Source: Mucilaginibacter arboris
GTDB lineage: Bacteria > Bacteroidota > Bacteroidia > Sphingobacteriales > Sphingobacteriaceae
Direction: 5' to 3'
NCBI RefSeq assembly: GCF_009754915.1
Contig: NZ_WPIK01000008.1
Location: 1-64,000 of the forward strand
Length of the DNA stretch: 64,000 nucleotides
The notes under the pieces were generated by a model. It was not told where the DNA came from. It made no database searches and saw only the letters and a program-made list of their open reading frames with translations. The position numbers were made by a program, and so were the translations under genes. Numbering within the stretch: the stretch's first letter is position 1; every line of letters begins with the position of its first letter. Shown one piece after another: positions 1-64,000 of this stretch.

Positions 1-4
1 AAAA

Positions 5-40
5 GGTGGGCAAAAGAAGTAGTTGAATGCTTCTTTTACC
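5..40. repeat. ATGCTTCTTTTA element with degenerate inverted partner
   Basis: An exact core lies at 27-38 (+). A degenerate reverse copy (AAAAGAAGTA, 13-22) precedes it, so the two can pair as a short hairpin. It lies downstream of the 54-aa ORF. Confidence 0.75.
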
Positions 41-130
41 ATATAATTTTGTTAGTTCAAATTTTGCCTAACGGCTTTTACCTCCTTAGAAATCTCGTCC
101 AATGTCATTTCAGAAAGTCAAATACTTATT

Positions 131-295
131 TTAGCGACTGTGCTTCTTCAAATCAGGAAGTTCAAATTTTTCAAAGTCCTCTTTTGCTTTTTTCACTTTT
201 TCGGGAAATAGAACAATATTGTCGTACTTGTTTAATGACTTGTCAATACGAACAACCGGAACTTTCTTTTCATTCAATTCAAGTATGCTTTTCAT
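131..295 (-). CDS. small 54-aa protein coupled to the DUF6934 gene
   Basis: An uninterrupted frame runs from an ATG at 295-293 to a TAA at 133-131 and encodes a charged, Lys-rich 54-residue protein beginning MKSILELNEK. Its start lies 17 bases inside the end of the upstream DUF6934 frame, an overlap typical of translational coupling. The composition is soluble, with no signal peptide or membrane segment. I recognise no domain. The overlap and the plausible protein composition are the reasons to call it real; function is unknown. Confidence 0.55.
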   Translation of the reverse strand: MKSILELNEKKVPVVRIDKSLNKYDNIVLFPEKVKKAKEDFEKFELPDLKKHSR

Positions 296-748
296 AGTCC
301 AAATTTAAGTTTTTTCTTTGTACAACAAATGCCTGATAGTCTTTGCCTTTTATAAATCTTTCCCATTCACTCTGGGTCAATCCGAAAATTTCAAAATCCT
401 CCTGTACAATTTCGAAATACTTATTGATACCCATGCGGTAAAGCCGTGTTCGTGCTGCTGTACTTCCAGTGGCATAAATCCATAATTTCGGATGTTTATC
501 ACAAAAAGCATAAATAGCTGATACAATAGTGGCAAGAACTTTTTCGCTGTCACCGTTATCGGTAATAACCAAATCGTCAATCTCACCAGTTTCAGGTTTT
601 TTGTCACCAAAGCAAGATTATAAAGACCGTTTTGATTAACAAGTGTAAACTGAATGAGTTTCTGAATTTTTCCTTTCGGTCCTTCGCTTAAAAATTCATA
701 TGTTAAAAATTGATCACCGGATTTAAATTCGTATCGGTCAAGTTTCAT
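279..748 (-). pseudogene. DUF6934 family protein, broken by a one-base frameshift
   Basis: Two overlapping reverse frames together give one DUF6934-like protein of about 155 aa. The N-terminal part starts at 748 (MKLDRYEFKSGDQFLTYEF) and the C-terminal part ends at 279 (ending NLDYEKHT). The frames would join as LVTKKPETGEIDDLVITD if a run of six T at about 598-603 held seven. The break therefore sits in a homopolymer and could be a sequencing error or a genuine slippage mutation. DUF6934 proteins are common Bacteroidota hypotheticals without an established function. A 54-aa ORF overlaps its 3' end. Confidence 0.75.
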
Positions 749-903
749 GCCTTTGTTAATGTAGGCGTGAAAATAATAATTTAAGTCTACTGTTGAAAAT
801 TTAGCGTGTCAAACCTTTTTGACCAACCGTTCAAAGCTTAACGAAGAACTTAAAATAGAAATCCTTCAGCCTAACCTAAACCAAATTAGATGTTTAAATG
901 TTA

Positions 904-926
904 ATGCTTCTTTTATCAACTAATTT
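904..926 (+). repeat. ATGCTTCTTTTA element
   Basis: An exact core at 904-915 is followed by TCAAC and TAATTTTTT. It lies in the 298-base gap between the DUF6934 start and the end of the TPR gene. I see no other gene or clear structure in that gap. Confidence 0.85.
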
Positions 927-1046
927 TTTGTTTTTATGCCTAAAACTGAAGCAACATAGTGAAACAAAAGTATTGCTCAATTCTTTTAGCCAGTTTTTTT
1001 GCTAAACCTTTGATCGTCGCACTGGCCTCTTATTAATATCCGTTTA

Positions 1047-1688
1047 TTAATTTCTTTTTTTAATCCTACTTAACATTTTTGCTTTCTTTTCGTCAAACAT
1101 TTCTTGCCAAAACAATTTGTCTTTGAGGGTTGAAGCATTTTCAATTCTTTTTCTGTCGTTAAGTTCTGTTTCTAACTTCATTCTTGCTCCTACTAATCTC
1201 ATTTCAAACAATCCTGCTACTCCATTTTTATATCCTTGCTTTTGAGCTTCATCATTATATTCTCTATTTAAGAGATTGTCAATTTTAGAAAGTTCAATTG
1301 CCTTTTCAATGTCAGCAATCTCACCTTCAAAATCCAAAATTGCACCTTTTGATACTGACCTTGAAAAATATTTATTACAGTCATTTGATGCTAATGTAAT
1401 TGATTTATCGAAATTATTAATTGCATCATAATCATAGTCCAGTTCTTGTAAACAACAACCTCTCATGCCAAATAATTTAGTTACTTCTGTAGGAAAGTTT
1501 TCTATAAAATTATATTCAAGAGCTTTGTCAAAATATAATAACGCATCATCTGTCTGCCTCTTGAGATAACAGTCTTTCCCTTTTTGAAAAAGGTCAAATC
1601 TATCCCACTTTCTTTTTAATTGTTCTTTTTCTTCGAGCGAAAGTTCTCGTTCCTTTTTCTTTCCAAATAATTCTGAAAGCCAAGTCAT
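1047..1688 (-). CDS. TPR-repeat protein of unknown function
   Basis: 213 aa, soluble, no signal peptide. A Lys/Glu-rich N-terminus (about residues 8-30) is followed by helical repeats resembling tetratricopeptide units, such as FQKGKDCYLKRQTDDALLYF (about 34-53) and a unit around residues 72-105 with a D-x-A-I-x-x-F-D-K pattern. TPR units mediate protein-protein contacts, so it may be an adaptor, but the partner is unknown. Neighbours give no help: DUF6934 lies downstream and the Nfu gene upstream with a 186-base gap. The start at 1688 is the only ATG ahead of the conserved part. Confidence 0.7.
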   Translation of the reverse strand: MTWLSELFGKKKERELSLEEKEQLKRKWDRFDLFQKGKDCYLKRQTDDALLYFDKALEYNFIENFPTEVTKLFGMRGCCLQELDYDYDAINNFDKSITLASNDCNKYFSRSVSKGAILDFEGEIADIEKAIELSKIDNLLNREYNDEAQKQGYKNGVAGLFEMRLVGARMKLETELNDRKRIENASTLKDKLFWQEMFDEKKAKMLSRIKKRN

Positions 1689-1810
1689 TTAGTGAATGTT
1701 AGAATTTGAGGTGATCAGCGTTTTAATTTAAATTAAACATATAAATTAAATGAAAAATATAACTGAAATGATAACAAAAGAATGTTTATTCAATAGCTAA
1801 TATCAAAAAA

Positions 1811-1852
1811 ATAGGGGTAAAAGAAGTATTTTGATACTTCTTTTACCCCTAT
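1811..1852. terminator. perfect 19-bp hairpin made from two ATGCTTCTTTTA-type elements
   Basis: Arms at 1811-1829 and 1834-1852 are perfectly complementary around the loop TTTG. Each arm carries the core variant ATACTTCTTTTA plus the spacer CCCCT, so the variable spacer is also paired. It lies 22 bases past the stop of the Nfu gene and probably terminates it. Confidence 0.85.
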
Positions 1853-1874
1853 AAAATTGAAAAGACTAATTGCC

Positions 1875-2423
1875 TTACAAAGCCTCAGAAACCACTTCCG
1901 TAACTTCAGGGACCATGCGTTTCAATAAACTTTCGATTCCTGATTTTAAAGTGATGGTGGATGAAGGGCAACCGCTGCAGGAACCGCGCAATTCTACGGT
2001 TACTACGCCATCTTCAAAAGATTTATAAGTAATGGCGCCGCCGTCCTGCTCTACAGCAGGGCGAACATAATCATGCAAAATCTGCTGAATTTTTACTTCT
2101 GCATCATCACCTTCAAAAGCAACAACTTCCTGTTCTTTTTCCTGAACGCTTAGTTCAGATTCAACCGCACCTTTTACAAATTCTTTTAAAATCGGTTCCA
2201 AATCGTTCCAGTCAGAACCTTCGGTTTTGGTAACAGTAACAAAGTTACTGGCAAAAAAAACACCGTTTACAAAGGAAAACTTAAACAGTTCTTTCGCAAA
2301 AGCTGATTTTTCTGCGCTTTCTGCAGTCGCAAAATCAGCACTTCCGTTAATTAACAACTTGTTTACAATAAACTTCATTGTTGCCGGATTTGGCGTGGTT
2401 TCGGTATATACGTTGATGTTCAT
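1875..2423 (-). CDS. NifU/Nfu-type iron-sulfur cluster scaffold or carrier
   Basis: 182 aa. The N-terminal half (about 3-88, beginning with YTETTPNPATMKF) matches the Nfu N-terminal domain. The C-terminal half (about 108-178) is a NifU-like domain with the cluster-binding pair C149 and C152 in GSCSGCPSS. Proteins of this architecture receive [4Fe-4S] clusters and hand them to apo-enzymes in the cytoplasm. Length and domain order are normal for the family. The gene is monocistronic as far as can be seen, with a strong hairpin just past the stop. A symbol such as nfuA is not assigned because paralogues cannot be excluded. Confidence 0.9.
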   Translation of the reverse strand: MNINVYTETTPNPATMKFIVNKLLINGSADFATAESAEKSAFAKELFKFSFVNGVFFASNFVTVTKTEGSDWNDLEPILKEFVKGAVESELSVQEKEQEVVAFEGDDAEVKIQQILHDYVRPAVEQDGGAITYKSFEDGVVTVELRGSCSGCPSSTITLKSGIESLLKRMVPEVTEVVSEAL

Positions 2424-2472
2424 GATGATCTCTTTTTTATAAAATTACAAAAAATAAAACAGCTTGTTTTGA

Positions 2473-2495
2473 ATGCTTCTTTTATCGGCTATTTT
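2473..2495 (+). repeat. ATGCTTCTTTTA element
   Basis: An exact core at 2473-2484 is followed by TCGGC and TATTTTTT. It lies in the short gap between the end of purB and the start of the Nfu gene. Confidence 0.85.
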
Positions 2496-2518
2496 TTACG
2501 GCTTGTTGACTTATCAGC

Positions 2519-3862
2519 TTAAATTCCGGTATAGTTAAAAGGCGTAATCGCGATCAGTTCCTGTTTCAGTTCCTCAGAAATATTTAACTGGTTTACAAAA
2601 TTAGCAATGGTATGTTCATCAACATGGCCAGAAACACGTGTTAAATCTTTTAAAGCCTCGTAAGGGTTTGGATAACCTTCGCGGCGGAGGATGGTTTGAA
2701 TAGCTTCTGCAACAACTACCCAGTTATCTTCCAGATCTGCACGTATCGCTGCTTCGTTTAGCACCAATTTATTTAAGCCTTTTATTATCGATTTAAAAGC
2801 GATTAGGGTATGCGCAAACGGAACGCCGATATTTCTTAGAACAGTTGAATCTGTAAGATCGCGCTGCAAACGGGAAATAGGCAATTTGGCAGCTAAATGT
2901 TCAAATAAAGCATTGGCAATTCCCAGGTTCCCTTCGGAGTTTTCAAAATCAATTGGGTTAACTTTATGCGGCATGGCCGATGAACCAACTTCTCCGGCTT
3001 TAATTTTTTGTTTGAAATAATTGATGGAGATGTAGGTCCAGATATCCCGGTTTAAGTCAATTAAAATGTTGTTGATCCTTTTCAGGTTATCACAATGCGC
3101 TGCAAATTGATCGTAATGCTCAATTTGAGTAGTAAACTGCGATCGGCTTAAACCTAAAACTTTGTTTACAAAATGGTTTCCAAACGCTTTCCAGTCGGTT
3201 GCCGGATAAGCAACATGATGCGCATTAAAATTGCCGGTTGCACCGCCAAATTTTGCTGCAAACGGAATTTGATGACAAAGTTGTAATTGCGCTTCCAGGC
3301 GTTCTACAAAAACCATCATTTCTTTGCCTAAACGTGTTGGCGATGCCGGTTGTCCGTGTGTACGCGCCAGCATTGAAACGTGCTTCCAATCTTCAGCAAA
3401 ACCTTTAATTAAGTTGATTACTTCTTTTACCGCCGGAAAATATTGTTCCTCAACCGCTAACTTAAAAGAGTAGGGAATGGCCGTGTTGTTGATGTCCTGT
3501 GATGTTAGACCGAAATGGATAAACTCTTTGAAATCAGTTAAATTCAATCGGTCAAACTGTTTTTTCAAAAAATATTCTACTGCTTTTACATCATGATTTG
3601 TTATTTTCTCAATCTCTTTGATCGAAATTGCGTCCTCTTCTGTAAAATCAGCATAAATTTTTCTAAGATCTGCATAACTGTTTTTGTTAAAACCTGCAAG
3701 CTGGGGCAAAGGCAATTCGCAAAGCTGGATAAAATATTCCAGTTCTACATAAACCCGGAACTTGATGAGTGCTGCTTCCGAAAAGTACTTGCTTAACTGA
3801 TTAGTTACCGGATAATAACGGCCATCAACAGGCGAAATAGCAGAAAGCGGAGACAATGGCAT
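2519..3862 (-). CDS. purB: adenylosuccinate lyase
   Basis: 447 aa, normal for the bacterial enzyme. It cleaves adenylosuccinate to AMP plus fumarate and SAICAR to AICAR plus fumarate, in purine synthesis. The N-terminus has the substrate-contacting SPVDGRY (10-16). RTHGQPASPTRLG (167-179) carries the general-acid His of the superfamily. The fumarase/aspartase signature GSSAMPHKVNP lies at 293-303 on the flexible catalytic loop. The start at 3862 fits the conserved N-terminus. It is separated from the mini-lipoprotein genes upstream by a terminator and an ATGCTTCTTTTA element. Confidence 0.97.
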   Translation of the reverse strand: MPLSPLSAISPVDGRYYPVTNQLSKYFSEAALIKFRVYVELEYFIQLCELPLPQLAGFNKNSYADLRKIYADFTEEDAISIKEIEKITNHDVKAVEYFLKKQFDRLNLTDFKEFIHFGLTSQDINNTAIPYSFKLAVEEQYFPAVKEVINLIKGFAEDWKHVSMLARTHGQPASPTRLGKEMMVFVERLEAQLQLCHQIPFAAKFGGATGNFNAHHVAYPATDWKAFGNHFVNKVLGLSRSQFTTQIEHYDQFAAHCDNLKRINNILIDLNRDIWTYISINYFKQKIKAGEVGSSAMPHKVNPIDFENSEGNLGIANALFEHLAAKLPISRLQRDLTDSTVLRNIGVPFAHTLIAFKSIIKGLNKLVLNEAAIRADLEDNWVVVAEAIQTILRREGYPNPYEALKDLTRVSGHVDEHTIANFVNQLNISEELKQELIAITPFNYTGI

Positions 3863-3939
3863 AAATTTAATTAACTATTCTGCAAAAGTAAAAATTACAA
3901 CCACTCTTTATGGACATAAATCGAAGGTAATTCTTGCCA

Positions 3940-3979
3940 ATGCTTCTTTTATGCCATAAAAAATTGAGGGCATAAAAAA
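3940..3979 (+). repeat. ATGCTTCTTTTA element with paired spacer
   Basis: An exact core at 3940-3951. TTTTATGCC (3947-3955) pairs with GGCATAAAA at 3969-3977, giving a 9-bp stem around a 13-base loop. It adjoins the lipoprotein terminator. Confidence 0.85.
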
Positions 3980-4003
3980 AGCCATACAAATTGCATGGCT
4001 TTT
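3977..4003 (-). terminator. intrinsic terminator after first mini-lipoprotein gene
   Basis: Arms AAAAGCCAT (3977-3985) and ATGGCTTTT (3995-4003) flank a 9-base loop. Read on the minus strand the stem is followed by a T run. It lies 20 bases beyond the stop of the 4023-4250 gene. Confidence 0.8.
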
Positions 4004-4022
4004 CTTTTATTTAAAAAAATTA

Positions 4023-4250
4023 TTACATTTTTTTAACAGTTGTTTTGGTAGATTTTAAAGTAGTGTCTTTTACAGTGCTGTCTTTAGCAATTGTATCTAC
4101 TTTGCTGGTATCAGTTGTAGAAGAAGACATGCTGGAAGAATCGGTTTTGGTAGAATCAGAACCTTCGCCAGTTTTTTTGTTAGAGTTACAAGCAGCAACA
4201 GATAAAGAAATTGCTAAAGCTAAAAAGCCAAATTTGAATGATTTTTTCAT
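4023..4250 (-). CDS. Ser/Thr/Asp-rich mini-lipoprotein, paralogue 1
   Basis: 75 aa from the ATG at 4250; a longer frame upstream lacks the family N-terminus. The signal peptide MKKSFKFGFLALAISLSVAA leads to the lipobox Cys (C21), so the protein should be lipidated and exported. The mature part is low-complexity, full of Ser, Thr, Asp and Lys (STKTDSSSMSSSTTDTSK), and ends in VKKM. Two paralogues follow at 4335 and 4595 with near-identical signal peptides and the same KKM ending. Function is unknown. The family is common as uncharacterised small lipoproteins in Sphingobacteriaceae. Confidence 0.8.
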   Translation of the reverse strand: MKKSFKFGFLALAISLSVAACNSNKKTGEGSDSTKTDSSSMSSSTTDTSKVDTIAKDSTVKDTTLKSTKTTVKKM

Positions 4251-4334
4251 GAAGAAATTTAAAATTTTTGCCTTTATACGGCAGGATGAATAAAAATGAT
4301 TTGTTTTTTTTGAAATAATTTGCAAAAAAGCAAA

Positions 4335-4523
4335 TTACATTTTTTTCGTAGTATCTTTTTTAGTTGTATCTGTTGTAGCAGCAGAATCAGTAGTAGTTGT
4401 GCTGGCAGCAGAATCAACTTTTGTAGAATCAGATGATCCTAATGCTTTTTTATCAGAACTGCAGGCAGCAACAGATAAAGATATAGCTAAAGCTAAAAAG
4501 CTTAATTTGAATACGTTTTTCAT
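4335..4523 (-). CDS. Ser/Thr/Asp-rich mini-lipoprotein, paralogue 2
   Basis: 62 aa from the ATG at 4523 (MKNVFKLSFLALAISLSVAA, then lipobox Cys C21 followed by SSDKK). The mature chain is nearly all Ser, Thr, Asp, Ala and Lys, with the repeat DTTKKDTTKKM at the end. It lies 84 bases upstream of paralogue 1 and has the same layout. A predicted terminator separates it from paralogue 3, so it may have its own promoter or be co-transcribed only with paralogue 1. Confidence 0.8.
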   Translation of the reverse strand: MKNVFKLSFLALAISLSVAACSSDKKALGSSDSTKVDSAASTTTTDSAATTDTTKKDTTKKM

Positions 4524-4542
4524 GTTTGGTTTTAGTATCAAA

Positions 4543-4583
4543 TAAACAGGACTGATATAAAAAAGTATTATCAGTCCTGTTTA
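4543..4583. terminator. perfect 15-bp hairpin between mini-lipoprotein genes
   Basis: Arms TAAACAGGACTGATA (4543-4557) and TATCAGTCCTGTTTA (4569-4583) flank an 11-base A-rich loop. It lies just after the stop of paralogue 3 on the minus strand and is followed by TTTATTTG in that direction. Confidence 0.75.
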
Positions 4584-4594
4584 TTAATTAATCA

Positions 4595-4810
4595 TTACAT
4601 TTTTTTGGTAGTATCAGCACCTGTAGCCATACCTTTTTTAGCAGTATCAGTAGTTGCTGATTTTGAAGTATCCATCATTTTAGATGAAGTATCAGTAGAA
4701 GTAGATACTGAAGTAGAATCAGCAGCAGTTGTAGATTTGTTAGAGTTACAAGCAGTAACTGATAAAGTAAGGGCTAAAGCTAAAAAGCCTAATTTGAATG
4801 CATTTTTCAT
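4595..4810 (-). CDS. Ser/Thr/Asp-rich mini-lipoprotein, paralogue 3
   Basis: 71 aa from the ATG at 4810 (MKNAFKLGFLALALTLSVTA, then lipobox Cys C21). The mature chain is low-complexity and ends ADTTKKM. It is the first gene of the tandem array and lies divergent to the ECF sigma factor at 4939, with a 128-base shared intergenic region. That arrangement makes the sigma factor a candidate regulator of the array, but no target promoter can be shown from sequence alone. Confidence 0.8.
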   Translation of the reverse strand: MKNAFKLGFLALALTLSVTACNSNKSTTAADSTSVSTSTDTSSKMMDTSKSATTDTAKKGMATGADTTKKM

Positions 4811-4868
4811 GTTGTTTCCTATTTTTTTAAGCAGTGAAATTTTCAACTTAATACCCTAACCTCAAAAA

Positions 4869-4917
4869 GGTAACCCTGTAAATAAAAAAATATTTTTTTT
4901 TCGGAAAATGGGTTACA
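4869..4917. promoter_or_regulatory. inverted repeat between divergent lipoprotein and ECF sigma genes
   Basis: GTAACCC (4870-4876) and GGGTTAC (4910-4916) form a 7-bp inverted repeat separated by 33 AT-rich bases, in the only control region shared by the two divergent transcripts. It may be an operator or chance; the spacing is too long for a strong hairpin. Confidence 0.3.
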
Positions 4918-4938
4918 TTTTTGTACAAACTGTATTAA

Positions 4939-5508
4939 GTGGTGAGTTTAAAGATAAATAGTTCTGTACCAACCGACAGCGAAGATATACTTGGGATTTT
5001 AAACAACTCTCCGGATACTTTAAAGCGTATTTACAAAGTTCATTTTCCGATGATTTTGCAAATGGTATTGAATAACAATGGAAATGAGGAGGATGCAAAA
5101 GATATTTATCAGGAAAGCATCATTATATTATATAACAAAGTTAAAGCAGGCGATTTTGAACTAACCAGCAAGCTAAAAACGTATATCTATTCGGTTTGCA
5201 GGCGTATTTGGTTAAAAAAATTAAACCAGCGGAGTAAAAAGGATGTCGAATTAAAAGAGATACATGATTATCTGCCTGTTGAAAATGACTTGGAAATGCA
5301 CGAAATGCGCGACTTGCAATTTAGCAAAATGGAAGAATCCATGCTGATGCTCGGCGAACCTTGCAGGACCATTATCCAGGATTTTTACATGCAAAACAAA
5401 TCTATGCAGGAGATTTGTGACAAGTTTGGTTATACCAATCCTGAAAATGCAAAAACGCAGAAATATAAATGCCTGCAACGGTTAAAAAAGCTGTTTTTTC
5501 AGCTATAA
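4939..5508 (+). CDS. ECF-type RNA polymerase sigma factor
   Basis: 189 aa, starting at GTG 4939 (a second GTG follows directly; no ATG fits). Region 2 spans about residues 25-95 and includes the acidic EEDAKDIYQESIIILY segment and LKTYIYSVCRRIW, which resembles the -10 binding helix. Region 4 lies at about 125-185 with the helix-turn-helix MQEICDKFGYTNPENAKTQK. No regions 1 or 3, as in ECF sigma factors. Only 12 bases separate it from the membrane protease that has an anti-sigma-like cytoplasmic part, so the pair probably forms one regulatory unit. Confidence 0.88.
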   Translation: MVSLKINSSVPTDSEDILGILNNSPDTLKRIYKVHFPMILQMVLNNNGNEEDAKDIYQESIIILYNKVKAGDFELTSKLKTYIYSVCRRIWLKKLNQRSKKDVELKEIHDYLPVENDLEMHEMRDLQFSKMEESMLMLGEPCRTIIQDFYMQNKSMQEICDKFGYTNPENAKTQKYKCLQRLKKLFFQL

Positions 5509-5520
5509 ATATTGAAGAAG

Positions 5521-6618
5521 ATGAACGAGCCACAATTACTTGATTTGATTGAAAGATACCTCGGCCATGAGCTTTCTGGGCAAGAGCAGATTGAGTTTGA
5601 ACGGATGCGCAAAAGCGATGCAGTAATAAATAATCGCATTAAAGAGCATCAGCAGTTTTTAAAATATATGGCCGATTGGAACGAGCGTTTGGAATTTGAA
5701 AATACCTTAAATGCCATCCACGAAGAAATTGATGTAGATGCTGTTAAAGAAAAACTTGGCCTTCGTCAGGGCCGTGTGGTTACTTTATGGCGCAACCATC
5801 ATTCAAAAATTTCGGTTGCTGCTTCTGTAGCCATTTTTGCGGTAATGCTTACTTTGTTTTTTACCGGTTATTTTAATAATCAAAACCAGCAATCAAAATA
5901 TAGCGCTTTACGACGCGATTTAGAAACCGTTAAGCGGTCTCAAAATGCTTTGATCCGGGATATAACAGGAAAATCTGCCCGCAAAAAAAACCTTAATCCC
6001 GGTGATTTTGGCGGAACCGGATTTGCCATTAATACCAACGGTGATATTATTACTAATTTTCATGTGATAAACGGAGCTGATTCTGTTTATGTACAAAACT
6101 CTAACGGCGATTCTTACAAAGCAGTTGCTGTTTATACCAATGCCGATTATGACCTGGCGGTTTTACATATCACCGATACTTCTTTTAAACGGTTAAGTGC
6201 AGTGCCTTATGCTTTCAAAAAATCAAAAGCGGATTTAGGCGAAGATGTATTTACGCTGGGTTATCCGAAAGATTCTGTAGTAATTGGTAAAGGTTATTTA
6301 AGTTCTTTTACCGGTTATGATAATGATTCTCTGGCTTACCAGGTTTCTATTCCGGTTAACCCTGGCAACAGCGGTGGCCCGCTTTTGGATAGTTACGGAA
6401 ACGTAATCGGGATCATCAAAGGCAAACAAACCCAGGTTGATGGTGCTGCTTTTGCTACAAAATCCAGTTATTTAATGAAAGCTATCCAGGAAATGCCTGC
6501 TGATTCTACCGGCAAAAAAATTGTTTTAAACAGTAAAAACAGCATGTCTAAACTCACCCGTTCGCAGCAAATTAAAAAACTGCAGAACTACGTTTTTATG
6601 GTGAAGGTTTATAATTGA
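5521..6618 (+). CDS. membrane-anchored trypsin-like serine protease with anti-sigma-like N-terminus
   Basis: 365 aa from the ATG at 5521; a TTG at 5512 could add three residues. Residues 1-95 are charged and helical, resembling the cytoplasmic part of Bacteroidota anti-sigma factors. One membrane segment lies at about 97-117. A trypsin-fold protease follows (about 160-330) with the triad H181 (TNFHVING), D211 (NADYDLAVLHI) and S284 (NPGNSGGPLLD), as in S1C/DegP proteases, but with no PDZ domain visible. The likely topology is N-in with the protease in the periplasm. Its position right behind an ECF sigma gene suggests it restrains that sigma factor; this is inference. Confidence 0.85.
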   Translation: MNEPQLLDLIERYLGHELSGQEQIEFERMRKSDAVINNRIKEHQQFLKYMADWNERLEFENTLNAIHEEIDVDAVKEKLGLRQGRVVTLWRNHHSKISVAASVAIFAVMLTLFFTGYFNNQNQQSKYSALRRDLETVKRSQNALIRDITGKSARKKNLNPGDFGGTGFAINTNGDIITNFHVINGADSVYVQNSNGDSYKAVAVYTNADYDLAVLHITDTSFKRLSAVPYAFKKSKADLGEDVFTLGYPKDSVVIGKGYLSSFTGYDNDSLAYQVSIPVNPGNSGGPLLDSYGNVIGIIKGKQTQVDGAAFATKSSYLMKAIQEMPADSTGKKIVLNSKNSMSKLTRSQQIKKLQNYVFMVKVYN

Positions 6619-6619
6619 A

Positions 6620-6642
6620 ATGCTTCTTTTAGCCCCTTAAAA
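6620..6642 (+). repeat. ATGCTTCTTTTA element, one base after a stop codon
   Basis: An exact core at 6620-6631 starts two bases past the protease stop. Its spacer AGCCCCTT is the left arm of the terminator that follows. Confidence 0.88.
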
Positions 6643-6685
6643 TCTATACATAAATTCGAAAAGCTCCGTAAAAGGGGCTTTTTTT
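6631..6685 (+). terminator. intrinsic terminator using the element spacer
   Basis: AGCCCCTT (6631-6638) pairs with AAGGGGCT (6672-6679), followed by a T run to 6685. It sits between the convergent protease and nuoD genes. Confidence 0.75.
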
Positions 6686-6686
6686 G

Positions 6687-7871
6687 TTAACGGTCTAATT
6701 CGCCCAACACAATATCTATAGAACCGATAATGGCTACCAGATCAGCAATCATCACACCTTTGCTAATGGCAGGCAACACAGATAGATTATTAAAACTCGG
6801 CCCGCGCGCTTTCACACGTTTTGGTATTTCTGTTTTGCCATCTGCAATAAAATAAAAACCAAGTTCGCCTTTCGGGTTTTCTGCCCGTATGTAATAATCC
6901 TGTGCTTTTGGAATAATTTTGCGGGGAAGTTTTGCACGCGGATCAAAATCAGGTGTACGTTTCAGTTCTTTCTGCAAACGTTCTACGCATTGCTCAATCA
7001 TTTTTAACGATTCGCCAATTTCATCAATACGTACTTTAAAACGGTCCCAGCAATCGCCCACACTTCCCATTTCTCCTTTTCCAACCGGAATATCAAAATC
7101 CAGTTCAGGATAAACAGAATAACCATCAATACGGCGCAAATCCCATTTCAATCCAGACCCTCGTAGCATCGGCCCTGAACAGCCATAATTAATAGCAACA
7201 TCCAAGGGCAACACACCAACATTAGCCGTACGGTTGATAAACACCTGGTTATTGGTCAACAACTCATTCAGCTCAACCATTTTCGGTTTAAAGTAATCTA
7301 CAAATTCCTTGCAGCGTTCTTCAAAACCAACCGGCAAATCATAAAACAAACCGCCAACCCAAATAAAGTTATACAACAACCTTGCGCCAGAAGCCCATTC
7401 CAGCAAACCCATAATATGCTCCCTATCACGGAAACACCATAAAAAAGGTGTAAAAGCGCCAATATCAATGCCATAAGTACCTAAGGCAATTAAATGTGAA
7501 CCAATCCGGTTCAGTTCGCAAACCAGAACACGAATGTACTCTACCCGTTTCGGAATTTCCTGATCAATGCCCAGCATCCGTTCTACACCCATCACAAAAG
7601 CATGGCTGCTATTCATAGACGAAAGGTAATCCAACCGGTCTGTATAAGGAATAGTCTGCTGATACGACATCGATTGCCCGTGCTTTTCGAAACAGCGGTG
7701 CAAATAACCAACATGCGGAATTACTTCGTTTACAATTTCGCCATCCGTTATCAGTTCCAGTCGTAACACGCCATGTGTAGATGGGTGCTGCGGGCCCATA
7801 TTTAAAACCAGTTCCTCGGCGCTCAGGTTTTGAATGCGTTCCTGGTATCTTTTAAATGCTTCGTTTATCAT
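6687..7871 (-). CDS. nuoD: NADH-quinone oxidoreductase subunit D
   Basis: 394 aa. This 49-kDa-type subunit lies in the peripheral arm of complex I and helps form the quinone pocket. The family landmark [17 protein letters not shown] (about 24-40) is intact, as are [10 protein letters not shown] and the conserved GPMLRGSG (about 230-237). The gene follows nuoC by 26 bases on the minus strand. The remaining complex I genes are not in this window; downstream is a terminator and upstream beyond nuoC is pdxH, so the cluster is split. Confidence 0.96.
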
Positions 7872-7897
7872 ATAAAAATCCCTGTCTTGCAGCAGCT

Positions 7898-8392
7898 TTA
7901 ATCAATCCTGATGCCTTTATAATATTCCGCGCTTTTATAATCGTTTCTTAACGGAAAACCTTCCCAATCATCCGGCAATAAAATACGGCGCAAATCCGGG
8001 TGGCCTTCAAAATCAATCCCCAATAAATCATAAGCTTCCCGCTCGTGCCAGTCGGCCGTACGGTAAACATTTGAAACTGTTGGAAAGGAGGGAAGCACCT
8101 CTGGACCAGCAGGTTTTTCTACACTTACTTTAAGCGTTAGTTGCGTTTGATAAGGGATAGACGACAGGTGATAAACTACACCAAAACGCTTTTCCTGCCC
8201 GTAATCCACACCGGAAAGGCAAGCCAGAAAATCAAAATAAGTTTGCGGATGATCGCGTAAAAAAAGGCAAACCTCCGAAATTTGTTTTGGGTGGATGAGC
8301 AAAGCAGGTTGCAGGCCAGCTGTTTCTTCGCCCACAATTACACTTTCTCCAAATTTTCCTGTTAAAAGAAGCTTTATTTCTTCAAAACTCAT
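7898..8392 (-). CDS. nuoC: NADH-quinone oxidoreductase subunit C
   Basis: 164 aa. This 30-kDa-type subunit of the complex I peripheral arm ends with the family signature [20 protein letters not shown] and [18 protein letters not shown] (about residues 115-152). The N-terminal part is shorter than in proteobacterial NuoC but usual for Bacteroidota. Its ATG (8392) overlaps the stop of pdxH by four bases, so it should be translationally coupled to pdxH. Upstream nuoA and nuoB are absent here. Confidence 0.95.
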
Positions 8393-9036
8393 GGTGCTAA
8401 ACGAACAATTTTCCAGGCTTTCTGGTCGGCTTTTTTATAAACAATACGATCGTGCAAACGGCTTGACCTTCCCTGCCAAAACTCAATCAGCCTCGGTTTT
8501 AAAATATAACCACCCCAGTGTGCTGGCTTGGGCACTTCCTTGTTTTCGTATTCCTGCTCCAGTTGCTGCCATTTGCTTTCCAGTTCTTCCCTCGAACTGA
8601 TTTCCTGGCTTTGCGGAGAAACTACAGCACCAATCTGGCTTCCTTTTGGCCGGGAATGAAAATATTTGGCAGAATATTCTTTGCTTAGTTTTTCTATCGT
8701 TCCTTCAATCCGTACCTGGCGTTCCATTTCGGCCCAGTAAAAAATTAAACTGGCCAAAGGGTTTTTGGTGAGTTCTTTTCCTTTACGGCTGAGGTAATTG
8801 GTGTAAAATTTAAAACCATCATCACTAAAACCTTTCAGCAAAACAATTCGTGCCGATGGCCGGCCATCGGTAGTTGCGGTAGCCAAAGTCATGGCATTGG
8901 GTTCGTAGAGCTTGGCCTGCAAAGCTTCGTTAAACCATTTTTCAAACTGTTTGACCGGGTTTGGGTTTACATCAGCTTCTGATAAAGTAGCCGAGCGGTA
9001 ATCTCTTCTTAAATTTTCTATACTTTCCTGTTCCAT
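8389..9036 (-). CDS. pdxH: pyridoxamine 5'-phosphate oxidase
   Basis: 215 aa from the ATG at 9036; a TTG at 9045 could add three residues but is less likely. The FMN enzyme oxidises pyridoxine or pyridoxamine 5'-phosphate to pyridoxal 5'-phosphate. Landmarks include [20 protein letters not shown] for FMN/substrate binding, [13 protein letters not shown], the [20 protein letters not shown] stretch, and the C-terminal [16 protein letters not shown] and RLHDRIVY signature. It overlaps nuoC by four bases, an unusual operon partnership between vitamin B6 metabolism and complex I. Confidence 0.96.
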
Positions 9037-9110
9037 CTGCCACAAACTTACAAATTGCTATTTTAGGTGTAACTATTATCAAAACTAAATTTTAACCGGA
9101 AAAAATGATG

Positions 9111-9200
9111 ATGCTTCTTTTAGCAGTAAAAAATTTAATTTAAGCGGAAAAAGAGAACATCATAAATTTAATTGTTTTTTTGTGCTGATAAAAGAAGCTT
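9111..9200. repeat. inverted pair of ATGCTTCTTTTA elements
   Basis: An exact + core at 9111-9122 and a reverse variant (TAAAAGAAGCTT, 9189-9200) face each other across 66 bases. Core, GC-containing spacer and the A-rich half all pair (GCTTCTTTTAGCAG against GCTGATAAAAGAAGC). It lies between the divergent pdxH and yqgE genes. Confidence 0.85.
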
Positions 9201-9245
9201 GACTAAAAAATCAGCAACTTTGTATAACAACCACGAGGAAAAAAT

Positions 9246-9809
9246 ATGTTAAACACCTTAAAACCGGCAGCCGGCAGGTTGCTAATTGCAGAACCATTTA
9301 TGTTAGACCCAGAGTTTAAGCGCTCTGTTATTCTAATAACGGAGTATGCAGAACAAGGCGTAGTGGGTTTTGTGCTAAACCATCCATCAGGTTTATATAT
9401 TAATGATGCCATAATTGATTTCCCGGAAACAGATACCAAACTGTTTACCGGCGGGCCTTGCAATAACGAAAGGCTTCACTTTTTGCACCGTTGTCCGGAA
9501 AAAGTATCGGGCGGAATAGATATTGGTAACGGTATTTTTTGGGGAGGGGATTTTGAAGAAGTTAAAACGATGTTTAAGCTCAATTTAATTACAGCCGATG
9601 AAATTAAATTTTTTCTGGGTTATTCTGGCTGGGGTGCAGAACAGTTAGACAAAGAATTAAGCTTGAACAGTTGGATTGTTTCCGATCAGTTTGATAAGGG
9701 TTTGATTTTTAGTGATGAAGAAGAGGACCTATGGAAAGAAGCAGTAACCAATTTAGGCGACCGCTATGCGCATATTGTTAATTTTCCAAGTAACCCGCAG
9801 TTAAATTGA
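9246..9809 (+). CDS. YqgE/AlgH family protein (DUF179)
   Basis: 187 aa, preceded by a GAGG ribosome site. The family hallmarks are at the N-terminus (PAAGRLLIAEPFMLDPEFKR and SVILITEYAEQGVVGFVLN, about 7-45), in LFTGGPCNNERLHFLH (about 68-83), and in FFLGYSGWGAEQLDKEL (about 119-135). These conserved cytoplasmic proteins are widespread in bacteria; a role in alginate regulation was proposed in Pseudomonas but the biochemical function is unsettled. Length is normal. It is monocistronic, with an ATGCTTCTTTTA element nine bases past the stop. Confidence 0.92.
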   Translation: MLNTLKPAAGRLLIAEPFMLDPEFKRSVILITEYAEQGVVGFVLNHPSGLYINDAIIDFPETDTKLFTGGPCNNERLHFLHRCPEKVSGGIDIGNGIFWGGDFEEVKTMFKLNLITADEIKFFLGYSGWGAEQLDKELSLNSWIVSDQFDKGLIFSDEEEDLWKEAVTNLGDRYAHIVNFPSNPQLN

Positions 9810-9817
9810 TGCTTGCA

Positions 9818-9840
9818 ATGCTTCTTTTACCAGTTAAATT
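9818..9840 (+). repeat. ATGCTTCTTTTA element
   Basis: An exact core at 9818-9829 nine bases past the yqgE stop, followed by CCAGT and TAAAT. Confidence 0.85.
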
Positions 9841-9863
9841 CGGGTGTATTTTGAGTGGTTATG

Positions 9864-9890
9864 TTGTCATTTAGATTAAAGGAAGAAATC
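9864..9890 (+). repeat. second dispersed repeat family, degenerate copy
   Basis: TTGTCATTTAGAT and GGAAGAAATC match, with a few substitutions, the repeat at 25055-25080 (TGTCATTTCGAT, GGGAGAAATC). Similar TGTCATTTCGA-GAGAAATC sequences are scattered in many Bacteroidota genomes. Confidence 0.5.
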
Positions 9891-9956
9891 GTTATTAAAT
9901 AATATAAGAAATAGGAAACCCTTTTAAAGAAGGTTCCTTCCTAACGTTGCTATGCC

Positions 9957-9987
9957 AAGAAGCATGCTTCTTTTATCACCTAAAATT
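9957..9987 (+). repeat. ATGCTTCTTTTA element with 16-bp palindrome
   Basis: An exact core at 9964-9975 followed by TCACC and TAAAATT. The core overlaps the perfect palindrome AAGAAGCATGCTTCTT (9957-9972). It ends a few bases before the ATG at 9992, so it would lie in the 5' leader of the pseudouridine synthase. Confidence 0.85.
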
Positions 9988-9991
9988 CATC

Positions 9992-10714
9992 ATGCGCCAA
10001 TCACAATTTATAAATCCACCTTCTGATATTACTGCAAAAGATATTTTGTATGAAGATAACCACTTAATTGCGGTCAATAAAAGGGCAGGGGATATTGTGC
10101 AGGTTGATGAAACCGGAGATGAACCGCTAGATGAAAAAGTGAAGCGATACATCGCCCAAAAATACAACAAGCCAAACGGTGCTTTCTTAGGTGTGGTGCA
10201 CCGGTTAGACCGGCCGGTAAGCGGTGTAATTTTGTTTGCTAAAACAAGTAAAGCACTTGAACGCGTAAACGAGCTATTTAAAAGCCGGGACATGCACAAA
10301 ACCTATTGGGCAGTTGTTAGAAACAGGCCAGTACCAGAAAGCGGAAATTTAGTTCATTGGCTAGTTAAGAATCAGCAAAAAAACGTAACTACGCCTCATA
10401 TTCGGGAAGTTGCAGGAAGCCAGCGGGCAGAGTTAAATTATAAATTAATTGGCGAATTGAATGGTTATTATTTGATCGAGATAGATCCGATAACTGGTCG
10501 TCCGCATCAAATCCGTGTTCAGCTTTCTACTCTTGGCTGCCCTATTGTAGGCGATAATAAATATGGTTATCCGCGTGGAAGTTTGAAGAAAAGTATTTGC
10601 CTGCACGCTCGCCAACTGCAATTCATTCATCCTGTAAAAAAAGGACCGGTAGCTATTTTAGCGCCTTTACCAAAAGATGGTTTTTGGGAGAAGTTTGAAG
10701 TTTTCGGGCACTAA
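9992..10714 (+). CDS. RluA-family pseudouridine synthase
   Basis: 240 aa from the ATG at 9992. The longer frame from a TTG at 9947 would translate the repeat element and is rejected. It isomerises uridine to pseudouridine in rRNA or tRNA. The catalytic motif HRLDRPVSGVILFAKT holds the nucleophilic Asp; also seen are ILYEDNHLIAVNKRAGDIVQ and the C-terminal TGRPHQIRVQLSTLGCPIVG with GDNKYG. No S4 domain is present, so RluA-type rather than RluD-type; the target base cannot be named. Confidence 0.93.
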   Translation: MRQSQFINPPSDITAKDILYEDNHLIAVNKRAGDIVQVDETGDEPLDEKVKRYIAQKYNKPNGAFLGVVHRLDRPVSGVILFAKTSKALERVNELFKSRDMHKTYWAVVRNRPVPESGNLVHWLVKNQQKNVTTPHIREVAGSQRAELNYKLIGELNGYYLIEIDPITGRPHQIRVQLSTLGCPIVGDNKYGYPRGSLKKSICLHARQLQFIHPVKKGPVAILAPLPKDGFWEKFEVFGH

Positions 10715-10737
10715 TTTTTGTGCCATAAAAGAAGCAT
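10715..10737 (-). repeat. ATGCTTCTTTTA element, reverse
   Basis: An exact reverse core at 10726-10737, preceded by TTTTTGTGCCA (right half), eleven bases past the synthase stop. The rest of the gap to 10958 holds no gene I can see. Confidence 0.85.
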
Positions 10738-10958
10738 CGGTACAAATCATCATTCAGGATCCCTTTTGTTTGCCCCCAATTCAGAACGCAATAAAAAGGC
10801 ATTTTTCTTTTGGGTTGAATATATCTGCTTTTTAGTAAAACATTGTATGTAATTTCTTCCTTTTTAACAATTAAACTGGTTTTTATAAGCGGATTCGTAA
10901 GTTAAGATGCGAGTCCAAAAATCAGATTAGAAGTTAATTAAAAGGAGGAGAAAAACAA

Positions 10959-11852
10959 ATGAATTCAGAAGACGTGATGGACACCATTGCCAAACAGGAA
11001 TGGCTTAAAGCAGTAGGAAAAAAACTTCAGCCAACAGTTATTAAAGCATTTGAAGCAGGCGGAGAAACCGGGCAAAAAATAAAGAATTTTTTACACGGGA
11101 CCTGGTTAGGCCATCCGCTGCATCCGATTATTACCGATGTTCCTGTCGGTTCATGGACGGCTGCAGTAGTATTAGATGCGATGGAATTATCTGGTCAGAA
11201 AAAATATGCAGCAGGCGCCGATGCAGCAATTGCGATAGGATTAGCTGGAGCCGTTGGCGCAGCAGTTTCCGGCATAACAGATTGGTCTGGAACTACCCAA
11301 AAAAGAAGTCAGATTGGTTTGATGCACGGTATTTTAAACGTTGCTGCCACTGCTCTCTACACAACTTCATATATTATGCGCAAAAATAAAGGTCCGCGCA
11401 AAACTGCAATTGGTTTAGCCCTATTGGGTTATGGCATTACAAGCGCTGCAGCTTATTTGGGCGGACATTTGGTTTATGTGGAACAAACCGGCGTTGACCA
11501 TACCGCAACAGCAGCAAAATATCCGAAAGAATTTGTGGCGGTTTTGCCGGAAAACGAATTAGCAGATAATTCGATGAAACGGGTACAAGCCGGAGAAATA
11601 CCGGTTTTATTAGCTAAGAAAAACGGTGAAATATTTGCTATCGCCCATACTTGTTCGCATTTAGGCGGGCCACTTTCAGAAGGTGATTTATTGGATGATA
11701 ATTGCGTTCGTTGTCCTTGGCACGGCTCTGTTTTTTCTTTGGAAGACGGAAGTGTAGTAGATGGGCCGGCAACCGCACCACAGCCTAAATTTGAAGTCAG
11801 GACCAACAATGGCCAAATTGAAGTCAGGCTGATAAAAAACGATAAACCATAA
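10959..11852 (+). CDS. DUF2231 membrane domain fused to a Rieske [2Fe-2S] domain
   Basis: 297 aa with a strong AAAGGAGGAG ribosome site. Residues 45-175 form a DUF2231-type region with four hydrophobic segments and the GHPLHPIITDVPVGSWTAA signature. Residues 190-293 are a Rieske ferredoxin-type domain; C232/H234 (TCSHLGG) and C252/H255 (CPWHGS) ligate the cluster. The fusion suggests a membrane-bound electron carrier, with the DUF2231 part possibly holding a haem or quinone site; that is inference. No redox partner gene adjoins it. Confidence 0.9.
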   Translation: MNSEDVMDTIAKQEWLKAVGKKLQPTVIKAFEAGGETGQKIKNFLHGTWLGHPLHPIITDVPVGSWTAAVVLDAMELSGQKKYAAGADAAIAIGLAGAVGAAVSGITDWSGTTQKRSQIGLMHGILNVAATALYTTSYIMRKNKGPRKTAIGLALLGYGITSAAAYLGGHLVYVEQTGVDHTATAAKYPKEFVAVLPENELADNSMKRVQAGEIPVLLAKKNGEIFAIAHTCSHLGGPLSEGDLLDDNCVRCPWHGSVFSLEDGSVVDGPATAPQPKFEVRTNNGQIEVRLIKNDKP

Positions 11853-11875
11853 GATTTAACAAAAGGTTACTAAGA

Positions 11876-11931
11876 TTTTAGGCTGATAAAAGAAGCATCA
11901 AACTCCTGATGCTTCTTTTATCAGCCTAAAA
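11876..11931. terminator. perfect 24-bp hairpin of two ATGCTTCTTTTA elements
   Basis: Arms at 11876-11899 and 11908-11931 are perfectly complementary, loop AAACTCCT. Cores lie at 11887-11898 (-) and 11909-11920 (+), and the spacer TCAGCC also pairs. It sits between the convergent Rieske and manA genes and probably terminates both. Confidence 0.92.
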
Positions 11932-11938
11932 ATTTTAC

Positions 11939-12919
11939 TTAACCAACAAAAGTTTCCAGCAATTTAAAACCAATTGAAGTTTCCAGTTGAATGTTTTTAA
12001 TAGCATTCGGGATCAAAACACAATCTCCCTTTTTAACCGGATATTTTTCGTTACTGCAAACCAGGTCATAAGCGCCATCAACGCAAACATGGATTACAAA
12101 AGAATCCAAAGCAGTATAATCACGCGAAGTATTCTCGGTAAATTCCAAGACGTTTGTTGTAAAGTAAGGACAAGTTACGGCTTCCACAGATTCATTGATT
12201 TTATGATGATACTTGGATTTATATTCCGGATAAACTTTGTAATCAATTGCAGCTAAAGCTTCCTCTGTGTGTAATTCCCGTTTTTGGCCTTTATCATCCA
12301 CACGGTCAAAATCGTAAATGCGGTAAGTAATATCCGAAGTTTGCTGGATTTCTGCAATCAGCAATCCTTTTCCGATAGTATGAACACGACCGGCAGGCAA
12401 GAAGAAAATATCTCCGGCTTCTACTTCCTCTTTATTTAAAATATCAGAAAGTTTGCCGCTATTCAGTTTCTCCAGATAAAGCTTTTCATCCACCTGCTGG
12501 TTAAAACCAGAAATTAAGGTTGAACCAGGATCAGCCTGCAAAACATACCACATTTCTGTTTTTCCAAAAGAGTTATGGCGTTTTTTTCCCAATTCGTCGT
12601 CAGGATGCACTTGTATGGAAAGATCATCGTTGGCATCAATAAATTTAATCAGTAACGGAAATTCGGTCCCAAACTTTTTGTAAAGCTTTTCACCGGCAAG
12701 ATTTCCCTGGTAATGGTCTAACAGTTCTGTTAAGGTTTTGCCTGCTAACGGCCCGTCTGCAACTACAGAAATATCACCTTTTACGCCTGATACTTCCCAG
12801 GTTTCGCCGCAGTTTGGCAACGGTGCAAAATCTTTTCCTAAAACAGTTTTAATTTTTTCTCCACCCCAGATTTTATCTTTAAAGATGGTTTTGAATTTTA
12901 GCGGATATAGTGAGGACAT
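11939..12919 (-). CDS. manA: type I mannose-6-phosphate isomerase
   Basis: 326 aa, the short bacterial class. It interconverts mannose-6-phosphate and fructose-6-phosphate, feeding GDP-mannose synthesis or mannose catabolism. Zn ligands are visible in IQVHPDDELGKKRHN (Gln, His) and in AGRVHTIGKGLLIAEIQQTSD (His and the catalytic region). The N-terminal WGGEKIKTVLGKD and CGETWEVSG are family landmarks. It is followed downstream by the hairpin at 11876. The HepT gene lies 6 bases upstream, so the three may be co-transcribed. Confidence 0.95.
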   Translation of the reverse strand: MSSLYPLKFKTIFKDKIWGGEKIKTVLGKDFAPLPNCGETWEVSGVKGDISVVADGPLAGKTLTELLDHYQGNLAGEKLYKKFGTEFPLLIKFIDANDDLSIQVHPDDELGKKRHNSFGKTEMWYVLQADPGSTLISGFNQQVDEKLYLEKLNSGKLSDILNKEEVEAGDIFFLPAGRVHTIGKGLLIAEIQQTSDITYRIYDFDRVDDKGQKRELHTEEALAAIDYKVYPEYKSKYHHKINESVEAVTCPYFTTNVLEFTENTSRDYTALDSFVIHVCVDGAYDLVCSNEKYPVKKGDCVLIPNAIKNIQLETSIGFKLLETFVG

Positions 12920-12925
12920 AAATAT

Positions 12926-13264
12926 TTAATCTTCAATAATTTTTGATAGTTGGTCGATTAACAAAAGTAGATAGGTTTCTTTAATACGCCAAACAGTAGT
13001 TAGATCAATTCCAAAGTATTCATGGACGATTCTGTTTCTAAATCCTATAATTCTATACCAATCGATGTCAGTATAACCGGATTTAAAATCTTCTGTTAAT
13101 TTATTTGCGGCTTCACCTATAATTTCAAAATTTCTTAGAACGGCATCAACCTTAATCTCATCTTCTTTAAATGTTTCAAAAGTATTGCTGGCTGTATACT
13201 TTTGAATTTTTAATGCACTTTGCAGAATATCTTCTATAAGCAATTGATTATTTCTTTTAGACAT
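12926..13264 (-). CDS. HepT-like HEPN ribonuclease toxin
   Basis: 112 aa from the ATG at 13264, which overlaps the end of the nucleotidyltransferase gene by eight bases; a frame opening at 13282 lacks support. All-helical HEPN fold with the catalytic R-x4-H-x-Y motif, R76, H81 and Y83, in GFRNRIVHEYFG. HepT toxins cleave RNA and, in the MntA/HepT system, are neutralised by AMPylation of the motif Tyr by the partner. Both partners look intact. Confidence 0.9.
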   Translation of the reverse strand: MSKRNNQLLIEDILQSALKIQKYTASNTFETFKEDEIKVDAVLRNFEIIGEAANKLTEDFKSGYTDIDWYRIIGFRNRIVHEYFGIDLTTVWRIKETYLLLLIDQLSKIIED

Positions 13265-13547
13265 AAAGTATCTCAGGTTCAATCACTTCATAGTATCTTG
13301 GCTTAATCCCGTTTCTTGAAACTAAATCGACTCTGCGGTTGAGTTTTTCCTCCAGTTCATCTGCTAAATCAATAAATTCAACTCCAATTGGTTTACTAAA
13401 GGTTACCAAAATATCAATATCGCTTTGATCTGTAAAATCATCCCGAACAATGGAACCAAAAAGCCCTAATGAACTTACGCCATATTTAGACATAAGTTCT
13501 GGTTTTAGTTGCTTCAAAGTAATTTTTACTTCTTCAAGGTATGACAT
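13257..13547 (-). CDS. MntA-like nucleotidyltransferase antitoxin
   Basis: 96 aa. The minimal nucleotidyltransferase motif GLFGSIVRDDF-TDQSDIDILV gives G31-S32 and the metal-binding Asp pair D43 and D45. Family members pair with HepT-type HEPN toxins and modify them with AMP. The gene is upstream of the toxin with an eight-base overlap, the usual order. The third acidic residue cannot be placed with certainty by eye. Confidence 0.9.
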   Translation of the reverse strand: MSYLEEVKITLKQLKPELMSKYGVSSLGLFGSIVRDDFTDQSDIDILVTFSKPIGVEFIDLADELEEKLNRRVDLVSRNGIKPRYYEVIEPEILYV

Positions 13548-13570
13548 GGTAACAAATATAAGTAATTAAC

Positions 13571-13620
13571 AAAGAAGCACGCTGTCCTTTTACAGAGCGT
13601 GCTTCTTTTATCAGCATAAA
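13571..13620 (-). terminator. 13-bp hairpin merged with an ATGCTTCTTTTA-type element
   Basis: Arms AAAGAAGCACGCT (13571-13583) and AGCGTGCTTCTTT (13596-13608) pair; the core variant GTGCTTCTTTTA lies at 13599-13610, followed by TCAGCATAAAA. It is downstream of icd on the minus strand. Confidence 0.8.
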
Positions 13621-13628
13621 ATCAGGAT

Positions 13629-14864
13629 TTAGAAACCTAATTTAGCTTTTAAATTTTCATCAATTGCAGCTAAAAACTCTTCTGTGTAAAGATAATCGCG
13701 GCCGTGTTCTACTTTGTTTCCGTGGATGCAAACGGCTAAATCTTTAGTCATTTTGCCGCTTTCTACCGTTTCGATACAAACTTCTTCCAATGTTTTGCAG
13801 AAGTTGATCAATTCCTGGTTGTTGTCTAAAATTCCGCGGAATTCTAAACCACGGGTCCAGGCAAAAATAGAAGCAATCGGGTTGGTAGAAGTTGGTTTGC
13901 CAGCCTGATGATCACGATAATGACGTGTAACTGTACCATGTGCAGCTTCTGCTTCCATCGTTTTGCCATCCGGCGTAACCAAAGTGGAAGTCATCAAACC
14001 TAAAGAACCGAAACCTTGTGCAACGGTGTCAGATTGTACGTCGCCGTCATAGTTTTTACAAGCCCAAACAAAGTTACCGTTCCATTTTAAGGCCGAAGCA
14101 ACCATGTCGTCAATTAAACGGTGCTCGTAAGTAATGCCAGCTTCCTTAAATTTAGTTTTAAATTCCTGCTGATAGATCTCTTCAAAAATATCTTTAAAAC
14201 GGCCATCGTATTTTTTTAGGATAGTGTTTTTAGTGGATAAATAAAGTGGCCAGCCTTTCATTAATGCCTGGTTAAAACAAGCATGTGCGAATCCTCTGAT
14301 AGATTCATCCGTATTGTACATGGCCAAAGCAACGCCATCTCCTTTAAAATTGTAAACTTCAAAAGATTGTTCTGCGCCGCCATCTTCAGGAGTAAAAGTG
14401 ATGGTTAATTTACCTTTTCCTTTCGTTACAAAGTCTGTAGCGCGATACTGATCGCCAAAAGCATGACGGCCAATGCAAATAGGAGCAGTCCAGTTTGGCA
14501 CCAAACGAGGCACATTGCTCATCACAATCGGCTCGCGGAAAACTGTTCCGTCCAGAATATTCCGGATCGTTCCGTTCGGCGATTTCCACATTTGTTTCAA
14601 GCCAAATTCTTCTACACGTGCTTCATCAGGTGTAATTGTTGCGCATTTTATACCAACACCACAAGCTTTAATAGCATTAGCTGCATCAATGGTAACCTGA
14701 TCGTTTGTTTCGTCGCGGTATTCAACGCCCAGATCAAAATATTGAATGTCCAGATCCAAGTAGGACAGGATAAGCTTATCTTTAATAAATTTCCAGATGA
14801 TGCGGGTCATCTCGTCGCCATCCAGTTCAACAACCGGATTTGTTACTTTAATTTTCTGTGGCAT
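13629..14864 (-). CDS. icd: NADP-dependent isocitrate dehydrogenase (type II, eukaryote-like)
   Basis: 411 aa. It converts isocitrate to 2-oxoglutarate and CO2 with NADP in the TCA cycle. The opening [19 protein letters not shown] and the segment [20 protein letters not shown], plus the Asp-rich [20 protein letters not shown], place it in the homodimeric type II group found in eukaryotes and many Bacteroidota rather than the E. coli type. The C-terminal [20 protein letters not shown] holds the NADP-phosphate contacts. Monocistronic. Confidence 0.96.
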
Positions 14865-15020
14865 AAGAGGTTTTTAAATAGAATGCTGTTTTTAGTGTTC
14901 CAAATATATAAAAATGCAATTATGGCTGCCCCGATATTTGATATAAAATTTTAGCTTAGTGTATAATTAGTAAAACTTCTGGCTTGATTTTTTCTTTATC
15001 TCTTTAAAATAACAATTATC

Positions 15021-15503
15021 ATGATTGATCAAAATACAACCTCTCCTGGTTTTAATGACGAAAACTTAGACCGGGACAAAAAGCTAAAGGATGACCTGGG
15101 CAATAGGACAGATGCAGAAGACCTGTTATACAATGCGGATAAAAACAGTTATGAAATTGACGTAAAAAGCGAAGATCCGGATTATCAGCACGATTTTCCT
15201 TACAATACCGCTGCGCCAAACGGAGAAGATTTTAATTCGACCTATGATGAAGCTAACCCGGAAGCAGTTGATGAATATATTCCGAATGAAAGCCTGGAAA
15301 CTGACGTTGATAACCTGGGAATGCATATTGACCACGGACAAAGTGTAGAATTAGACCCGATAGACGAAGTGCTTTCCCGTACACCGGAAGATGACCGCGA
15401 TGACCTGGATGAAGAAGGTTATCCGAAAAATGACCGTGGAATTGATGCAGAAGGTTATCCTAAAAAAAGCGCGGGCGATAACGATACCGAGTTTTTTAAG
15501 TAA
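15021..15503 (+). CDS. acidic hypothetical protein
   Basis: 160 aa, no signal peptide or membrane segment. Strikingly acidic, with many Asp and Glu and few hydrophobic clusters, so probably largely disordered. Two copies of a EGYPK unit occur near the C-terminus (DEEGYPKNDRGIDAEGYPKK). Codon use is like the neighbours and it begins at a clear ATG. I recognise no domain. It is convergent with dnaX, whose stop is only 28 bases away. Confidence 0.75.
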   Translation: MIDQNTTSPGFNDENLDRDKKLKDDLGNRTDAEDLLYNADKNSYEIDVKSEDPDYQHDFPYNTAAPNGEDFNSTYDEANPEAVDEYIPNESLETDVDNLGMHIDHGQSVELDPIDEVLSRTPEDDRDDLDEEGYPKNDRGIDAEGYPKKSAGDNDTEFFK

Positions 15504-15530
15504 GATTAGAACTTGAGGTTTCCGGCTCTT

Positions 15531-17372
15531 TTAGTCGATTTCCAGGTTAAAGCGTTTTCTTAATTCCGCCAATTCAGGATTTTTGGCAGCCATAAACTGA
15601 AATTTTTCTACCGGAGAATATGGTTTTCTCGACCCGGATTGTTCTTCAATCCGGGTTTGTATTTCTATATTAAAGTTTCTTAATGAAGTCCGCAAAAAGT
15701 TCATCAGGTTTGGTTTGTCTTCCCTGAAACTATTTTCCTGGCTTTTGTTTTCCAGAATCAGTTCAAAAATATAAGGCTGCAACATTACCGGTTTTTTGTT
15801 GTTAAAAACAGTAAGTAGCGTCATGCCTTTATCTTCTGCTTTGGCTTTTGCTGCATACTCGTTCCATTTTTGTAAAAAGGTTTCGTTATCAAAATTCTCA
15901 GCATCATTTCCCTTTAAATAAGGATCATCTTCTGCAATTTCTTGCGAAACTGTTTTACCTAAATCTTTTAAGGAAGGAATTTTAACGGAAGTTGAAGCGA
16001 GATTAAGATTCGGGATAAATACTGTTGATTTTTCAACTGGCTTTTCAACAGGTTTTATATCAGGTTTTTCAACTGGTTTGTATGCTAATTCAGGTTCGGT
16101 AACTGCTGGCAGATCAGCTTTTTTTATTTCTGGTTCAGCCAGTGTTTGATCAATTTTTACACTAATTTCCTGTGGCTGATTAGAAGTAGCAGGTGGCAAG
16201 GTTACAAGGTCAACTTTTTTTTTACCAGGATCTTCCGGCCTGCTTGCGGTTGATGCTTCTTTTACCAGGTTAAAAGCAGCATTGATGTGGCACATTTTAA
16301 TCAAAGCCAATTCTACCTGCAAGCGTTGGTTTTTACTTAATTTATAGTTCAGGTCGCACTGATTGGCAATATTTAGCGCAGAAACTAAAAACGAAGCTGA
16401 AATTTGCTGTGCCTGCTGTTCGTACTTTTTGCGGATTCCTTCGCTCACTTCCAGCAGTTTTAAGGTTGAAACATCTTTCCCGACCAATAAATTACGGAAA
16501 TGATTAGCTAAACCGGTTATAAAATGATAGCCGTCAAAACCGTTTGCTAAAATTTCATTCAGGATCAATAAACTTTGAGGCGTATTTTCATTCAGAATAT
16601 AATCTGTAAGCCTGAAATAATAATCATAATCCAGAATGTTCAGGTTATCAATAACCAGCTTGTAAGTAATTTCTTTTCCACCGGAAAAACTAACGATCTG
16701 ATCAAACATCGATAAAGCATCGCGCAAACCGCCATCAGCTTTTTGTGCGATGATGTGCAAACCGTCTTCCTCGTAATTGATATGCTCTTTTTGCGCGATA
16801 AATTCCAGATGTTTGGTCATATCTTCCACACCAATCCGGTTAAAATCAAAAATCTGGCAACGGGAGAGGATGGTAGGTAAAATCTTATGCTTTTCGGTTG
16901 TGGCCAGGATGAAAATAGCATAAGAGGGCGGTTCTTCCAGCGTTTTTAAAAAAGCGTTAAAAGCAGCCTGCGAAAGCATATGTACCTCATCAATAATGTA
17001 AATTTTATAACGACCGGCTTGTGGCGGAATGCGGACCTGTTCTATTAGATTCCGGATGTCGTCCACAGAATTATTGGAAGCAGCGTCCAACTCATGCACA
17101 TTAAAAGAATTGCCGTTTTGAAAAGCGCGGCAGGAATCGCAAACACCACAAGCTTCAATATCTGGTTGTAAATTTTGGCAATTGATGGTTTTAGCAAGGA
17201 TACGCGCACAAGTAGTTTTACCCACACCACGCGGGCCACAGAATAAAAATGCTTGCGCCAGCTGGTTATTTTTGATCGCGTTTTTAAGCGTTCCGGTGAT
17301 ATGGCGCTGGCCAACAACACTTTCAAACGTAACCGGGCGGTATTTACGGGCTGAAACTACAAAATTATCCAT
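15531..17372 (-). CDS. dnaX: DNA polymerase III subunit gamma/tau
   Basis: 613 aa from the ATG at 17372 (MDNFVVSARKYRPVTFESVV). It is the clamp-loader ATPase. Walker A GPRGVGKT spans 46-53; the zinc-binding Cys are 65, 75, 78 and 81; DEVH lies at 128-131; the sensor-like SRC follows. The C-terminal third begins with a Pro/Lys/Glu-rich linker (repeats of KPVEKP) and carries a tau-like tail. An ATGCTTCTTTTA element at 16253-16264 encodes VKEAS at the start of this linker. No slippage signal for gamma was identified. Confidence 0.95.
   Translation of the reverse strand: MDNFVVSARKYRPVTFESVVGQRHITGTLKNAIKNNQLAQAFLFCGPRGVGKTTCARILAKTINCQNLQPDIEACGVCDSCRAFQNGNSFNVHELDAASNNSVDDIRNLIEQVRIPPQAGRYKIYIIDEVHMLSQAAFNAFLKTLEEPPSYAIFILATTEKHKILPTILSRCQIFDFNRIGVEDMTKHLEFIAQKEHINYEEDGLHIIAQKADGGLRDALSMFDQIVSFSGGKEITYKLVIDNLNILDYDYYFRLTDYILNENTPQSLLILNEILANGFDGYHFITGLANHFRNLLVGKDVSTLKLLEVSEGIRKKYEQQAQQISASFLVSALNIANQCDLNYKLSKNQRLQVELALIKMCHINAAFNLVKEASTASRPEDPGKKKVDLVTLPPATSNQPQEISVKIDQTLAEPEIKKADLPAVTEPELAYKPVEKPDIKPVEKPVEKSTVFIPNLNLASTSVKIPSLKDLGKTVSQEIAEDDPYLKGNDAENFDNETFLQKWNEYAAKAKAEDKGMTLLTVFNNKKPVMLQPYIFELILENKSQENSFREDKPNLMNFLRTSLRNFNIEIQTRIEEQSGSRKPYSPVEKFQFMAAKNPELAELRKRFNLEID
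16253..16276 (+). repeat. ATGCTTCTTTTA element inside dnaX
   Basis: An exact core at 16253-16264 with right half TTAAAA. Read on the gene strand it encodes part of LVKEAST at the junction between the clamp-loader core and the disordered linker. Confidence 0.85.
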
Positions 17373-17420
17373 CAATGCGAAGTTAAACAGAAGCCGGGGT
17401 TTGTGCAAGTAATGATTGTG

Positions 17421-17443
17421 ATGCTGTTTTTATCGTGCAAAAA
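17421..17443 (+). repeat. variant element (ATGCTGTTTTTA)
   Basis: A two-base core variant followed by TCGTGC and AAAAA, the same spacer as the copy at 34789. It lies between the divergent dnaX and Uma2 genes. Confidence 0.6.
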
Positions 17444-17462
17444 TCGTTAAAGAATTAATTTG

Positions 17463-17470
17463 TATTTTTG
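17463..17470 (+). promoter_or_regulatory. possible -7 box (TATTTTTG)
   Basis: Matches the Bacteroidota -7 consensus TAnnTTTG and lies 21 bases upstream of the Uma2-type ATG. No clear -33 TTG at the expected distance. Confidence 0.4.
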
Positions 17471-17490
17471 AAAATCAAGATTTACCGATA

Positions 17491-18093
17491 ATGCAATTCT
17501 CCGATCTCGATCTAAACAAAACCTACACTTACGCCGATTATTTAAAATGGACTTTTGATGAACGGCTGGAATTAATAAAAGGACGGATTTTTAAAATGAG
17601 CCCGGCACCGGCAGAGGTGCACCAGCGCATATCTGCAATTGTTGGTAATGAATTATACAATTATCTGAAAGGCAAACCTTGTAGAGTTTATGCTGCCCCT
17701 TTTGATGTCAGGCTGGTACGAAAATCAGTTTCAGACCAGGAAGTTACAACCGTTCTTCAACCTGATATTTGTGTAATTTGTGATCTTCATAAAATTGATA
17801 AAAAAGGCTGTATCGGTGCACCGGACATTGTGGTAGAAATTCTTTCTAAAGGCAACAACAAAACTGAACTGAAGAACAAGTACGAGGTTTACGAAGAAGC
17901 AGGTGTAAAGGAATATTGGATTATTCAACCACAGGGAAAAATGTTTTTCAAGTATATTTTAAATGAAAACGGGAAATTTCAGCCTACAAAAATATTGACA
18001 CTTGGAGATGAAATTACAAGTCCAATATTACCAGGCTTTTCTTTAAGTTTAGATGAAGTTTTTGCTGAACTTTTAAACGGATTAGCTGATTGA
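17491..18093 (+). CDS. Uma2 family protein (DUF820, PD-(D/E)xK-like)
   Basis: 200 aa. The core contains PDICVICDLHKIDKKGCIGA, then PDIVVEILSKGNNK and KYEVYEEAGVKEYWIIQP, the Uma2/DUF820 restriction-endonuclease-like arrangement of Asp, Glu and Lys residues. Members are abundant in cyanobacteria and Bacteroidota; some are linked to mobile elements, but the biological role is generally unknown. It is flanked by two variant repeat elements and divergent from dnaX. Confidence 0.9.
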   Translation: MQFSDLDLNKTYTYADYLKWTFDERLELIKGRIFKMSPAPAEVHQRISAIVGNELYNYLKGKPCRVYAAPFDVRLVRKSVSDQEVTTVLQPDICVICDLHKIDKKGCIGAPDIVVEILSKGNNKTELKNKYEVYEEAGVKEYWIIQPQGKMFFKYILNENGKFQPTKILTLGDEITSPILPGFSLSLDEVFAELLNGLAD

Positions 18094-18100
18094 AAATTTG

Positions 18101-18127
18101 ATACTGTTTTTATCACCCTAAAAACAG
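18101..18127. terminator. hairpin from a variant element after the Uma2 gene
   Basis: CTGTTTTTA (18104-18112) pairs with TAAAAACAG (18119-18127) around TCACCC. The left arm is part of the core variant ATACTGTTTTTA and shows how the two halves of a single element can pair. Confidence 0.7.
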
Positions 18128-18163
18128 CATTCTGTTATTGCTGTTGCAACTTATAAAAACACA

Positions 18164-19120
18164 ATGTCTCAGCCACAGCAAACTACTTACACCAATCCGG
18201 TTATCAATGCCGATTTTCCAGACCCTTCTGTAATTTATGTTCCCGGTGATGGTTATTATGCTTATGCTACGCATGATGAGTTTTCGCCAACGATCAATAA
18301 TATTCAGGTTTCTAAATCAGTAGATTTAGTTAACTGGTCGGAGCCGGAAGGCGCGTTGGCAGAGCCGCCCGTTTGGGCTAAAAATTGTCATAAATATTGG
18401 GCGCCACAAGTTGTAAAGGTTGGCAACCAATATCGGTTATATTATGCTGCAGAGCCAGATACGAAAGATGGGATGTGCCTGGCAATGGCTGTTTCTGAAC
18501 GGCCTTACCATTTTTTGGATATGGGTAAACCATTGGCACAAGTGCCAGGCTCTACTTACCAGATGATTGACCCATGCTTCTTTTATGACACTAAAACTGG
18601 TAAGAACCTGTTGTATTATGGCTCGGCGCATGAACCAATCCGTGTGGTTGAAGTTGCAGATGACGGCTATTCTTTCATTAGCAAACCAATTGTTGTGTTA
18701 AATACAAAACCGGGAGTGCAGTACGAAAGCCTTCGCGAAGGTGCTTTTGTAACTTACCAGTCCAGTTACGACCGTTATTTTTTATGGGTTTCGGGCGATA
18801 ATACCTGGGCAGAAAACGGTTATGCCGTAAGTATTTTTTGGTCTGATGATCCACAGAAAGAATTTCAGCCTGTCCCCGGCAATCATATAATTTTAAAACC
18901 CAATGAACAATGGGATTCACCTGGTCAAAATTGTATTTTAACAGATGAAGCAGGTAACGATTGGATAATGTACCATGCCGTAGACCCTGCAGATCGTTTT
19001 AATGAAGGAACAGATCATTTTAAACGTAAAATGTGTATGGACAGGGTTTTTTATAATGAAGAAGGCTGGCCAGAAGTAGAAGGGAACTCGCCATCATTTA
19101 CCAAAGTTGATTTATCCTAA
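18164..19120 (+). CDS. glycoside hydrolase family 43 protein
   Basis: 318 aa with the GH43 five-bladed fold. The catalytic-base Asp lies in NADFPDPSVIY (about 15-25), a WAPQVVKVGNQYRLYY blade follows, then MIDPCFFYD with the second conserved Asp, and EGAFVTY supplies the probable general acid Glu. Relatives are arabinanases, arabinofuranosidases and xylosidases; the exact substrate cannot be named. There is no signal peptide, so it should act in the cytoplasm. An exact repeat element is embedded in the PCFFYDTKT codons. Confidence 0.88.
   Translation: MSQPQQTTYTNPVINADFPDPSVIYVPGDGYYAYATHDEFSPTINNIQVSKSVDLVNWSEPEGALAEPPVWAKNCHKYWAPQVVKVGNQYRLYYAAEPDTKDGMCLAMAVSERPYHFLDMGKPLAQVPGSTYQMIDPCFFYDTKTGKNLLYYGSAHEPIRVVEVADDGYSFISKPIVVLNTKPGVQYESLREGAFVTYQSSYDRYFLWVSGDNTWAENGYAVSIFWSDDPQKEFQPVPGNHIILKPNEQWDSPGQNCILTDEAGNDWIMYHAVDPADRFNEGTDHFKRKMCMDRVFYNEEGWPEVEGNSPSFTKVDLS
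18574..18597 (+). repeat. ATGCTTCTTTTA element inside the GH43 gene
   Basis: An exact core at 18574-18585, spacer TGACAC, right half TAAAA. It encodes CFFYDTKT at a family-conserved position, so here the motif probably rests on pre-existing codons rather than an insertion. Confidence 0.8.
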
Positions 19121-19209
19121 AGCGAACTTATAAACAAGTAAGTTATACAATAAACTACTAAGATTTTAAAATGTACTTTTAGAGGTAGTGGTATAAATTC
19201 TTTTCACAT

Positions 19210-19279
19210 TAATATTTCTTGCAAAAAAATATCTTTTAATAACGTAAACCTAAAGAATTATATATCTTGCAGAAGATAT
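19210..19279. promoter_or_regulatory. two similar palindromes before the UbiA gene
   Basis: ATATCTT-GCAG-AAGATAT (19262-19279) is a perfect 7-bp inverted repeat. A degenerate relative with the same TCTTGCA centre (TATTTCTTGCAAAAAAATAT) lies at 19213-19232. Both are in the AT-rich leader of the 19299 operon and could be an operator pair. Confidence 0.35.
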
Positions 19280-19298
19280 TATTAATATACTTAAATTT

Positions 19299-20171
19299 AT
19301 GGTAAAAAAATATTTACCCTTACTGCGTGTTTCTCATTACTTAAAAAACTTTTATATTTTTTTACCTCTTTTTTTCTCTGGAGAAATACTAATTTCAGAA
19401 AAGCTTTTTAAATCATTACCAGTATTTTTTTCTTTCTGTTTGGTTGCAAGTTCCATTTATATTTTTAACGATTTAATGGATATCGAGTTTGACTTAAAAC
19501 ATCCGATAAAAAAGAATAGGCCTATACCATCCGGAATGATATCCAAGTTTGAAGCTTATTTTTTAACTTTTATATTATTTTTTACTGCAGTAGCGATAGC
19601 TTATACGGTTTCTTCAAAGGTATTAATTGTTATAATAGGCTATTTTTTATTGAATATACTCTATTCAGTTAAGCTTAAAAATTTTGCTTTAATTGATGTA
19701 ACCATAGTTAGTATTGGGTTTAATTTAAGGGTAATAGCAGGTGGCCTTGCTACTGGTATAATCATAAGTAAATGGCTTATGGTTATGGTTTTTTTACTGT
19801 CCATGTTCCAAGCTCTTTCTAAAAGAATGGATGATTTGTATTTAATGGCTAAAGATAGTAATAGTCAGTTAAGAAGATCTATTCATGGATATAATATTGA
19901 GTTTCTACAAATAGTTTTATCTATGCTGACAGGGGTTTTGTTAGTATGTTATATCATGTACATCATATCTCCTGAAATTATTTTTAGGCTTGGGGAATAT
20001 TCTTATTTTACCACGGTGTTTGTTTTACTTGGATTGCTTCGGTATCTGCAGTTTACATTTGTAAAAAAAGCAAGTGGTTCACCGGTAAAAATATTAAGTA
20101 ATGATAAATTCATACAATTGTGCATTTTGTTTTGGCTAATAACTTTTGCAACTTTAATATATTTAAAATGA
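19299..20171 (+). CDS. UbiA-family prenyltransferase, decaprenyl-phosphate phosphoribosyltransferase-like
   Basis: 290 aa, about eight or nine membrane segments. The first Asp-rich motif is NDLMDIEFDLKHPIKKNRPI (about 66-85). The second region has YSVKLKN, IGFNLRVIAGGLATGIIISKW and ALSKRMDDL. This spacing, including HPxKxxRPI and LRxIAGG, resembles DPPR synthases, which move 5-phosphoribosyl onto decaprenyl phosphate. Its stop overlaps the next start as ATGA, so it heads an operon with two polytopic proteins and a HAD phosphatase. Substrate assignment is inference from motifs. Confidence 0.82.
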   Translation: MVKKYLPLLRVSHYLKNFYIFLPLFFSGEILISEKLFKSLPVFFSFCLVASSIYIFNDLMDIEFDLKHPIKKNRPIPSGMISKFEAYFLTFILFFTAVAIAYTVSSKVLIVIIGYFLLNILYSVKLKNFALIDVTIVSIGFNLRVIAGGLATGIIISKWLMVMVFLLSMFQALSKRMDDLYLMAKDSNSQLRRSIHGYNIEFLQIVLSMLTGVLLVCYIMYIISPEIIFRLGEYSYFTTVFVLLGLLRYLQFTFVKKASGSPVKILSNDKFIQLCILFWLITFATLIYLK

Positions 20172-21658
20172 ACAGAACAATAATCGGAATTTTTGTAGGT
20201 ACAACTGTTTTGTATGCTATTTTATCACTAATATTTGCAATAAATGGTTTCCCGTGTTTTTTTCAAGATGCCCTTTGCTTTCTGCCCACTTCTTACTTTA
20301 TCAACCACCAGCACCAGTTGATAAACCCACTTTATGATGCTGGTATTGACCCTATCACCCACAAATTTCTGTTTTACCCGCCCTTGTTTCCTTATTCTGT
20401 TGCAATGATCTGTAAACTACTTCCGGATAATTATAATCAGATTCATATTGCATTAACTCTCATAGATATTTGCAGCATTATTATAATGTTAAAAAGTGCT
20501 TATATCTACATTAAAAAAAGCAATATAAATTATAATTTCTATTTGTACCTTTTTTTAATCATTTGGACAGTTGCATTATTTTCATTCCATGGAGTATTTG
20601 ATGGAAGGCCGGAAATCCTTTCAGATTTTTTTATTGCTTGTTTTATACTAAATAACATATGTAAGGACAAACGTTTTTTTAATTTTATTAATGGAGCCCT
20701 GATCGGATTAAATGCAATTAATTCACCTATATCAACTTTTTACCTGGTTATAATTACTGCTGGGATTATTTTTTATAATAACAATCTTAGAGCAAAATCC
20801 ATAATACAAACTGTAACGGGCTTTGTGATTATATTCGGTTGTTTTGCATTAGTTTATCCATATCATTTAATAGACCTATTTCAAGGTTTGATAAAACACT
20901 CAACCCATGTTGTGGTAAACAGGGCAGAAGCGGCAGAAGTAGCAACAGACTGGTTAAAATGGATACAAGAGGTACGAGGTATGTATTTTATAACTCCATT
21001 TCATGTTTTAGCTGGAGTTAGCTTTTTAGTTTCTATTTTTTATACACTTTTTTTGCTAATAAAGCAAAAAAAAGTTATCTCAATTTTATGCTTTATTTTA
21101 CTGTTTGCATTAATAGATTATTTTGCATTTAAAAATGTGCTTATGTCTTATAACACGTATGTTTTGTCGCCTATATATATGTTTGTATTGCTGGTGCTTT
21201 TTATAGATATACTTAATAAAAAAATTCTTGTCACCGTTTCAAATACTTCTGTTTGGATTTTAGTTATACTTCTTTTTATTAATTCACTTGGCCTCTTTCG
21301 TACAGCTTTAATGTTTTTTAGTACACAGGATAAAAAAGTACCTATTAATGAGGTTGGAAAAGAAATAAATTTTTTAAGTAAAAAACTAAAAAAGGATAAA
21401 AAAATTTATATCACTTTTTCACTATGGCCACCTGCTCTCGATAAAGCAAATTCTGTAGTTTCATACACCCCAATGGATAATCCAGTAATTCAATTTATTA
21501 TTTTACAACAAAGTAATTCTGGTCAAAATGTAGCCCCTCAAATAGCTGGCTTTAAATTAATTAAAAACGGATTTATTCCAGAACATCCAAAATTTGGAAA
21601 AATTCAAATTGGAAATACGTATCCTTATTATCAAACAGCTATTTATGAAAAAGAATAG
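20168..21658 (+). CDS. polytopic membrane protein, GT-C-like, paralogue A
   Basis: 496 aa from the ATG at 20168, overlapping the UbiA stop. About ten membrane segments. A conserved extracytoplasmic-looking loop holds NPLYDAGIDP-THKFLFYPPLFP (about 52-73), and FHGVFDGRPEILSDFFIACF follows at about 138-157. The layout (long first loop with acidic residues, many helices, C-terminal soluble tail) is that of GT-C glycosyltransferases that use polyprenyl-phosphate sugars. No named family is recognised. It shares extensive identity with the next gene. Confidence 0.72.
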   Translation: MNRTIIGIFVGTTVLYAILSLIFAINGFPCFFQDALCFLPTSYFINHQHQLINPLYDAGIDPITHKFLFYPPLFPYSVAMICKLLPDNYNQIHIALTLIDICSIIIMLKSAYIYIKKSNINYNFYLYLFLIIWTVALFSFHGVFDGRPEILSDFFIACFILNNICKDKRFFNFINGALIGLNAINSPISTFYLVIITAGIIFYNNNLRAKSIIQTVTGFVIIFGCFALVYPYHLIDLFQGLIKHSTHVVVNRAEAAEVATDWLKWIQEVRGMYFITPFHVLAGVSFLVSIFYTLFLLIKQKKVISILCFILLFALIDYFAFKNVLMSYNTYVLSPIYMFVLLVLFIDILNKKILVTVSNTSVWILVILLFINSLGLFRTALMFFSTQDKKVPINEVGKEINFLSKKLKKDKKIYITFSLWPPALDKANSVVSYTPMDNPVIQFIILQQSNSGQNVAPQIAGFKLIKNGFIPEHPKFGKIQIGNTYPYYQTAIYEKE

Positions 21659-21791
21659 CATGCTCGATAATCATCTTTGTCAAAATATTTTGTATGGACT
21701 TTAACAGGAAAAGTTAATCGAATTATAATTTTGATATTCAATAAAATTAAATTATTGTTTATAGCTTATCTTTAAACTTTCTCTATAATAA

Positions 21792-23252
21792 ATGAAAATA
21801 TCTTTAAAGCTATTTCTAACAATAATCGTTACAACATATTCGTATCTAACATTTCTATTTGCCTTTAATGGTTATCCCGGATTCATCCAGGATTCTACTT
21901 GTTTTTTACCTACGGCTTATTTCATCAACCATTATCATCAGCTAATCAATCCGTTATATGATGCAGGTATTGATCCTATTCAACATAGGTTTTTGTTTTA
22001 TCCGCCTTTATTTCCCTGGGCAGTTGCCTTTATCAATAATTTGATGCCTGAGTTTTACAATAATATGCAGGTAACGTTGGCTTTTATAGATATTTTAGGA
22101 ATAATTGTTCTTATAATTAGCGTTTGGGTTTATTCCAGGAAAACAAATTTGAAACAACCTTCCGGTTTGCTTCTGTTTTCAGTGATTTGGCTTTTAGCTT
22201 TGTTTTCCTTTTACGGCGTGCAAGAAGGAAGGCCGGAAGTTTTGTGTAAGTTTTTTATCGCTTGTTTTCTTTTAAACAATGTTTATCAAAGTAAACGTTT
22301 TTGCAATTTTAACAATGGTTTGCTGGTTGCATTAAATTTGATTACTTCACCGGTTTCTACTTTTTATTTAATGCTTATTACCTTTGGTTTACTTGTATAT
22401 CGAAATGAGTTTAAATTAAAACCAATAGTACAAACACTAATTGGATTTGCAATTATATCAGGAATTTTTACAATTGTTTATCCATATCATCTTATCGAGT
22501 TGATAAAAGGTTTACAAAAGCATTCTCAAAATGTAATTGTTAACAGGTTCAGCACAGATTCTTTTAAAAACTTCATTACTTTCTATGTAACATATGCTTA
22601 CGCACCTTTGTTAATATTTAACTTTTTAATCACCATTATTTATACAGCTTATGTTTTGATTAAAAAATATAAAATTTTGTCATTGGTTTTACTTGCGATC
22701 CTAACTTGTTTGGTTAGCTACTTTTCTTTTAAAGATATGCCCATGAATTATAACATGCTTGTACTTTCGCCTGTTTTTTTCTTTGTCATATTTGTAATGT
22801 TTAGCCATATAAATAATATCGATAAAAGAAGCATGCTATCAAAAGTATCGCCAGTAATGATCGTTGTTTTATTGTGTATTAATTCTGTAGGTTTTATACG
22901 CAAAACATTGCTTTTTTACACAACTAAAAATGAAAAGGTATCTTACCTGGATTTTAGAAAAGAATTTATAGGGGTAACTAATCACACAAATAGTCATAAA
23001 AAGGTTTGTATTACTTTTTCGTTATGGCCATATTGTTTAGATCAATATCAACATATCACCTTAAACATGACGGATACTTCTATCCAGTATTTAATGTTGC
23101 AGCAATTGTACTCTGGAGTTAGCGAACCTCAGCCACAAACAAACTTTCATTTAGTTAAAAACAATTTCATCATCAAACATCCAAAGCTTTGGAAAATACC
23201 TTTAGGCAACACTTATCCCTGGTTTCAAACAGCTACTTATGAACGAAAGTAA
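21792..23252 (+). CDS. polytopic membrane protein, GT-C-like, paralogue B
   Basis: 486 aa. It repeats the layout of the preceding gene: INPLYDAGIDPIQHRFLFYP (about 56-75), FYGVQEGRPEVLCKFFIACF and the C-terminal GNTYPWFQTATYERK (compare IGNTYPYYQTAIYEKE in A). The two thus arose by tandem duplication. An exact repeat element (22823-22834, reverse) encodes IDKRSML in a loop between helices. The 3' end overlaps the HAD gene by 14 bases. Same functional guess and uncertainty as paralogue A. Confidence 0.72.
   Translation: MKISLKLFLTIIVTTYSYLTFLFAFNGYPGFIQDSTCFLPTAYFINHYHQLINPLYDAGIDPIQHRFLFYPPLFPWAVAFINNLMPEFYNNMQVTLAFIDILGIIVLIISVWVYSRKTNLKQPSGLLLFSVIWLLALFSFYGVQEGRPEVLCKFFIACFLLNNVYQSKRFCNFNNGLLVALNLITSPVSTFYLMLITFGLLVYRNEFKLKPIVQTLIGFAIISGIFTIVYPYHLIELIKGLQKHSQNVIVNRFSTDSFKNFITFYVTYAYAPLLIFNFLITIIYTAYVLIKKYKILSLVLLAILTCLVSYFSFKDMPMNYNMLVLSPVFFFVIFVMFSHINNIDKRSMLSKVSPVMIVVLLCINSVGFIRKTLLFYTTKNEKVSYLDFRKEFIGVTNHTNSHKKVCITFSLWPYCLDQYQHITLNMTDTSIQYLMLQQLYSGVSEPQPQTNFHLVKNNFIIKHPKLWKIPLGNTYPWFQTATYERK
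22815..22834 (-). repeat. ATGCTTCTTTTA element inside GT-C-like paralogue B
   Basis: An exact reverse core at 22823-22834, encoding DKRSM in a loop. Paralogue A has no such copy at the matching place, which dates this copy after the duplication or its loss from A. Confidence 0.8.
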
Positions 23253-23844
23253 AAGTATTGCTTTTTTTGATTTTGACGGAACAATAACCAACAGGGATAT
23301 TTTTTGGGATTATACTTTTTTCAGGTTAAAAAATGGTTTATCCTTTTTTAAATTAATTAAAAGTATTCCTGATTTTACTTTATACTTATTTAAAGTTTTA
23401 AATAACGAACAAGCCAAACAAAGAATTTTTGGTAAGTTATTTAAAGGCGAAACAATAATTTTTTTTAATCGCACAGTTAGCAGCTATTACGCATCTTATC
23501 TTTACAAAAGAATAAAAAAGGATGCCTTAGACAGAATTAACTGGCATAAAAACAGTAACCATACCGTTTGCATTGTAAGCGCAAACTTCGATTTACTGTT
23601 ACAGGATTTTGCAGAAAATAATAAGTTAAAATTAATTGCTACCCGGTTACAAATCGAGAACAATATAATAACCGGAAAATTTGCAACCCGAAATTGTTAC
23701 GGAATAGAGAAAGCAAACAGGATAAAAGATATTTTTCCCGACTTAAATTCCTATTCGCAAATCTACGCTTACGGTGATAGTAAAGGCGATCTGGAAATGC
23801 TTGAATTAGCTTCAGAAAAGTTTTATTGCTTCTTTAAAAAGTAA
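23239..23844 (+). CDS. HAD-IB phosphatase
   Basis: 201 aa. The nucleophile motif is FFDFDGTITNRD (D11 and D13), the second motif lies around IVSAN (about 112-116), and the metal-binding motif is YGDSKGDLEMLELA near the C-terminus. A helical cap lies between residues 20 and 90. HAD-IB members include phosphoserine phosphatases. The overlap with the GT-C gene and presence of a DPPR-synthase-like UbiA suggest a lipid-linked sugar phosphate as substrate, as proposed for phosphatases beside DPPR synthase in mycobacteria. That is inference. Confidence 0.82.
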   Translation: MNESKSIAFFDFDGTITNRDIFWDYTFFRLKNGLSFFKLIKSIPDFTLYLFKVLNNEQAKQRIFGKLFKGETIIFFNRTVSSYYASYLYKRIKKDALDRINWHKNSNHTVCIVSANFDLLLQDFAENNKLKLIATRLQIENNIITGKFATRNCYGIEKANRIKDIFPDLNSYSQIYAYGDSKGDLEMLELASEKFYCFFKK

Positions 23845-23855
23845 TAAATTCTTCC

Positions 23856-23863
23856 TACATTTG
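23856..23863 (+). promoter_or_regulatory. -7 promoter box (TACATTTG) for rpsF operon
   Basis: An exact match to the Bacteroidota -7 consensus TAnnTTTG, 47 bases before the rpsF ATG. The same octamer precedes tRNA-Phe. Confidence 0.65.
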
Positions 23864-23909
23864 CGCTCCGCTTTTTAGGCGGGTAAATCATTAAATATCA
23901 ACAGCAAGA

Positions 23910-24278
23910 ATGCAACAGTACGAAACAGTAATCGTTCTTACCCCGTTGTTATCTGTAGAAGTAGCGAAAGAGGCTATTGCCAAGTTCACTAAAGTTCTAA
24001 CTGATAACGGAGCCGAAATTATCCAGGAGGATAATTGGGGTTTGAGAAAATTAGCGTACCCTGTACAAAAGAAAACTACAGGTTACTATCACCTAACTGA
24101 ATACAAGGCCCCGGGTGAACTAATTAATAAACTGGAAACAGAATTCCGCCGCGATGAACGCGTGCTTCGTTTCTTAACTATTTCCCTGGATAAACATGCT
24201 ATCGCTTATAACGAGAAAAAACGCAGCGGTGCTTTTAATCAGCGTAAACCTAAAGCAGAGGAGGCAGCAGCAAGATAA
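23910..24278 (+). CDS. rpsF: 30S ribosomal protein S6
   Basis: 122 aa. The S6 fold is recognised from [35 protein letters not shown] and [12 protein letters not shown], followed by a basic C-terminal tail rich in Lys/Arg. S6 binds S18 on the platform of the small subunit. The stop overlaps the rpsR start region by one base, and rplI follows, the standard S6-S18-L9 operon without the intervening ssb found in some phyla. Confidence 0.97.
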
Positions 24279-24541
24279 TGGCAAACGATCAGATCAAATA
24301 CGTTACCGCCCCTAAAGTAGAGGACAACCGTAAAAAATACTGCCGTTTTAAAAAGAACGGGATCAAGTATATCGATTATAAAGACGCTAACTTTTTAATG
24401 AAATTCATTAACGACCAAGGTAAATTATTACCACGCCGTTTAACCGGGACTTCTTTAAAATTTCAGCGTAAAGTGGCACAAGCTGTTAAACGCGCCCGCC
24501 ACATTGGTTTATTACCTTATGTTGCTGACTCGTTAAAATAG
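24278..24541 (+). CDS. rpsR: 30S ribosomal protein S18
   Basis: 87 aa. [18 protein letters not shown], then [20 protein letters not shown] and [15 protein letters not shown] are the S18 signatures. The single Cys near the N-terminus (YCRF) is retained; no CxxC zinc site. It is a partner of S6 and starts on the last base of rpsF. Confidence 0.97.
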
Positions 24542-24553
24542 GAGGATTACGAA

Positions 24554-24997
24554 ATGGAAGTTATTTTAAAACAAGACATCAAGAACCTCGGCGAGAAAGA
24601 TGATGTAGTAAACGTAAAACCAGGATATGGTCGTAATTACTTGATTCCGCAAGGATTTGCAAGTTTAGCAACCGAATCTGCACGCAAAGTTTTAGCAGAA
24701 AACCTGAAACAAGCTGCTTTTAAACAAGAAAAAATCCGCATGGACGCTGATGCCATTGCTGCCCGTTTAGAAGGTGTTACACTTTCTATCGGAGCAAAAG
24801 CTGGCGAAAGCGGTAAAATCTTCGGTGCCATCAATACAATTCAAATTGCTGATGCATTGAAAAAACAAGGCTTTGATGTTGATCGCCGTAAAATTACTTT
24901 TGATAGCGAACCTAAATTTGTTGGTGATTATACTGCAAATTTAAACCTGCATAAAGAAGTAAAAGTGAAAGTTCCTTTCACGGTAGTTGCTGAATAA
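24554..24997 (+). CDS. rplI: 50S ribosomal protein L9
   Basis: 147 aa. The N-domain MEVILKQDIKNLGEKDDVVN and KPGYGRNYLIPQGFA is the L9 signature, followed by the connecting helix and the C-domain ending LNLHKEVKVKVPFTVVAE. An AGGAGG ribosome site overlaps the rpsR stop. Last gene of the operon. Confidence 0.97.
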   Translation: MEVILKQDIKNLGEKDDVVNVKPGYGRNYLIPQGFASLATESARKVLAENLKQAAFKQEKIRMDADAIAARLEGVTLSIGAKAGESGKIFGAINTIQIADALKKQGFDVDRRKITFDSEPKFVGDYTANLNLHKEVKVKVPFTVVAE

Positions 24998-25000
24998 GAA

Positions 25001-25090
25001 GTCGGGAAGACGGAAAGTCTGGAAAGACCGAAAGTTAAAAAAACATGGCGGCATTGTCATTTCGATCAACGGGAGAAATCTTCATCGGAT
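25001..25090 (+). repeat. intergenic repeats after rplI (GGAAAG runs and TGTCATTTCGA-type repeat)
   Basis: 25001-25035 holds imperfect repeats of GTCnGGAAAGAC type. 25055-25080 carries TGTCATTTCGAT and GGGAGAAATC, related to the copy at 9864. Such units are scattered in many Bacteroidota genomes; their role is unknown. No gene is seen between 24998 and 25235. Confidence 0.55.
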
Positions 25091-25144
25091 TTATAAGATG
25101 ATTTGATCTGAATCAAAACCCTTTTCGTATGGAATGGTAGCACC

Positions 25145-25168
25145 ATGCTTCTTTTAACACGATAAAAT
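25145..25168 (+). repeat. ATGCTTCTTTTA element
   Basis: An exact core at 25145-25156, spacer ACACGA, right half TAAAATT, between rplI and mtgA. Confidence 0.85.
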
Positions 25169-25184
25169 TAGTATTACAAATAAA

Positions 25185-25213
25185 AAAGGTGCCTGGGTAA
25201 TCCAGGCACCTTT
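25185..25213. terminator. intrinsic terminator of the rpsF-rplI operon
   Basis: AAAGGTGCCTGG (25185-25196) and CCAGGCACCTTT (25202-25213) form a 12-bp stem with a GTAAT loop, followed by TTCTT. It ends 22 bases before mtgA. Confidence 0.85.
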
Positions 25214-25235
25214 CTTATTTATATTTGGCCTTACC

Positions 25236-25913
25236 ATGCGTCTGTTTAAATATCTTCTGAAATTACTTTTGATTGGCTTTTTTGGCATCACCATTCTTTG
25301 GGTTTTGCTTTATCGCTTTGTCAATCCGCCAATTACTTTGTTAATGATTGACCGCGGTTTTGAACGTAAAGCAGCAGGGAAAGACTGGAAGATTGATAAA
25401 ACCTGGGTTCCGTTTGATCAAATGTCTATCAACGTAAAAAAAGCAGCCGTGGCATCAGAAGATCAGTTGTTTTTTGAGCATCACGGTTTTGATTTTAAAG
25501 CCATAGAACGTGCAATAGATAAAAACCAGCATAGCAGTAAACTGATCGGCGGAAGTACGATCTCCCAACAAACAGCTAAAAACGTTTTCCTTTGGCCTGG
25601 CCGTTCTTACATCCGAAAAGCTTTTGAAGCTTATTTTACAATGTTGATTGAAGCGTTATGGAGCAAAGAGCGGATTATGGAAGTTTACCTGAATGTAATT
25701 GAAATGGGCGATGGCATATACGGTATCGAAGCTGCTTCAGAAACATATTTTAACCATTCTGCTGCTGATTTAACCAAACAACAAGCTGCCCTTATTGTAG
25801 GCGTTTGGCCAAATCCGCTTAAATGGTCTCCGGCAAACCCTACACGATATATCCGTCACCGAAGTTATTTGATTATGAAAAATATGCGGCGTTTAGGTCC
25901 GCTTGATTTTTAA
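25236..25913 (+). CDS. mtgA: monofunctional peptidoglycan glycosyltransferase
   Basis: 225 aa, GT51 family. It polymerises lipid II into glycan strands at the outer face of the inner membrane. One N-terminal membrane anchor lies at about 7-29. The catalytic Glu is in ASEDQLFFEHHGFD; GGSTISQQTAKNVFLW, EAYFTMLIEALWSKERIMEV and YLNVIEMGDGIYGIEAASE are the other GT51 motifs. No transpeptidase domain. Its stop codon overlaps that of the convergent OsmC gene within a repeat element. Confidence 0.96.
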   Translation: MRLFKYLLKLLLIGFFGITILWVLLYRFVNPPITLLMIDRGFERKAAGKDWKIDKTWVPFDQMSINVKKAAVASEDQLFFEHHGFDFKAIERAIDKNQHSSKLIGGSTISQQTAKNVFLWPGRSYIRKAFEAYFTMLIEALWSKERIMEVYLNVIEMGDGIYGIEAASETYFNHSAADLTKQQAALIVGVWPNPLKWSPANPTRYIRHRSYLIMKNMRRLGPLDF

Positions 25914-25929
25914 GTGATAAAAGAAGCAT
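25905..25929 (-). repeat. ATGCTTCTTTTA element spanning two convergent stop codons
   Basis: An exact reverse core at 25918-25929 supplies the last codons of the OsmC gene (DASFIT), and the right half (GATTTTTAA on +) supplies the last two codons and stop of mtgA. Confidence 0.88.
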
Positions 25930-26401
25930 CGGCAGGATTTACAACACAAATCGGTTTGTGGCGAACAGGAAAGCTTAAAGAATTGGCAATAAAACACAGT
26001 TCGTTCGCTTTTTTGTGCAGCTCGTTTGCCTTTTCAATCATCGAACTTGCTGCAACAGTTACGGTTGGGTTTAAGGTTACTTCGCTAAAATGCCCGCCAC
26101 AGTTTGTTTCCGTCATTGTTCCCGTAGCTTCGTCTGTATAATTTAACACGATTATTCCTGCTTCTGCACATAAGTGCAAATACCAGAGCATGTGACAACT
26201 GGAAATAGAAGCCAAAAAAAGTTCTTCCGGGTTGTGTTTGGTTTGGTCACCTAAAAAAGCAGGATCTGATGAAGCTAAAATAGGTACTTTATTTTCAGAT
26301 GTTATAGTATGGCTCCGCTCGAAAGAACGATAACTATTTGTTCCTTTTCCTTTGTTTCCTGTCCAAACAATTGTTAAACTGTAATTATGTTCTTTACTCA
26401 T
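25910..26401 (-). CDS. OsmC family protein
   Basis: 163 aa from the ATG at 26401. OsmC/Ohr proteins reduce organic peroxides with a Cys pair; here C69 (SISSCHML) and C136 (ANELCFIAN) fit that pair. The N-terminus HNYSLTIVWTGNKGKGTNSY is typical of the YhfA/OsmC-like subgroup. It is convergent and four bases overlapping with mtgA. Its last residues DASFIT are encoded by a repeat element, so the native C-terminus may have been replaced. Confidence 0.88.
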   Translation of the reverse strand: MSKEHNYSLTIVWTGNKGKGTNSYRSFERSHTITSENKVPILASSDPAFLGDQTKHNPEELFLASISSCHMLWYLHLCAEAGIIVLNYTDEATGTMTETNCGGHFSEVTLNPTVTVAASSMIEKANELHKKANELCFIANSLSFPVRHKPICVVNPADASFIT

Positions 26402-26432
26402 TTGCAAGTTAAAGCATTAAAAAGCAGAATAT

Positions 26433-26918
26433 TTAGGCTTGCACCAAACTGCCAAAAACACGGGCATGCCAGCTATCTTTTAAAGGAACCTGCCATTTGG
26501 TTTTAAAATCATGAAGATTGGCAACAAGATTATTAAACACAATGGTTTTGTTGTTTACTTTGCCTTCTTTCAATAAATCTTCAAATTCTTGCCGGCTGGC
26601 AGAACGTATTTCGTCTGCATCGATATAAGCCGTATTAAAACGGTCAAACAGGTTCAATCCAAACTCCTGCTCTAAGCTTTTCATAAAATGAACAGATTTA
26701 TCAATAGAACAGCCGCTTGCGCCTGCCTGGCTTTCATCAACGAGTAAAATAATAAAGCGGTTATATAAAATTTGAGCAGCAGCTTTTAATTGTTGGTTGT
26801 GGGCTGTCCAAATGCTGGCAAACTGATCCAGCAACTGTTGAAGCTGATCTGTTTCAGTTTCATTCAGTTTACGGTTTGATTGATAGATCCAGATTTTGGA
26901 GGCAGGTGAAAATTCCAT
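26433..26918 (-). CDS. conserved Bacteroidota protein of unknown function
   Basis: 161 aa, soluble. It contains SKIWIYQSNRKLNETETDQL, IILLVDESQAGASGCSIDKS and a C-terminal half ending WHARVFGSLVQA. Proteins like this are often labelled ABC transporter ATPase in databases, but I see no Walker A or signature motif, so that label is unsupported. It lies 31 bases upstream of the OsmC gene on the same strand and could be co-transcribed. Function is unknown. Confidence 0.7.
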   Translation of the reverse strand: MEFSPASKIWIYQSNRKLNETETDQLQQLLDQFASIWTAHNQQLKAAAQILYNRFIILLVDESQAGASGCSIDKSVHFMKSLEQEFGLNLFDRFNTAYIDADEIRSASRQEFEDLLKEGKVNNKTIVFNNLVANLHDFKTKWQVPLKDSWHARVFGSLVQA

Positions 26919-26995
26919 AGCACAAAAATAATTAATTGGTATTTGGTATTTGCATTTTTATGTAAAACCTTAAATTTACTTTTAATTAAAATTTT

Positions 26996-27481
26996 ATGGT
27001 TTCCAAAAGCGCTTTGGCAGTTGTTCTGCTAATTTGTTGTTCGTTCCAAAATAACGAACTGGAAGAACTTGTGCCAGCTTTGCAAAATACGCTTCAACAT
27101 TCCCTTCAGTTTCCAGCACAAATAAATACTGCAAAAACAAAGGTGGAAGTAAACCAGGCAGGGTTTGTACGCTACACGCAAACTTTAAAAAGCGGAAAAC
27201 AAAATTATGCTTCACTCAATTTATGTAAATTTTTAAAATTAGATTATTGGGGAACAACACAATCAGGAATGCTGATTTTAAGGTCAGCCAAAAACAATGT
27301 AATTATTCAAACTTTTAACGATCCTGCCGGTGATGTCGATTCGATGTCAACACATTTAGATATTCCAGTGGCGTCCATCGAACCAGATCAATTGAATACC
27401 GTTGAGCAACAATTGCAACGGATTAAGGTTTTATTGCAGAAAAAGCCCCAGTTAGCTATAAACCATTTGTCAGGGCCGTAA
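26996..27481 (+). CDS. secreted or lipid-anchored hypothetical protein
   Basis: 161 aa. The N-terminus VSKSALAVVLLICCSFQN looks like a signal peptide with two possible lipobox Cys at about 14-15. The remaining sequence is mixed alpha/beta without a recognised domain, with KSGKQNYASLNLCKFLKLDY near the middle. It is divergent from the conserved gene at 26433. Coding appears real from the length and codon use. Function is unknown. Confidence 0.6.
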   Translation: MVSKSALAVVLLICCSFQNNELEELVPALQNTLQHSLQFPAQINTAKTKVEVNQAGFVRYTQTLKSGKQNYASLNLCKFLKLDYWGTTQSGMLILRSAKNNVIIQTFNDPAGDVDSMSTHLDIPVASIEPDQLNTVEQQLQRIKVLLQKKPQLAINHLSGP

Positions 27482-27625
27482 TTTTCGAAACATCAAGCTT
27501 AAAATGTTTAAATTAAATAACCATCGGCATGCTTTTACAGGTTTCGGTTTTACACCTTTTAAAACGTCGGAAAAGGATAAATTGAAGAAATTTTAAAATA
27601 AATTTTAAAAAGCAAAAAAACGCAC

Positions 27626-27633
27626 TACATTTG
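27626..27633 (+). promoter_or_regulatory. -7 promoter box (TACATTTG) for tRNA-Phe
   Basis: The same octamer as before rpsF, 15 bases upstream of the mature tRNA 5' end, where a short leader would be removed by RNase P. Confidence 0.65.
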
Positions 27634-27648
27634 CAACCCCAAGCAGGG

Positions 27649-27721
27649 GGTACCATAGCTCAGTTGGTAGAGCAAAGGACTGAAAATCCTTGTGTCGCTG
27701 GTTCGATTCCAGCTGGTACCA
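27649..27721 (+). tRNA. tRNA-Phe (GAA)
   Basis: 73 nt without CCA. The acceptor stem GGTACCA pairs with TGGTACC at the 3' end; the D-loop has AGCTCAGTTGGTAGAGC; the anticodon GAA lies at 27682-27684 in the loop CTGAAAA; the T-arm is CTGGTTCGATTCCAG. The CCA end is not encoded, so it must be added by nucleotidyltransferase. A terminator follows directly. Confidence 0.97.
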
Positions 27722-27728
27722 CAAAATC

Positions 27729-27763
27729 AAAAGCCGCTTTTTAATTTAAAAGTGGCTTTTTTT
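27729..27763 (+). terminator. terminator of tRNA-Phe
   Basis: AAAAGCCGCTTTT (27729-27741) and AAAAGTGGCTTTT (27748-27760) form a 13-bp stem with one G-U pair, followed by more T. Confidence 0.8.
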
Positions 27764-27792
27764 ATGTTGTTTAAATTTTGTTTTTGATAATT

Positions 27793-29571
27793 ATGAAACC
27801 TGCCAAACTGTTTCTTACGAGTGTATTTTTATCTTTTGGTGCTGTTGTTCTGGGGCAATCCTCTCAAAACATTATCAAAATAGATCAAAATGGTTATTAT
27901 CCAAATGCGCCTAAAATTGCGGTTATTACCAGCGATTACAAAACGGATGAGTACGCGGGTCCTAACTTTGGTTTTTATGTTTTAAAAGCAAATGTAGGTG
28001 ATACCGTATATAAAAGTAAGTTAAGTGATGTCCGTTCTTCTGCCAATTCTTCTATCAAAACCCGTATTGCAGATTTTAGCGCTTTTCATCAAAAAGGAAC
28101 TTTTGTAATTTATGTACCCGGCATTGGCAGTTCTTATCCGTTTAAAGTTGATGATGATGTTCATAAAGATGCTGCTACGGCTATTTTAAAAGGTTTTTAT
28201 TACATCCGTTCGGCTATGCCGCTGGAAGAAAAGTATGCAGGTAAATGGCATCGTCCGGCCGGCCATCCAGATACCCATGTGTTGGTGCACCCTTCGGCAG
28301 CGAGTGCAAAACGCCCTGCCGGTACAGTTATTTCTGCTTCCGGCGGTTGGTATGATGCCGGTGATTATAATAAATATGTGGTAAACTCCGGGATATCAAC
28401 AGGAACATTATTGTCTGCTTATGAAGATTTTCCTGATTATTTCACCCAGCTCAACACTAATATTCCTGAAAGCGGTAATGGCGTTCCGGATGTTTTAGAT
28501 GAAGCTTTGTACAATATCCGCTGGATGATGCAGATGCAGGACCCGAACGATGGCGGTGTTTATAACAAATGTACCAATGCCGCATTTGATCCGATGGTGC
28601 GGCCGGGCGTAACCAAACTGCCAAGATATGTAGTGCAAAAAGGTACAGCAGCTACGCTTGATTTTGCAGCAGTGGCAGCACAGGCAAGCCGTATTTTCCG
28701 AAAGTACAATAAACAATATCCGGGTTTGGCAGATAGTTTATTAAATGCAGCTACTTATGCCTGGAAGTGGGCCGAAAAGAACCCGGCTTTAGAGTACAAT
28801 CAGAATTTGATCAACCAAAAGTTTGAGCCTAAAATTACAACAGGTGCTTATGGCGATAAAAGTTTTAAAGACGAGTGGTTTTGGGCAGCTACAGAACTGT
28901 TGGGCACAACCGGTAAAAAAGTTTATTATGATACGGTTGCTAAACATACCACTGATCCTGTAAGCCTGCCTTCCTGGGCCAATGTGCGTATGCTGGGCTA
29001 TTATACTTTAACACGTTTAAAAAATAACCTGCCTTCTTTTGCAAGAGGTTCTGCGGATGCAATGGCCAAACAAATAGTTGCTTTTGCTGATAATTATCTT
29101 CCAAGAATACCCGAAAATGCATTCGGAACGGTTATGGGCGCATCACCAAGAGAGTTTAACTGGGGAAGCAATTCTGAAGCTGCCAACCAGGGAGTTGCTT
29201 TAATTAACGCCTATTTAATTACCAAAGATAAAAAGTACGTAGATGCTGCTTTAACCAATATGGATTATTTGTTGGGCAGAAATGCAACCGGTTATTGTTT
29301 TGTTACCGGTATCGGTTCAAGGCCAACCATGCGCCCGCATCATCGACCTTCTATTTCGGATGGGATAGAAGATCCTGTTCCTGGTTTAATGGCAGGAGGT
29401 CCGAACCCGGGCATGCAGGACCATGCTTATTACGAGCATAAAGAACCCGAAACTGCTTATTCTGATACGGATGCCGCTTATGCTTCAAACGAAATTGCCA
29501 TCAACTGGAATGCGCCTGCTGTTTATTTGTTTAATGCGATAGAAGCTTTACAGAAAAAAGTTGGTTATTAA
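27793..29571 (+). CDS. glycoside hydrolase family 9 endoglucanase
   Basis: 592 aa from the ATG at 27793, with a signal peptide (residues 1 to about 21). An N-terminal CelD-like immunoglobulin domain (about 25-115) precedes the GH9 (alpha/alpha)6 barrel. SGGWYDAGDYNKYVVNSG carries the catalytic-base Asp pair, and the C-terminal signature appears as GRNATGYCFVTGIGSRPTMR and PHHRPS, followed by a late Glu (AASNEIAIN region). It hydrolyses beta-1,4-glucans outside the cytoplasm. The GH3 gene follows and would take its oligosaccharides to glucose. Confidence 0.92.
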   Translation: MKPAKLFLTSVFLSFGAVVLGQSSQNIIKIDQNGYYPNAPKIAVITSDYKTDEYAGPNFGFYVLKANVGDTVYKSKLSDVRSSANSSIKTRIADFSAFHQKGTFVIYVPGIGSSYPFKVDDDVHKDAATAILKGFYYIRSAMPLEEKYAGKWHRPAGHPDTHVLVHPSAASAKRPAGTVISASGGWYDAGDYNKYVVNSGISTGTLLSAYEDFPDYFTQLNTNIPESGNGVPDVLDEALYNIRWMMQMQDPNDGGVYNKCTNAAFDPMVRPGVTKLPRYVVQKGTAATLDFAAVAAQASRIFRKYNKQYPGLADSLLNAATYAWKWAEKNPALEYNQNLINQKFEPKITTGAYGDKSFKDEWFWAATELLGTTGKKVYYDTVAKHTTDPVSLPSWANVRMLGYYTLTRLKNNLPSFARGSADAMAKQIVAFADNYLPRIPENAFGTVMGASPREFNWGSNSEAANQGVALINAYLITKDKKYVDAALTNMDYLLGRNATGYCFVTGIGSRPTMRPHHRPSISDGIEDPVPGLMAGGPNPGMQDHAYYEHKEPETAYSDTDAAYASNEIAINWNAPAVYLFNAIEALQKKVGY

Positions 29572-29577
29572 ATTACC

Positions 29578-29603
29578 ATGCTTCTTTTATCACCTAAAAA
29601 TTT
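29578..29603 (+). repeat. ATGCTTCTTTTA element
   Basis: An exact core at 29578-29589, spacer TCACC, right half TAAAAATT, six bases past the GH9 stop. This copy is the clearest full consensus. Confidence 0.88.
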
Positions 29604-29740
29604 GCTTTAAATTTTACTTAGGTTGAGGAACAAACCAGCAAGTAACAAAAAGCAACTAAACAAAAGAGGTACAAGCTTTATTTTGAGTGAGGATTTTACA
29701 AGTTATCCTCAAAAATAAATAATTTATAAAAAGTATTAAT

Positions 29741-29777
29741 AAAAAGGGTTGGTGTATGTTTTACACTAACCCTTTTT
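29741..29777 (+). terminator. intrinsic terminator between GH9 and GH3 genes
   Basis: AAAAAGGGTTGGTGTA (29741-29756) and TACACTAACCCTTTTT (29762-29777) form a 16-bp stem with one G-U pair. It lies about 170 bases past the GH9 stop and suggests that GH3 has its own promoter. Confidence 0.75.
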
Positions 29778-29831
29778 GTTATACATTTACAGAAAATACA
29801 ACTGTTCAAACCTGTTATAGCTTAATTATTT

Positions 29832-32132
29832 ATGAGAAAAAGTTTTCTGCTTACACTACTGGGTGTTGGCCTAAATATATTGCCAAATTTTGCACAGGTA
29901 AAAGAAGCATCACTAAATATCGGTATAGGCCCGAAGGTAAAGATGCTGTTATCAAAAATGACTTTGGAGGAAAAAGTAGGGCAGATGACCAATCTTACAT
30001 TAGATGCCATTTCCAAAACTGATGCAGCAGGTAAAATTGTTGAACCTCACCAAATTGACGAAGACAAGCTCAAAGAAAAGATTTTGAAATATCACGTCGG
30101 CTCATTTCAAAATGTGGCCGGACACACTTACGACCGTAAACACTGGTTTGAAATTATTTCTGCCATGCAACGCGTAGCGCTACAAGATCGGCTTAAAATC
30201 CCTGCTTTATATGGTATTGATGCTATTCATGGTGTTACTTATACTATTGGCAGCACTTTGTTTCCTCAGGAAATTGGTATGGCCGCTACTTTTAATCCTA
30301 AACTTGTACAGCAAATCGGAGGGATTTCTGCTTATGAAACCCGCGCAAGTTATATTCCCTGGAACTTTTCGCCTGTATTGGATGTGGCTAAATTTCAAAC
30401 CTGGCCAAGGATTTATGAAACTTTTGGTGAGGACCCTTTTCTGGTTAAAACAATGGGTGCTGCTTTAATCAAAGGTTATCAGGGCAATAATGTGGGCGAT
30501 AAGTATCATGTTACATCTACCATGAAACACTTTTTAGGTTACGGTGCACCGCTAAGTGGTAAAGACAGAACGCCGGCATGGATACCAGACCGCTATATGC
30601 GTGAATACTTTTTGCCTCCTTTTATCGAAGCGGTAAAAGCAGGTTCGCGCACAGTAATGATCAATTCGAGCGAGATCAATGGCGTTCCGGTCCACTCCAG
30701 CAAATATCTGCTTACAGATGTATTGCGAAAAGAGTTAAAATTTGATGGCATTGTAATTTCCGACTGGATGGATGTACGCTACCTTTATACACGCCATCAT
30801 GTAGCCGCAAGCGAAAAAGAGGCCGTTGGTTTAGCAGTAAATGCCGGTATTGATATGTGTATTGTTCCTTTTGATTATACTTTTTATGATTATCTGATTC
30901 AGTTGGTGCATGAAGGAAAAGTACCAATGTCGCGCATTAACGAGGCGGTTGCTCGTATTCTCCAGGTAAAGTACGAGTTAGGTTTGTTTGAACGGCCAAT
31001 AGGTAGCCCGGAGGATTATACAAAATTCGGTTCTGCGGAATTTACAGCAGTAAACCACCAGGCCGCTGCCGAAGCTATTACCCTCCTGAAAAATAACAAT
31101 AATATTTTACCCCTTAAAAAAAGCATGAAAGTGCTGGTAACCGGTCCTGCAGCTAACACCATGCGTTCGCTTGATGGCGGCTGGAGCTACACTTGGCAAG
31201 GCGATCAGGACGACAAATATGCAGCCGATAAAAACACCATTTTAGAAGCTATTCAGCAAAAAATAGGTAAAAACAATGTTGCTTATGAAAAGGGTGCTAC
31301 CTTTGATTCCCTTCAAAATGTAAATGCAACACTGGAAGCAGCACAAAAGGCAGATGCTGTTATTCTTTGTTTGGGCGAGACCTCTTATACAGAAAACGTA
31401 GGTAATATTGATGATTTGAATTTACCGGCAGCACAAATTGAACTGGCACAACAATTAGCCAAAACAGGCAAACCAATTATTTTGGTTATGGCAGAAGGCA
31501 GGCCGCGGATCATTACTCCGGCAGAAAGTTTATCATCTGCAACTATTATGGCTTATTTTTCCGGAAACGAAGGCGGCAATGCCCTTGCTGATATTTTGTT
31601 TGGCGATGTTAATCCTTCCGGCAAACTTCCTTTTACTTATCCGCGCAATGCCAATGCGCTGGTTAACTATTATCGTAAAAACCTGGAGAATGGAAATTCT
31701 GATGATGCTCACGGTTATAATCCTTTATACGAGTTTGGTTTCGGCCTGAGCTATACACCGTTTCGCTACAGTAACTTGCGCTTAGATAAAGCTAATTTAA
31801 AAGATGATGAAAGCGTAAACATCAGCGTGGATGTAACTAATAATGGAGCACGAACAGGAAAAGAGTCTGTATTATTATTTATAAGTGATTTATATGCTTC
31901 TATCGCGCCGGATACCAAACGTTTAAGAGGTTTTGATAAAATAGAGTTAAAAGCCGGAGAAACCCGAACGGTTACTTTTAAGATCACAGCAAAAGACCTT
32001 GCTTTTATAAACGATTTAAGCAAACCGGTTACAGAACCAGGCGAGTTCAAAGTACAGATTGGAGATCAAACTAAAAACTTCAACTATCAAACAACTGCGC
32101 CTTTTAAACCTGCTATAGATGGTAAATTATAA
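29832..32132 (+). CDS. bglX: glycoside hydrolase family 3 beta-glucosidase
   Basis: 766 aa with a signal peptide MRKSFLLTLLGVGLNILPNF ending at the AQ cleavage site. GH3 N-domain: GRPPALYGIDAIHG-like LYGIDAIHGVTY, STMKHFLGYGAPLSGKDR, and the nucleophile Asp in IVISDWMDV. The GH3 C-domain (about 400-620) includes LPLKKSMKVLVTGPA and the acid/base region, followed by a fibronectin III-like domain from about 670. The layout matches E. coli BglX. A repeat element encodes VKEAS at the mature N-terminus. Confidence 0.93.
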   Translation: MRKSFLLTLLGVGLNILPNFAQVKEASLNIGIGPKVKMLLSKMTLEEKVGQMTNLTLDAISKTDAAGKIVEPHQIDEDKLKEKILKYHVGSFQNVAGHTYDRKHWFEIISAMQRVALQDRLKIPALYGIDAIHGVTYTIGSTLFPQEIGMAATFNPKLVQQIGGISAYETRASYIPWNFSPVLDVAKFQTWPRIYETFGEDPFLVKTMGAALIKGYQGNNVGDKYHVTSTMKHFLGYGAPLSGKDRTPAWIPDRYMREYFLPPFIEAVKAGSRTVMINSSEINGVPVHSSKYLLTDVLRKELKFDGIVISDWMDVRYLYTRHHVAASEKEAVGLAVNAGIDMCIVPFDYTFYDYLIQLVHEGKVPMSRINEAVARILQVKYELGLFERPIGSPEDYTKFGSAEFTAVNHQAAAEAITLLKNNNNILPLKKSMKVLVTGPAANTMRSLDGGWSYTWQGDQDDKYAADKNTILEAIQQKIGKNNVAYEKGATFDSLQNVNATLEAAQKADAVILCLGETSYTENVGNIDDLNLPAAQIELAQQLAKTGKPIILVMAEGRPRIITPAESLSSATIMAYFSGNEGGNALADILFGDVNPSGKLPFTYPRNANALVNYYRKNLENGNSDDAHGYNPLYEFGFGLSYTPFRYSNLRLDKANLKDDESVNISVDVTNNGARTGKESVLLFISDLYASIAPDTKRLRGFDKIELKAGETRTVTFKITAKDLAFINDLSKPVTEPGEFKVQIGDQTKNFNYQTTAPFKPAIDGKL
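29888..29910 (-). repeat. ATGCTTCTTTTA element inside the GH3 signal-peptide region
   Basis: An exact reverse core at 29899-29910 with right half AAATTTTGCACAGG. It covers the signal cleavage site AQ and the first mature residues VKEAS. Confidence 0.85.
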
Positions 32133-32176
32133 TGAAATGAAGGCAAGTTTGTTTTGTATTTAATTAGACGCTAATT

Positions 32177-32216
32177 TTTATCGGCTAAAAGAAGCATGTT
32201 TCTTTTAGCCGATAAA
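32177..32216. terminator. 17-bp hairpin of two elements after the GH3 gene
   Basis: TTTATCGGCTAAAAGAA (32177-32193) and TTCTTTTAGCCGATAAA (32200-32216) pair perfectly around GCATGT. The exact reverse core is at 32186-32197 and the facing + copy is truncated. Confidence 0.85.
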
Positions 32217-32350
32217 TTTAAATATCTCCTGTTTTTAAATTAATCGAATTTTGTGTTCTTGCATATTAATTAACTAAATCTAAAAATATATGGATAGAAG
32301 AAAGCCTTTTCTTTTCCGGTTCAAAGCAACAAATTTAACTTTGTCCGTTA

Positions 32351-34732
32351 ATGATGATAATGAATAAATTTTACCTGCTGTATTTAAAACGCGTTTCTTC
32401 TTTTGCCAACTACAAGTACCTGTTTGTCTGCAGTATTATTTTAGGAGGTTTCAGCAATCTTCAGGCTCAAAATAAATTTACGGTTAGCGGAACGATAAAA
32501 GATGCACAAACCGGCGAAACCTTAATCGGTGCAACCATTAAACTGCAGGAAGTTGTAATAAGCGGCGTAACCAGTAACAGTTATGGTTTTTATTCGCTTT
32601 CTGCTGGTAAAGGAAATTACCATTTGTTAATTAGTTATACCGGTTATCAAAGCGTTTCGAAAAACGTTAACTTAAACCAAAATTTAAAGCTTAACATACA
32701 ATTAAGTCCAGGCACTAATTTAAACGAAGTAACCATTACCGGTCGGGCAAAAAAAGACGAAGCGTTAAGCAGTCCGCAAATGGGGTTACAGGCATTCAGC
32801 ATCAAAGAAATAAAGGATGTGCCGGTTTTGTTAGGAGAACGTGACGTGCTTAAAACTATTCAGCTACTTCCCGGAATTAAATCTGCCGGCGAAGGCAACA
32901 GCGGCTTTTATGTTCGCGGCGGCGCAGCAGATCAAAACCTGATTTTGTTGGATGAAGCTACGGTTTACAATGCTTCGCATTTGTTAGGCTTTTTTTCAAC
33001 CTTTAATTCTGATGCCATAAAAGATGTAAACCTGTACAAAGGCAACATGCCAGCACAATATGGCGGGAGGCTGGCATCCGTGGTAGATATTAAAATGAAC
33101 GACGGCAACCAGAAAGAATATACTGCAGAAGGCGGCATCGGACTGATTGCTTCGCGCTTAAAAGTAGAAGGGCCGATTGTAAAAGACCGTGGTTCTTTTA
33201 TGATTAGCGGCCGCAGGACTTATGCTGATGTTTTTCTTAAAGCATCCAGTGATACTACACTTAAACAAAGTTCCCTTTATTTTTATGATTTAAATGCAAA
33301 AGCAAATTATCGTTTGGATGATAAAAATACCGTTTATCTTTCCGCTTATCTCGGTAAAGATGCGCTTGGTTTGGGCAACACTTTTAACCTGAACTGGGGA
33401 AACCAAACCGGAACGCTTCGTTTAAACCATCTTTTTAGCAGCAGGCTTTTCTCCAACACAACACTTATTTACAGCAACTATAATTACGAAATTACCAACT
33501 CGACTAACAACCAGGATTTTAAGGTAACTTCAAAAATAAACGATTACGAGTTTAAAGAGGATTTTCAATATTTTTTAAATGATAAACACCAAATTCGTTT
33601 TGGTTTGGATGCCGTACATCATACCATTGCCCCCGGTAACATTACTTCCTCAGAAACTTCCAGCATCAATTCCAAAACCTTGGAAGAACGCTACGGCGCA
33701 GAAATTTCTGCTTATATTTCTGATGAATGGCGCGCAACAGATCGTTTAAATATAGTTTATGGTTTGCGTGTAAATGCTTTTTCGCTGCTTGGCTCAGGTA
33801 CATTCAGTACTTATAATGCTGATGGAAGTATAGCAAGCAGTGCTGTTTTTAGCAGTGGAAAACTGGTGAAAACTTATATCAACCCGGAACCCCGCGCATC
33901 TGCCAGTTACCGTTTAGATTCGGTTAGTTCTGTTAAAGCAAGTTATTCGCGCAATACACAAAACCTGCATTTACTGTCTAATTCTACCTCCAGCTTGCCA
34001 ACAGATTTGTGGATTATGAGCAGCAATAACATTAAGCCGGAAATTGCCGACCAAGAATCGTTAGGTTATTATCGAAATTTAAAGGATAACCGGTACGAAT
34101 TTTCTACAGAGGTTTATTACAAAAGCATGCAGAACCAGATCGATTATAAAAATGCAGCAGAATTAAGGGCGAATGAAAATGTAGAATCGCAGTTACTGTT
34201 TGGGACAGGGAGGGCTTACGGGGTAGAGTTTTTCCTGAAAAAGAAAGAAGGTATTTTTACCGGCTGGCTGGGTTATACTTTATCACGGACAGAAAGAAAA
34301 TTTGATGGTATTAACGATGGTAACTATTTTCCAGCAAAGCAAGACCGCACACATGATATTTCTGCTGTTGGTATTTATAAACTAAGTAAACGCTGGACGC
34401 TTTCCGGTACTTTTGTTTACAGCACCGGCAATGCCATTACTTTTCCAAGCGGTAAATACACCATTAACGGAGAAACTACTTTCTATTATTCGGAGCGGAA
34501 CGGATACCGGATGCCAGCTTATCACCGTTTGGACCTGAGCGCAACACTGGAAGGAAAACCTCACCCTAAATACCACTCGAGCTGGACTTTTGGTTTATAT
34601 AATGCTTATGATCATCATAATGCCTACGTGATCGAATTTAAAGATAACCCTAACGATCCAAGCCGTACGGAAGCAGAGCAAACTGCGCTTTTTGGCATCA
34701 TCCCGTCTGTTACCTGGAATTTTAAGTTTTAA
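32351..34732 (+). CDS. TonB-dependent receptor with carboxypeptidase-regulatory domain
   Basis: 793 aa; start uncertain between ATG 32351 and 32360. A signal anchor (about 17-40) is followed by a CarboxypepD_reg-like domain (FTVSGTIKDAQTGETLIGAT, about 42-128), the plug (VPVLLGERDVLKTIQLLPGI, GNSGFYVRGGAADQNLILLD) and a beta-barrel to the C-terminal aromatic WNFKF. It sits in the outer membrane and imports a ligand with TonB energy. The following DUF4249 lipoprotein, four bases downstream, is the usual partner. It is not a SusC: no SusD gene adjoins. Confidence 0.92.
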   Translation: MMIMNKFYLLYLKRVSSFANYKYLFVCSIILGGFSNLQAQNKFTVSGTIKDAQTGETLIGATIKLQEVVISGVTSNSYGFYSLSAGKGNYHLLISYTGYQSVSKNVNLNQNLKLNIQLSPGTNLNEVTITGRAKKDEALSSPQMGLQAFSIKEIKDVPVLLGERDVLKTIQLLPGIKSAGEGNSGFYVRGGAADQNLILLDEATVYNASHLLGFFSTFNSDAIKDVNLYKGNMPAQYGGRLASVVDIKMNDGNQKEYTAEGGIGLIASRLKVEGPIVKDRGSFMISGRRTYADVFLKASSDTTLKQSSLYFYDLNAKANYRLDDKNTVYLSAYLGKDALGLGNTFNLNWGNQTGTLRLNHLFSSRLFSNTTLIYSNYNYEITNSTNNQDFKVTSKINDYEFKEDFQYFLNDKHQIRFGLDAVHHTIAPGNITSSETSSINSKTLEERYGAEISAYISDEWRATDRLNIVYGLRVNAFSLLGSGTFSTYNADGSIASSAVFSSGKLVKTYINPEPRASASYRLDSVSSVKASYSRNTQNLHLLSNSTSSLPTDLWIMSSNNIKPEIADQESLGYYRNLKDNRYEFSTEVYYKSMQNQIDYKNAAELRANENVESQLLFGTGRAYGVEFFLKKKEGIFTGWLGYTLSRTERKFDGINDGNYFPAKQDRTHDISAVGIYKLSKRWTLSGTFVYSTGNAITFPSGKYTINGETTFYYSERNGYRMPAYHRLDLSATLEGKPHPKYHSSWTFGLYNAYDHHNAYVIEFKDNPNDPSRTEAEQTALFGIIPSVTWNFKF

Positions 34733-34734
34733 TT

Positions 34735-35538
34735 ATGAAAAGTAAAATTTACCATCAGCAAATATTTTGCACCCTGCTGGTTTTTGCTATGCTTCTTTTA
34801 TCGTGCAAAAAAGTAATTAATATTGATTTTAAAGATGCAGGTTCTTTACTGGTGATAGAAGGTAGTGTAACCAACCAGGGGAATACCCAAACGGTTAAAC
34901 TTTCAAAATCTGTTGCCGTTACAGATCCTAATAATTTTCCGGCAGTATCAGGCGCCACTGTTACCATTGCCAGCAGTGATGGTAAAACTTACAAATTACT
35001 GGAACAAACTGCCGGTACTTATATTACCAATACTTTAAAAGGGCAGCCCACAAAAACTTACCAGCTAACTGTGGTTACCGGTAATAAAACTTATACAGCA
35101 ATTTCTACCATGCCTAACCCTGTTAAATTAGACTCGATCGGTTTGAATTTGGTTAGCGTTTTAAACAAAGATTATATTTACCCGGAAGTTTATTATCAGG
35201 ACCCTGCCGGTATAGCTAATTATTATCATTTTACTTTAGCCGTAAATAATGTAAAATCAAACAATATTTTTGTTTATAATGATGACTTGACGGATGGCCG
35301 AAAAGTATCTCATCAATTGCGCGACAATGATCTGGAACTGGTTTCGGGCAAGCTGATTTCGATTGAAATGCAATGTATAGATAAAAATATTTACAACTAC
35401 TGGAACGGATTAGACCAAAACCAAAACCGCGGAGGTGCTTCTACAACGCCAGCAAACCCACCGTCTAACATTAGCAATGGCGCATTGGGTAATTTTAGCG
35501 CATATACTGTGCAGCAAAGTTTTTTTGTAGTTCCGTAA
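34735..35538 (+). CDS. DUF4249 surface lipoprotein
   Basis: 267 aa. The signal peptide runs to the lipobox MLLLSC (Cys about residue 24), followed by KKVINIDFKDAGSLLVIEGS, the DUF4249 opening. The domain continues to the C-terminus with VKLSKSVAVTDPNNFPAVSG and an Asn/Gly-rich tail. DUF4249 genes regularly follow TonB-dependent receptors of this type and are presumed outer-membrane accessory proteins; the ligand is unknown. A repeat element encodes the lipobox. Confidence 0.9.
   Translation: MKSKIYHQQIFCTLLVFAMLLLSCKKVINIDFKDAGSLLVIEGSVTNQGNTQTVKLSKSVAVTDPNNFPAVSGATVTIASSDGKTYKLLEQTAGTYITNTLKGQPTKTYQLTVVTGNKTYTAISTMPNPVKLDSIGLNLVSVLNKDYIYPEVYYQDPAGIANYYHFTLAVNNVKSNNIFVYNDDLTDGRKVSHQLRDNDLELVSGKLISIEMQCIDKNIYNYWNGLDQNQNRGGASTTPANPPSNISNGALGNFSAYTVQQSFFVVP
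34789..34812 (+). repeat. ATGCTTCTTTTA element encoding a lipobox
   Basis: An exact core at 34789-34800, spacer TCGTGC, right half AAAAAAG. In frame it reads MLLLSCKK, i.e. the lipobox of the DUF4249 protein. Confidence 0.88.
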
Positions 35539-35562
35539 AAAGCTGCTTAACTTCTTATTTAA

Positions 35563-35587
35563 ATACTTCTTTTATCTCCTAAAAATC
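35563..35587 (+). repeat. element variant (ATACTTCTTTTA)
   Basis: One-base core variant at 35563-35574, spacer TCTCC, right half TAAAAATC, 25 bases past the DUF4249 stop. The rest of the gap to 35761 shows no gene. Confidence 0.8.
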
Positions 35588-35761
35588 TCTACTGTTGTTC
35601 TATTTGTAACCAGAAAGCCAACACCCGCTTCTTTAAAATCAAACCTTTACAAAACGAAAGGGTTGCTTAACTAATAAGCACATCAATCAAAACAGCATTA
35701 ACTTAAACTGATGGTTAAAACAACAATTTATAAGGGTTAAAGCTTCTGTAAGAAAATATTT

Positions 35762-36961
35762 ATGAACAACACCAAAGCTTCACCCCTGATAAAACTAAGC
35801 CTTATTTCACTTACTATCGGTGGCTTCAGCATCGGCATGACAGAGTTTTTAATGATGGGCGTTTTGCCCGATCTTTCCCGCTCGCTGCATGTTTCTATCC
35901 CAACTGCCGGCCATCTTATTTCCATTTATGCTTTAGGTGTTGTTATTGGTGCACCGTTAATGGTTGGTTTAACCAGTCATCTTCCGCCTAAAAAAGTATT
36001 AATCGGTTTAATGCTGATGGTTTTGGTGTTTAACGGGCTGTTTGCGTTAGCTCCAAATTACCCTTTGCTTTTAGCCGCACGTTTTTTAGCAGGATTGCCT
36101 CACGGTGCTTTTTTTGGGATTGGTGCTGTTGTTGCCAGTAAACTTGCCGATCCGGGAAGGGAAGCCAGGGCAGTTTCAGTAATGTTTGCCGGGTTAACCG
36201 TAGCCAATATTATTGGCGTTCCGCTGGGCACTTACATCGGCCACAATTTAAGCTGGCGTTTATCTTTTTTATTGATTGCAGCCGTTGCACTTGTAGCCGT
36301 GGTTGCTATTAAAATTTGGCTGCCAGCTTTAAAAGCAGCTTCAGAAGCCAGTTTTGTTAAAAGCCTTAAAATTTTTAAACAACCAGGTTTATGGATTATT
36401 ATTGGCATCTCGTCTATTGGTACAGGAGGAATGTTTGCGTGGATTAGTTATATCGCACCTTTGATGACGGAAGTAGCAGGTTTTGGCAACAATACCATCA
36501 CGATCATTATGGTGATTGCAGGTTTAGGCATGGCCGTAGGAAACTTTACCGGTGGCCGTTTAGCCGATCGTTTTTCGCCTTTAATTACAACTTGTGCCTT
36601 GCTCATTTGCATGATCCTGGCCTTACTTGCCACCGTTGCTTTAGTCCATTTTAAAACTACAGCTATCGGTATGACTTTTATAACAGGTGCTATCGGTTTT
36701 AGCGTAATTGCACCTATGCAAATGCTGATTATGCAGGAAGCAAAAGGTGCAGAAATGTTAGCCTCGTCGGTTTTACAGGCAAGTTCTAACATGGGCAACG
36801 CTTTAGGCGCATTTTTGGGTGGTTTGCCCATTGCCGCAGGTTTTGGCTATACTTCTCCGGAATACGTGGGCGCAGGTCTGGCTTTCTGTGGTTTTCTTTT
36901 TTGTTTGATCCTGATGCAAGTGCACAAACAACAGCAAAAAGCACAAGTTGTACTGCAGTAA
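35762..36961 (+). CDS. MFS transporter, AraJ/sugar-efflux-like
   Basis: 399 aa, twelve predicted membrane helices. The loop 2-3 region reads LPPKKVLIGLMLMVLVFNGL and helix 4-5 carries RFLAGLPHGAFFGIGAVVAS, typical of the DHA1 subgroup that includes AraJ and PbuE-like exporters. TGGRLADRF marks the second-half repeat. It is expected to export sugars or small drugs using the proton gradient; the substrate cannot be specified. Monocistronic, ending before a paired repeat. Confidence 0.9.
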   Translation: MNNTKASPLIKLSLISLTIGGFSIGMTEFLMMGVLPDLSRSLHVSIPTAGHLISIYALGVVIGAPLMVGLTSHLPPKKVLIGLMLMVLVFNGLFALAPNYPLLLAARFLAGLPHGAFFGIGAVVASKLADPGREARAVSVMFAGLTVANIIGVPLGTYIGHNLSWRLSFLLIAAVALVAVVAIKIWLPALKAASEASFVKSLKIFKQPGLWIIIGISSIGTGGMFAWISYIAPLMTEVAGFGNNTITIIMVIAGLGMAVGNFTGGRLADRFSPLITTCALLICMILALLATVALVHFKTTAIGMTFITGAIGFSVIAPMQMLIMQEAKGAEMLASSVLQASSNMGNALGAFLGGLPIAAGFGYTSPEYVGAGLAFCGFLFCLILMQVHKQQQKAQVVLQ

Positions 36962-36996
36962 TTATTGCTGCTTTTCAAGTTGGATTGACGGAGGCT

Positions 36997-37085
36997 GATA
37001 CTTCTTTTATCACCTAAAAACTTTAACTTTTTTACGCAATTGTTAAGTTAATAAACACTGATTTTTAGGTGATAAAAGAAGCATC
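36997..37085. repeat. long inverted pair of elements between convergent genes
   Basis: Arms 36997-37020 and 37062-37085 match over 24 bases with one mismatch (ATAC versus ATGC), separated by 41 bases. Both contain the spacer TCACC. It is 35 bases past the MFS stop and 75 bases past the MG2-protein stop. Confidence 0.9.
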
Positions 37086-37160
37086 GCTATAACAACAACA
37101 AACTCTGCATTAAAAACACATTGAATTGAAGTATTGAAAAATACTTTTTCCGGCATAGTT

Positions 37161-39989
37161 TCAAGGCATATTCCTGTCAGGCATAATAAGAAGTTTTTCT
37201 CTATTGAAACCAATGTTACCATTTAAGTCTGTTCCTGCTATTTGGATAGTATAAGAACCTGGTAAATCAGCCGCATAAAAGAATATTGTAGCTTTGCCAT
37301 TTTTATCCGTTATAATATTAGGTTCCCAATGTATAGTTGATCGTAGGTCAGTGGCCGTTGTTATACTTTTATTGATGCTATATCTGGGCCGGTAAAATTG
37401 TTTTGGAAGGCTGAAGGGGAGAGGCCTGTAAACAGCTACATTTGGTGTTTGGTTAATAAAAGGACCATTGCCATCACGAGTGGTAATTTCTATATATGAC
37501 CAACCGCCTGGAGGAGGGATTTTAAAATATGTAAAACCATATTTGCCAGTATATTTATCACTCGACATCAGTTCTACGCCTTTAATGTCAGCAGCCGTAA
37601 ATGCATTAAATACACTTCTTTCAAATTCATAACGTTCGTTCAGGACTGATGTATTAGACCTTTCTGCCTGATAATAAAATTCCAGATTAACACCATCAAA
37701 AATGAATTTAACATGATCGCTATGAATCATAAACCATAAATCAAAGCTGTAGGCTGGTATCCGGGCAGTAAAGCCAGGAATTTTTTGGTAAAGCAGCTCT
37801 AACAAGCTTGTTTTTGATACTTTAATGAGGTCTTCTTCATTCAAAGTTAAATCTGCATTGCCTGGCCCATTTAAGTTGTGAGAAGTTTTTACAGTTTTTT
37901 TTGCCCTGATGGTTACTTCTTTTAAAACAATACCTGTAAGTTTTTGTTGCTGCTCATTCCTGATCCTGCTATAATCAGTATATCTAACTATAGGTTTGTC
38001 TGTATTAATATACCATGGCATAGTTAACCGGTTATTAAAGGTAAATACCGGAGGCACAAATTCATCCAATTTAATATTTGTATTACTTTTTCCATTTCTA
38101 TTTTTAGACTGTATTACAAAAGCAGTAGTACTGTCTATTATTGGCAGCCTGTTAAAAATAAAATATCCTTGTTTATCCGAAATTGTATCTTGAAGCAATA
38201 ATGGTTTTTTACTAAAAATCGTAATTTTTGCATCCTGCAGCCCATGATTAAACATATTGCTTACCCTGCCTTTTATTGCAAATCCGGATTCTGCAGCAAA
38301 TCGAACAGGTTGTGGCTTTTTAAGCACGTCTGACCATTTATAGCTTGTCCACCCCTGGGCTAAAAGTAAGTTGTCCAACTCCTCTAAATGCTGTGTACCT
38401 TTGTTATTCAAATAATACTCTGGTTGTTCAACATCACCTTTTAAATCATCTGTTAATAGCAGGTTAGTTATGATGTTGCCACTGTTAATAGAATCAGGTT
38501 TTACCTGGCTATCGTCTGTTACAGCTAATGAGAAATTTCCTTGTATCGGTTTACCGTAGCTATCAGTAACGTTAATGGCTAAAGCAATACTATCATGGGT
38601 AAAATAACTTTTTTGGTTAGGCTTTATTGTTATATTCAATTGGTTATGATGGTCAATAAATACAGTCCGCTCACAAACAGGCTCAAAAGTATTGGCATTA
38701 AATAAAGTAATACTGGCAATGCCAGTAGGAAAACTACGGGTATTGATCTTTCCTATAAGAGAACCATTTGCAAAAGAAACCCTGCTGGCATAACATACTA
38801 TTCCCTGTACATGCCCAATTAAATAGTAATCAGTATTATTACCCGCCATAATATCATCTGTGGCAGCAATAGCTATTTCTAAAGTATCAGTTAATTGAGA
38901 ATTTGGCTTTATTCTCATAACTATGCCGGAAGCTTGTACCACAGGAAGCGGATACTTTTTGGTTTTACCATTGAAAAGTGTTACTACTGCTGTATATGTT
39001 TCGTTGGCAAAAGGGGTAAAATTAACTATGCCTATACCTTTAAAAGCTGCTTTAAATACTGCAACCTTCTCATTTTTACTGTTTATAACAACACCACCTA
39101 CATTTATTCCGTAACCATTGCTACTAATTGCCTTAAAACCAATATGTGCCGGAATACCTGCTATCAGTTTTCCACTTTCTGGCATAAACTGCAAATCGGG
39201 ATCATCACCATCTAATGTAATTGGAATAGTTAACTGATGCTGATGATGGTCATCACTGCTTTTTTGAAGCACCTCTAAAACAAATGAACTGTTAGTTGCT
39301 AAATCAGGAACATCAAAATCTATATTCAGGCTACCGTTAGCTGTAGTTTGAAGTTCGCTTTTATACCAAACTTTTTTATTCTGGCGTATTTTTAAAAGTA
39401 AATTTTGTAAGCTTACGGGTTGATGATTTAATTGTGTAAGAAGCAAAGAAAGGTTTACATGTTTGTTGTCCGGCTTGCTCACTTTAGTTGATTCTACATT
39501 TACCAGCCATGATTTTTCATCAGGATTACTGATGAAAATACTTTTTTTAAATTCAAAGTTCTCGTTAAAGTTGCGTTGCCAATTGCTATAAGCCCTGATT
39601 GTATAACTACCAGCAAATATTTCCTTATCATCGAGCGCCAAATTTCCCCAACTAATGCCTGATATAACAGGTAACTTAATCCGTTTTATTACCCTATTGC
39701 TATCATTTGATAGCTCCAGATAAATAATACCGCTTTTAGCAGAAGGAATTAATGCGCCTGCTTGTAATAGGTATGCTTTAAACCATATCGTATCTCCAAA
39801 ACTATAGTAAGGTTTGTCTAATTGTACGTAAAGTTTTTCTGGCGTAATATTGTGGCCAAAGCTGTCTATTTTAGCAATAATTGTATTTATTGGCCGTGTT
39901 TGTTTCTGTGTTGATAGATGTTGAGCCTCTAAAAAGCACGGTAGCACAAGTAATGCCATTAAAAGGATTTTTAAGGTTAAAACACGCAT
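37161..39989 (-). CDS. large MG2-domain / carboxypeptidase-regulatory protein
   Basis: 942 aa with an N-terminal signal peptide (about 1-22). An alpha-2-macroglobulin MG2-like domain begins EKLYVQLDKPYYSFGDTIWF (about 50-69). Further immunoglobulin-like domains lead to a carboxypeptidase-regulatory domain (FAIKGRVSNMFNHGLQDAKI, about 570-590), a TonB-plug-like stretch (about 690-770) and a C-terminal Ig-like domain (TDKNGKATIFFYAADLPGSY). Such giant proteins are common in Bacteroidota and are presumed periplasmic or outer-membrane; function is unknown. Full length, monocistronic. Confidence 0.85.
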   Translation of the reverse strand: MRVLTLKILLMALLVLPCFLEAQHLSTQKQTRPINTIIAKIDSFGHNITPEKLYVQLDKPYYSFGDTIWFKAYLLQAGALIPSAKSGIIYLELSNDSNRVIKRIKLPVISGISWGNLALDDKEIFAGSYTIRAYSNWQRNFNENFEFKKSIFISNPDEKSWLVNVESTKVSKPDNKHVNLSLLLTQLNHQPVSLQNLLLKIRQNKKVWYKSELQTTANGSLNIDFDVPDLATNSSFVLEVLQKSSDDHHQHQLTIPITLDGDDPDLQFMPESGKLIAGIPAHIGFKAISSNGYGINVGGVVINSKNEKVAVFKAAFKGIGIVNFTPFANETYTAVVTLFNGKTKKYPLPVVQASGIVMRIKPNSQLTDTLEIAIAATDDIMAGNNTDYYLIGHVQGIVCYASRVSFANGSLIGKINTRSFPTGIASITLFNANTFEPVCERTVFIDHHNQLNITIKPNQKSYFTHDSIALAINVTDSYGKPIQGNFSLAVTDDSQVKPDSINSGNIITNLLLTDDLKGDVEQPEYYLNNKGTQHLEELDNLLLAQGWTSYKWSDVLKKPQPVRFAAESGFAIKGRVSNMFNHGLQDAKITIFSKKPLLLQDTISDKQGYFIFNRLPIIDSTTAFVIQSKNRNGKSNTNIKLDEFVPPVFTFNNRLTMPWYINTDKPIVRYTDYSRIRNEQQQKLTGIVLKEVTIRAKKTVKTSHNLNGPGNADLTLNEEDLIKVSKTSLLELLYQKIPGFTARIPAYSFDLWFMIHSDHVKFIFDGVNLEFYYQAERSNTSVLNERYEFERSVFNAFTAADIKGVELMSSDKYTGKYGFTYFKIPPPGGWSYIEITTRDGNGPFINQTPNVAVYRPLPFSLPKQFYRPRYSINKSITTATDLRSTIHWEPNIITDKNGKATIFFYAADLPGSYTIQIAGTDLNGNIGFNREKLLIMPDRNMP

Positions 39990-40051
39990 GTTACGGATAA
40001 TGCAATGAAGAATTATTTAAGGTCTGATTAAATTTTATTCAAATATTTTCT

Positions 40052-40147
40052 ATGCTTCTTTTACCACACAAAAACCGGTAGCCTTGTTGTACTTTTTGTA
40101 TCGATATAAATCTTCAAACAAAGCATTTATAGGCATAAAAGAAGCAT
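40052..40147. repeat. inverted pair of elements between divergent genes
   Basis: An exact + core (40052-40063) and an exact - core (40136-40147) face each other, 72 bases apart, upstream of both the MG2 protein and the APC permease. Spacers (CCACA and TGCCT) do not pair here. The rest of 39990-40354 is AT-rich leader without a gene. Confidence 0.85.
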
Positions 40148-40354
40148 TATAAATGTTGATGAAATAAATTTAAATAGGCTCTAATTTTTAAGTTTTTAAG
40201 ATCGTTTTATTGTTAAATATATAAAAGAGGGAATAGTAAATAAAATACATTTTCCGGTTACCTGATAATTTTTATAATTTGTGCTTCGCTTAAATTTATT
40301 AAGCCTGATCAAATTCTTTCCATATAATGTACTTAGTTTCCTACACCGTTAACC

Positions 40355-41713
40355 ATGTCTGAACCTACGCAGGAAAGACGTTTAGGCCTTGTTCATGCAA
40401 CTGCAATCAACATGACCGATATGGTTGGTATCGGGCCTTTTATAACCCTTCCTATGGTAATCGGGATGATGAACGGCCCGTACTTTTTGTATGCCTGGCT
40501 TGCCGGTGCAGCTTTATCTATGGTTGATGCAATGGTATGGAGCGAGCTGGGCGCAGCATTTCCAAAAGCAGGCGGTTCTTATAATTTTTTAAAAGAAACC
40601 TATGGTAAAACAGGCTTGGGCAGATTGATGAGTTTTTTGTTTGTCTGGCAAACCATGATCCAGGCACCGCTCGTAATTGCTTCTGCTGCAATTGGTTTTG
40701 CTGCTTATTTTTCCTATTTGTTGCCATTAACGCCAATAGAATCAAAAATGATGAGCGGCGGCGTTGTAATTTGCATCGTTGCTTTACTTTACAGGAAAAT
40801 TGAAGACATCGGAAAAATAAGTGTTCTGCTTTGGGCAGCCGTTATTTTAACTATGCTTTGGATTATTGGCGGAGGAATAGCACATGGCAATTTCCTGCAA
40901 CCGGTAAAGCAAATTAACGACGGGATGACTATGAATTATGCTTTTGTTACCGCTATTGGTTTTGCAAGCGTAAAAAGTGTTTACAGTTACCTGGGCTATT
41001 ATAACGTTTGCCATTTAGGCGGAGAAATCGTTAATCCATCAAAAAATATTCCACGCAGTATGTTTCTTTCTATTGCCGGAATTGCAGTTTTGTACCTGAT
41101 GATGAATGTGAGCGTAGTAAGTGTAATACCCTGGCAACATGCTAAAAATAGCCAGTTCGTTATCAGCGAATTTATGCAGCATTTAGCTGGGCCTACCGCT
41201 GCAAAAATTGTAACCTGCCTTATTTTACTCGTTGCTTTTGCTTCGGTTTTTTCGGCTACACTGGGTTATAGCCGCATTCCGTATGCCGCCGCCGCAGACG
41301 GTGCTTTTTTTAAGGTTTTTGCAAAGTTGCATCCAACCGGTAAATTTCCTTATGTTTCGCTGTTGGTTTTAGGTGCTATTGCCTTTGTTTTTAGTCTGCT
41401 TTTTAAGCTGAGTGATGTAATCAGTGCTATTTTGGCTATGCGGATACTGATCCAGTTTATTGCACAAGCCGTTGGATTATTAATGCTGAGAAAAGTAAGG
41501 CCCCAAAAAGATTTTCCATATAAAATGCCTTTTTTCCCTATGCCGGTTTATCTCGCTATACTGCTTTGGGCATGTATTTTAATTTCTACCGGGTTTACAA
41601 TGGCTGCAGGAGGTATGATCGCTATCATTAGCGGTGCTATTGTTTACTTTATTAAAGCTAAAGTGAACAGGGAATGGCCTTTTCAAACAATAGAAAAAAG
41701 CAATTCAGTCTAA
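40355..41713 (+). CDS. APC-family amino acid/polyamine permease
   Basis: 452 aa, twelve helices. Helix 1 carries NMTDMVGIGPFITLPMVIGM with the unwound GIGP substrate motif; ELGAAFPKAGGSYNFLKETY is the typical helix 2-3 signature with PKAGGSY. It probably imports or exchanges amino acids in the inner membrane with protons or sodium; the substrate is undetermined. Monocistronic. The 260 bases after it (to 41973) hold no gene I can support. Confidence 0.9.
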   Translation: MSEPTQERRLGLVHATAINMTDMVGIGPFITLPMVIGMMNGPYFLYAWLAGAALSMVDAMVWSELGAAFPKAGGSYNFLKETYGKTGLGRLMSFLFVWQTMIQAPLVIASAAIGFAAYFSYLLPLTPIESKMMSGGVVICIVALLYRKIEDIGKISVLLWAAVILTMLWIIGGGIAHGNFLQPVKQINDGMTMNYAFVTAIGFASVKSVYSYLGYYNVCHLGGEIVNPSKNIPRSMFLSIAGIAVLYLMMNVSVVSVIPWQHAKNSQFVISEFMQHLAGPTAAKIVTCLILLVAFASVFSATLGYSRIPYAAAADGAFFKVFAKLHPTGKFPYVSLLVLGAIAFVFSLLFKLSDVISAILAMRILIQFIAQAVGLLMLRKVRPQKDFPYKMPFFPMPVYLAILLWACILISTGFTMAAGGMIAIISGAIVYFIKAKVNREWPFQTIEKSNSV

Positions 41714-41973
41714 GGCCATAGTTAAAAACAGAAAGGCAATGGCTTTAGTTCAGTAACTTATCAACCAGGGATTAAAAACAAGGCCTATGATACTTTTTTA
41801 CGTCTGGCTATTTGTTCTTGGGGTGCAGCCACACAATTTTTTTACTGGTATTTAACTGCCTGCACCATCGGTCCTTTAACTGTTAGCATCAGTATGAGGG
41901 TACGGAACGATACTCCAAAATAGAGGTTAGTTTTTTTAAAATAAAAGTATCGCCTGTAAACCCTTCTTTTTAA

Positions 41974-43953
41974 TCAGGAAATAACCGGATGTGGTTCTAC
42001 CCGTTTTAAGGTAAAATTAGAAAACGGGTTAACAACCAAAGGTATTTTTTCTATGCGCGTTTCGCTGGTATCTAATCCGTAAGCTTGTGCATCAGACAAG
42101 GCATAATGTTTAATGGCGAAATAGCTACGTAGGATAAAACCTTCTTTCAGGCTGAACTCGTTTTCGTAGGAAAGGAATTTCTCCAACAAAACAAAGCGAA
42201 AATCAGCAGCCAGGTTATATTGGCTTAAAGATTCATACGGACTGGTAATATCGAGTTCTTTGTTGGCAACCATTTCCTGTACAACTTTCCGGAACAGGAC
42301 ATTAATACGTGGTTGTATACGGAAACCAAGCCTGAACTCTACCCGGATAATTTTGTCTTCTGCAAGTTCTTCAATGCTGTACTCCATTGTGTAAGGGTCA
42401 TCAGCTCTTTCAATATGAATGAACCAGTAAACATCGGCCCGTTTTGGCATCCTGCTGAATATGGAATACAGTATTTTCTGTTCAATTTGTTTACTGTTGT
42501 TTGCTTTGGTAAGATAGATGAGGTGCGTTGCAAATTTCGGTATCGATTCTTCTGCACTTAATGCTTTAAACATCGGTATTTTATCTTTCAGGTCGATAAA
42601 ATGCAGCAGCCTGTTATTAATTTTTCTGGCCCGGTACCAAATGTACATGGTAAAAATTAACCCGACTTCAAAAACCAAAAAGAACAAACGTTTTAATAAT
42701 TTAACAGCATTGGCAACAAAAAAGGAACCTTCTACAGAAACAAAAACACAAAGAATGATAATTACTAACCATAAAGGCCAGTGTTTAACATAGCGCATAA
42801 AATAATAGATCAGGAGGGTAGTCATCAACATAGCCACTGTAATTGAAAATCCGTATGCAGCAGTCATAGCTTCAGATGTTTTGAAATAAAGGGAAACAGC
42901 AATGCACCCGAAACACAACAGCCAGTTAATACTTGGAATATAAATCTGTCCGCGGATATCGCTTGGAAATTTAATTGTAACACGCGGCCAGAAATTCATG
43001 CTTACTGCTTCGCTGATTAGGGTGAACGAACCACTAATTAAAGCCTGGCTGGCAATAATGGTGGCAAAGGTTGCCAGGATAATGCTCGGAATTAAAAAAG
43101 CATGCGGCACGATCTGAAAGAATGGATTTATATCGGTAAAAGAAGTACCGGCTGGCTGCAGCAGGACCCATGCGCCCTGACCCAAATAATTCAGCATTAA
43201 AGTAGTTTTAACAAAAATCCAGCTCACCTGGATGTTCTTCCGGCCACAATGCCCTAAATCAGAATAAAGTGCTTCGGCACCTGTTGTACATAAAAATACA
43301 GCGCCCAATAACCAAAACCCGCGCGGATGCCCGGTTAACAGGGCAAAACCATAACAGGGGTTTAGGGCTTTAAATATTGGGGGATACTGTATAATTTGTA
43401 AAGTTCCAAGCAAGCCTAACATCAAAAACCAAAGCAGCATTACTGGGCCAAAAGCAGAACCGATAACTTTTGTACCAAACTGCTGGAAAAAGAAAAGCAG
43501 CAGGATAATGCCAATCACGATGGTTAAAATCAATTCTTTTCCAGGAATAATATACGAGGCTAATGCAGGGACCAAATGCAGGCCTTCAATGGCAGAAGTA
43601 ACCGAAATGGGTGGCGTAATGATGCCATCGGCCAGTAAAGTACCGGCACCGATAATGGCAGGTACAGCAAGCCATTTTCCGTATCGCCGAACAAGGGCGT
43701 ACAAAGAAAAAATACCACCTTCGCCTTTATTATCAGCCTGCAACGTGATAAAAATATATTTAAAAGTAGTTTGAAGCGTTAGCGTCCAGAAAACACAGGA
43801 AATAGAACCTAATACCAGTTCCTGGTTCACTTTTCCGCCTTCAGTTAATAAGGTCTGGAAAACATATAGTGGAGAAGTACCAATATCACCGAAGATAATA
43901 CCCAATGTAACCAGCACACCAGCGGCCGAAAGTTTTTTAAGATGAGAACTCAT
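41974..43953 (-). CDS. kup: Kup-type potassium uptake protein
   Basis: 659 aa. SAAGVLVTLGIIFGDIGTSP starts helix 1, the KUP/HAK/KT hallmark; DNKGEGGIFSLYALVRRYGKW and GADGIITPPISVTSAIEGL-type motifs (LADGIITPPISVTSAIEG) follow. Twelve helices occupy about residues 1-440, then a cytoplasmic tail of about 210 residues. It is a proton-coupled K+ importer of the inner membrane. It is divergent from the sigma54-type regulator across a 482-base gap with two repeats and a palindromic site, and lies next to kdp. Confidence 0.96.
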   Translation of the reverse strand: MSSHLKKLSAAGVLVTLGIIFGDIGTSPLYVFQTLLTEGGKVNQELVLGSISCVFWTLTLQTTFKYIFITLQADNKGEGGIFSLYALVRRYGKWLAVPAIIGAGTLLADGIITPPISVTSAIEGLHLVPALASYIIPGKELILTIVIGIILLLFFFQQFGTKVIGSAFGPVMLLWFLMLGLLGTLQIIQYPPIFKALNPCYGFALLTGHPRGFWLLGAVFLCTTGAEALYSDLGHCGRKNIQVSWIFVKTTLMLNYLGQGAWVLLQPAGTSFTDINPFFQIVPHAFLIPSIILATFATIIASQALISGSFTLISEAVSMNFWPRVTIKFPSDIRGQIYIPSINWLLCFGCIAVSLYFKTSEAMTAAYGFSITVAMLMTTLLIYYFMRYVKHWPLWLVIIILCVFVSVEGSFFVANAVKLLKRLFFLVFEVGLIFTMYIWYRARKINNRLLHFIDLKDKIPMFKALSAEESIPKFATHLIYLTKANNSKQIEQKILYSIFSRMPKRADVYWFIHIERADDPYTMEYSIEELAEDKIIRVEFRLGFRIQPRINVLFRKVVQEMVANKELDITSPYESLSQYNLAADFRFVLLEKFLSYENEFSLKEGFILRSYFAIKHYALSDAQAYGLDTSETRIEKIPLVVNPFSNFTLKRVEPHPVIS

Positions 43954-44017
43954 ATTATGAAAAAGTGGGAGGGAACAGTTAAGCAGAAAAAAACCGGCGT
44001 TGTAAATAAAAATGGCA

Positions 44018-44040
44018 ATACTTCTTTTACAAGCATATTT
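44018..44040 (+). repeat. element variant (ATACTTCTTTTA)
   Basis: Core variant at 44018-44029 in the kup leader; right half degenerate (CATATTTTT). Confidence 0.7.
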
Positions 44041-44186
44041 TTACTTTTCTTTCTAAAATTAAAATAGCAATTTCTGGTAAACCGGCTAAAAATATGCCTA
44101 TCATGCCGGCCAGAAGTAATTTGATCCTAAGCTGCTGATAATTAGCTTACTATCTTTTATAAAGATTAGGTTAATAAAAAGAGCAC

Positions 44187-44222
44187 ACAATCATTTTGAT
44201 AATATCCTATCAAAATGATTGT
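44187..44222. promoter_or_regulatory. 15-bp inverted repeat carrying two TATCA-N3-TGAT sites
   Basis: ACAATCATTTTGATA (44187-44201) and TATCAAAATGATTGT (44208-44222) pair perfectly around ATATCC, between divergent kup and the response regulator. The half-site TATCA-N3-TGAT recurs before kdp at 46216. It may be the binding site of the neighbouring regulator. Confidence 0.6.
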
Positions 44223-44303
44223 ATTAAAATAATAAGAGTGCAAAAGCAAAAAACTACTGAAAAATTTTTCTTTGTTGGTTGAAGTTGATAACTGCTGAAT
44301 TAA

Positions 44304-44327
44304 ATACTTCTTTTACACAAGCAATTT
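44304..44327 (+). repeat. element variant (ATACTTCTTTTA)
   Basis: Core variant at 44304-44315 in the leader of the response-regulator gene; right half degenerate (GCAATTTTC). Confidence 0.7.
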
Positions 44328-44435
44328 TCTTATCCGATAAGAGGAGGTTTATCTGCAATCCGGAAAAAACCAATTTGTGGATTATAATTTGTTGATGTCT
44401 GATATTAATTTCGTTAAAAAATCCACTTCTGTCCA

Positions 44436-45785
44436 ATGCAAAAAGGTAGGTTATTAATTATTGATGATGCAGAACGGCTACGCAAGCTGCTTTCCCGTAT
44501 CTTGCAGTTAGAAGGATATGAAGTTTTTGAAGCTGCAACAGCGAAAGAAGGCTTAAAAAAATTAGAGCAGGAAACGATAGAAGTAATTGTAAGCGACGTA
44601 AAATTACCAGACAGTAACGGAATTGAACTGACCAAAAAAATAAAAGCAAGCTGGCCCGAAACAGAAGTGATTGTTTTAACTGCTTTTGGAACAATTAGCG
44701 ATGGTGTAACAGCTATGAAACACGGTGCTTTTGATTATATTACCAAGGGTGATGATAATGAAAAAATCATCCCATTAATTAGCAAGGCCATGGATAAAGC
44801 GCTTTTGCAGCGGCGCGTAAACGAACTCGAAAATAAACTAAGCAGCCGTTTTGGCTTTGAGCGTATTATCGGAACGTCTGCCGCCATAACAGAAGCTGTT
44901 GATCTTGCCCGCAAAGTAGCCGCAACAGATACAACCGTATTACTGCTTGGCGAAACCGGAACAGGTAAAGAAATATTTGCAGAGGCGATACATCAAAGCA
45001 GTCGGCGCAAGGCTAAATCATTTGTAGCTGTAAACTGCAGCGCTTTTACCAAAGAGTTATTAGAAAGCGAGTTGTTTGGCTATAAAGCCGGAGCTTTTAC
45101 CAATGCCTTAAAAGATAAAAAGGGGCTTTTTGAAGAAGCCAGCGGCGGAACTATTTTTTTAGATGAAATTGGCGAATTAGACCAGGACTTACAGGCAAAG
45201 TTGCTTCGTGTACTCGAATCGCAGCAGTTTATTAAAATTGGCGATACCAAACCAACATCGGTTAACGTACGCATTATTGCTGCAACAAATCGAAACCTGC
45301 TTACAGAAACGGCAAAAGGTACCTTTCGTTCAGACCTTTATTATCGTTTATCGGTATTTCAAATCACGCTGCCTCCTTTACGGGAACGGAAAAAAGACAT
45401 TAAATTGCTGGCCGCCTATTTTTTACAGTATTTTGCCGGAAAGGTAAAAAAGCAATTGCCATTTTTAAGCAGGGCTTTTATTGAAAAGCTGGAAGCCTAT
45501 TCCTGGCCAGGGAACATCCGGGAACTGAAAAATATTATTGAACGCACAATTATTTTATCAGGCGACAATGGTGCGGATGAAGCTTTACTGCCCGATGGTT
45601 TGCAGGAACCTGCAGTTTCACAGGTTTCAGGTACGCATTCTGTGTTTGATTTGGCTTCCGTAGAAAAACTTCATATTCAACGCATATTGAACCATACCAG
45701 AGGTAACCGGGCAGAAACAGCCCGTTTATTAAATATAGGTATAGCAACTTTATACCGTAAACTTAAAGAATACGATCTGGATTAA
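44436..45785 (+). CDS. sigma54-interacting response regulator (NtrC family)
   Basis: 449 aa. Receiver domain 1-120 with phospho-acceptor Asp in VSDVKLPDSNG (about 53) and LTAFGTISDGV. AAA+ domain about 140-375: Walker A GETGTGKE, the sigma54 loop reads GAFTNA instead of the usual GAFTGA, Walker B TIFLDEIGE, and the arginine finger region FRSDLYYRL. A Fis-type helix-turn-helix ends the protein (GNRAETARLLNIGIATLYRK). It lies just upstream of kdp and divergent from kup, so it probably replaces KdpE. Partner kinase likely the gene at 52152. Confidence 0.92.
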   Translation: MQKGRLLIIDDAERLRKLLSRILQLEGYEVFEAATAKEGLKKLEQETIEVIVSDVKLPDSNGIELTKKIKASWPETEVIVLTAFGTISDGVTAMKHGAFDYITKGDDNEKIIPLISKAMDKALLQRRVNELENKLSSRFGFERIIGTSAAITEAVDLARKVAATDTTVLLLGETGTGKEIFAEAIHQSSRRKAKSFVAVNCSAFTKELLESELFGYKAGAFTNALKDKKGLFEEASGGTIFLDEIGELDQDLQAKLLRVLESQQFIKIGDTKPTSVNVRIIAATNRNLLTETAKGTFRSDLYYRLSVFQITLPPLRERKKDIKLLAAYFLQYFAGKVKKQLPFLSRAFIEKLEAYSWPGNIRELKNIIERTIILSGDNGADEALLPDGLQEPAVSQVSGTHSVFDLASVEKLHIQRILNHTRGNRAETARLLNIGIATLYRKLKEYDLD

Positions 45786-45814
45786 AAGCTTTTTAGTTAC
45801 GATAAGAAACCCTA

Positions 45815-45840
45815 ATGCTTCTTTTAGCACTATAAATTTA
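45815..45840 (+). repeat. ATGCTTCTTTTA element
   Basis: An exact core at 45815-45826, spacer GCACT, right half ATAAATTTA, 29 bases past the regulator stop and adjacent to the IS256 relic. Confidence 0.85.
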
Positions 45841-45844
45841 GTAT

Positions 45845-46060
45845 TTATACAGTTTTTTAAAAGGTGTTTTCTGAAGTAAATGCTCCTTTTGTTTGGCCAC
45901 TTTTCTAACCTTGCGGGTGAAATCCTTTTACAGAATGGGTGGTGTAGATCACCCTTCTAAGGCGTATCGCACCTGAAAAAAGTGGACAGGTTTTCCCGGT
46001 TATTGTACCGGTAAGAAATCAAAACGGGATATTTCTTTCCCCATTTCTCGTACAGGCCAT
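45845..46060 (-). pseudogene. relic of an IS256-family (Mutator) transposase
   Basis: Conceptual translation of the minus strand across several frameshifts gives WGKKYPVLIS at 46043-46014, ENLSTFF near 45979-45999, RRVIYTTHSVKGFHPQ at 45959-45911, TKGAFTSEN at about 45870-45896, and LKKLY near 45848-45862. In the same order, intact IS256-type transposases end with WGKKYP, NLSTFF, RRVIYTTNIIEGFHRQ, TKGAF and LLKLLYLA. Stops and frameshifts between the blocks show long decay. No terminal inverted repeats or target duplication were found. Confidence 0.8.
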
Positions 46061-46147
46061 CAGGTTCTCGTAACTCTGGTCCTTGGGTTTAGCCTGCAAT
46101 CAGCTAAGCATCTTTCCAAAAATAGTATTTCAGCTTTGCTGTTTTTT

Positions 46148-46165
46148 ACCTGATAAAAGAAGCAT
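46148..46165 (-). repeat. ATGCTTCTTTTA element, reverse
   Basis: An exact reverse core at 46154-46165 with a short right half (TTTACC). It lies on the far side of the IS256 relic from the copy at 45815, so a facing pair brackets the relic. Confidence 0.8.
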
Positions 46166-46215
46166 TGAAATACAGGGCCCATTTAAACAGCTTCTGTTTC
46201 ATTTTAATAATAACC

Positions 46216-46228
46216 TATCAAACTGATA
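46216..46228. promoter_or_regulatory. TATCA-N3-TGATA palindrome upstream of kdp
   Basis: TATCAAACTGATA, preceded by CC as at 44206. The same half-site order occurs twice upstream of kup. It lies about 90 bases ahead of the possible sigma54 promoter, a usual enhancer distance. Confidence 0.55.
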
Positions 46229-46304
46229 AGCATAATTTAGTTTATTACGCTTTTTTGTTTTTTTATTTCGTTCATTATTAGATCGTTATTAAAAAAAATA
46301 CAGC

Positions 46305-46321
46305 TTGGCATTGGCTTGGTA
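46305..46321 (+). promoter_or_regulatory. possible sigma54 promoter of the kdp operon
   Basis: TTGGCA at 46305-46310 matches the -24 box. TGGTA at 46317-46321 aligns with the -12 box with two mismatches; the spacing of the invariant G positions (307 to 319) is correct. Tentative. Confidence 0.45.
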
Positions 46322-46347
46322 TATCTCCTCGTAAAATCATAATTTTT

Positions 46348-46440
46348 ATGGATGTTATACTCACAATCATTTATGTACTATCCTTTATAGTCATATTCTG
46401 GCTCTTCTTTAAAGCAGTTAATTATTTCGAAAAAATCTAA
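46348..46440 (+). CDS. 30-aa single-helix peptide at the head of kdp operon
   Basis: ATG to TAA, 30 residues: MDVILTIIYVLSFIVIFWLF then FKAVNYFEKI. One hydrophobic helix and a short basic/acidic tail. It lies six bases ahead of kdpF with no other gene between. It resembles KdpF in size but not in sequence. A small membrane partner of the Kdp ATPase is plausible but unproven. Confidence 0.6.
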   Translation: MDVILTIIYVLSFIVIFWLFFKAVNYFEKI

Positions 46441-46445
46441 CCGCC

Positions 46446-46523
46446 ATGATCGCATTATTCATTGTGGCCATAGCCGTGTTTGTTTACATGGTGTACGTGC
46501 TGCTTAAACCCGAAAATTTTTAA
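46446..46523 (+). CDS. kdpF: KdpF, small subunit of the K+-transporting ATPase
   Basis: 25 aa: MIALFIVAIAVFVYMVYVLL then KPENF, very close to the usual KdpF pattern (one helix ending LLKPEKF). It stabilises the KdpFABC complex in the inner membrane. Eleven bases before kdpA. Too short for ordinary gene calling. Confidence 0.88.
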   Translation: MIALFIVAIAVFVYMVYVLLKPENF

Positions 46524-46534
46524 TTTTTAAAACG

Positions 46535-48250
46535 ATGAACACTGAAATTTCAGGTGTAATATTTACCTACCTACTCACACTTGCAATTGCCATACCGCTT
46601 GGACGATATATATCCAGAGTATTTAAAGGCGAAAAAACATGGCTTGATTTTATGGCCCCCATTGAACGTTTTATTTTTCGCTTTAGTGGCATCGATGCCA
46701 AAAAGGAAATGAACTGGAAACAGCATTTATTCGCCCTGCTTACAATCAATAGTGTATGGCTTATTTATGCTTTTATTTGTTTAATGGCGCAGGGCCACCT
46801 GCCGCTTAATCCCGATGGTAATGCAGGCCAGTCTGCAGATACAGCCTTTAATACCGCTATCAGTTTCCTTGTAAACTGTAATCTTCAGCATTATTCTGGC
46901 GAAAGCGGTGCCACTTATTTTACACAGCATTTTGTGTTTATGTTCCTGCACTTTGCATCTGCTGCTACCGGTATTGCTGCCCTGGTAGTATTGTTTAGGG
47001 CACTAAAAGATAAAGTAACCGATAAACTGGGTAACTTCTGGAATTACTTTCTAAAATCGATCACCCGTTTATTATTGCCTATCTCTTTTATAATTGCTAT
47101 CATCTTTGCTTTTAACGGTATGACTACCAGCTATGCAGGTAAAACTACTTTCATTAGTATGCAGGGCGATACTGTTCACGTATCCCGCGGCCCTGTTGCT
47201 GCCCTGGTTGCCATTAAACATTTGGGTACAAATGGCGGTGGCTGGTTTGGTGCCAATTCGGCCCATCCTATAGAAAACCCTAATTACTTAACCAATACTG
47301 TTGAACTTGTTGCGCAATGCATCATCCCGATTGCGTTGGTATTTGCCCTTGGTTTTTTCCTTAATAAAAAGAAATTCTCCTATGTAATTTTTGGGGTGAT
47401 GACGTTGGGCATGCTGCTCCTGGTTATCCCGACTATAAATGCAGAACTGAATGGCAACCCTGCCATAGCACGTATGGGTATTAGTCAGCCAACAGGGGCA
47501 ATGGAAGGTAAGGAAGTAAGGTTCGGCCCGGTTAACTCTGCTTACTGGAGCATCATGACTACCATTATATCTACAGGTTCTGTAAATTCTATGCATGATA
47601 GCGCAATGCCAGTATCTGGCACCATGATGTTGCTTGCAATGATGGTAAATTGCTTTTATGGAGGATGCGGTGTGGGCATCCTTAACTTCTACATATTTAT
47701 CATCATAGCAGTATTTATATCTGGGTTGATGGTAGGGCGAACACCAGAATTTTTTGGGCGTAAAATAGAAGCAAGGGAAATAAAGATAGCTTCATTAATA
47801 GCTTTACTACATCCTTTTATTATACTGGTTGGCCTTGCAGTATCATCCTATACATTAGTGCATGCACCAAATGCAGATTGGTCTGTAAAACCTGGCTCTT
47901 GGTTAAATAATCCTGGTAATCATGGTTTTTCCGAAATGTTGTATGAGTACACCTCATCTGCAGCAAATAACGGTTCTGGCTTTGAAGGTTTAGGTGATGG
48001 GAACATCTTCTGGAACTATACAACAGGTATCGTAATGATATTAGGCAGGTTTTTACCCATAATTGGCCCGCTGGCAATTGCTGGTTTGTTAGCGAACAAA
48101 AAATACATCCCGGAATCTGCCGGGACACTTAAAAGCGATACTTCAACCTTTGGGGTAATGATCTTCGCGGTTATTGTAATTATTGCGGCATTGTCATTCT
48201 TCCCATCACTTGCATTAGGTCCAATTGCCGAACATTTTTCTTTAAAATAA
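46535..48250 (+). CDS. kdpA: K+-transporting ATPase subunit A
   Basis: 571 aa, about ten helices. The K+ channel-like subunit of KdpFABC. Selectivity-filter loops are visible: [20 protein letters not shown] (about 109-128), [20 protein letters not shown] (about 229-248), [21 protein letters not shown] (about 363-383) and [20 protein letters not shown] (about 477-496). Length is normal. It lies between kdpF and kdpB with tight spacing (2 bases to kdpB). Confidence 0.97.
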
Positions 48251-48252
48251 AC

Positions 48253-50280
48253 ATGAAAAACTCAAATACATTATTCCAGGGCGAACAGATGAAAGAAGCT
48301 TTGAAGCAATCTTTCATCAAACTAAACCCCCGCGCCCTATTCCGCAACCCGGTGATGTTTACCGTAGAAATCGGAACAGCAGTAATGCTTTTAGTTACCA
48401 TATTTTCCTACGCCAATAAAAGTCAGGGTAGCTTTGCTTATAACTTTACCGTATTCGTTATATTATTATTAACCGTACTGTTTGCAAACTTTGCAGAAGC
48501 TATTGCCGAAGCCCGTGGTAAAGCACAAGCCGAAAGTTTGCGTAAAACCCGAGAAGAAACAACTGCACGTTTGCTGGTAAATGGCAAAGAGCAGCAAGTA
48601 ATGTCGTCCCGGCTTAAAAAAGGCGATGTATTTTTTTGTGAAACAGGCGATAATATTCCTGCAGATGGTGAAATTATTGAAGGTATTGCTACAATTGATG
48701 AATCGGCCATAACCGGCGAATCAGCACCTGTAATAAGGGAATCAGGCGGTGATAAATCATCAGTTACAGGTGGTACTAAAGTTCTGTCAGACAAGATCAA
48801 AGTAATTGTGACTACCCAACCTGGCGAAAGTTTTTTAGACAAGATGATTGCTTTGGTCGAAGGTGCATCGCGCCAAAAAACACCAAACGAAATCGCCCTG
48901 ACTATTCTGCTTGCAGGCTTTACAATAATATTTGTTATCGTTTGTGTTACCCTGAAACCATTTGGCGATTATTCAAATACACCAATTACCATAGCGGCAT
49001 TTATATCCCTTTTTGTTTGTTTGATCCCTACAACTATTGGCGGCCTTTTATCAGCTATTGGTATTGCAGGTATGGAGAGGGCTTTACGCGCCAACGTGAT
49101 CACCAAATCTGGCAAAGCCGTAGAAACAGCCGGGGATTTAGATACTTTATTGTTAGATAAAACCGGCACTATTACTATCGGTAACCGTAAAGCAACTAAT
49201 TTTTATCCGGCAAACGGCGTGAATGAACAGCATTTTATTACTGCTTGTGTCTTAAGTTCGCTGGCTGATGAAACGCCCGAAGGAAAATCAATTGTTGAAC
49301 TGGCCGGACAAGGTCCAAACAAACCATTATCAGTTGCGCCTAAAGATGCTGTGTTTATTAAATTCACTGCAGAAACCCGTTCCAGCGGTTTAGATACATC
49401 TGATGGTTTACGCATTCGTAAAGGCGCCTTTGATTCTATCCGTAACATTGCCATTAAATCCGGCCATACAGTCCCCTCAGAGGTTGAAGATAATGTTAAG
49501 ACTATTTCATCAAACGGTGGTACACCTTTAGTTGTATCGCAAAACGAACAAGTGCTTGGTGTAATAGAACTACAGGATATTATTAAACCTGGTATTGCAG
49601 AACGTTTTGAACGCTTGCGTAAAATGGGTGTTAAAACAGTAATGGTTACTGGCGATAATCCGTTAACGGCCAAGTTTATTGCTGCAAAAGCCGGTGTAGA
49701 TGATTTTATTGCAGAGGCGAAGCCCGAGGATAAAATGAACTATATTAAAAAAGAACAGCAGGCCGGTAAATTGGTAGCGATGATGGGAGATGGTACAAAC
49801 GACGCCCCGGCATTAGCGCAGGCAGATGTTGGAGTAGCCATGAACAGCGGTACACAGGCAGCTAAAGAAGCAGGTAATATGGTTGATTTGGACAACGACC
49901 CAACCAAATTAATCGAGATCGTGGAGATAGGCAAGCAATTGCTGATGACCCGTGGCACACTGACCACTTTTTCCATAGCTAATGACGTGGCTAAATACTT
50001 TGCTATAGTCCCAGCTTTGTTTATGGTTTCCATACCCTCATTAAAAGCTCTAAATATCATGGGTTTATACAGCCCGCAATCAGCAATATTATCAGCAGTA
50101 ATATTTAATGCAATCATTATTCCGATGCTGATACCATTGGCATTAAAGGGTGTGGAATATAAACCGATAGGAGCAAGTGCCTTATTACGCCGTAACTTAC
50201 TGATTTATGGATTAGGGGGCGTGCTTATCCCATTCATCGGTATTAAATTAATTGATTTACTGATAAGCACTATCGTTTAA
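48253..50280 (+). CDS. kdpB: K+-transporting ATPase subunit B (P-type ATPase)
   Basis: 675 aa. The catalytic subunit: phosphorylation motif DKTGT begins at residue 302; TGES actuator loop in [12 protein letters not shown]; hinge [20 protein letters not shown] and [20 protein letters not shown] (P-domain). KdpB hydrolyses ATP to drive high-affinity K+ uptake by KdpA. Full length and no missing residues. Confidence 0.97.
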
Positions 50281-50306
50281 TACACAAATTTTAAAATCAA
50301 ATTCTC

Positions 50307-50873
50307 ATGAAAACATATTTGTTGCCCTCAGTTAAAATAACTGTTGTCCTGCTCGTGGCCCTGTCTGGCCTGTACCCATTAGCAATAGCAGGAATCGGAA
50401 AGTTTACGCCGGGCCATGGCAATGGTGAAACCATAATTTATAAAAGCCGGGTAGTTGGCTATGCCGGAATAGGACAAAAATTTACCAGGGATGACTATTT
50501 CTGGTCTCGTCCGTCTGCCGTTGATTATAATGCTGCCGGTTCCGGAGGTTCAAACAAAGGCCCTTCCAATCCCGACTACCTGAAGCAGGTGGAAGGCAGA
50601 ATTCAGGATTTTTTAAAGCACAATCCACAAGTAACACGTGCACAAATACCGGCAGAACTGGTTACCGCATCCGGAAGTGGTTTAGATCCAGACCTTTCTC
50701 CCGCAGGGGCACAAGTGCAAATAGCACGCATAGCCAAAGTTCGAAGATTAACAGTTGGACAAGTAACACAACTTGTTAATAGTCATATCGAAAAACCCAT
50801 GCTTGGTTGTTTTGGTCCGTCAAAAGTAAATCTATTAAAACTGAACGTGGCACTTGATGAATTGAAAAAATAG
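50307..50873 (+). CDS. kdpC: K+-transporting ATPase subunit C
   Basis: 188 aa. One N-terminal membrane helix (about 9-29, VTVVLLVALSGLYPLAIAGI-like) and a periplasmic domain with YFWSRPSAVDYNAAGSGGSN and PAELVTASGSGLDPDLSPAG, the KdpC signatures, and a C-terminal GQVTQLVNSHIEKPMLGCFG. It stabilises the complex. Last of the structural kdp genes. Confidence 0.96.
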   Translation: MKTYLLPSVKITVVLLVALSGLYPLAIAGIGKFTPGHGNGETIIYKSRVVGYAGIGQKFTRDDYFWSRPSAVDYNAAGSGGSNKGPSNPDYLKQVEGRIQDFLKHNPQVTRAQIPAELVTASGSGLDPDLSPAGAQVQIARIAKVRRLTVGQVTQLVNSHIEKPMLGCFGPSKVNLLKLNVALDELKK

Positions 50874-50935
50874 TCCAAACCCAGGCATTGGTAGCATTGA
50901 AGATAATGTGCGGATTTTATTTATGAGAAACAGCA

Positions 50936-50960
50936 ATGCTTCTTTTAGCACTAAAAAATT
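50936..50960 (+). repeat. ATGCTTCTTTTA element between kdpC and kdpD-like gene
   Basis: An exact core at 50936-50947, spacer GCAC, right half TAAAAAATT, 63 bases past the kdpC stop, inside what looks like one operon. Confidence 0.85.
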
Positions 50961-51005
50961 GATATTGGTTAAAAGTTCTGATCCAACTATAACAACAAGC
51001 TTACA

Positions 51006-52148
51006 ATGGTACCTAACATGACAGTAGAAAACAAAGATCAATCCGTTGAGCATTTCCTTGAACTGATCAAGCGTTCCAGGCGTGGCAAATTTAAAGTTTA
51101 CATTGGCATGATTGCCGGTGTTGGTAAAACCTACCGAATGTTAATGGAGGCACAAGCCTTGTTGCGTAATGGTATTGATGTAAAAATAGGTTACATTGAA
51201 ACCCATAACCGAATAGAAACAGAAAGCCAGTTACCTGGTTTGCCAATAATTCCTTGTCGGAAGTTGTTTTATAAAGGCAAAGAGCTGGAAGAAATGGATG
51301 TACAAGGTATTTTGCATTCCTCGCCGGAAGTGGTAATTGTAGATGAACTTGCACATAGCAATATTGAGGGCAGCAAAAACCAGAAACGCTGGCAAGATGT
51401 AGTTGATATTTTGAACGCAGGAATCAGTGTAATCTCGGCGGTAAACATCCAACACCTGGAAAGCTTGAACGATGAAGTACAGCGGGTTACAGGCATTGCA
51501 GTTGCAGAACGTATTCCGGATAGTATTATCGAAACGGCTGATGAAGTAGTGAACATAGACCTAACAGCCGAAGAACTGATTGGGCGATTGCAGGCCGGAA
51601 AAATATATGATCAAAGTAAAGTCCAAACCGCATTAAGTAATTTTTTTCAACCCGATAAAATTTTACAGTTGCGGGAACTGGCCTTAAAAGAAGTAGCCCA
51701 TCAATTAGAAAGGAAGATCAATGCTGAAGTGCCCAAAAATATTAAATTAAAGGAGGAACGTTTTTTAGCATGTATTTCTTCCAACAATGAAACAGCAAGA
51801 AACGTGATCCGGAAAACGGCAAGGCTGGCATCATATTATCGCTCCCGTTGGATAATGCTTTATGTGCAGACCAGTACAGAAACAGGAAACCGCATCCGCT
51901 TAAACAAACAGCGATATCTAATCAATAACATGAAAACGGCAACCGAACTCGGCGCCGAAGTAATTAAATTAAAAAGTGACTCCATCAGCAGTAGCATTAT
52001 TGCCATAGCCGAAATGCACGAAATAACAACAATTTGTATAGGCAAACCTCATTTCAATATCTTTCAGATCATTTTAAAAACAGCCGTATTTAACCAGCTG
52101 CTTAAAAAGTTATCTGCTTCTGCCATTGATTTGATTATTTTATCTTGA
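51006..52148 (+). CDS. kdpD: KdpD N-terminal sensor protein without a kinase domain
   Basis: 380 aa; start at ATG 51006 or 51018. The KdpD domain (about 20-225) carries GKFKVYIGMIAGVGKTYRML (Walker-A-like), HNRIETESQL and VVIVDELAHSN. A USP-like domain follows (about 250-375). Classic KdpD continues with four membrane helices, a GAF domain and a histidine kinase; all are absent here. The ORF ends normally and is followed three bases later by a complete histidine kinase. Such truncated KdpD forms occur in some bacteria; it probably senses K+ state and signals to that kinase. Confidence 0.9.
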   Translation: MVPNMTVENKDQSVEHFLELIKRSRRGKFKVYIGMIAGVGKTYRMLMEAQALLRNGIDVKIGYIETHNRIETESQLPGLPIIPCRKLFYKGKELEEMDVQGILHSSPEVVIVDELAHSNIEGSKNQKRWQDVVDILNAGISVISAVNIQHLESLNDEVQRVTGIAVAERIPDSIIETADEVVNIDLTAEELIGRLQAGKIYDQSKVQTALSNFFQPDKILQLRELALKEVAHQLERKINAEVPKNIKLKEERFLACISSNNETARNVIRKTARLASYYRSRWIMLYVQTSTETGNRIRLNKQRYLINNMKTATELGAEVIKLKSDSISSSIIAIAEMHEITTICIGKPHFNIFQIILKTAVFNQLLKKLSASAIDLIILS

Positions 52149-52151
52149 ATT

Positions 52152-53915
52152 ATGAAAATAAAAACTAAACTCCGCCTTGGCTTCACTTTTTTATTTGTGA
52201 TTTTTTTGTTTCTGGGCGGAATAGCCGTATGGTTCATCCGCGAGCTTTCCCAGGCATCTTCCCAAATATTAAAAGACAATTACAAAACCTTGCAGTATAT
52301 GCAAGTAATGATCAAGGATTTAGGTGATGAAGCTAAACCTCTTTCTGCTAATACCCAGAAAATCTTTGAGCAGACTTTGCAGCAACAGGAACACAACATT
52401 ACCGAACCAGGCGAAGGTGTTGCAACTAAACAGCTTCGAAAAGAGTTTGACCGAATGCAGGCCGGCGAAGAAAGCGGGCAAATAATTTTAGGGCATAAAA
52501 GAAGCATCAGGTCGGCCATTTTCGCCATTATGGAATTAAACAATAAAGCAATCATTAAAAAAAATGACATCGCCAGAAAAACTGCACACGATGCAACGCT
52601 TTTTGTAGCTCTGATGGCCACCTTTAGTTTTTTAATTGTTTTTAGCTTTATTATTAATTTCCCCGGTTATGTAGCCAATCCAATCCGGGAACTTTCTGCA
52701 GGTATCCAAGAAATTTCCAACAAAAATTACCAGCGCCGGATACATATTGATTCTAACGACGAGTTTGGTGATCTGGCAGAAGCATATAACCGAATGGCTG
52801 CGAAGTTAGAAGAATACGAAAACAGTAACCTGGCCAAAATACAGTTTGAAAAACTACGGATCGAAACAATAGTACAAAACTTAAACGATGCTGTAATTGG
52901 GTTTGATGAAAGCGGACGGGTATTATTTGCCAACCCAACAGCCTTGCGTTTAATGAATTTAACTGAAAACGAAGTAACCGGAAAATATGCGCCCGATATT
53001 GCCTTGCAAAATGATCTTTTTAAGCAATTGCTGCAGGAAAACAAACAAACTACGGCCATAAAAATTTTTGACGACGGTAAAGAAAGTTATTTTAGCAGAG
53101 AGATGTACCGAATCACTGTTCCGGCAAATAATTCAAACACGGAAGAAAAAGCAGTGGTAAAAACAGTAAAGGATATTGGCTCGGTTATCCTGCTTAAAAA
53201 TATTACCCGTTTCCATGAGCTGGACGAAGCCAAAACTAATTTTATGGCAACCATTTCGCATGAGCTAAAAACCCCTATTGCTGCTATTAAAATGAGTTTA
53301 AAACTACTGGCAGACAAGCGGGTAGGGGATTTAAATGAAGAACAGGATTACCTGATGCGGAACATGCAGGAAGATAGCGACAGGCTTTTAAAAATAACCA
53401 GCGAATTACTCGAACTAACCCAGGTTGAAACCGGTAAAATTCAACTTAAATTTCAGCAGACAAGCCCGCAGGCTATTATTGATTATGCCTTTAATACCGT
53501 CCGTTTTCTGGCTTTACAAAAAAATATACGAATTGATATGCAAGTTGATGATGGGCTACCCAAAGTAAATGCTGATGTAGAAAAAACGGCTTGGGTATTG
53601 GTTAATTTTTTGTCGAATGCCATTCGTTACAGTGCAGAACATTCAAGCATTGAACTGAAAGCAACAGTTAAACAAAAAATGGTAGAAATATCTGTACGCG
53701 ATTTTGGAAAAGGTATTGAAGATAAATATCTGGAACGCATTTTTGACCGCTATTTCCAGGTACCAACGGATTTGAAAGAAAAAGGCGGAACAGGGCTGGG
53801 ACTGGCAATTTCCAAGGATTTTATAGAAGCACAAAATGGTAAAATCTGGGTTGAAAGTGCTATTGGCGAAGGAAGCAAGTTTTATTGTGCGCTGCCTTTT
53901 ATCCATGATATTTAA
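52152..53915 (+). CDS. HAMP/PAS sensor histidine kinase of the kdp locus
   Basis: 587 aa. Membrane helix about 10-32, a periplasmic domain to about 150, second helix about 158-178 and a HAMP region; PAS-like segment about 235-340 (TIVQNLNDAVIGFDESGRVL). The H-box MATISHELKTPIAAIKMSLK places the phospho-His near 369; N-box VNFLSNAIRYS; G-boxes DFGKGIEDKYLERIFDRYF and GGTGLGLAISKDF. It is the probable kinase for the NtrC-type regulator upstream. A repeat element at 52496 encodes GHKRSIRS in the periplasmic part. Confidence 0.92.
   Translation: MKIKTKLRLGFTFLFVIFLFLGGIAVWFIRELSQASSQILKDNYKTLQYMQVMIKDLGDEAKPLSANTQKIFEQTLQQQEHNITEPGEGVATKQLRKEFDRMQAGEESGQIILGHKRSIRSAIFAIMELNNKAIIKKNDIARKTAHDATLFVALMATFSFLIVFSFIINFPGYVANPIRELSAGIQEISNKNYQRRIHIDSNDEFGDLAEAYNRMAAKLEEYENSNLAKIQFEKLRIETIVQNLNDAVIGFDESGRVLFANPTALRLMNLTENEVTGKYAPDIALQNDLFKQLLQENKQTTAIKIFDDGKESYFSREMYRITVPANNSNTEEKAVVKTVKDIGSVILLKNITRFHELDEAKTNFMATISHELKTPIAAIKMSLKLLADKRVGDLNEEQDYLMRNMQEDSDRLLKITSELLELTQVETGKIQLKFQQTSPQAIIDYAFNTVRFLALQKNIRIDMQVDDGLPKVNADVEKTAWVLVNFLSNAIRYSAEHSSIELKATVKQKMVEISVRDFGKGIEDKYLERIFDRYFQVPTDLKEKGGTGLGLAISKDFIEAQNGKIWVESAIGEGSKFYCALPFIHDI
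52484..52507 (-). repeat. ATGCTTCTTTTA element inside the histidine kinase gene
   Basis: An exact reverse core at 52496-52507, right half AATTTTAGGGCA; encodes HKRSI. Confidence 0.85.
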
Positions 53916-53934
53916 TTACAATCGCCCTATTTAC

Positions 53935-54016
53935 ACACTCCTTTTATCCCGTAAAAACAGTAATTTGTGAAGTTATAATAGATAAGGTATAAACTTTACA
54001 GCGATAAAAGAAGCAT
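53935..54016. repeat. inverted pair of elements between convergent kdp kinase and efflux genes
   Basis: A variant + core (ACACTCCTTTTA, 53935-53946) with GTAAA and an exact - core (54005-54016) with TTTAC face each other across 58 bases; TCCCG and CGCTG spacers partly pair. Confidence 0.8.
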
Positions 54017-54062
54017 TGAACATTATTTGTGGGCAAGATAATAGGCTATATAGGGTTTTTAC

Positions 54063-57000
54063 TTATTTAGTCGTTTCATCTGTTTTTCTGTAAGCCCAGC
54101 CAAAGATCAGCGGGAATACCCATAAGCTAAACACCATTGCACAAAGGATACCGCCTATTACCACCCTTGCCAAGGGACGGGAACTTTCTGATCCGATGCC
54201 ATGCGATACGGCTGCCGGGAATAAACCGATGGCGGCCATCAGGGCTGTCATCATTACCGGCCTGATCCTGGAATTGACCCCTAATTTTAAGGAAGTGTAT
54301 AGCGATTGGTGCTGGCCTTTAAATTTATCGATATTTTGTTTGAACACCGTGATGAGCAATACGCCGTCCTGGATACAAATGCCAAATAAAGCAATAAACC
54401 CGATACCGGCAGAAATACTAAAGTTTGTACCAGTGATGAGCAGCGCCAGGATACCGCCTACTATGGCAAAAGGCACGTTCAGGAACACCAGGGCTGCATC
54501 CTTAATATTGCCAAACATTACGTAAAGCAGAAAAAAGATGAGGGCCAGGCTGATGGGCACCACTTGTGTCAAACGTTTTTCTGCCCGTTTCTGGTTTTCA
54601 AAATCGCCCTGCCAGGCTAAATGGTAACCGCGTTTTACTTTAACCCTGGCTGCTACTTTTTGCTGGGCTTCGGCAATGGTGCTGCCCATATCCCTGCCCC
54701 TGATAGAAAATTTAAGGGTGGCATAACGTTCGTTGGCATCCCTGAAAATTAAACAAGGCCCGGTTTTCTGGCTGATGGTGGCTATTTCTTTAACCGGCAC
54801 TTTTCCCCCGCTTTGCGTAGGCACCAGCAAATTTCCGATGTCGGAAGGTGTTTTCCTGAAGGCTTCCGGGAAACGGATCCGGATATCGAACGTTCTTACG
54901 CCTTCGTACAAGGTAGAAGCGGCCGTTCCGCCAATAGCCATCGAGATCACAGAATTGGCATCCGAGGTAGTTACGCCGTACTGCGCCATTTTCTGCTGGT
55001 CCAGGTTTATGTCCAGTTCGGGCAAACCGATGCTTTTTAGAACACCCAGGTCTGCAATGCCCTTAACCCCTTTTAATACGTTATATATTTCATTTACTTT
55101 TCCTTCTGCGTAATTTAAAGAATCACCGTAAACCTTTACCACGATCGAACCTTTTACACCGGAAACAGCTTCTTCAACGTTATCGCTGATGGGCTGTGAA
55201 AAGTTAAGGTCGGCGCCCGGGAGTTTGGATAGCTTGGCATTCATCTGGTCGATCAGCTCTTCTTTCGTGATCTTAGGCTTCCAATCGTCCTCCGGGTACA
55301 TCACCACATCAAATTCGTTATTGTAAAAGCCTGCCACATCTGTTCCGTTATCCGGCCTGCCTGTTTGAGACACTGCATATTGTACCTGCGGAAAAGACAT
55401 TAATATTTGTCGTACCTGTTTTGATGTTTCCACTGATTTATCAAGCGATATACTGTAAGGAAGCTGCACCCTTAGCCAGATAGAGCCTTCGTTCAGTTCC
55501 GGTAAAAACTCGCTGCCCAAAAAGCTAAACGAGAATAAGCCCACAGCCATTGCAATTAACGAAGTAATGACCACCAGTTTTTTATACTTAAAGGAAGTGG
55601 TAAACCCAAAAAGCATAAACTTGGAAAGGTTGTGCACAAAGGGGTTATGTTTTTCGTGCACATTTTTGTTTAAAAGGAGGCTGATCAATACAGGTACCAG
55701 CGTAAGCGTGGTAATTAATGCACCAAGCAAAGCAAAGCCAAGTGTAAAAGCAAGCGGCGAAAACAGTTTGCCTTCTACTTTTTGAAAGGCAAACACCGGC
55801 AGCAGGCCTGTAATGATGATGAGCTTGGCAAAAAAGATGGCTTTGCCCAGGTTAGCACCATTATTTTTGATGAGGCCCAGCTTGATCTTTTTATTGAACC
55901 GTTCCATTCCCATCTCGGTAGCCTCATGGTCTAGGATCACGAACATGCCTTCCACCATTACCACCGCCCCATCTATAATGATACCGAAATCAACAGCGCC
56001 CAGTGAAAGCAGGTTAGCAGACATGCCCATCAGGTGCAGGCAAATAAAAGCAAACAGCAGCGCCAGGGGGATGATGATGGAAACGATTAGCGTGGTGCGC
56101 CAGTTAAACATAAATATAGACACCAGAAAGGTTACCAGCAGGATGCCTTCGATCAGGTTATGCAATACGGTGTGCGTGGCAAAACCGATCAGGTTGGAGC
56201 GGTCGTAATAAGGTACGATCTTGGTATCGGCCGGCAAAACATCGTTGTTGATCTTGTTGATCTCGGCTTTTAAAGCAGCCAAAACCTCGGTAGGGTTCTG
56301 GCCTTTTCGCATTACAATAATAGCTTCAACCGCATCTGCATCATCAACTACCGTCCTTTTGCCATTTTTATCAATTATCGCATCGCTCCTGCCTACCCAT
56401 CCCAGGCGCGGTACATTTGAAATGGAAACGGTGGCCACATCATTCACAATAACGGGCACGCCATTGTTGTTGCTCACCACAATATTCCTGATCTGGTTGA
56501 TATCCTGCAGCAGCCCTAAGCCCCTTACTGCAAAGGCCTGGTTGTTCTGCACGATCATATCGCCCCCAACGTTCATATTGGTTTTTTGAACGGCAGCAAA
56601 AACATCTAAAGGCGTAATACCCAGGGTAGCCAGTTTGCCTGGGTCAACCGTTATTTCGTAAGCTTTTGTTTTACCGCCAAAACTATTGATATCGCCTATT
56701 CCCGGGATAGCCCTCAGCCGCCGGTCGATCACCCAATCCTGTATCGTTTTTAATTCCCTCACATCGCGTACAGAACTTTTTAAGGTGTACCTGAATATTT
56801 CTCCGGTTGGGCCAACCGGCGGCTGTACAGCGGGGGTAATGCCGGCAGGTAAAGTAGCGTTGGTTAACAGGTTGTACACTTGCTGCCGCGCTTCCTGGTC
56901 TGACACGTTATCTTCAAAAATTACCTTCACATAGCTTAAGCCAAAAATAGTGGAAGAACGCAGGCTGGATTTCTTTTGGACCGGGTTTAGGGCGATCTCT

Positions 57001-57215
57001 ATCGGAATGGTTACCAGTTTTTCAACCTCTTCTGCACTTTGGCCCGGCCATTGGGTAATAATATCTACTTCGGTATTGGTCACATCCGGAAAAGCCTCAA
57101 TGGGCATTTGCATAAAGGTGATTACGCCCGTTACAACCAGGGCCGCCGCAAGAAATAGAATGAGGTATTTGTTTTTTAATGAAAACCCTATGATGCCTCT
57201 AAGAACTTTGATCAT
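54063..57215 (-). CDS. czcA: heavy-metal efflux RND transporter, CzcA type
   Basis: 1050 aa. N-terminal helix, periplasmic porter domains and twelve helices as in RND pumps. The fourth helix reads GAVDFGIIIDGAVVMVEGMF, with the Asp, Asp and Glu proton-relay positions of CzcA (Zn, Co, Cd) rather than the pattern of CusA (Cu, Ag). The porter region includes FPDVTNTEVDIITQWPGQSA. Length is usual for the HME family. It is last in the operon tolC-like, adaptor, pump. Metal specificity is inferred. Confidence 0.92.
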   Translation of the reverse strand: MIKVLRGIIGFSLKNKYLILFLAAALVVTGVITFMQMPIEAFPDVTNTEVDIITQWPGQSAEEVEKLVTIPIEIALNPVQKKSSLRSSTIFGLSYVKVIFEDNVSDQEARQQVYNLLTNATLPAGITPAVQPPVGPTGEIFRYTLKSSVRDVRELKTIQDWVIDRRLRAIPGIGDINSFGGKTKAYEITVDPGKLATLGITPLDVFAAVQKTNMNVGGDMIVQNNQAFAVRGLGLLQDINQIRNIVVSNNNGVPVIVNDVATVSISNVPRLGWVGRSDAIIDKNGKRTVVDDADAVEAIIVMRKGQNPTEVLAALKAEINKINNDVLPADTKIVPYYDRSNLIGFATHTVLHNLIEGILLVTFLVSIFMFNWRTTLIVSIIIPLALLFAFICLHLMGMSANLLSLGAVDFGIIIDGAVVMVEGMFVILDHEATEMGMERFNKKIKLGLIKNNGANLGKAIFFAKLIIITGLLPVFAFQKVEGKLFSPLAFTLGFALLGALITTLTLVPVLISLLLNKNVHEKHNPFVHNLSKFMLFGFTTSFKYKKLVVITSLIAMAVGLFSFSFLGSEFLPELNEGSIWLRVQLPYSISLDKSVETSKQVRQILMSFPQVQYAVSQTGRPDNGTDVAGFYNNEFDVVMYPEDDWKPKITKEELIDQMNAKLSKLPGADLNFSQPISDNVEEAVSGVKGSIVVKVYGDSLNYAEGKVNEIYNVLKGVKGIADLGVLKSIGLPELDINLDQQKMAQYGVTTSDANSVISMAIGGTAASTLYEGVRTFDIRIRFPEAFRKTPSDIGNLLVPTQSGGKVPVKEIATISQKTGPCLIFRDANERYATLKFSIRGRDMGSTIAEAQQKVAARVKVKRGYHLAWQGDFENQKRAEKRLTQVVPISLALIFFLLYVMFGNIKDAALVFLNVPFAIVGGILALLITGTNFSISAGIGFIALFGICIQDGVLLITVFKQNIDKFKGQHQSLYTSLKLGVNSRIRPVMMTALMAAIGLFPAAVSHGIGSESSRPLARVVIGGILCAMVFSLWVFPLIFGWAYRKTDETTK

Positions 57216-57239
57216 TTCTGTTGAATTGAAGATGAAGGT

Positions 57240-58343
57240 TTAGCTGTTTAATGAGCCATAAATGAGGATGGCATCTGATGCGACCACCCGTTCGCCAGGG
57301 GAGAGCCCGCTTTTAATGTAGGCCGTGTTTCCGTTAATGCTGATGATATCCACGGGCCTGATCTGTACATTTTTTTCTCCCTTTACAATAATTACATAAT
57401 ACTGGCTATGATCAAAAACAAGGGACTTGCTTGAAATAGAAATTGCCTGTTTGTTTTCATTATTATTTACGCTTACCGTAGCAAACATCTGCGGCTTTAG
57501 TAGGTAGCCCGGGTTGTTTAAAACCACCCGCATTTTCATCACTTTTGTGGTCGGGTCGATCACGTTCATGATCTCGTTTATTTTACCTTTAAAAACCTTA
57601 TCCGGATAGGAAATAGTCGTTACATCAACGGGGTCTCCCTGGTGTACCTTGCCTATATTTTCTTCGTAAACATTAGCCTGTACCCAAACGTTTTTCAGGT
57701 CAGATATGGTAAAAAGGCCGGTATTATTGTCTGTGCGGATGGCCATGCCATTGGTTACATTCTTTTGTACGATAAATCCGTCTATAGGCGCTTTGATAAT
57801 ATACTCGCCATTGGTATTATTGCCATTGATGCTTAATATTTTCTGCGCCGCCGTTCTGGCCGCTACAGCCTGTTCATACGCAACTTCGGCATTGGTTATA
57901 TCCACTTGCGATGCCAAACCGCTGTTGAACAGGTCTTTTTGCTGAGACAATTGCCGCGCTGTTAAACGTACAGTAGCTTCGGCCGTAACCAATGAAGAGT
58001 TATAATTAGCTACTTCGGCACTTTTTACTACGCCCAATACCTGGCCGGCGTGTACATAATCACCAGGCATTACATTAACGTTTTGCACATTACCGCTAAC
58101 CAATGGAAAAACATTAACTACATTATTGGTATTAAAATCTACGATTCCGTTAAAATTAATCACATCAATTATGTTGGAAGTCTTTACGGTATCGATCGCC
58201 AGTGTCTTCCATAAAGAATCAGGGATTACGTAAGGCGCACGTGCATCACTGGTTGTTTCGGTGCGTTTACAGGAAAACAGGTTTAATAATACCAGGCAGA
58301 AGGTTACCGTACGGATGCTGTTTTTAATGGTACTTTTTTTCAT
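57240..58343 (-). CDS. efflux RND periplasmic adaptor (membrane fusion protein)
   Basis: 367 aa. Lipoprotein signal with Cys (LNLFSCKRTE, about residue 25). A biotinyl-lipoyl-like segment (GDYVHAGQVLGVVKSAEVAN), an alpha-hairpin (about 115-180) and the beta-barrel (VYEENIGKVHQGDPVDVTTI) are in the usual order. It bridges the CzcA pump and the outer-membrane channel. It starts 30 bases after the TolC-family stop and ends 24 bases before czcA. Confidence 0.92.
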   Translation of the reverse strand: MKKSTIKNSIRTVTFCLVLLNLFSCKRTETTSDARAPYVIPDSLWKTLAIDTVKTSNIIDVINFNGIVDFNTNNVVNVFPLVSGNVQNVNVMPGDYVHAGQVLGVVKSAEVANYNSSLVTAEATVRLTARQLSQQKDLFNSGLASQVDITNAEVAYEQAVAARTAAQKILSINGNNTNGEYIIKAPIDGFIVQKNVTNGMAIRTDNNTGLFTISDLKNVWVQANVYEENIGKVHQGDPVDVTTISYPDKVFKGKINEIMNVIDPTTKVMKMRVVLNNPGYLLKPQMFATVSVNNNENKQAISISSKSLVFDHSQYYVIIVKGEKNVQIRPVDIISINGNTAYIKSGLSPGERVVASDAILIYGSLNS

Positions 58344-58373
58344 GGATATGTGGATAGAAAAAATAGTTGCGGG

Positions 58374-59675
58374 TTATTGGTTAAAGAAAGGTGTACCGGT
58401 AACAAAATTGAGCTGCTCTAATGAGGTAACCCGGTTAAGCTGGATGTTATTTAACTGCAGGGTATTTACCTTGTAGGAATCATAAAAATCAAGGAACTCC
58501 AGCAAGCTGATATTCCTTTTTTCGTAGTTTTTAAATACTTCACCGATCAAATGCGTAAAATCACCTTTAAATTTCGGGTCAAAACTATTATATATGGTTT
58601 CGTACCGCAGCGCTACCTTATAATTGGCAGCTACATCGCTTTCTACCTGGTTTTGCTGGTTCTGTAATTGTACCTTGCTTTGGTCGATGGCAATCCTGGC
58701 TTGTTTAATGGCGCCCTGGTTGCGGTTAAAAATAGGCAAAGGAAAATCGATGCCTATGCCCGTATAATCCCTGATATAACTTGCTTGTTTATCATAATTC
58801 ACACCAATATTAACATCAGGAACAGCGAGCGCTTTTTGCAGGCTCAGGTTTACGTTGTTATAATCCAATGTTGCCTTGCTTAGCTTCAGATCATTACGGT
58901 TAACATAGGCCGAATCAAGCAGCCTTTGATAAGGCGTGGTGAGCACCACTTCTTTGCCATCCAGTTGATAATCGTATCGGGGCACGATATAAGCATTCGG
59001 TTTTGCCCTGATCAGGAACTTAAGCTGGCTTTCTGTTGTATCTATACCCACATTTAAATTTGTAAGTTCTGATTGCAAAGAGTATAACTGCGACTGGATG
59101 CGCAAGACTTCTTTTTCGGCAATGTTGCCTTTGCTGTATTGCACTTTATAGGCAGTTAAAAGCTTTGTTAAAGAACTGATCTCGGCATCATAAACCCTGG
59201 CCGACTGCTGCTGGAAATAGATGGTAAAAAAATCGTTCCGTAAGGTTAGTTTGAGTGTACGCAACAGGTCAAAGAATTGATACTGCGCCTGCTGGATACC
59301 GATTTTAGCCAGGCGGATATTTTTATTACGCTTGCCGGCAGTTAAAAAAAGTTGGTTTATGCTAAAGGTGTATTCGCCTGTTTGGCTGCTCACATCGAGT
59401 ATCCTTTTTGTATTGGGGTTATAAAGCACATTGGAAAAATTGAAATCAGGGTTTTGAAAAAGCCGGGCGGTTATTACCTGTGCCTCTGCATTATTGATTT
59501 CGTAATGCTGTATGATTAACTGAAGGTTGTTTTTTAAGAACTGGTCTTCGGCTTGTTTAACAGTAAGCTGCAGCGTATCAGTGCCTTGCGTACGTGTTTG
59601 TGTAAAGGCCGGATTTCTGATAGTTACCAGCAGCAACAGGCAAAGCCAAAATACATTGACTGGTTTGAGATGCAT
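58374..59675 (-). CDS. TolC-family outer-membrane efflux protein
   Basis: 433 aa with a signal peptide to about residue 25 (PAFTQ). Two long helical repeats such as LTVKQAEDQFLKNNLQLIIQ and the LSKATLDYNNVNLSLQKALA stretch, and QSKVQLQNQQNQVESDVAAN, mark the outer membrane efflux protein fold (CzcC-like). First gene of the efflux operon. The region between it and the kinase gene holds three repeat elements. Confidence 0.9.
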   Translation of the reverse strand: MHLKPVNVFWLCLLLLVTIRNPAFTQTRTQGTDTLQLTVKQAEDQFLKNNLQLIIQHYEINNAEAQVITARLFQNPDFNFSNVLYNPNTKRILDVSSQTGEYTFSINQLFLTAGKRNKNIRLAKIGIQQAQYQFFDLLRTLKLTLRNDFFTIYFQQQSARVYDAEISSLTKLLTAYKVQYSKGNIAEKEVLRIQSQLYSLQSELTNLNVGIDTTESQLKFLIRAKPNAYIVPRYDYQLDGKEVVLTTPYQRLLDSAYVNRNDLKLSKATLDYNNVNLSLQKALAVPDVNIGVNYDKQASYIRDYTGIGIDFPLPIFNRNQGAIKQARIAIDQSKVQLQNQQNQVESDVAANYKVALRYETIYNSFDPKFKGDFTHLIGEVFKNYEKRNISLLEFLDFYDSYKVNTLQLNNIQLNRVTSLEQLNFVTGTPFFNQ

Positions 59676-59695
59676 GAATTAAGATTTGCATCAAA

Positions 59696-59832
59696 AATAG
59701 GGTGATAAAAGAAGCATCAGATTAAAGCGGGATTAGAATTTAAAGGCCCGTTTAGTTTATCCTTTTTTACCCATGCTTCTTTTACCGGCATAAAATCAAA
59801 GCCCGAGAATTATAGTGATAAAAGAAGCATGG
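59696..59832. repeat. three ATGCTTCTTTTA elements in one gap
   Basis: Exact cores at 59706-59717 (-), 59773-59784 (+) and 59819-59830 (-). The last two form a 14-bp perfect inverted repeat (CCATGCTTCTTTTA, TAAAAGAAGCATGG). They fill most of 59676-59870 between the TolC-family gene and the kinase; no gene is seen there. Confidence 0.9.
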
Positions 59833-59870
59833 CGATTGTCGTTATCACCCCATACAAAATCCAGCCGCTG

Positions 59871-61232
59871 CTACGAAGCTTTAAACTCGATCGTAAAAAC
59901 AGACCCTTTGCTGGCAACAGAATGAAAACTGATGTTCCCTTTAAATAAACGGACCACTTTATCGGCAATATACAAACCAATGCCGCTGCCCAGGAAACCA
60001 TAAGCGTTTTCTCCCCTGAAAAACGGGTTGAAGATCTGGTCGCGGTTAATTTCTGTAACACCGATCCCCTGGTCTTTTACTTGTATTTGTATCCGTTTAT
60101 CATCCGCTAAAAGCGTAAGCTGAACGGGTTTATCTTCAGAAAACTTAAAGGCATTTCCAATAATATTATTTAAAGCAATAATTAAAAGCTGCCGGTTTAC
60201 TGATAAAGTAAGGTGGGCTTCATCTTCCGGCAGTTGCAGCATCGAAACATCCAGCATCTTTTTGCCGTACTTTTTGTTCCATTGTTGCTGCAGTTCCCAC
60301 ACCAGGTCATCTATACGTACATTCGATTGCTGAGCGATGGTATAATCGGCATCAACCTGGGCAAGTTCCATTAAATTGCTGATGGTTTCTTTTAATTTTT
60401 CAGAATCATGGAGGATAGATCTGAGCAGTAACTGATATTCTGCTTCGCTTCGCGGACGGTATAAAGCCACCTCGATCTCGCCGATAATACTGGTAACCGG
60501 TGTCCGTAATTCATGCGAAGCATTGGCAATATACGTTTTCTGCATCTCAAAAGCATTTTCCAGGTGCTCCAGCAGTTGGTTAAAGTTCCGGGCCAGTTCG
60601 CTTATTTCATCCTTGTTGTGGTCTTCCTTAACCCGCAGGTTCAGGTTATTTGCTTTGATCCGTTGCATTTGCTTTACTACTTTATCTAAAGGCAGCAATG
60701 CTCCCTGCGCAAACCATCTGCTTATAAAAAATAAACTGATGCCCACCGATACAAACAGAAAGAGCATGATTTCCCACATCTGTTTCAACCGGTGCAAACC
60801 TTCAAAATCACTTGCCGAAACCAGGATCACGAAATTTCCCTGGTTGTCTTTGTAGTAAATGCCAACCGCCTGCCGGTTTCCTTCCACAAATTGCAAATAG
60901 CCTTTTTGGCGCACCTGGTTAATAATGGCTGCATTCCAGTACTGCATTTTATCCTGTATAAACTCGGCATTGTTATCACTGTTATAAATCCTTACCACCT
61001 CGCCCGGCAGCTCGTTTAAATATAATATCCTGACCTTGTTAAGCGAGTCTGTAGATATTTCGTCGGCCTCGAGGTAAAGCCTTGCCGTAACATTTGCCCG
61101 TTCTTTTAAATGCAGGTAAAAATCATCACGAAAAAATACAACGAAGGAAAGATAAATGGCAATAAAAACAGCCAGCAACACACCCGAGCTAATTAAGGTG
61201 AAATAAAGGGAAAGGCGGTTCTTGATTTTCAT
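59871..61232 (-). CDS. sensor histidine kinase of the metal efflux locus
   Basis: 453 aa. Two membrane helices (about 13-35 and 152-172) bracket a periplasmic sensor; HAMP about 173-225; H-box NASHELRTPVTSI with H240; N-box ALNNIIGNAFKFS; G-box KDQGIGVTEINRDQIFNPFF and GSGIGLYIADKVV. It probably responds to excess metal like CzcS/CusS and phosphorylates the regulator encoded 12 bases upstream. Confidence 0.93.
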   Translation of the reverse strand: MKIKNRLSLYFTLISSGVLLAVFIAIYLSFVVFFRDDFYLHLKERANVTARLYLEADEISTDSLNKVRILYLNELPGEVVRIYNSDNNAEFIQDKMQYWNAAIINQVRQKGYLQFVEGNRQAVGIYYKDNQGNFVILVSASDFEGLHRLKQMWEIMLFLFVSVGISLFFISRWFAQGALLPLDKVVKQMQRIKANNLNLRVKEDHNKDEISELARNFNQLLEHLENAFEMQKTYIANASHELRTPVTSIIGEIEVALYRPRSEAEYQLLLRSILHDSEKLKETISNLMELAQVDADYTIAQQSNVRIDDLVWELQQQWNKKYGKKMLDVSMLQLPEDEAHLTLSVNRQLLIIALNNIIGNAFKFSEDKPVQLTLLADDKRIQIQVKDQGIGVTEINRDQIFNPFFRGENAYGFLGSGIGLYIADKVVRLFKGNISFHSVASKGSVFTIEFKAS

Positions 61233-61244
61233 TTTGCCAGCCAG

Positions 61245-61913
61245 TTATTTCAAAATATATCCTTTGCCAATAACCGTATGTACCAGTTTTCGATCATGCC
61301 CTTTCTCTATTTTTTTGCGTAGGTAGTTAACGTAAACATCGATCATATTCGTACCTGTATCAAAGTCAATCCCCCAAACTTCTTTAGCAATGGTTTGCCT
61401 GGTTAAAATTTTATTTTTATTGCGGATAAAAAGCGCCAGCAGATCAAACTCCTTAGCGGTTAAATTGACGGCGGTGCCTGCCCTGGTTACTTCATTGTTT
61501 AAAGTATTCAGCACGATGTCTTCAAATTCAAGAACAGGCGCAGCGCTTTGGTTTTTTCTTCTCAGCAGTGCTTCAATACGTGCCAGCAGTTCGTTAAAAT
61601 GAAACGGTTTAAGCAGGTAATCATCTGCACCTGCCTTCAGGCCTTTTACCTTATCCTCAACCGTTCCTAAGGCCGTAAGCATCAGGATAGGCACTTCTGT
61701 ATTTTTTAAGCGGATTTGTCGGCAAAGTTCTACACCGTTAACGTAAGGCAGCATCACATCAAGGATAATTAAGCTGTATTCCATGTTCAGAACACGCTTT
61801 AATGCTGCCGCACCATCTGGTGCAAGTTCAACATTAAACTGGTTTTCTTCCAGTCCTTTTTTAATAAAAGCGGCTACTTTTTCCTCGTCCTCAACTAAAA
61901 GTATATTGATCAT
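61245..61913 (-). CDS. OmpR/PhoB-family response regulator
   Basis: 222 aa from the ATG at 61913. Receiver domain with phospho-acceptor D52 in LIILDVMLPYVNG, conserved LTALG and K at LLKPFHFNELLARI. A winged-helix DNA-binding domain follows (about 125-222) with FDLLALFIRNKNKILTRQ and VDVYVNYLRKKIE. It is the CzcR/CusR-like partner of the kinase downstream and is likely to activate the efflux operon. Confidence 0.94.
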   Translation of the reverse strand: MINILLVEDEEKVAAFIKKGLEENQFNVELAPDGAAALKRVLNMEYSLIILDVMLPYVNGVELCRQIRLKNTEVPILMLTALGTVEDKVKGLKAGADDYLLKPFHFNELLARIEALLRRKNQSAAPVLEFEDIVLNTLNNEVTRAGTAVNLTAKEFDLLALFIRNKNKILTRQTIAKEVWGIDFDTGTNMIDVYVNYLRKKIEKGHDRKLVHTVIGKGYILK

Positions 61914-61950
61914 TGCTGGAGGCAAATATAACGGAACGGTTTATGGGATT

Positions 61951-61974
61951 ATGCTTCTTTTACCGCCTAAATTC
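61951..61974 (+). repeat. ATGCTTCTTTTA element
   Basis: An exact core at 61951-61962, spacer CCGCC, right half TAAATT, between the divergent response regulator and PKD-protein genes. The remaining leader to 62190 shows no other feature. Confidence 0.85.
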
Positions 61975-62190
61975 TACTGTATATTTTGTGGATGGCGTTT
62001 CTGTCGATACAATTGACGGCTTCATCGACACAAGGATAAAAATAACGCCTTATATTTACAATCTTGCCCAGTTATCATTAAAATATCTTTCCCTACTACT
62101 GTTTTGTATATGTTTGATTTTCTGAAAAGTTTGTTTACCATTTCGGAAGCTGCTGATCGTAATGCTTTAAGAAACCAGGCTGCAAATAGT

Positions 62191-64000
62191 ATGAGAAGCT
62201 TATGCGGCATAAACAGATATTGTTGTAGTGCTTTTTTTACCGTCTTATTTTTAGTATTAACAGGCAGCAAAGGTTTTGCACAATTATGTACCGGAAGTTT
62301 AGGCGACCCGGTAATTAGCATCAACTTTGGCTCTGGTACGGCAACTCATGCCGGCGCATTGCCTTCTGGCGAAACGAGTTATACTTACAGTTCGGCTGAT
62401 TTCCCGACAGATGGTTCTTATACGATAGAAAACACAACTGCCGGAGCAGGGAATGTCTGGTGGTCAACCACAGATCATACCGGCAATATAGGCGGTTATA
62501 TGATGGTGGTAAACGCAAGTGTATCCAAAACCGATTACTTTTATAAAAGCCCAGTTGGTGGTTTATGCCCCGGTACAACTTATGAATTTGCTGCATGGGT
62601 TGTAAATTTATTACGCTCACGGGATATTAGTCCGCCTGATATTACTTTTACCATATCAACTACCAGTGGAACGGTTTTAGGAACTTACGATACCGGAACT
62701 ATTCCGTTAACATCAAGCGGCGCAACCTGGAAGCAGTACGGACTTTATTTTACTACTCCGGCGAACGTTTCTGATGTAGTTATCCAAATGACCAATAACA
62801 GTGCGGGCGGCGCACCGGCCAATGATCTGGCTTTGGATGATATTACCTTTCGCCCTTGCGGCCCAACCATGGTTGCAAGTTTTAACTCATCCAGTGCGGT
62901 AACTACGCAAACCACTTGTGCAGGTTCAAACCAAACTTTTACTTTAAGTTCGGCAGTTTCTACCGGTTATACCAATCCTGCTTATCAATGGCAGGTAAAT
63001 TCGGGAAACGGCTGGACGAATATTACCGGTGCCACAGCAACAACTTATACGGTCACTTCGCCAACAACTGCCGGAACATATCAATACCGTTTGGTAAGTG
63101 CAGAAGCTGCAAATATTGGCTCTACTTCTTGCCAGGTGGCCTCAAACCTGCTTACTTTAACGGTAACTGCTGTCCCGGTGGCTGCTTTTACCGTTGCTGC
63201 CAATACTTGTTTGGGCGATGCTACTGTTTTTACAGATAATTCTATCTCAAACGGGCTAACCATAACTTCCTGGCTTTGGGATTTTGGCGACGGACAAACT
63301 TCAACCCAACAAAACCCAACGCACGCTTATACCAGTGCCGGAAATTTTACAGTAATCTTAACCGTTAGCGCTGGTAGCAGTAGTTGTACGGCAACGCCTG
63401 TTACAAAAACCATTCATATCGGTGCAAAACCAGTTGCAAGTTTTACGGCTTCCACACCAAATTGCGCCGGGCAAGCAGTTACTTTTTCCGATCAATCCAC
63501 CACTTCGGAAGGAACCATTACGCAATGGGTTTGGAATTTTGGCGATCAATCAGCCAGTCAGACGTTAACTACCAATGCTTCTTTTACCCATACTTTTTTG
63601 GCAGCAGGAACTTATACGGTTACTTTGCAGGTTACAACTAATGCAGGCTGCGTAAATACTTCAACCCAAACTATCGTAATCCATCCTTTACCTGTTGCTG
63701 ATTTTTCTTTGCCTGATGTTTGTTTATCAGATGCTTATGCAAAATTTACCGATAAAAGCAGCATTGCAGATAATACCCAGTCCGGCTTTATTTATTTATG
63801 GAACTTTGGCGATCAAAATGCTACTGCCGCAAATCCCAATACTTCTACCGTTCAAAATCCTCAGCATAAATACACTCAAACCGGTAATTACATCGTTACT
63901 TTAACGGTAACTTCTGCAAGTGGCTGTGTTTCGGCGGTCAAATCTCAAACTTTTACGGTTAACGGCGCTATTCCGGTTGCTTCTTTTACAGCCGAAAATA
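62191..64000 (+). CDS. PKD-repeat secreted protein, partial at window end
   Basis: The frame is open from an ATG at 62110 to the window edge; the ATG at 62191 starts a better signal peptide (hydrophobic SAFFTVLFLVLTG, cleavage after GFA). At least 603 aa are present. A jelly-roll-like segment (about 30-235) is followed by a Cys-containing Ig-like unit (about 240-325) and three PKD-type units marked WDFGDG near 363, WNFGDQ near 448 and WNFGDQ near 537. Such proteins are exported to the surface, often by the type IX system; the C-terminal sorting signal lies outside the window. Confidence 0.88.
   Translation, partial: MRSLCGINRYCCSAFFTVLFLVLTGSKGFAQLCTGSLGDPVISINFGSGTATHAGALPSGETSYTYSSADFPTDGSYTIENTTAGAGNVWWSTTDHTGNIGGYMMVVNASVSKTDYFYKSPVGGLCPGTTYEFAAWVVNLLRSRDISPPDITFTISTTSGTVLGTYDTGTIPLTSSGATWKQYGLYFTTPANVSDVVIQMTNNSAGGAPANDLALDDITFRPCGPTMVASFNSSSAVTTQTTCAGSNQTFTLSSAVSTGYTNPAYQWQVNSGNGWTNITGATATTYTVTSPTTAGTYQYRLVSAEAANIGSTSCQVASNLLTLTVTAVPVAAFTVAANTCLGDATVFTDNSISNGLTITSWLWDFGDGQTSTQQNPTHAYTSAGNFTVILTVSAGSSSCTATPVTKTIHIGAKPVASFTASTPNCAGQAVTFSDQSTTSEGTITQWVWNFGDQSASQTLTTNASFTHTFLAAGTYTVTLQVTTNAGCVNTSTQTIVIHPLPVADFSLPDVCLSDAYAKFTDKSSIADNTQSGFIYLWNFGDQNATAANPNTSTVQNPQHKYTQTGNYIVTLTVTSASGCVSAVKSQTFTVNGAIPVASFTAEN
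63575..63597 (+). repeat. ATGCTTCTTTTA element inside the PKD protein gene
   Basis: An exact core at 63575-63586, encoding NASFTHTF in a PKD unit. A one-base variant (TTGCTTCTTTTA, 63977-63988) encodes VASFTAE in a later unit; there the peptide repeat itself may explain it. Confidence 0.75.

Follow-up and report, generated by a model that had tools for sequence, protein, structure and literature searches.

The window, by which we mean the whole 64,000-nucleotide stretch of Mucilaginibacter arboris DNA that was analysed, contains a compact AT-rich operon of four genes on the + strand (19299-23844). The four-gene block of the preliminary description was recovered in full, in the order UbiA, GT-C-like A, GT-C-like B and HAD. 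Its features are as follows:

19299..20171, + strand: UbiA, predicted polyprenyl-phosphate phosphoribosyltransferase (DPPR-synthase class), 290 aa (NF008977 E=5e-63, 8j8j, structure model)
20168..21658, + strand: GT-C-like polytopic protein A, putative lipid-linked pentose transferase, 496 aa (family alignment, hydropathy)
21659..21791, + strand: spacer between GT-C-like A and B, 133 bases, holding a match to TTAACA-N17-TATAAT
21792..23252, + strand: GT-C-like polytopic protein B, the copy kept in the genus (66-69% identity), 486 aa
23239..23844, + strand: predicted HAD-IB phosphatase, 201 aa (TIGR01490 114 bits, cut-off 98.3)

The junctions were as tight as first described: the UbiA and A genes overlap by 4 bases and the B and HAD genes by 14 bases, and the only gap is that of 133 bases between A and B. 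The table of open reading frames places the start of A at GTG 20120. The true start is likely ATG 20168, which gives a protein of 496 aa; it is favoured by the alignment of homologues and by the ATGA in which it overlaps the stop codon of UbiA.

The GC content of the operon genes is 0.28-0.30 (GC3 0.22-0.30), compared with 0.42 (GC3 0.35-0.37) in the flanking GH43 and rpsF genes, so that the block is indeed unlike its neighbours. As the gene of the soluble HAD protein is as AT-rich as those of the membrane proteins, the low GC content of the block is not just a membrane-protein effect. Promoter-like sites occur in the AT-rich region at about chance level, and this extends to the TTAACA-N17-TATAAT match in the 133-base spacer. 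The sole terminator-like site is located within the first GT-C gene (A).

Ribosomal genes lie next to the operon, and it is not surrounded by a glycan cluster. In each of the three genomes of the genus, the UbiA-GTC-HAD set stands between GH43 and rpsF. Where relatives lack the operon, dnaX adjoins rpsF directly (G011, G005) or with Uma2 between them (G001, G007). Because the dnaX-rpsF site is found there without them, we infer a probable insertion of GH43 and the operon in an ancestor of the genus. The GH43 glycosidase gene itself lies immediately upstream of the operon (window 18164-19120) and is kept with it in 3/3 genomes of the genus; its product could act on a pentose product.

The UbiA protein and the predicted HAD phosphatase

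The Pfam match of UbiA was PF01040, the UbiA superfamily. In the comparison with NCBIfam, models of decaprenyl-phosphate phosphoribosyltransferase came out on top with 213, 170 and 148 bits, the first of these being slightly short of the curated cut-off of 234 for NF008977, and the HAD-UbiA model NF006088 gave 163 bits. Meanwhile, haem o synthase reached 41 bits and ubiquinone UbiA / 4-hydroxybenzoate octaprenyltransferase 33 bits. The alignment with PDB 8j8j, the mycobacterial DPPR synthase (E=1e-36, residues 33-285), paired the motifs NDxxDxxxD, HPxKxxRPI, LRxIAGG and SKW. The two motifs noticed at the outset, HPxKxxRPI and LRxIAGG, were located as HPIKKNRPI at residues 68-76 and LRVIAGG at residues 143-149. 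The NDxxDxxxD, HPxKxxRP and loop IV R/E(D) residues of the DPPR-synthase class are all present, and N57, D58, D61, D65, H68, K71, R74, R176 and D179 showed no variation in 54 homologues. The NDxxDxxxD residues that Kelly et al. mutated in Citrobacter ORF15 (PMC11127046) are likewise invariant in the homologues of the window protein.

The structure model of UbiA, built on the homologue set, reached a pLDDT of 90. It matched 8j8j best (VIA Z 31.5, rmsd 2.0, 285 residues), with the next UbiA structures at Z 21.8, and a Foldseek search with the model put 8j8j and 8j8k at the top. Structure prediction thus agreed with the proposed likeness to DPPR synthase, and the grouping with quinone or haem prenyltransferases, which had been named as the test of that proposal, was largely ruled out by the family scores and the fold. 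The family score, the match to a solved structure, the catalytic residues and the high-confidence model all place this protein in the DPPR-synthase class, as a polyprenyl-phosphate phosphoribosyltransferase of predicted activity.

The HAD protein exceeds the cut-off of TIGR01490 (HAD-IB). Its DFDGT, GDxxGD and other catalytic residues are unvarying in 10 homologues encoded beside UbiA, and its profile could be aligned with the HAD part of a HAD-UbiA fusion (E=1.6e-7). Of 78 loci whose downstream sequence exceeds 4 kb, 66 have a HAD gene within 4 kb of UbiA on the same strand; HAD matches in the same loci number 9.2 per 100 kb at up to 4 kb from UbiA, against 0.5 elsewhere (18-fold). These counts come from a biased sample, mostly the closest relatives from one scan, in which L019/L028 and L022/L073 are each one contig counted twice. 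The HAD protein is proposed to act as a phosphatase on polyprenyl-P-ribose-5-phosphate. Removal of the 5-phosphate had been suggested in the preliminary description by analogy with mycobacteria. The HAD-IB type fits a Citrobacter-type system, whereas the analogy itself has to be given up, the mycobacterial phosphatase Rv3807c being unrelated to HAD (PMC11127046).

The proposed pathway and its sugar

We consider it probable that the operon makes and uses polyprenyl-phosphate-ribofuranose. This reading draws on what was observed, namely the gene set, the family, catalytic residues and predicted fold of UbiA, the HAD type, the co-conservation of the genes and the lack of a detectable DprE1, from which we infer the activities, the GT-C role, the flippase, the sugar and the acceptor. 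In the first step, UbiA would act on the cytoplasmic side, using PRPP to load ribose-5-phosphate onto polyprenyl phosphate, probably undecaprenyl phosphate. The HAD protein would take off the 5-phosphate, a flippase would carry the lipid-linked ribose to the periplasm, and the paralogous proteins A and B would use the lipid as donor of ribofuranose for one or two acceptors in the periplasm. As acceptor, a polysaccharide or lipooligosaccharide of the cell surface would be most likely, and a protein would be possible. The GT-C model (pLDDT 38), the lack of a linked flippase and the position of the operon outside a glycan cluster speak against this pathway.

No flippase of the MATE type, or of the SMR type used in mycobacteria, was found among the genes of the operon, and no ArnF-like protein was found in the genome at E<0.1. 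Unlike the window operon, UbiA-HAD of G063 and G082 is adjoined by an ArnF-like protein. The ArnF-like SMR proteins encoded straight after UbiA-HAD at L026 10989-11339 and L027 8593-8943 are candidate flippases for a lipid-linked pentose.

DprE1 was not found in the window genome, which is 99.3% complete in 83 contigs, so that a DprE1 in the unassembled fraction is unlikely but possible. The genome yielded no ALO domain, and the lone partial NF053785-like match was rejected as DprE1, since it is the glycolate oxidase GlcD. The DprE1 plus DprE2 pair of the DPA (arabinose) pathway is thus not found in this genome, and no epimerase gene is part of the UbiA operon in G277 or in the genomes of the genus. 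The UbiA tree groups the proteins of the window, of its genus and of G277 in a single clade (100/100), separate from the half with most DprE1-bearing loci. Because no DprE1 was detected, so that the sugar would stay ribose, and also because of this position in the tree, ribofuranose is most likely the sugar in the window genome. The original suggestion of a lipid-linked ribose or arabinose is supported as to the type of pathway, and its arabinose half is disfavoured by the lack of DprE1.

In many relatives, DprE1 (NF053785, 422 bits) and DprE2 (NF053786, 181 bits) are encoded between UbiA and HAD, with scores that are under the strict curated cut-offs yet clearly of those families, and arabinofuranose is predicted there. 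This pattern lends some weight to a variant in which the donor route is the same and an unlinked epimerase converts the lipid-linked ribose, the sugar transferred being arabinofuranose or xylofuranose. Such an enzyme could be of the SDR type, and ORF13 of Citrobacter O2, a different epimerase, turns Ribf into Xylf (PMC11127046). In view of the genome without DprE1 or an ALO domain and of the genus and G277 operons without an epimerase gene, we regard this variant as rather unlikely and keep to ribofuranose.

The GT-C-like proteins

Proteins A and B share 49% identity and are the sole proteins of their kind found in the genome. B occurs in each of the three genomes of the genus, and A is present in the window genome only (1/3). 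No family or structure was matched by either protein in Pfam, NCBIfam or the PDB. The profile of their family, searched against the solved structures and Pfam, gave nothing credible and no relation to any solved GT-C enzyme. The structure model of B, built from three aligned sequences, had a pLDDT of 38 and a pTM of 0.24 and was not used. In the tree of the family (seven rows), none of the forks was supported.

The hydropathy analysis indicated approximately nine membrane segments and a soluble C-terminus of ~115 residues. A loop of ~70 residues separates the first segment, near the N-terminus, from the others. D34, N53, Y56, R147-P148-E149, Y230-P231-Y232 and H244 are invariant in the seven members, down to 23% identity. 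This topology and the Asp in the first loop are compatible with a GT-C enzyme having its catalytic Asp in that loop. In a comparison with the published residues of GT136 (D31, E34, Y35, H106, R349, Y350; PMC11127046), the invariant Asp stands at a comparable place and is the only match to D31/E34/Y35, with C37-F38 at the position of E34-Y35. The two proteins are candidate GT-C enzymes on the grounds of topology, conserved residues and gene association. In agreement with the earlier designation, both are large polytopic proteins of GT-C-like topology.

The pair might instead be flippases or transporters, or a polymerase on the acceptor side, the transfer step being left to other proteins. Both the operon without a flippase and the failed model leave room for this, yet we hold it to be quite unlikely, as the N-terminal segment, the long D34 loop, the further segments and the soluble C-terminus suit GT-C over MATE/SMR proteins, and a large polytopic protein is also encoded close by in relatives of other architecture.

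The distribution of these proteins also favours the proposed pathway. The GT-C-like family was found in 5/350 genomes of the order, and its carriers outside the genus are G277, G025 and G345. A UbiA of the DPPR class is present in all three of these, as against 10/151 in the family sample. G277, which belongs to another genus, has the same UbiA-GTC-HAD operon (identities of 60%, 43% and 49%). Co-occurrence, the lack of which had been named beforehand as a refutation, was seen for UbiA, GT-C-like and HAD genes in 3/3 genomes of the genus and in G277, and this indicates that the grouping of the genes is not due to chance. In G345, a 490-aa HAD-UbiA fusion (NF006088, 403 bits) adjoins a 25%-identical GT-C-like protein, and both are set in a polysaccharide cluster with glycosyltransferases and an exporter-like gene; this layout resembles that of the Citrobacter HAD-UbiA enzyme. 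G025 has an orphan GT-C-like copy (L115 9298-10782) close to the gene of a sigma factor, and its UbiA-polytopic-HAD operon lies elsewhere. The polytopic partner in that operon differs from the GT-C family of the window. It is very improbable that the UbiA product is a quinone, haem or other prenylated aromatic and that the neighbours are incidental: superfamily membership (PF01040) would allow it, but scores and fold favour DPPR synthase widely, the HAD linkage is conserved, and the genome encodes another, distant UbiA homologue (L002).

Known systems and related modules in Bacteroidota

The closest published counterpart is the three-component system of Citrobacter youngae O1/O2, consisting of the HAD-UbiA fusion ORF15, the MATE protein ORF14 and the GT136 enzyme ORF12 (Kelly et al. 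2024, PMC11127046). It has been biochemically proven that its HAD-UbiA enzyme makes polyprenyl-P-ribofuranose from PRPP and that the GT-C enzyme (GT136) transfers ribofuranose; the MATE protein is a flippase by proposal (PMC11127046). In both systems, a UbiA-type polyprenyl phosphoribose synthase, a HAD phosphatase and a large polytopic protein are encoded together, with no DprE1/E2 where ribose is the product. Homologues of DprE1/E2 occur in systems for Araf-containing glycans (PMC11127046). The window operon differs in that its HAD protein is encoded by a separate gene, that it has no linked MATE gene, that its GT-C-like proteins are two in tandem and belong to an unnamed family, and that it lies outside an O-antigen or glycan cluster.

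With Rv3806c (8j8j) of the mycobacterial DPA pathway, the window protein shares the UbiA class, the predicted fold and the substrate-binding motifs. The pathways differ in the use of a HAD protein in the window, in DprE1/DprE2, which were not found there, and in A and B, which are unrelated to solved GT-C enzymes by profile search. The D-arabinofuranosylation of pilin in Pseudomonas paraeruginosa (PSPA7_6245-6251, TfpW; PMC12369383) and the arabinosylation of Nod factor by noeCNHOP (PMC5080398) are similar as small operons building a polyprenyl-linked pentose for a dedicated transferase, but these are arabinose systems with pilin and Nod factor as acceptors.

Within Bacteroidota, the UbiA-DprE1-DprE2-HAD modules of some Sphingobacteriaceae, at L021 (9439-13000), L022 and L023, and of the Chitinophagaceae loci L031-L046 form a predicted polyprenyl-P-arabinofuranose pathway, often with a divergently encoded large polytopic protein of ~560 aa. 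Their UbiA (~42-47% identity) and HAD (~35%) are homologous to those of the window. They differ in carrying DprE1 and DprE2 and in polytopic partners for which no relation was detected apart from a weak profile match: of five other groups of polytopic proteins near UbiA, only the Chitinophaga group matched the GT-C-like family, with a probability of 12-22%.

The preliminary description called the system uncharacterised. The type of pathway was proven in Citrobacter in 2024 (PMC11127046), and it is the Bacteroidota version that is new; the novelty is a variant and a transferase family, not a principle. The main text of PMC11127046 does not name Bacteroidota, Chitinophaga or Prevotella, and we found no other papers on such pentofuranose systems in Bacteroidota in the main texts of the open literature. 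On balance, we lean slightly towards a wider interpretation, in which the A/B pair would found a new family of GT-C enzymes that transfer ribofuranose, and the decoration of surface glycans with ribose or arabinose would be modular in Bacteroidota. It would rely on one conserved UbiA-HAD donor module, on optional DprE1/DprE2 and on GT-C partners of several sequence groups that are interchangeable and unrelated to each other. Lipid-linked pentofuranose decoration, known from mycobacteria, Citrobacter, Pseudomonas and rhizobia, is thus predicted in Bacteroidota as well, with carriers that include Chitinophaga and gut and rumen Prevotella-type organisms. The analysis offers candidate transferases that are missed by today's family models, as well as a testable rule for the sugar: arabinofuranose where DprE1 is present and ribofuranose where it is absent.

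Several further loci were recorded. L114 of G277 and L021, L022 and L023 share one chromosomal location, with ABC-F, pyrE-like and coaD-like genes close by; it holds UbiA-GTC-HAD in G277 and UbiA-DprE1-DprE2-HAD in L021-L023, as if the modules had been swapped. L025 (1575-9229) holds one UbiA-HAD pair amid four polytopic proteins of 570-589 aa. L123 (8533-15035), from another family of the phylum, encodes three tandem, very distant relatives of the GT-C family, with no UbiA on the stretch. Finally, MT837543.1, an unannotated 'Bacteriophage sp.' record of 6.6 kb that comes from human faeces, encodes a 43% identical UbiA at 4874-5749, which may be phage-borne or belong to a bacterial fragment.
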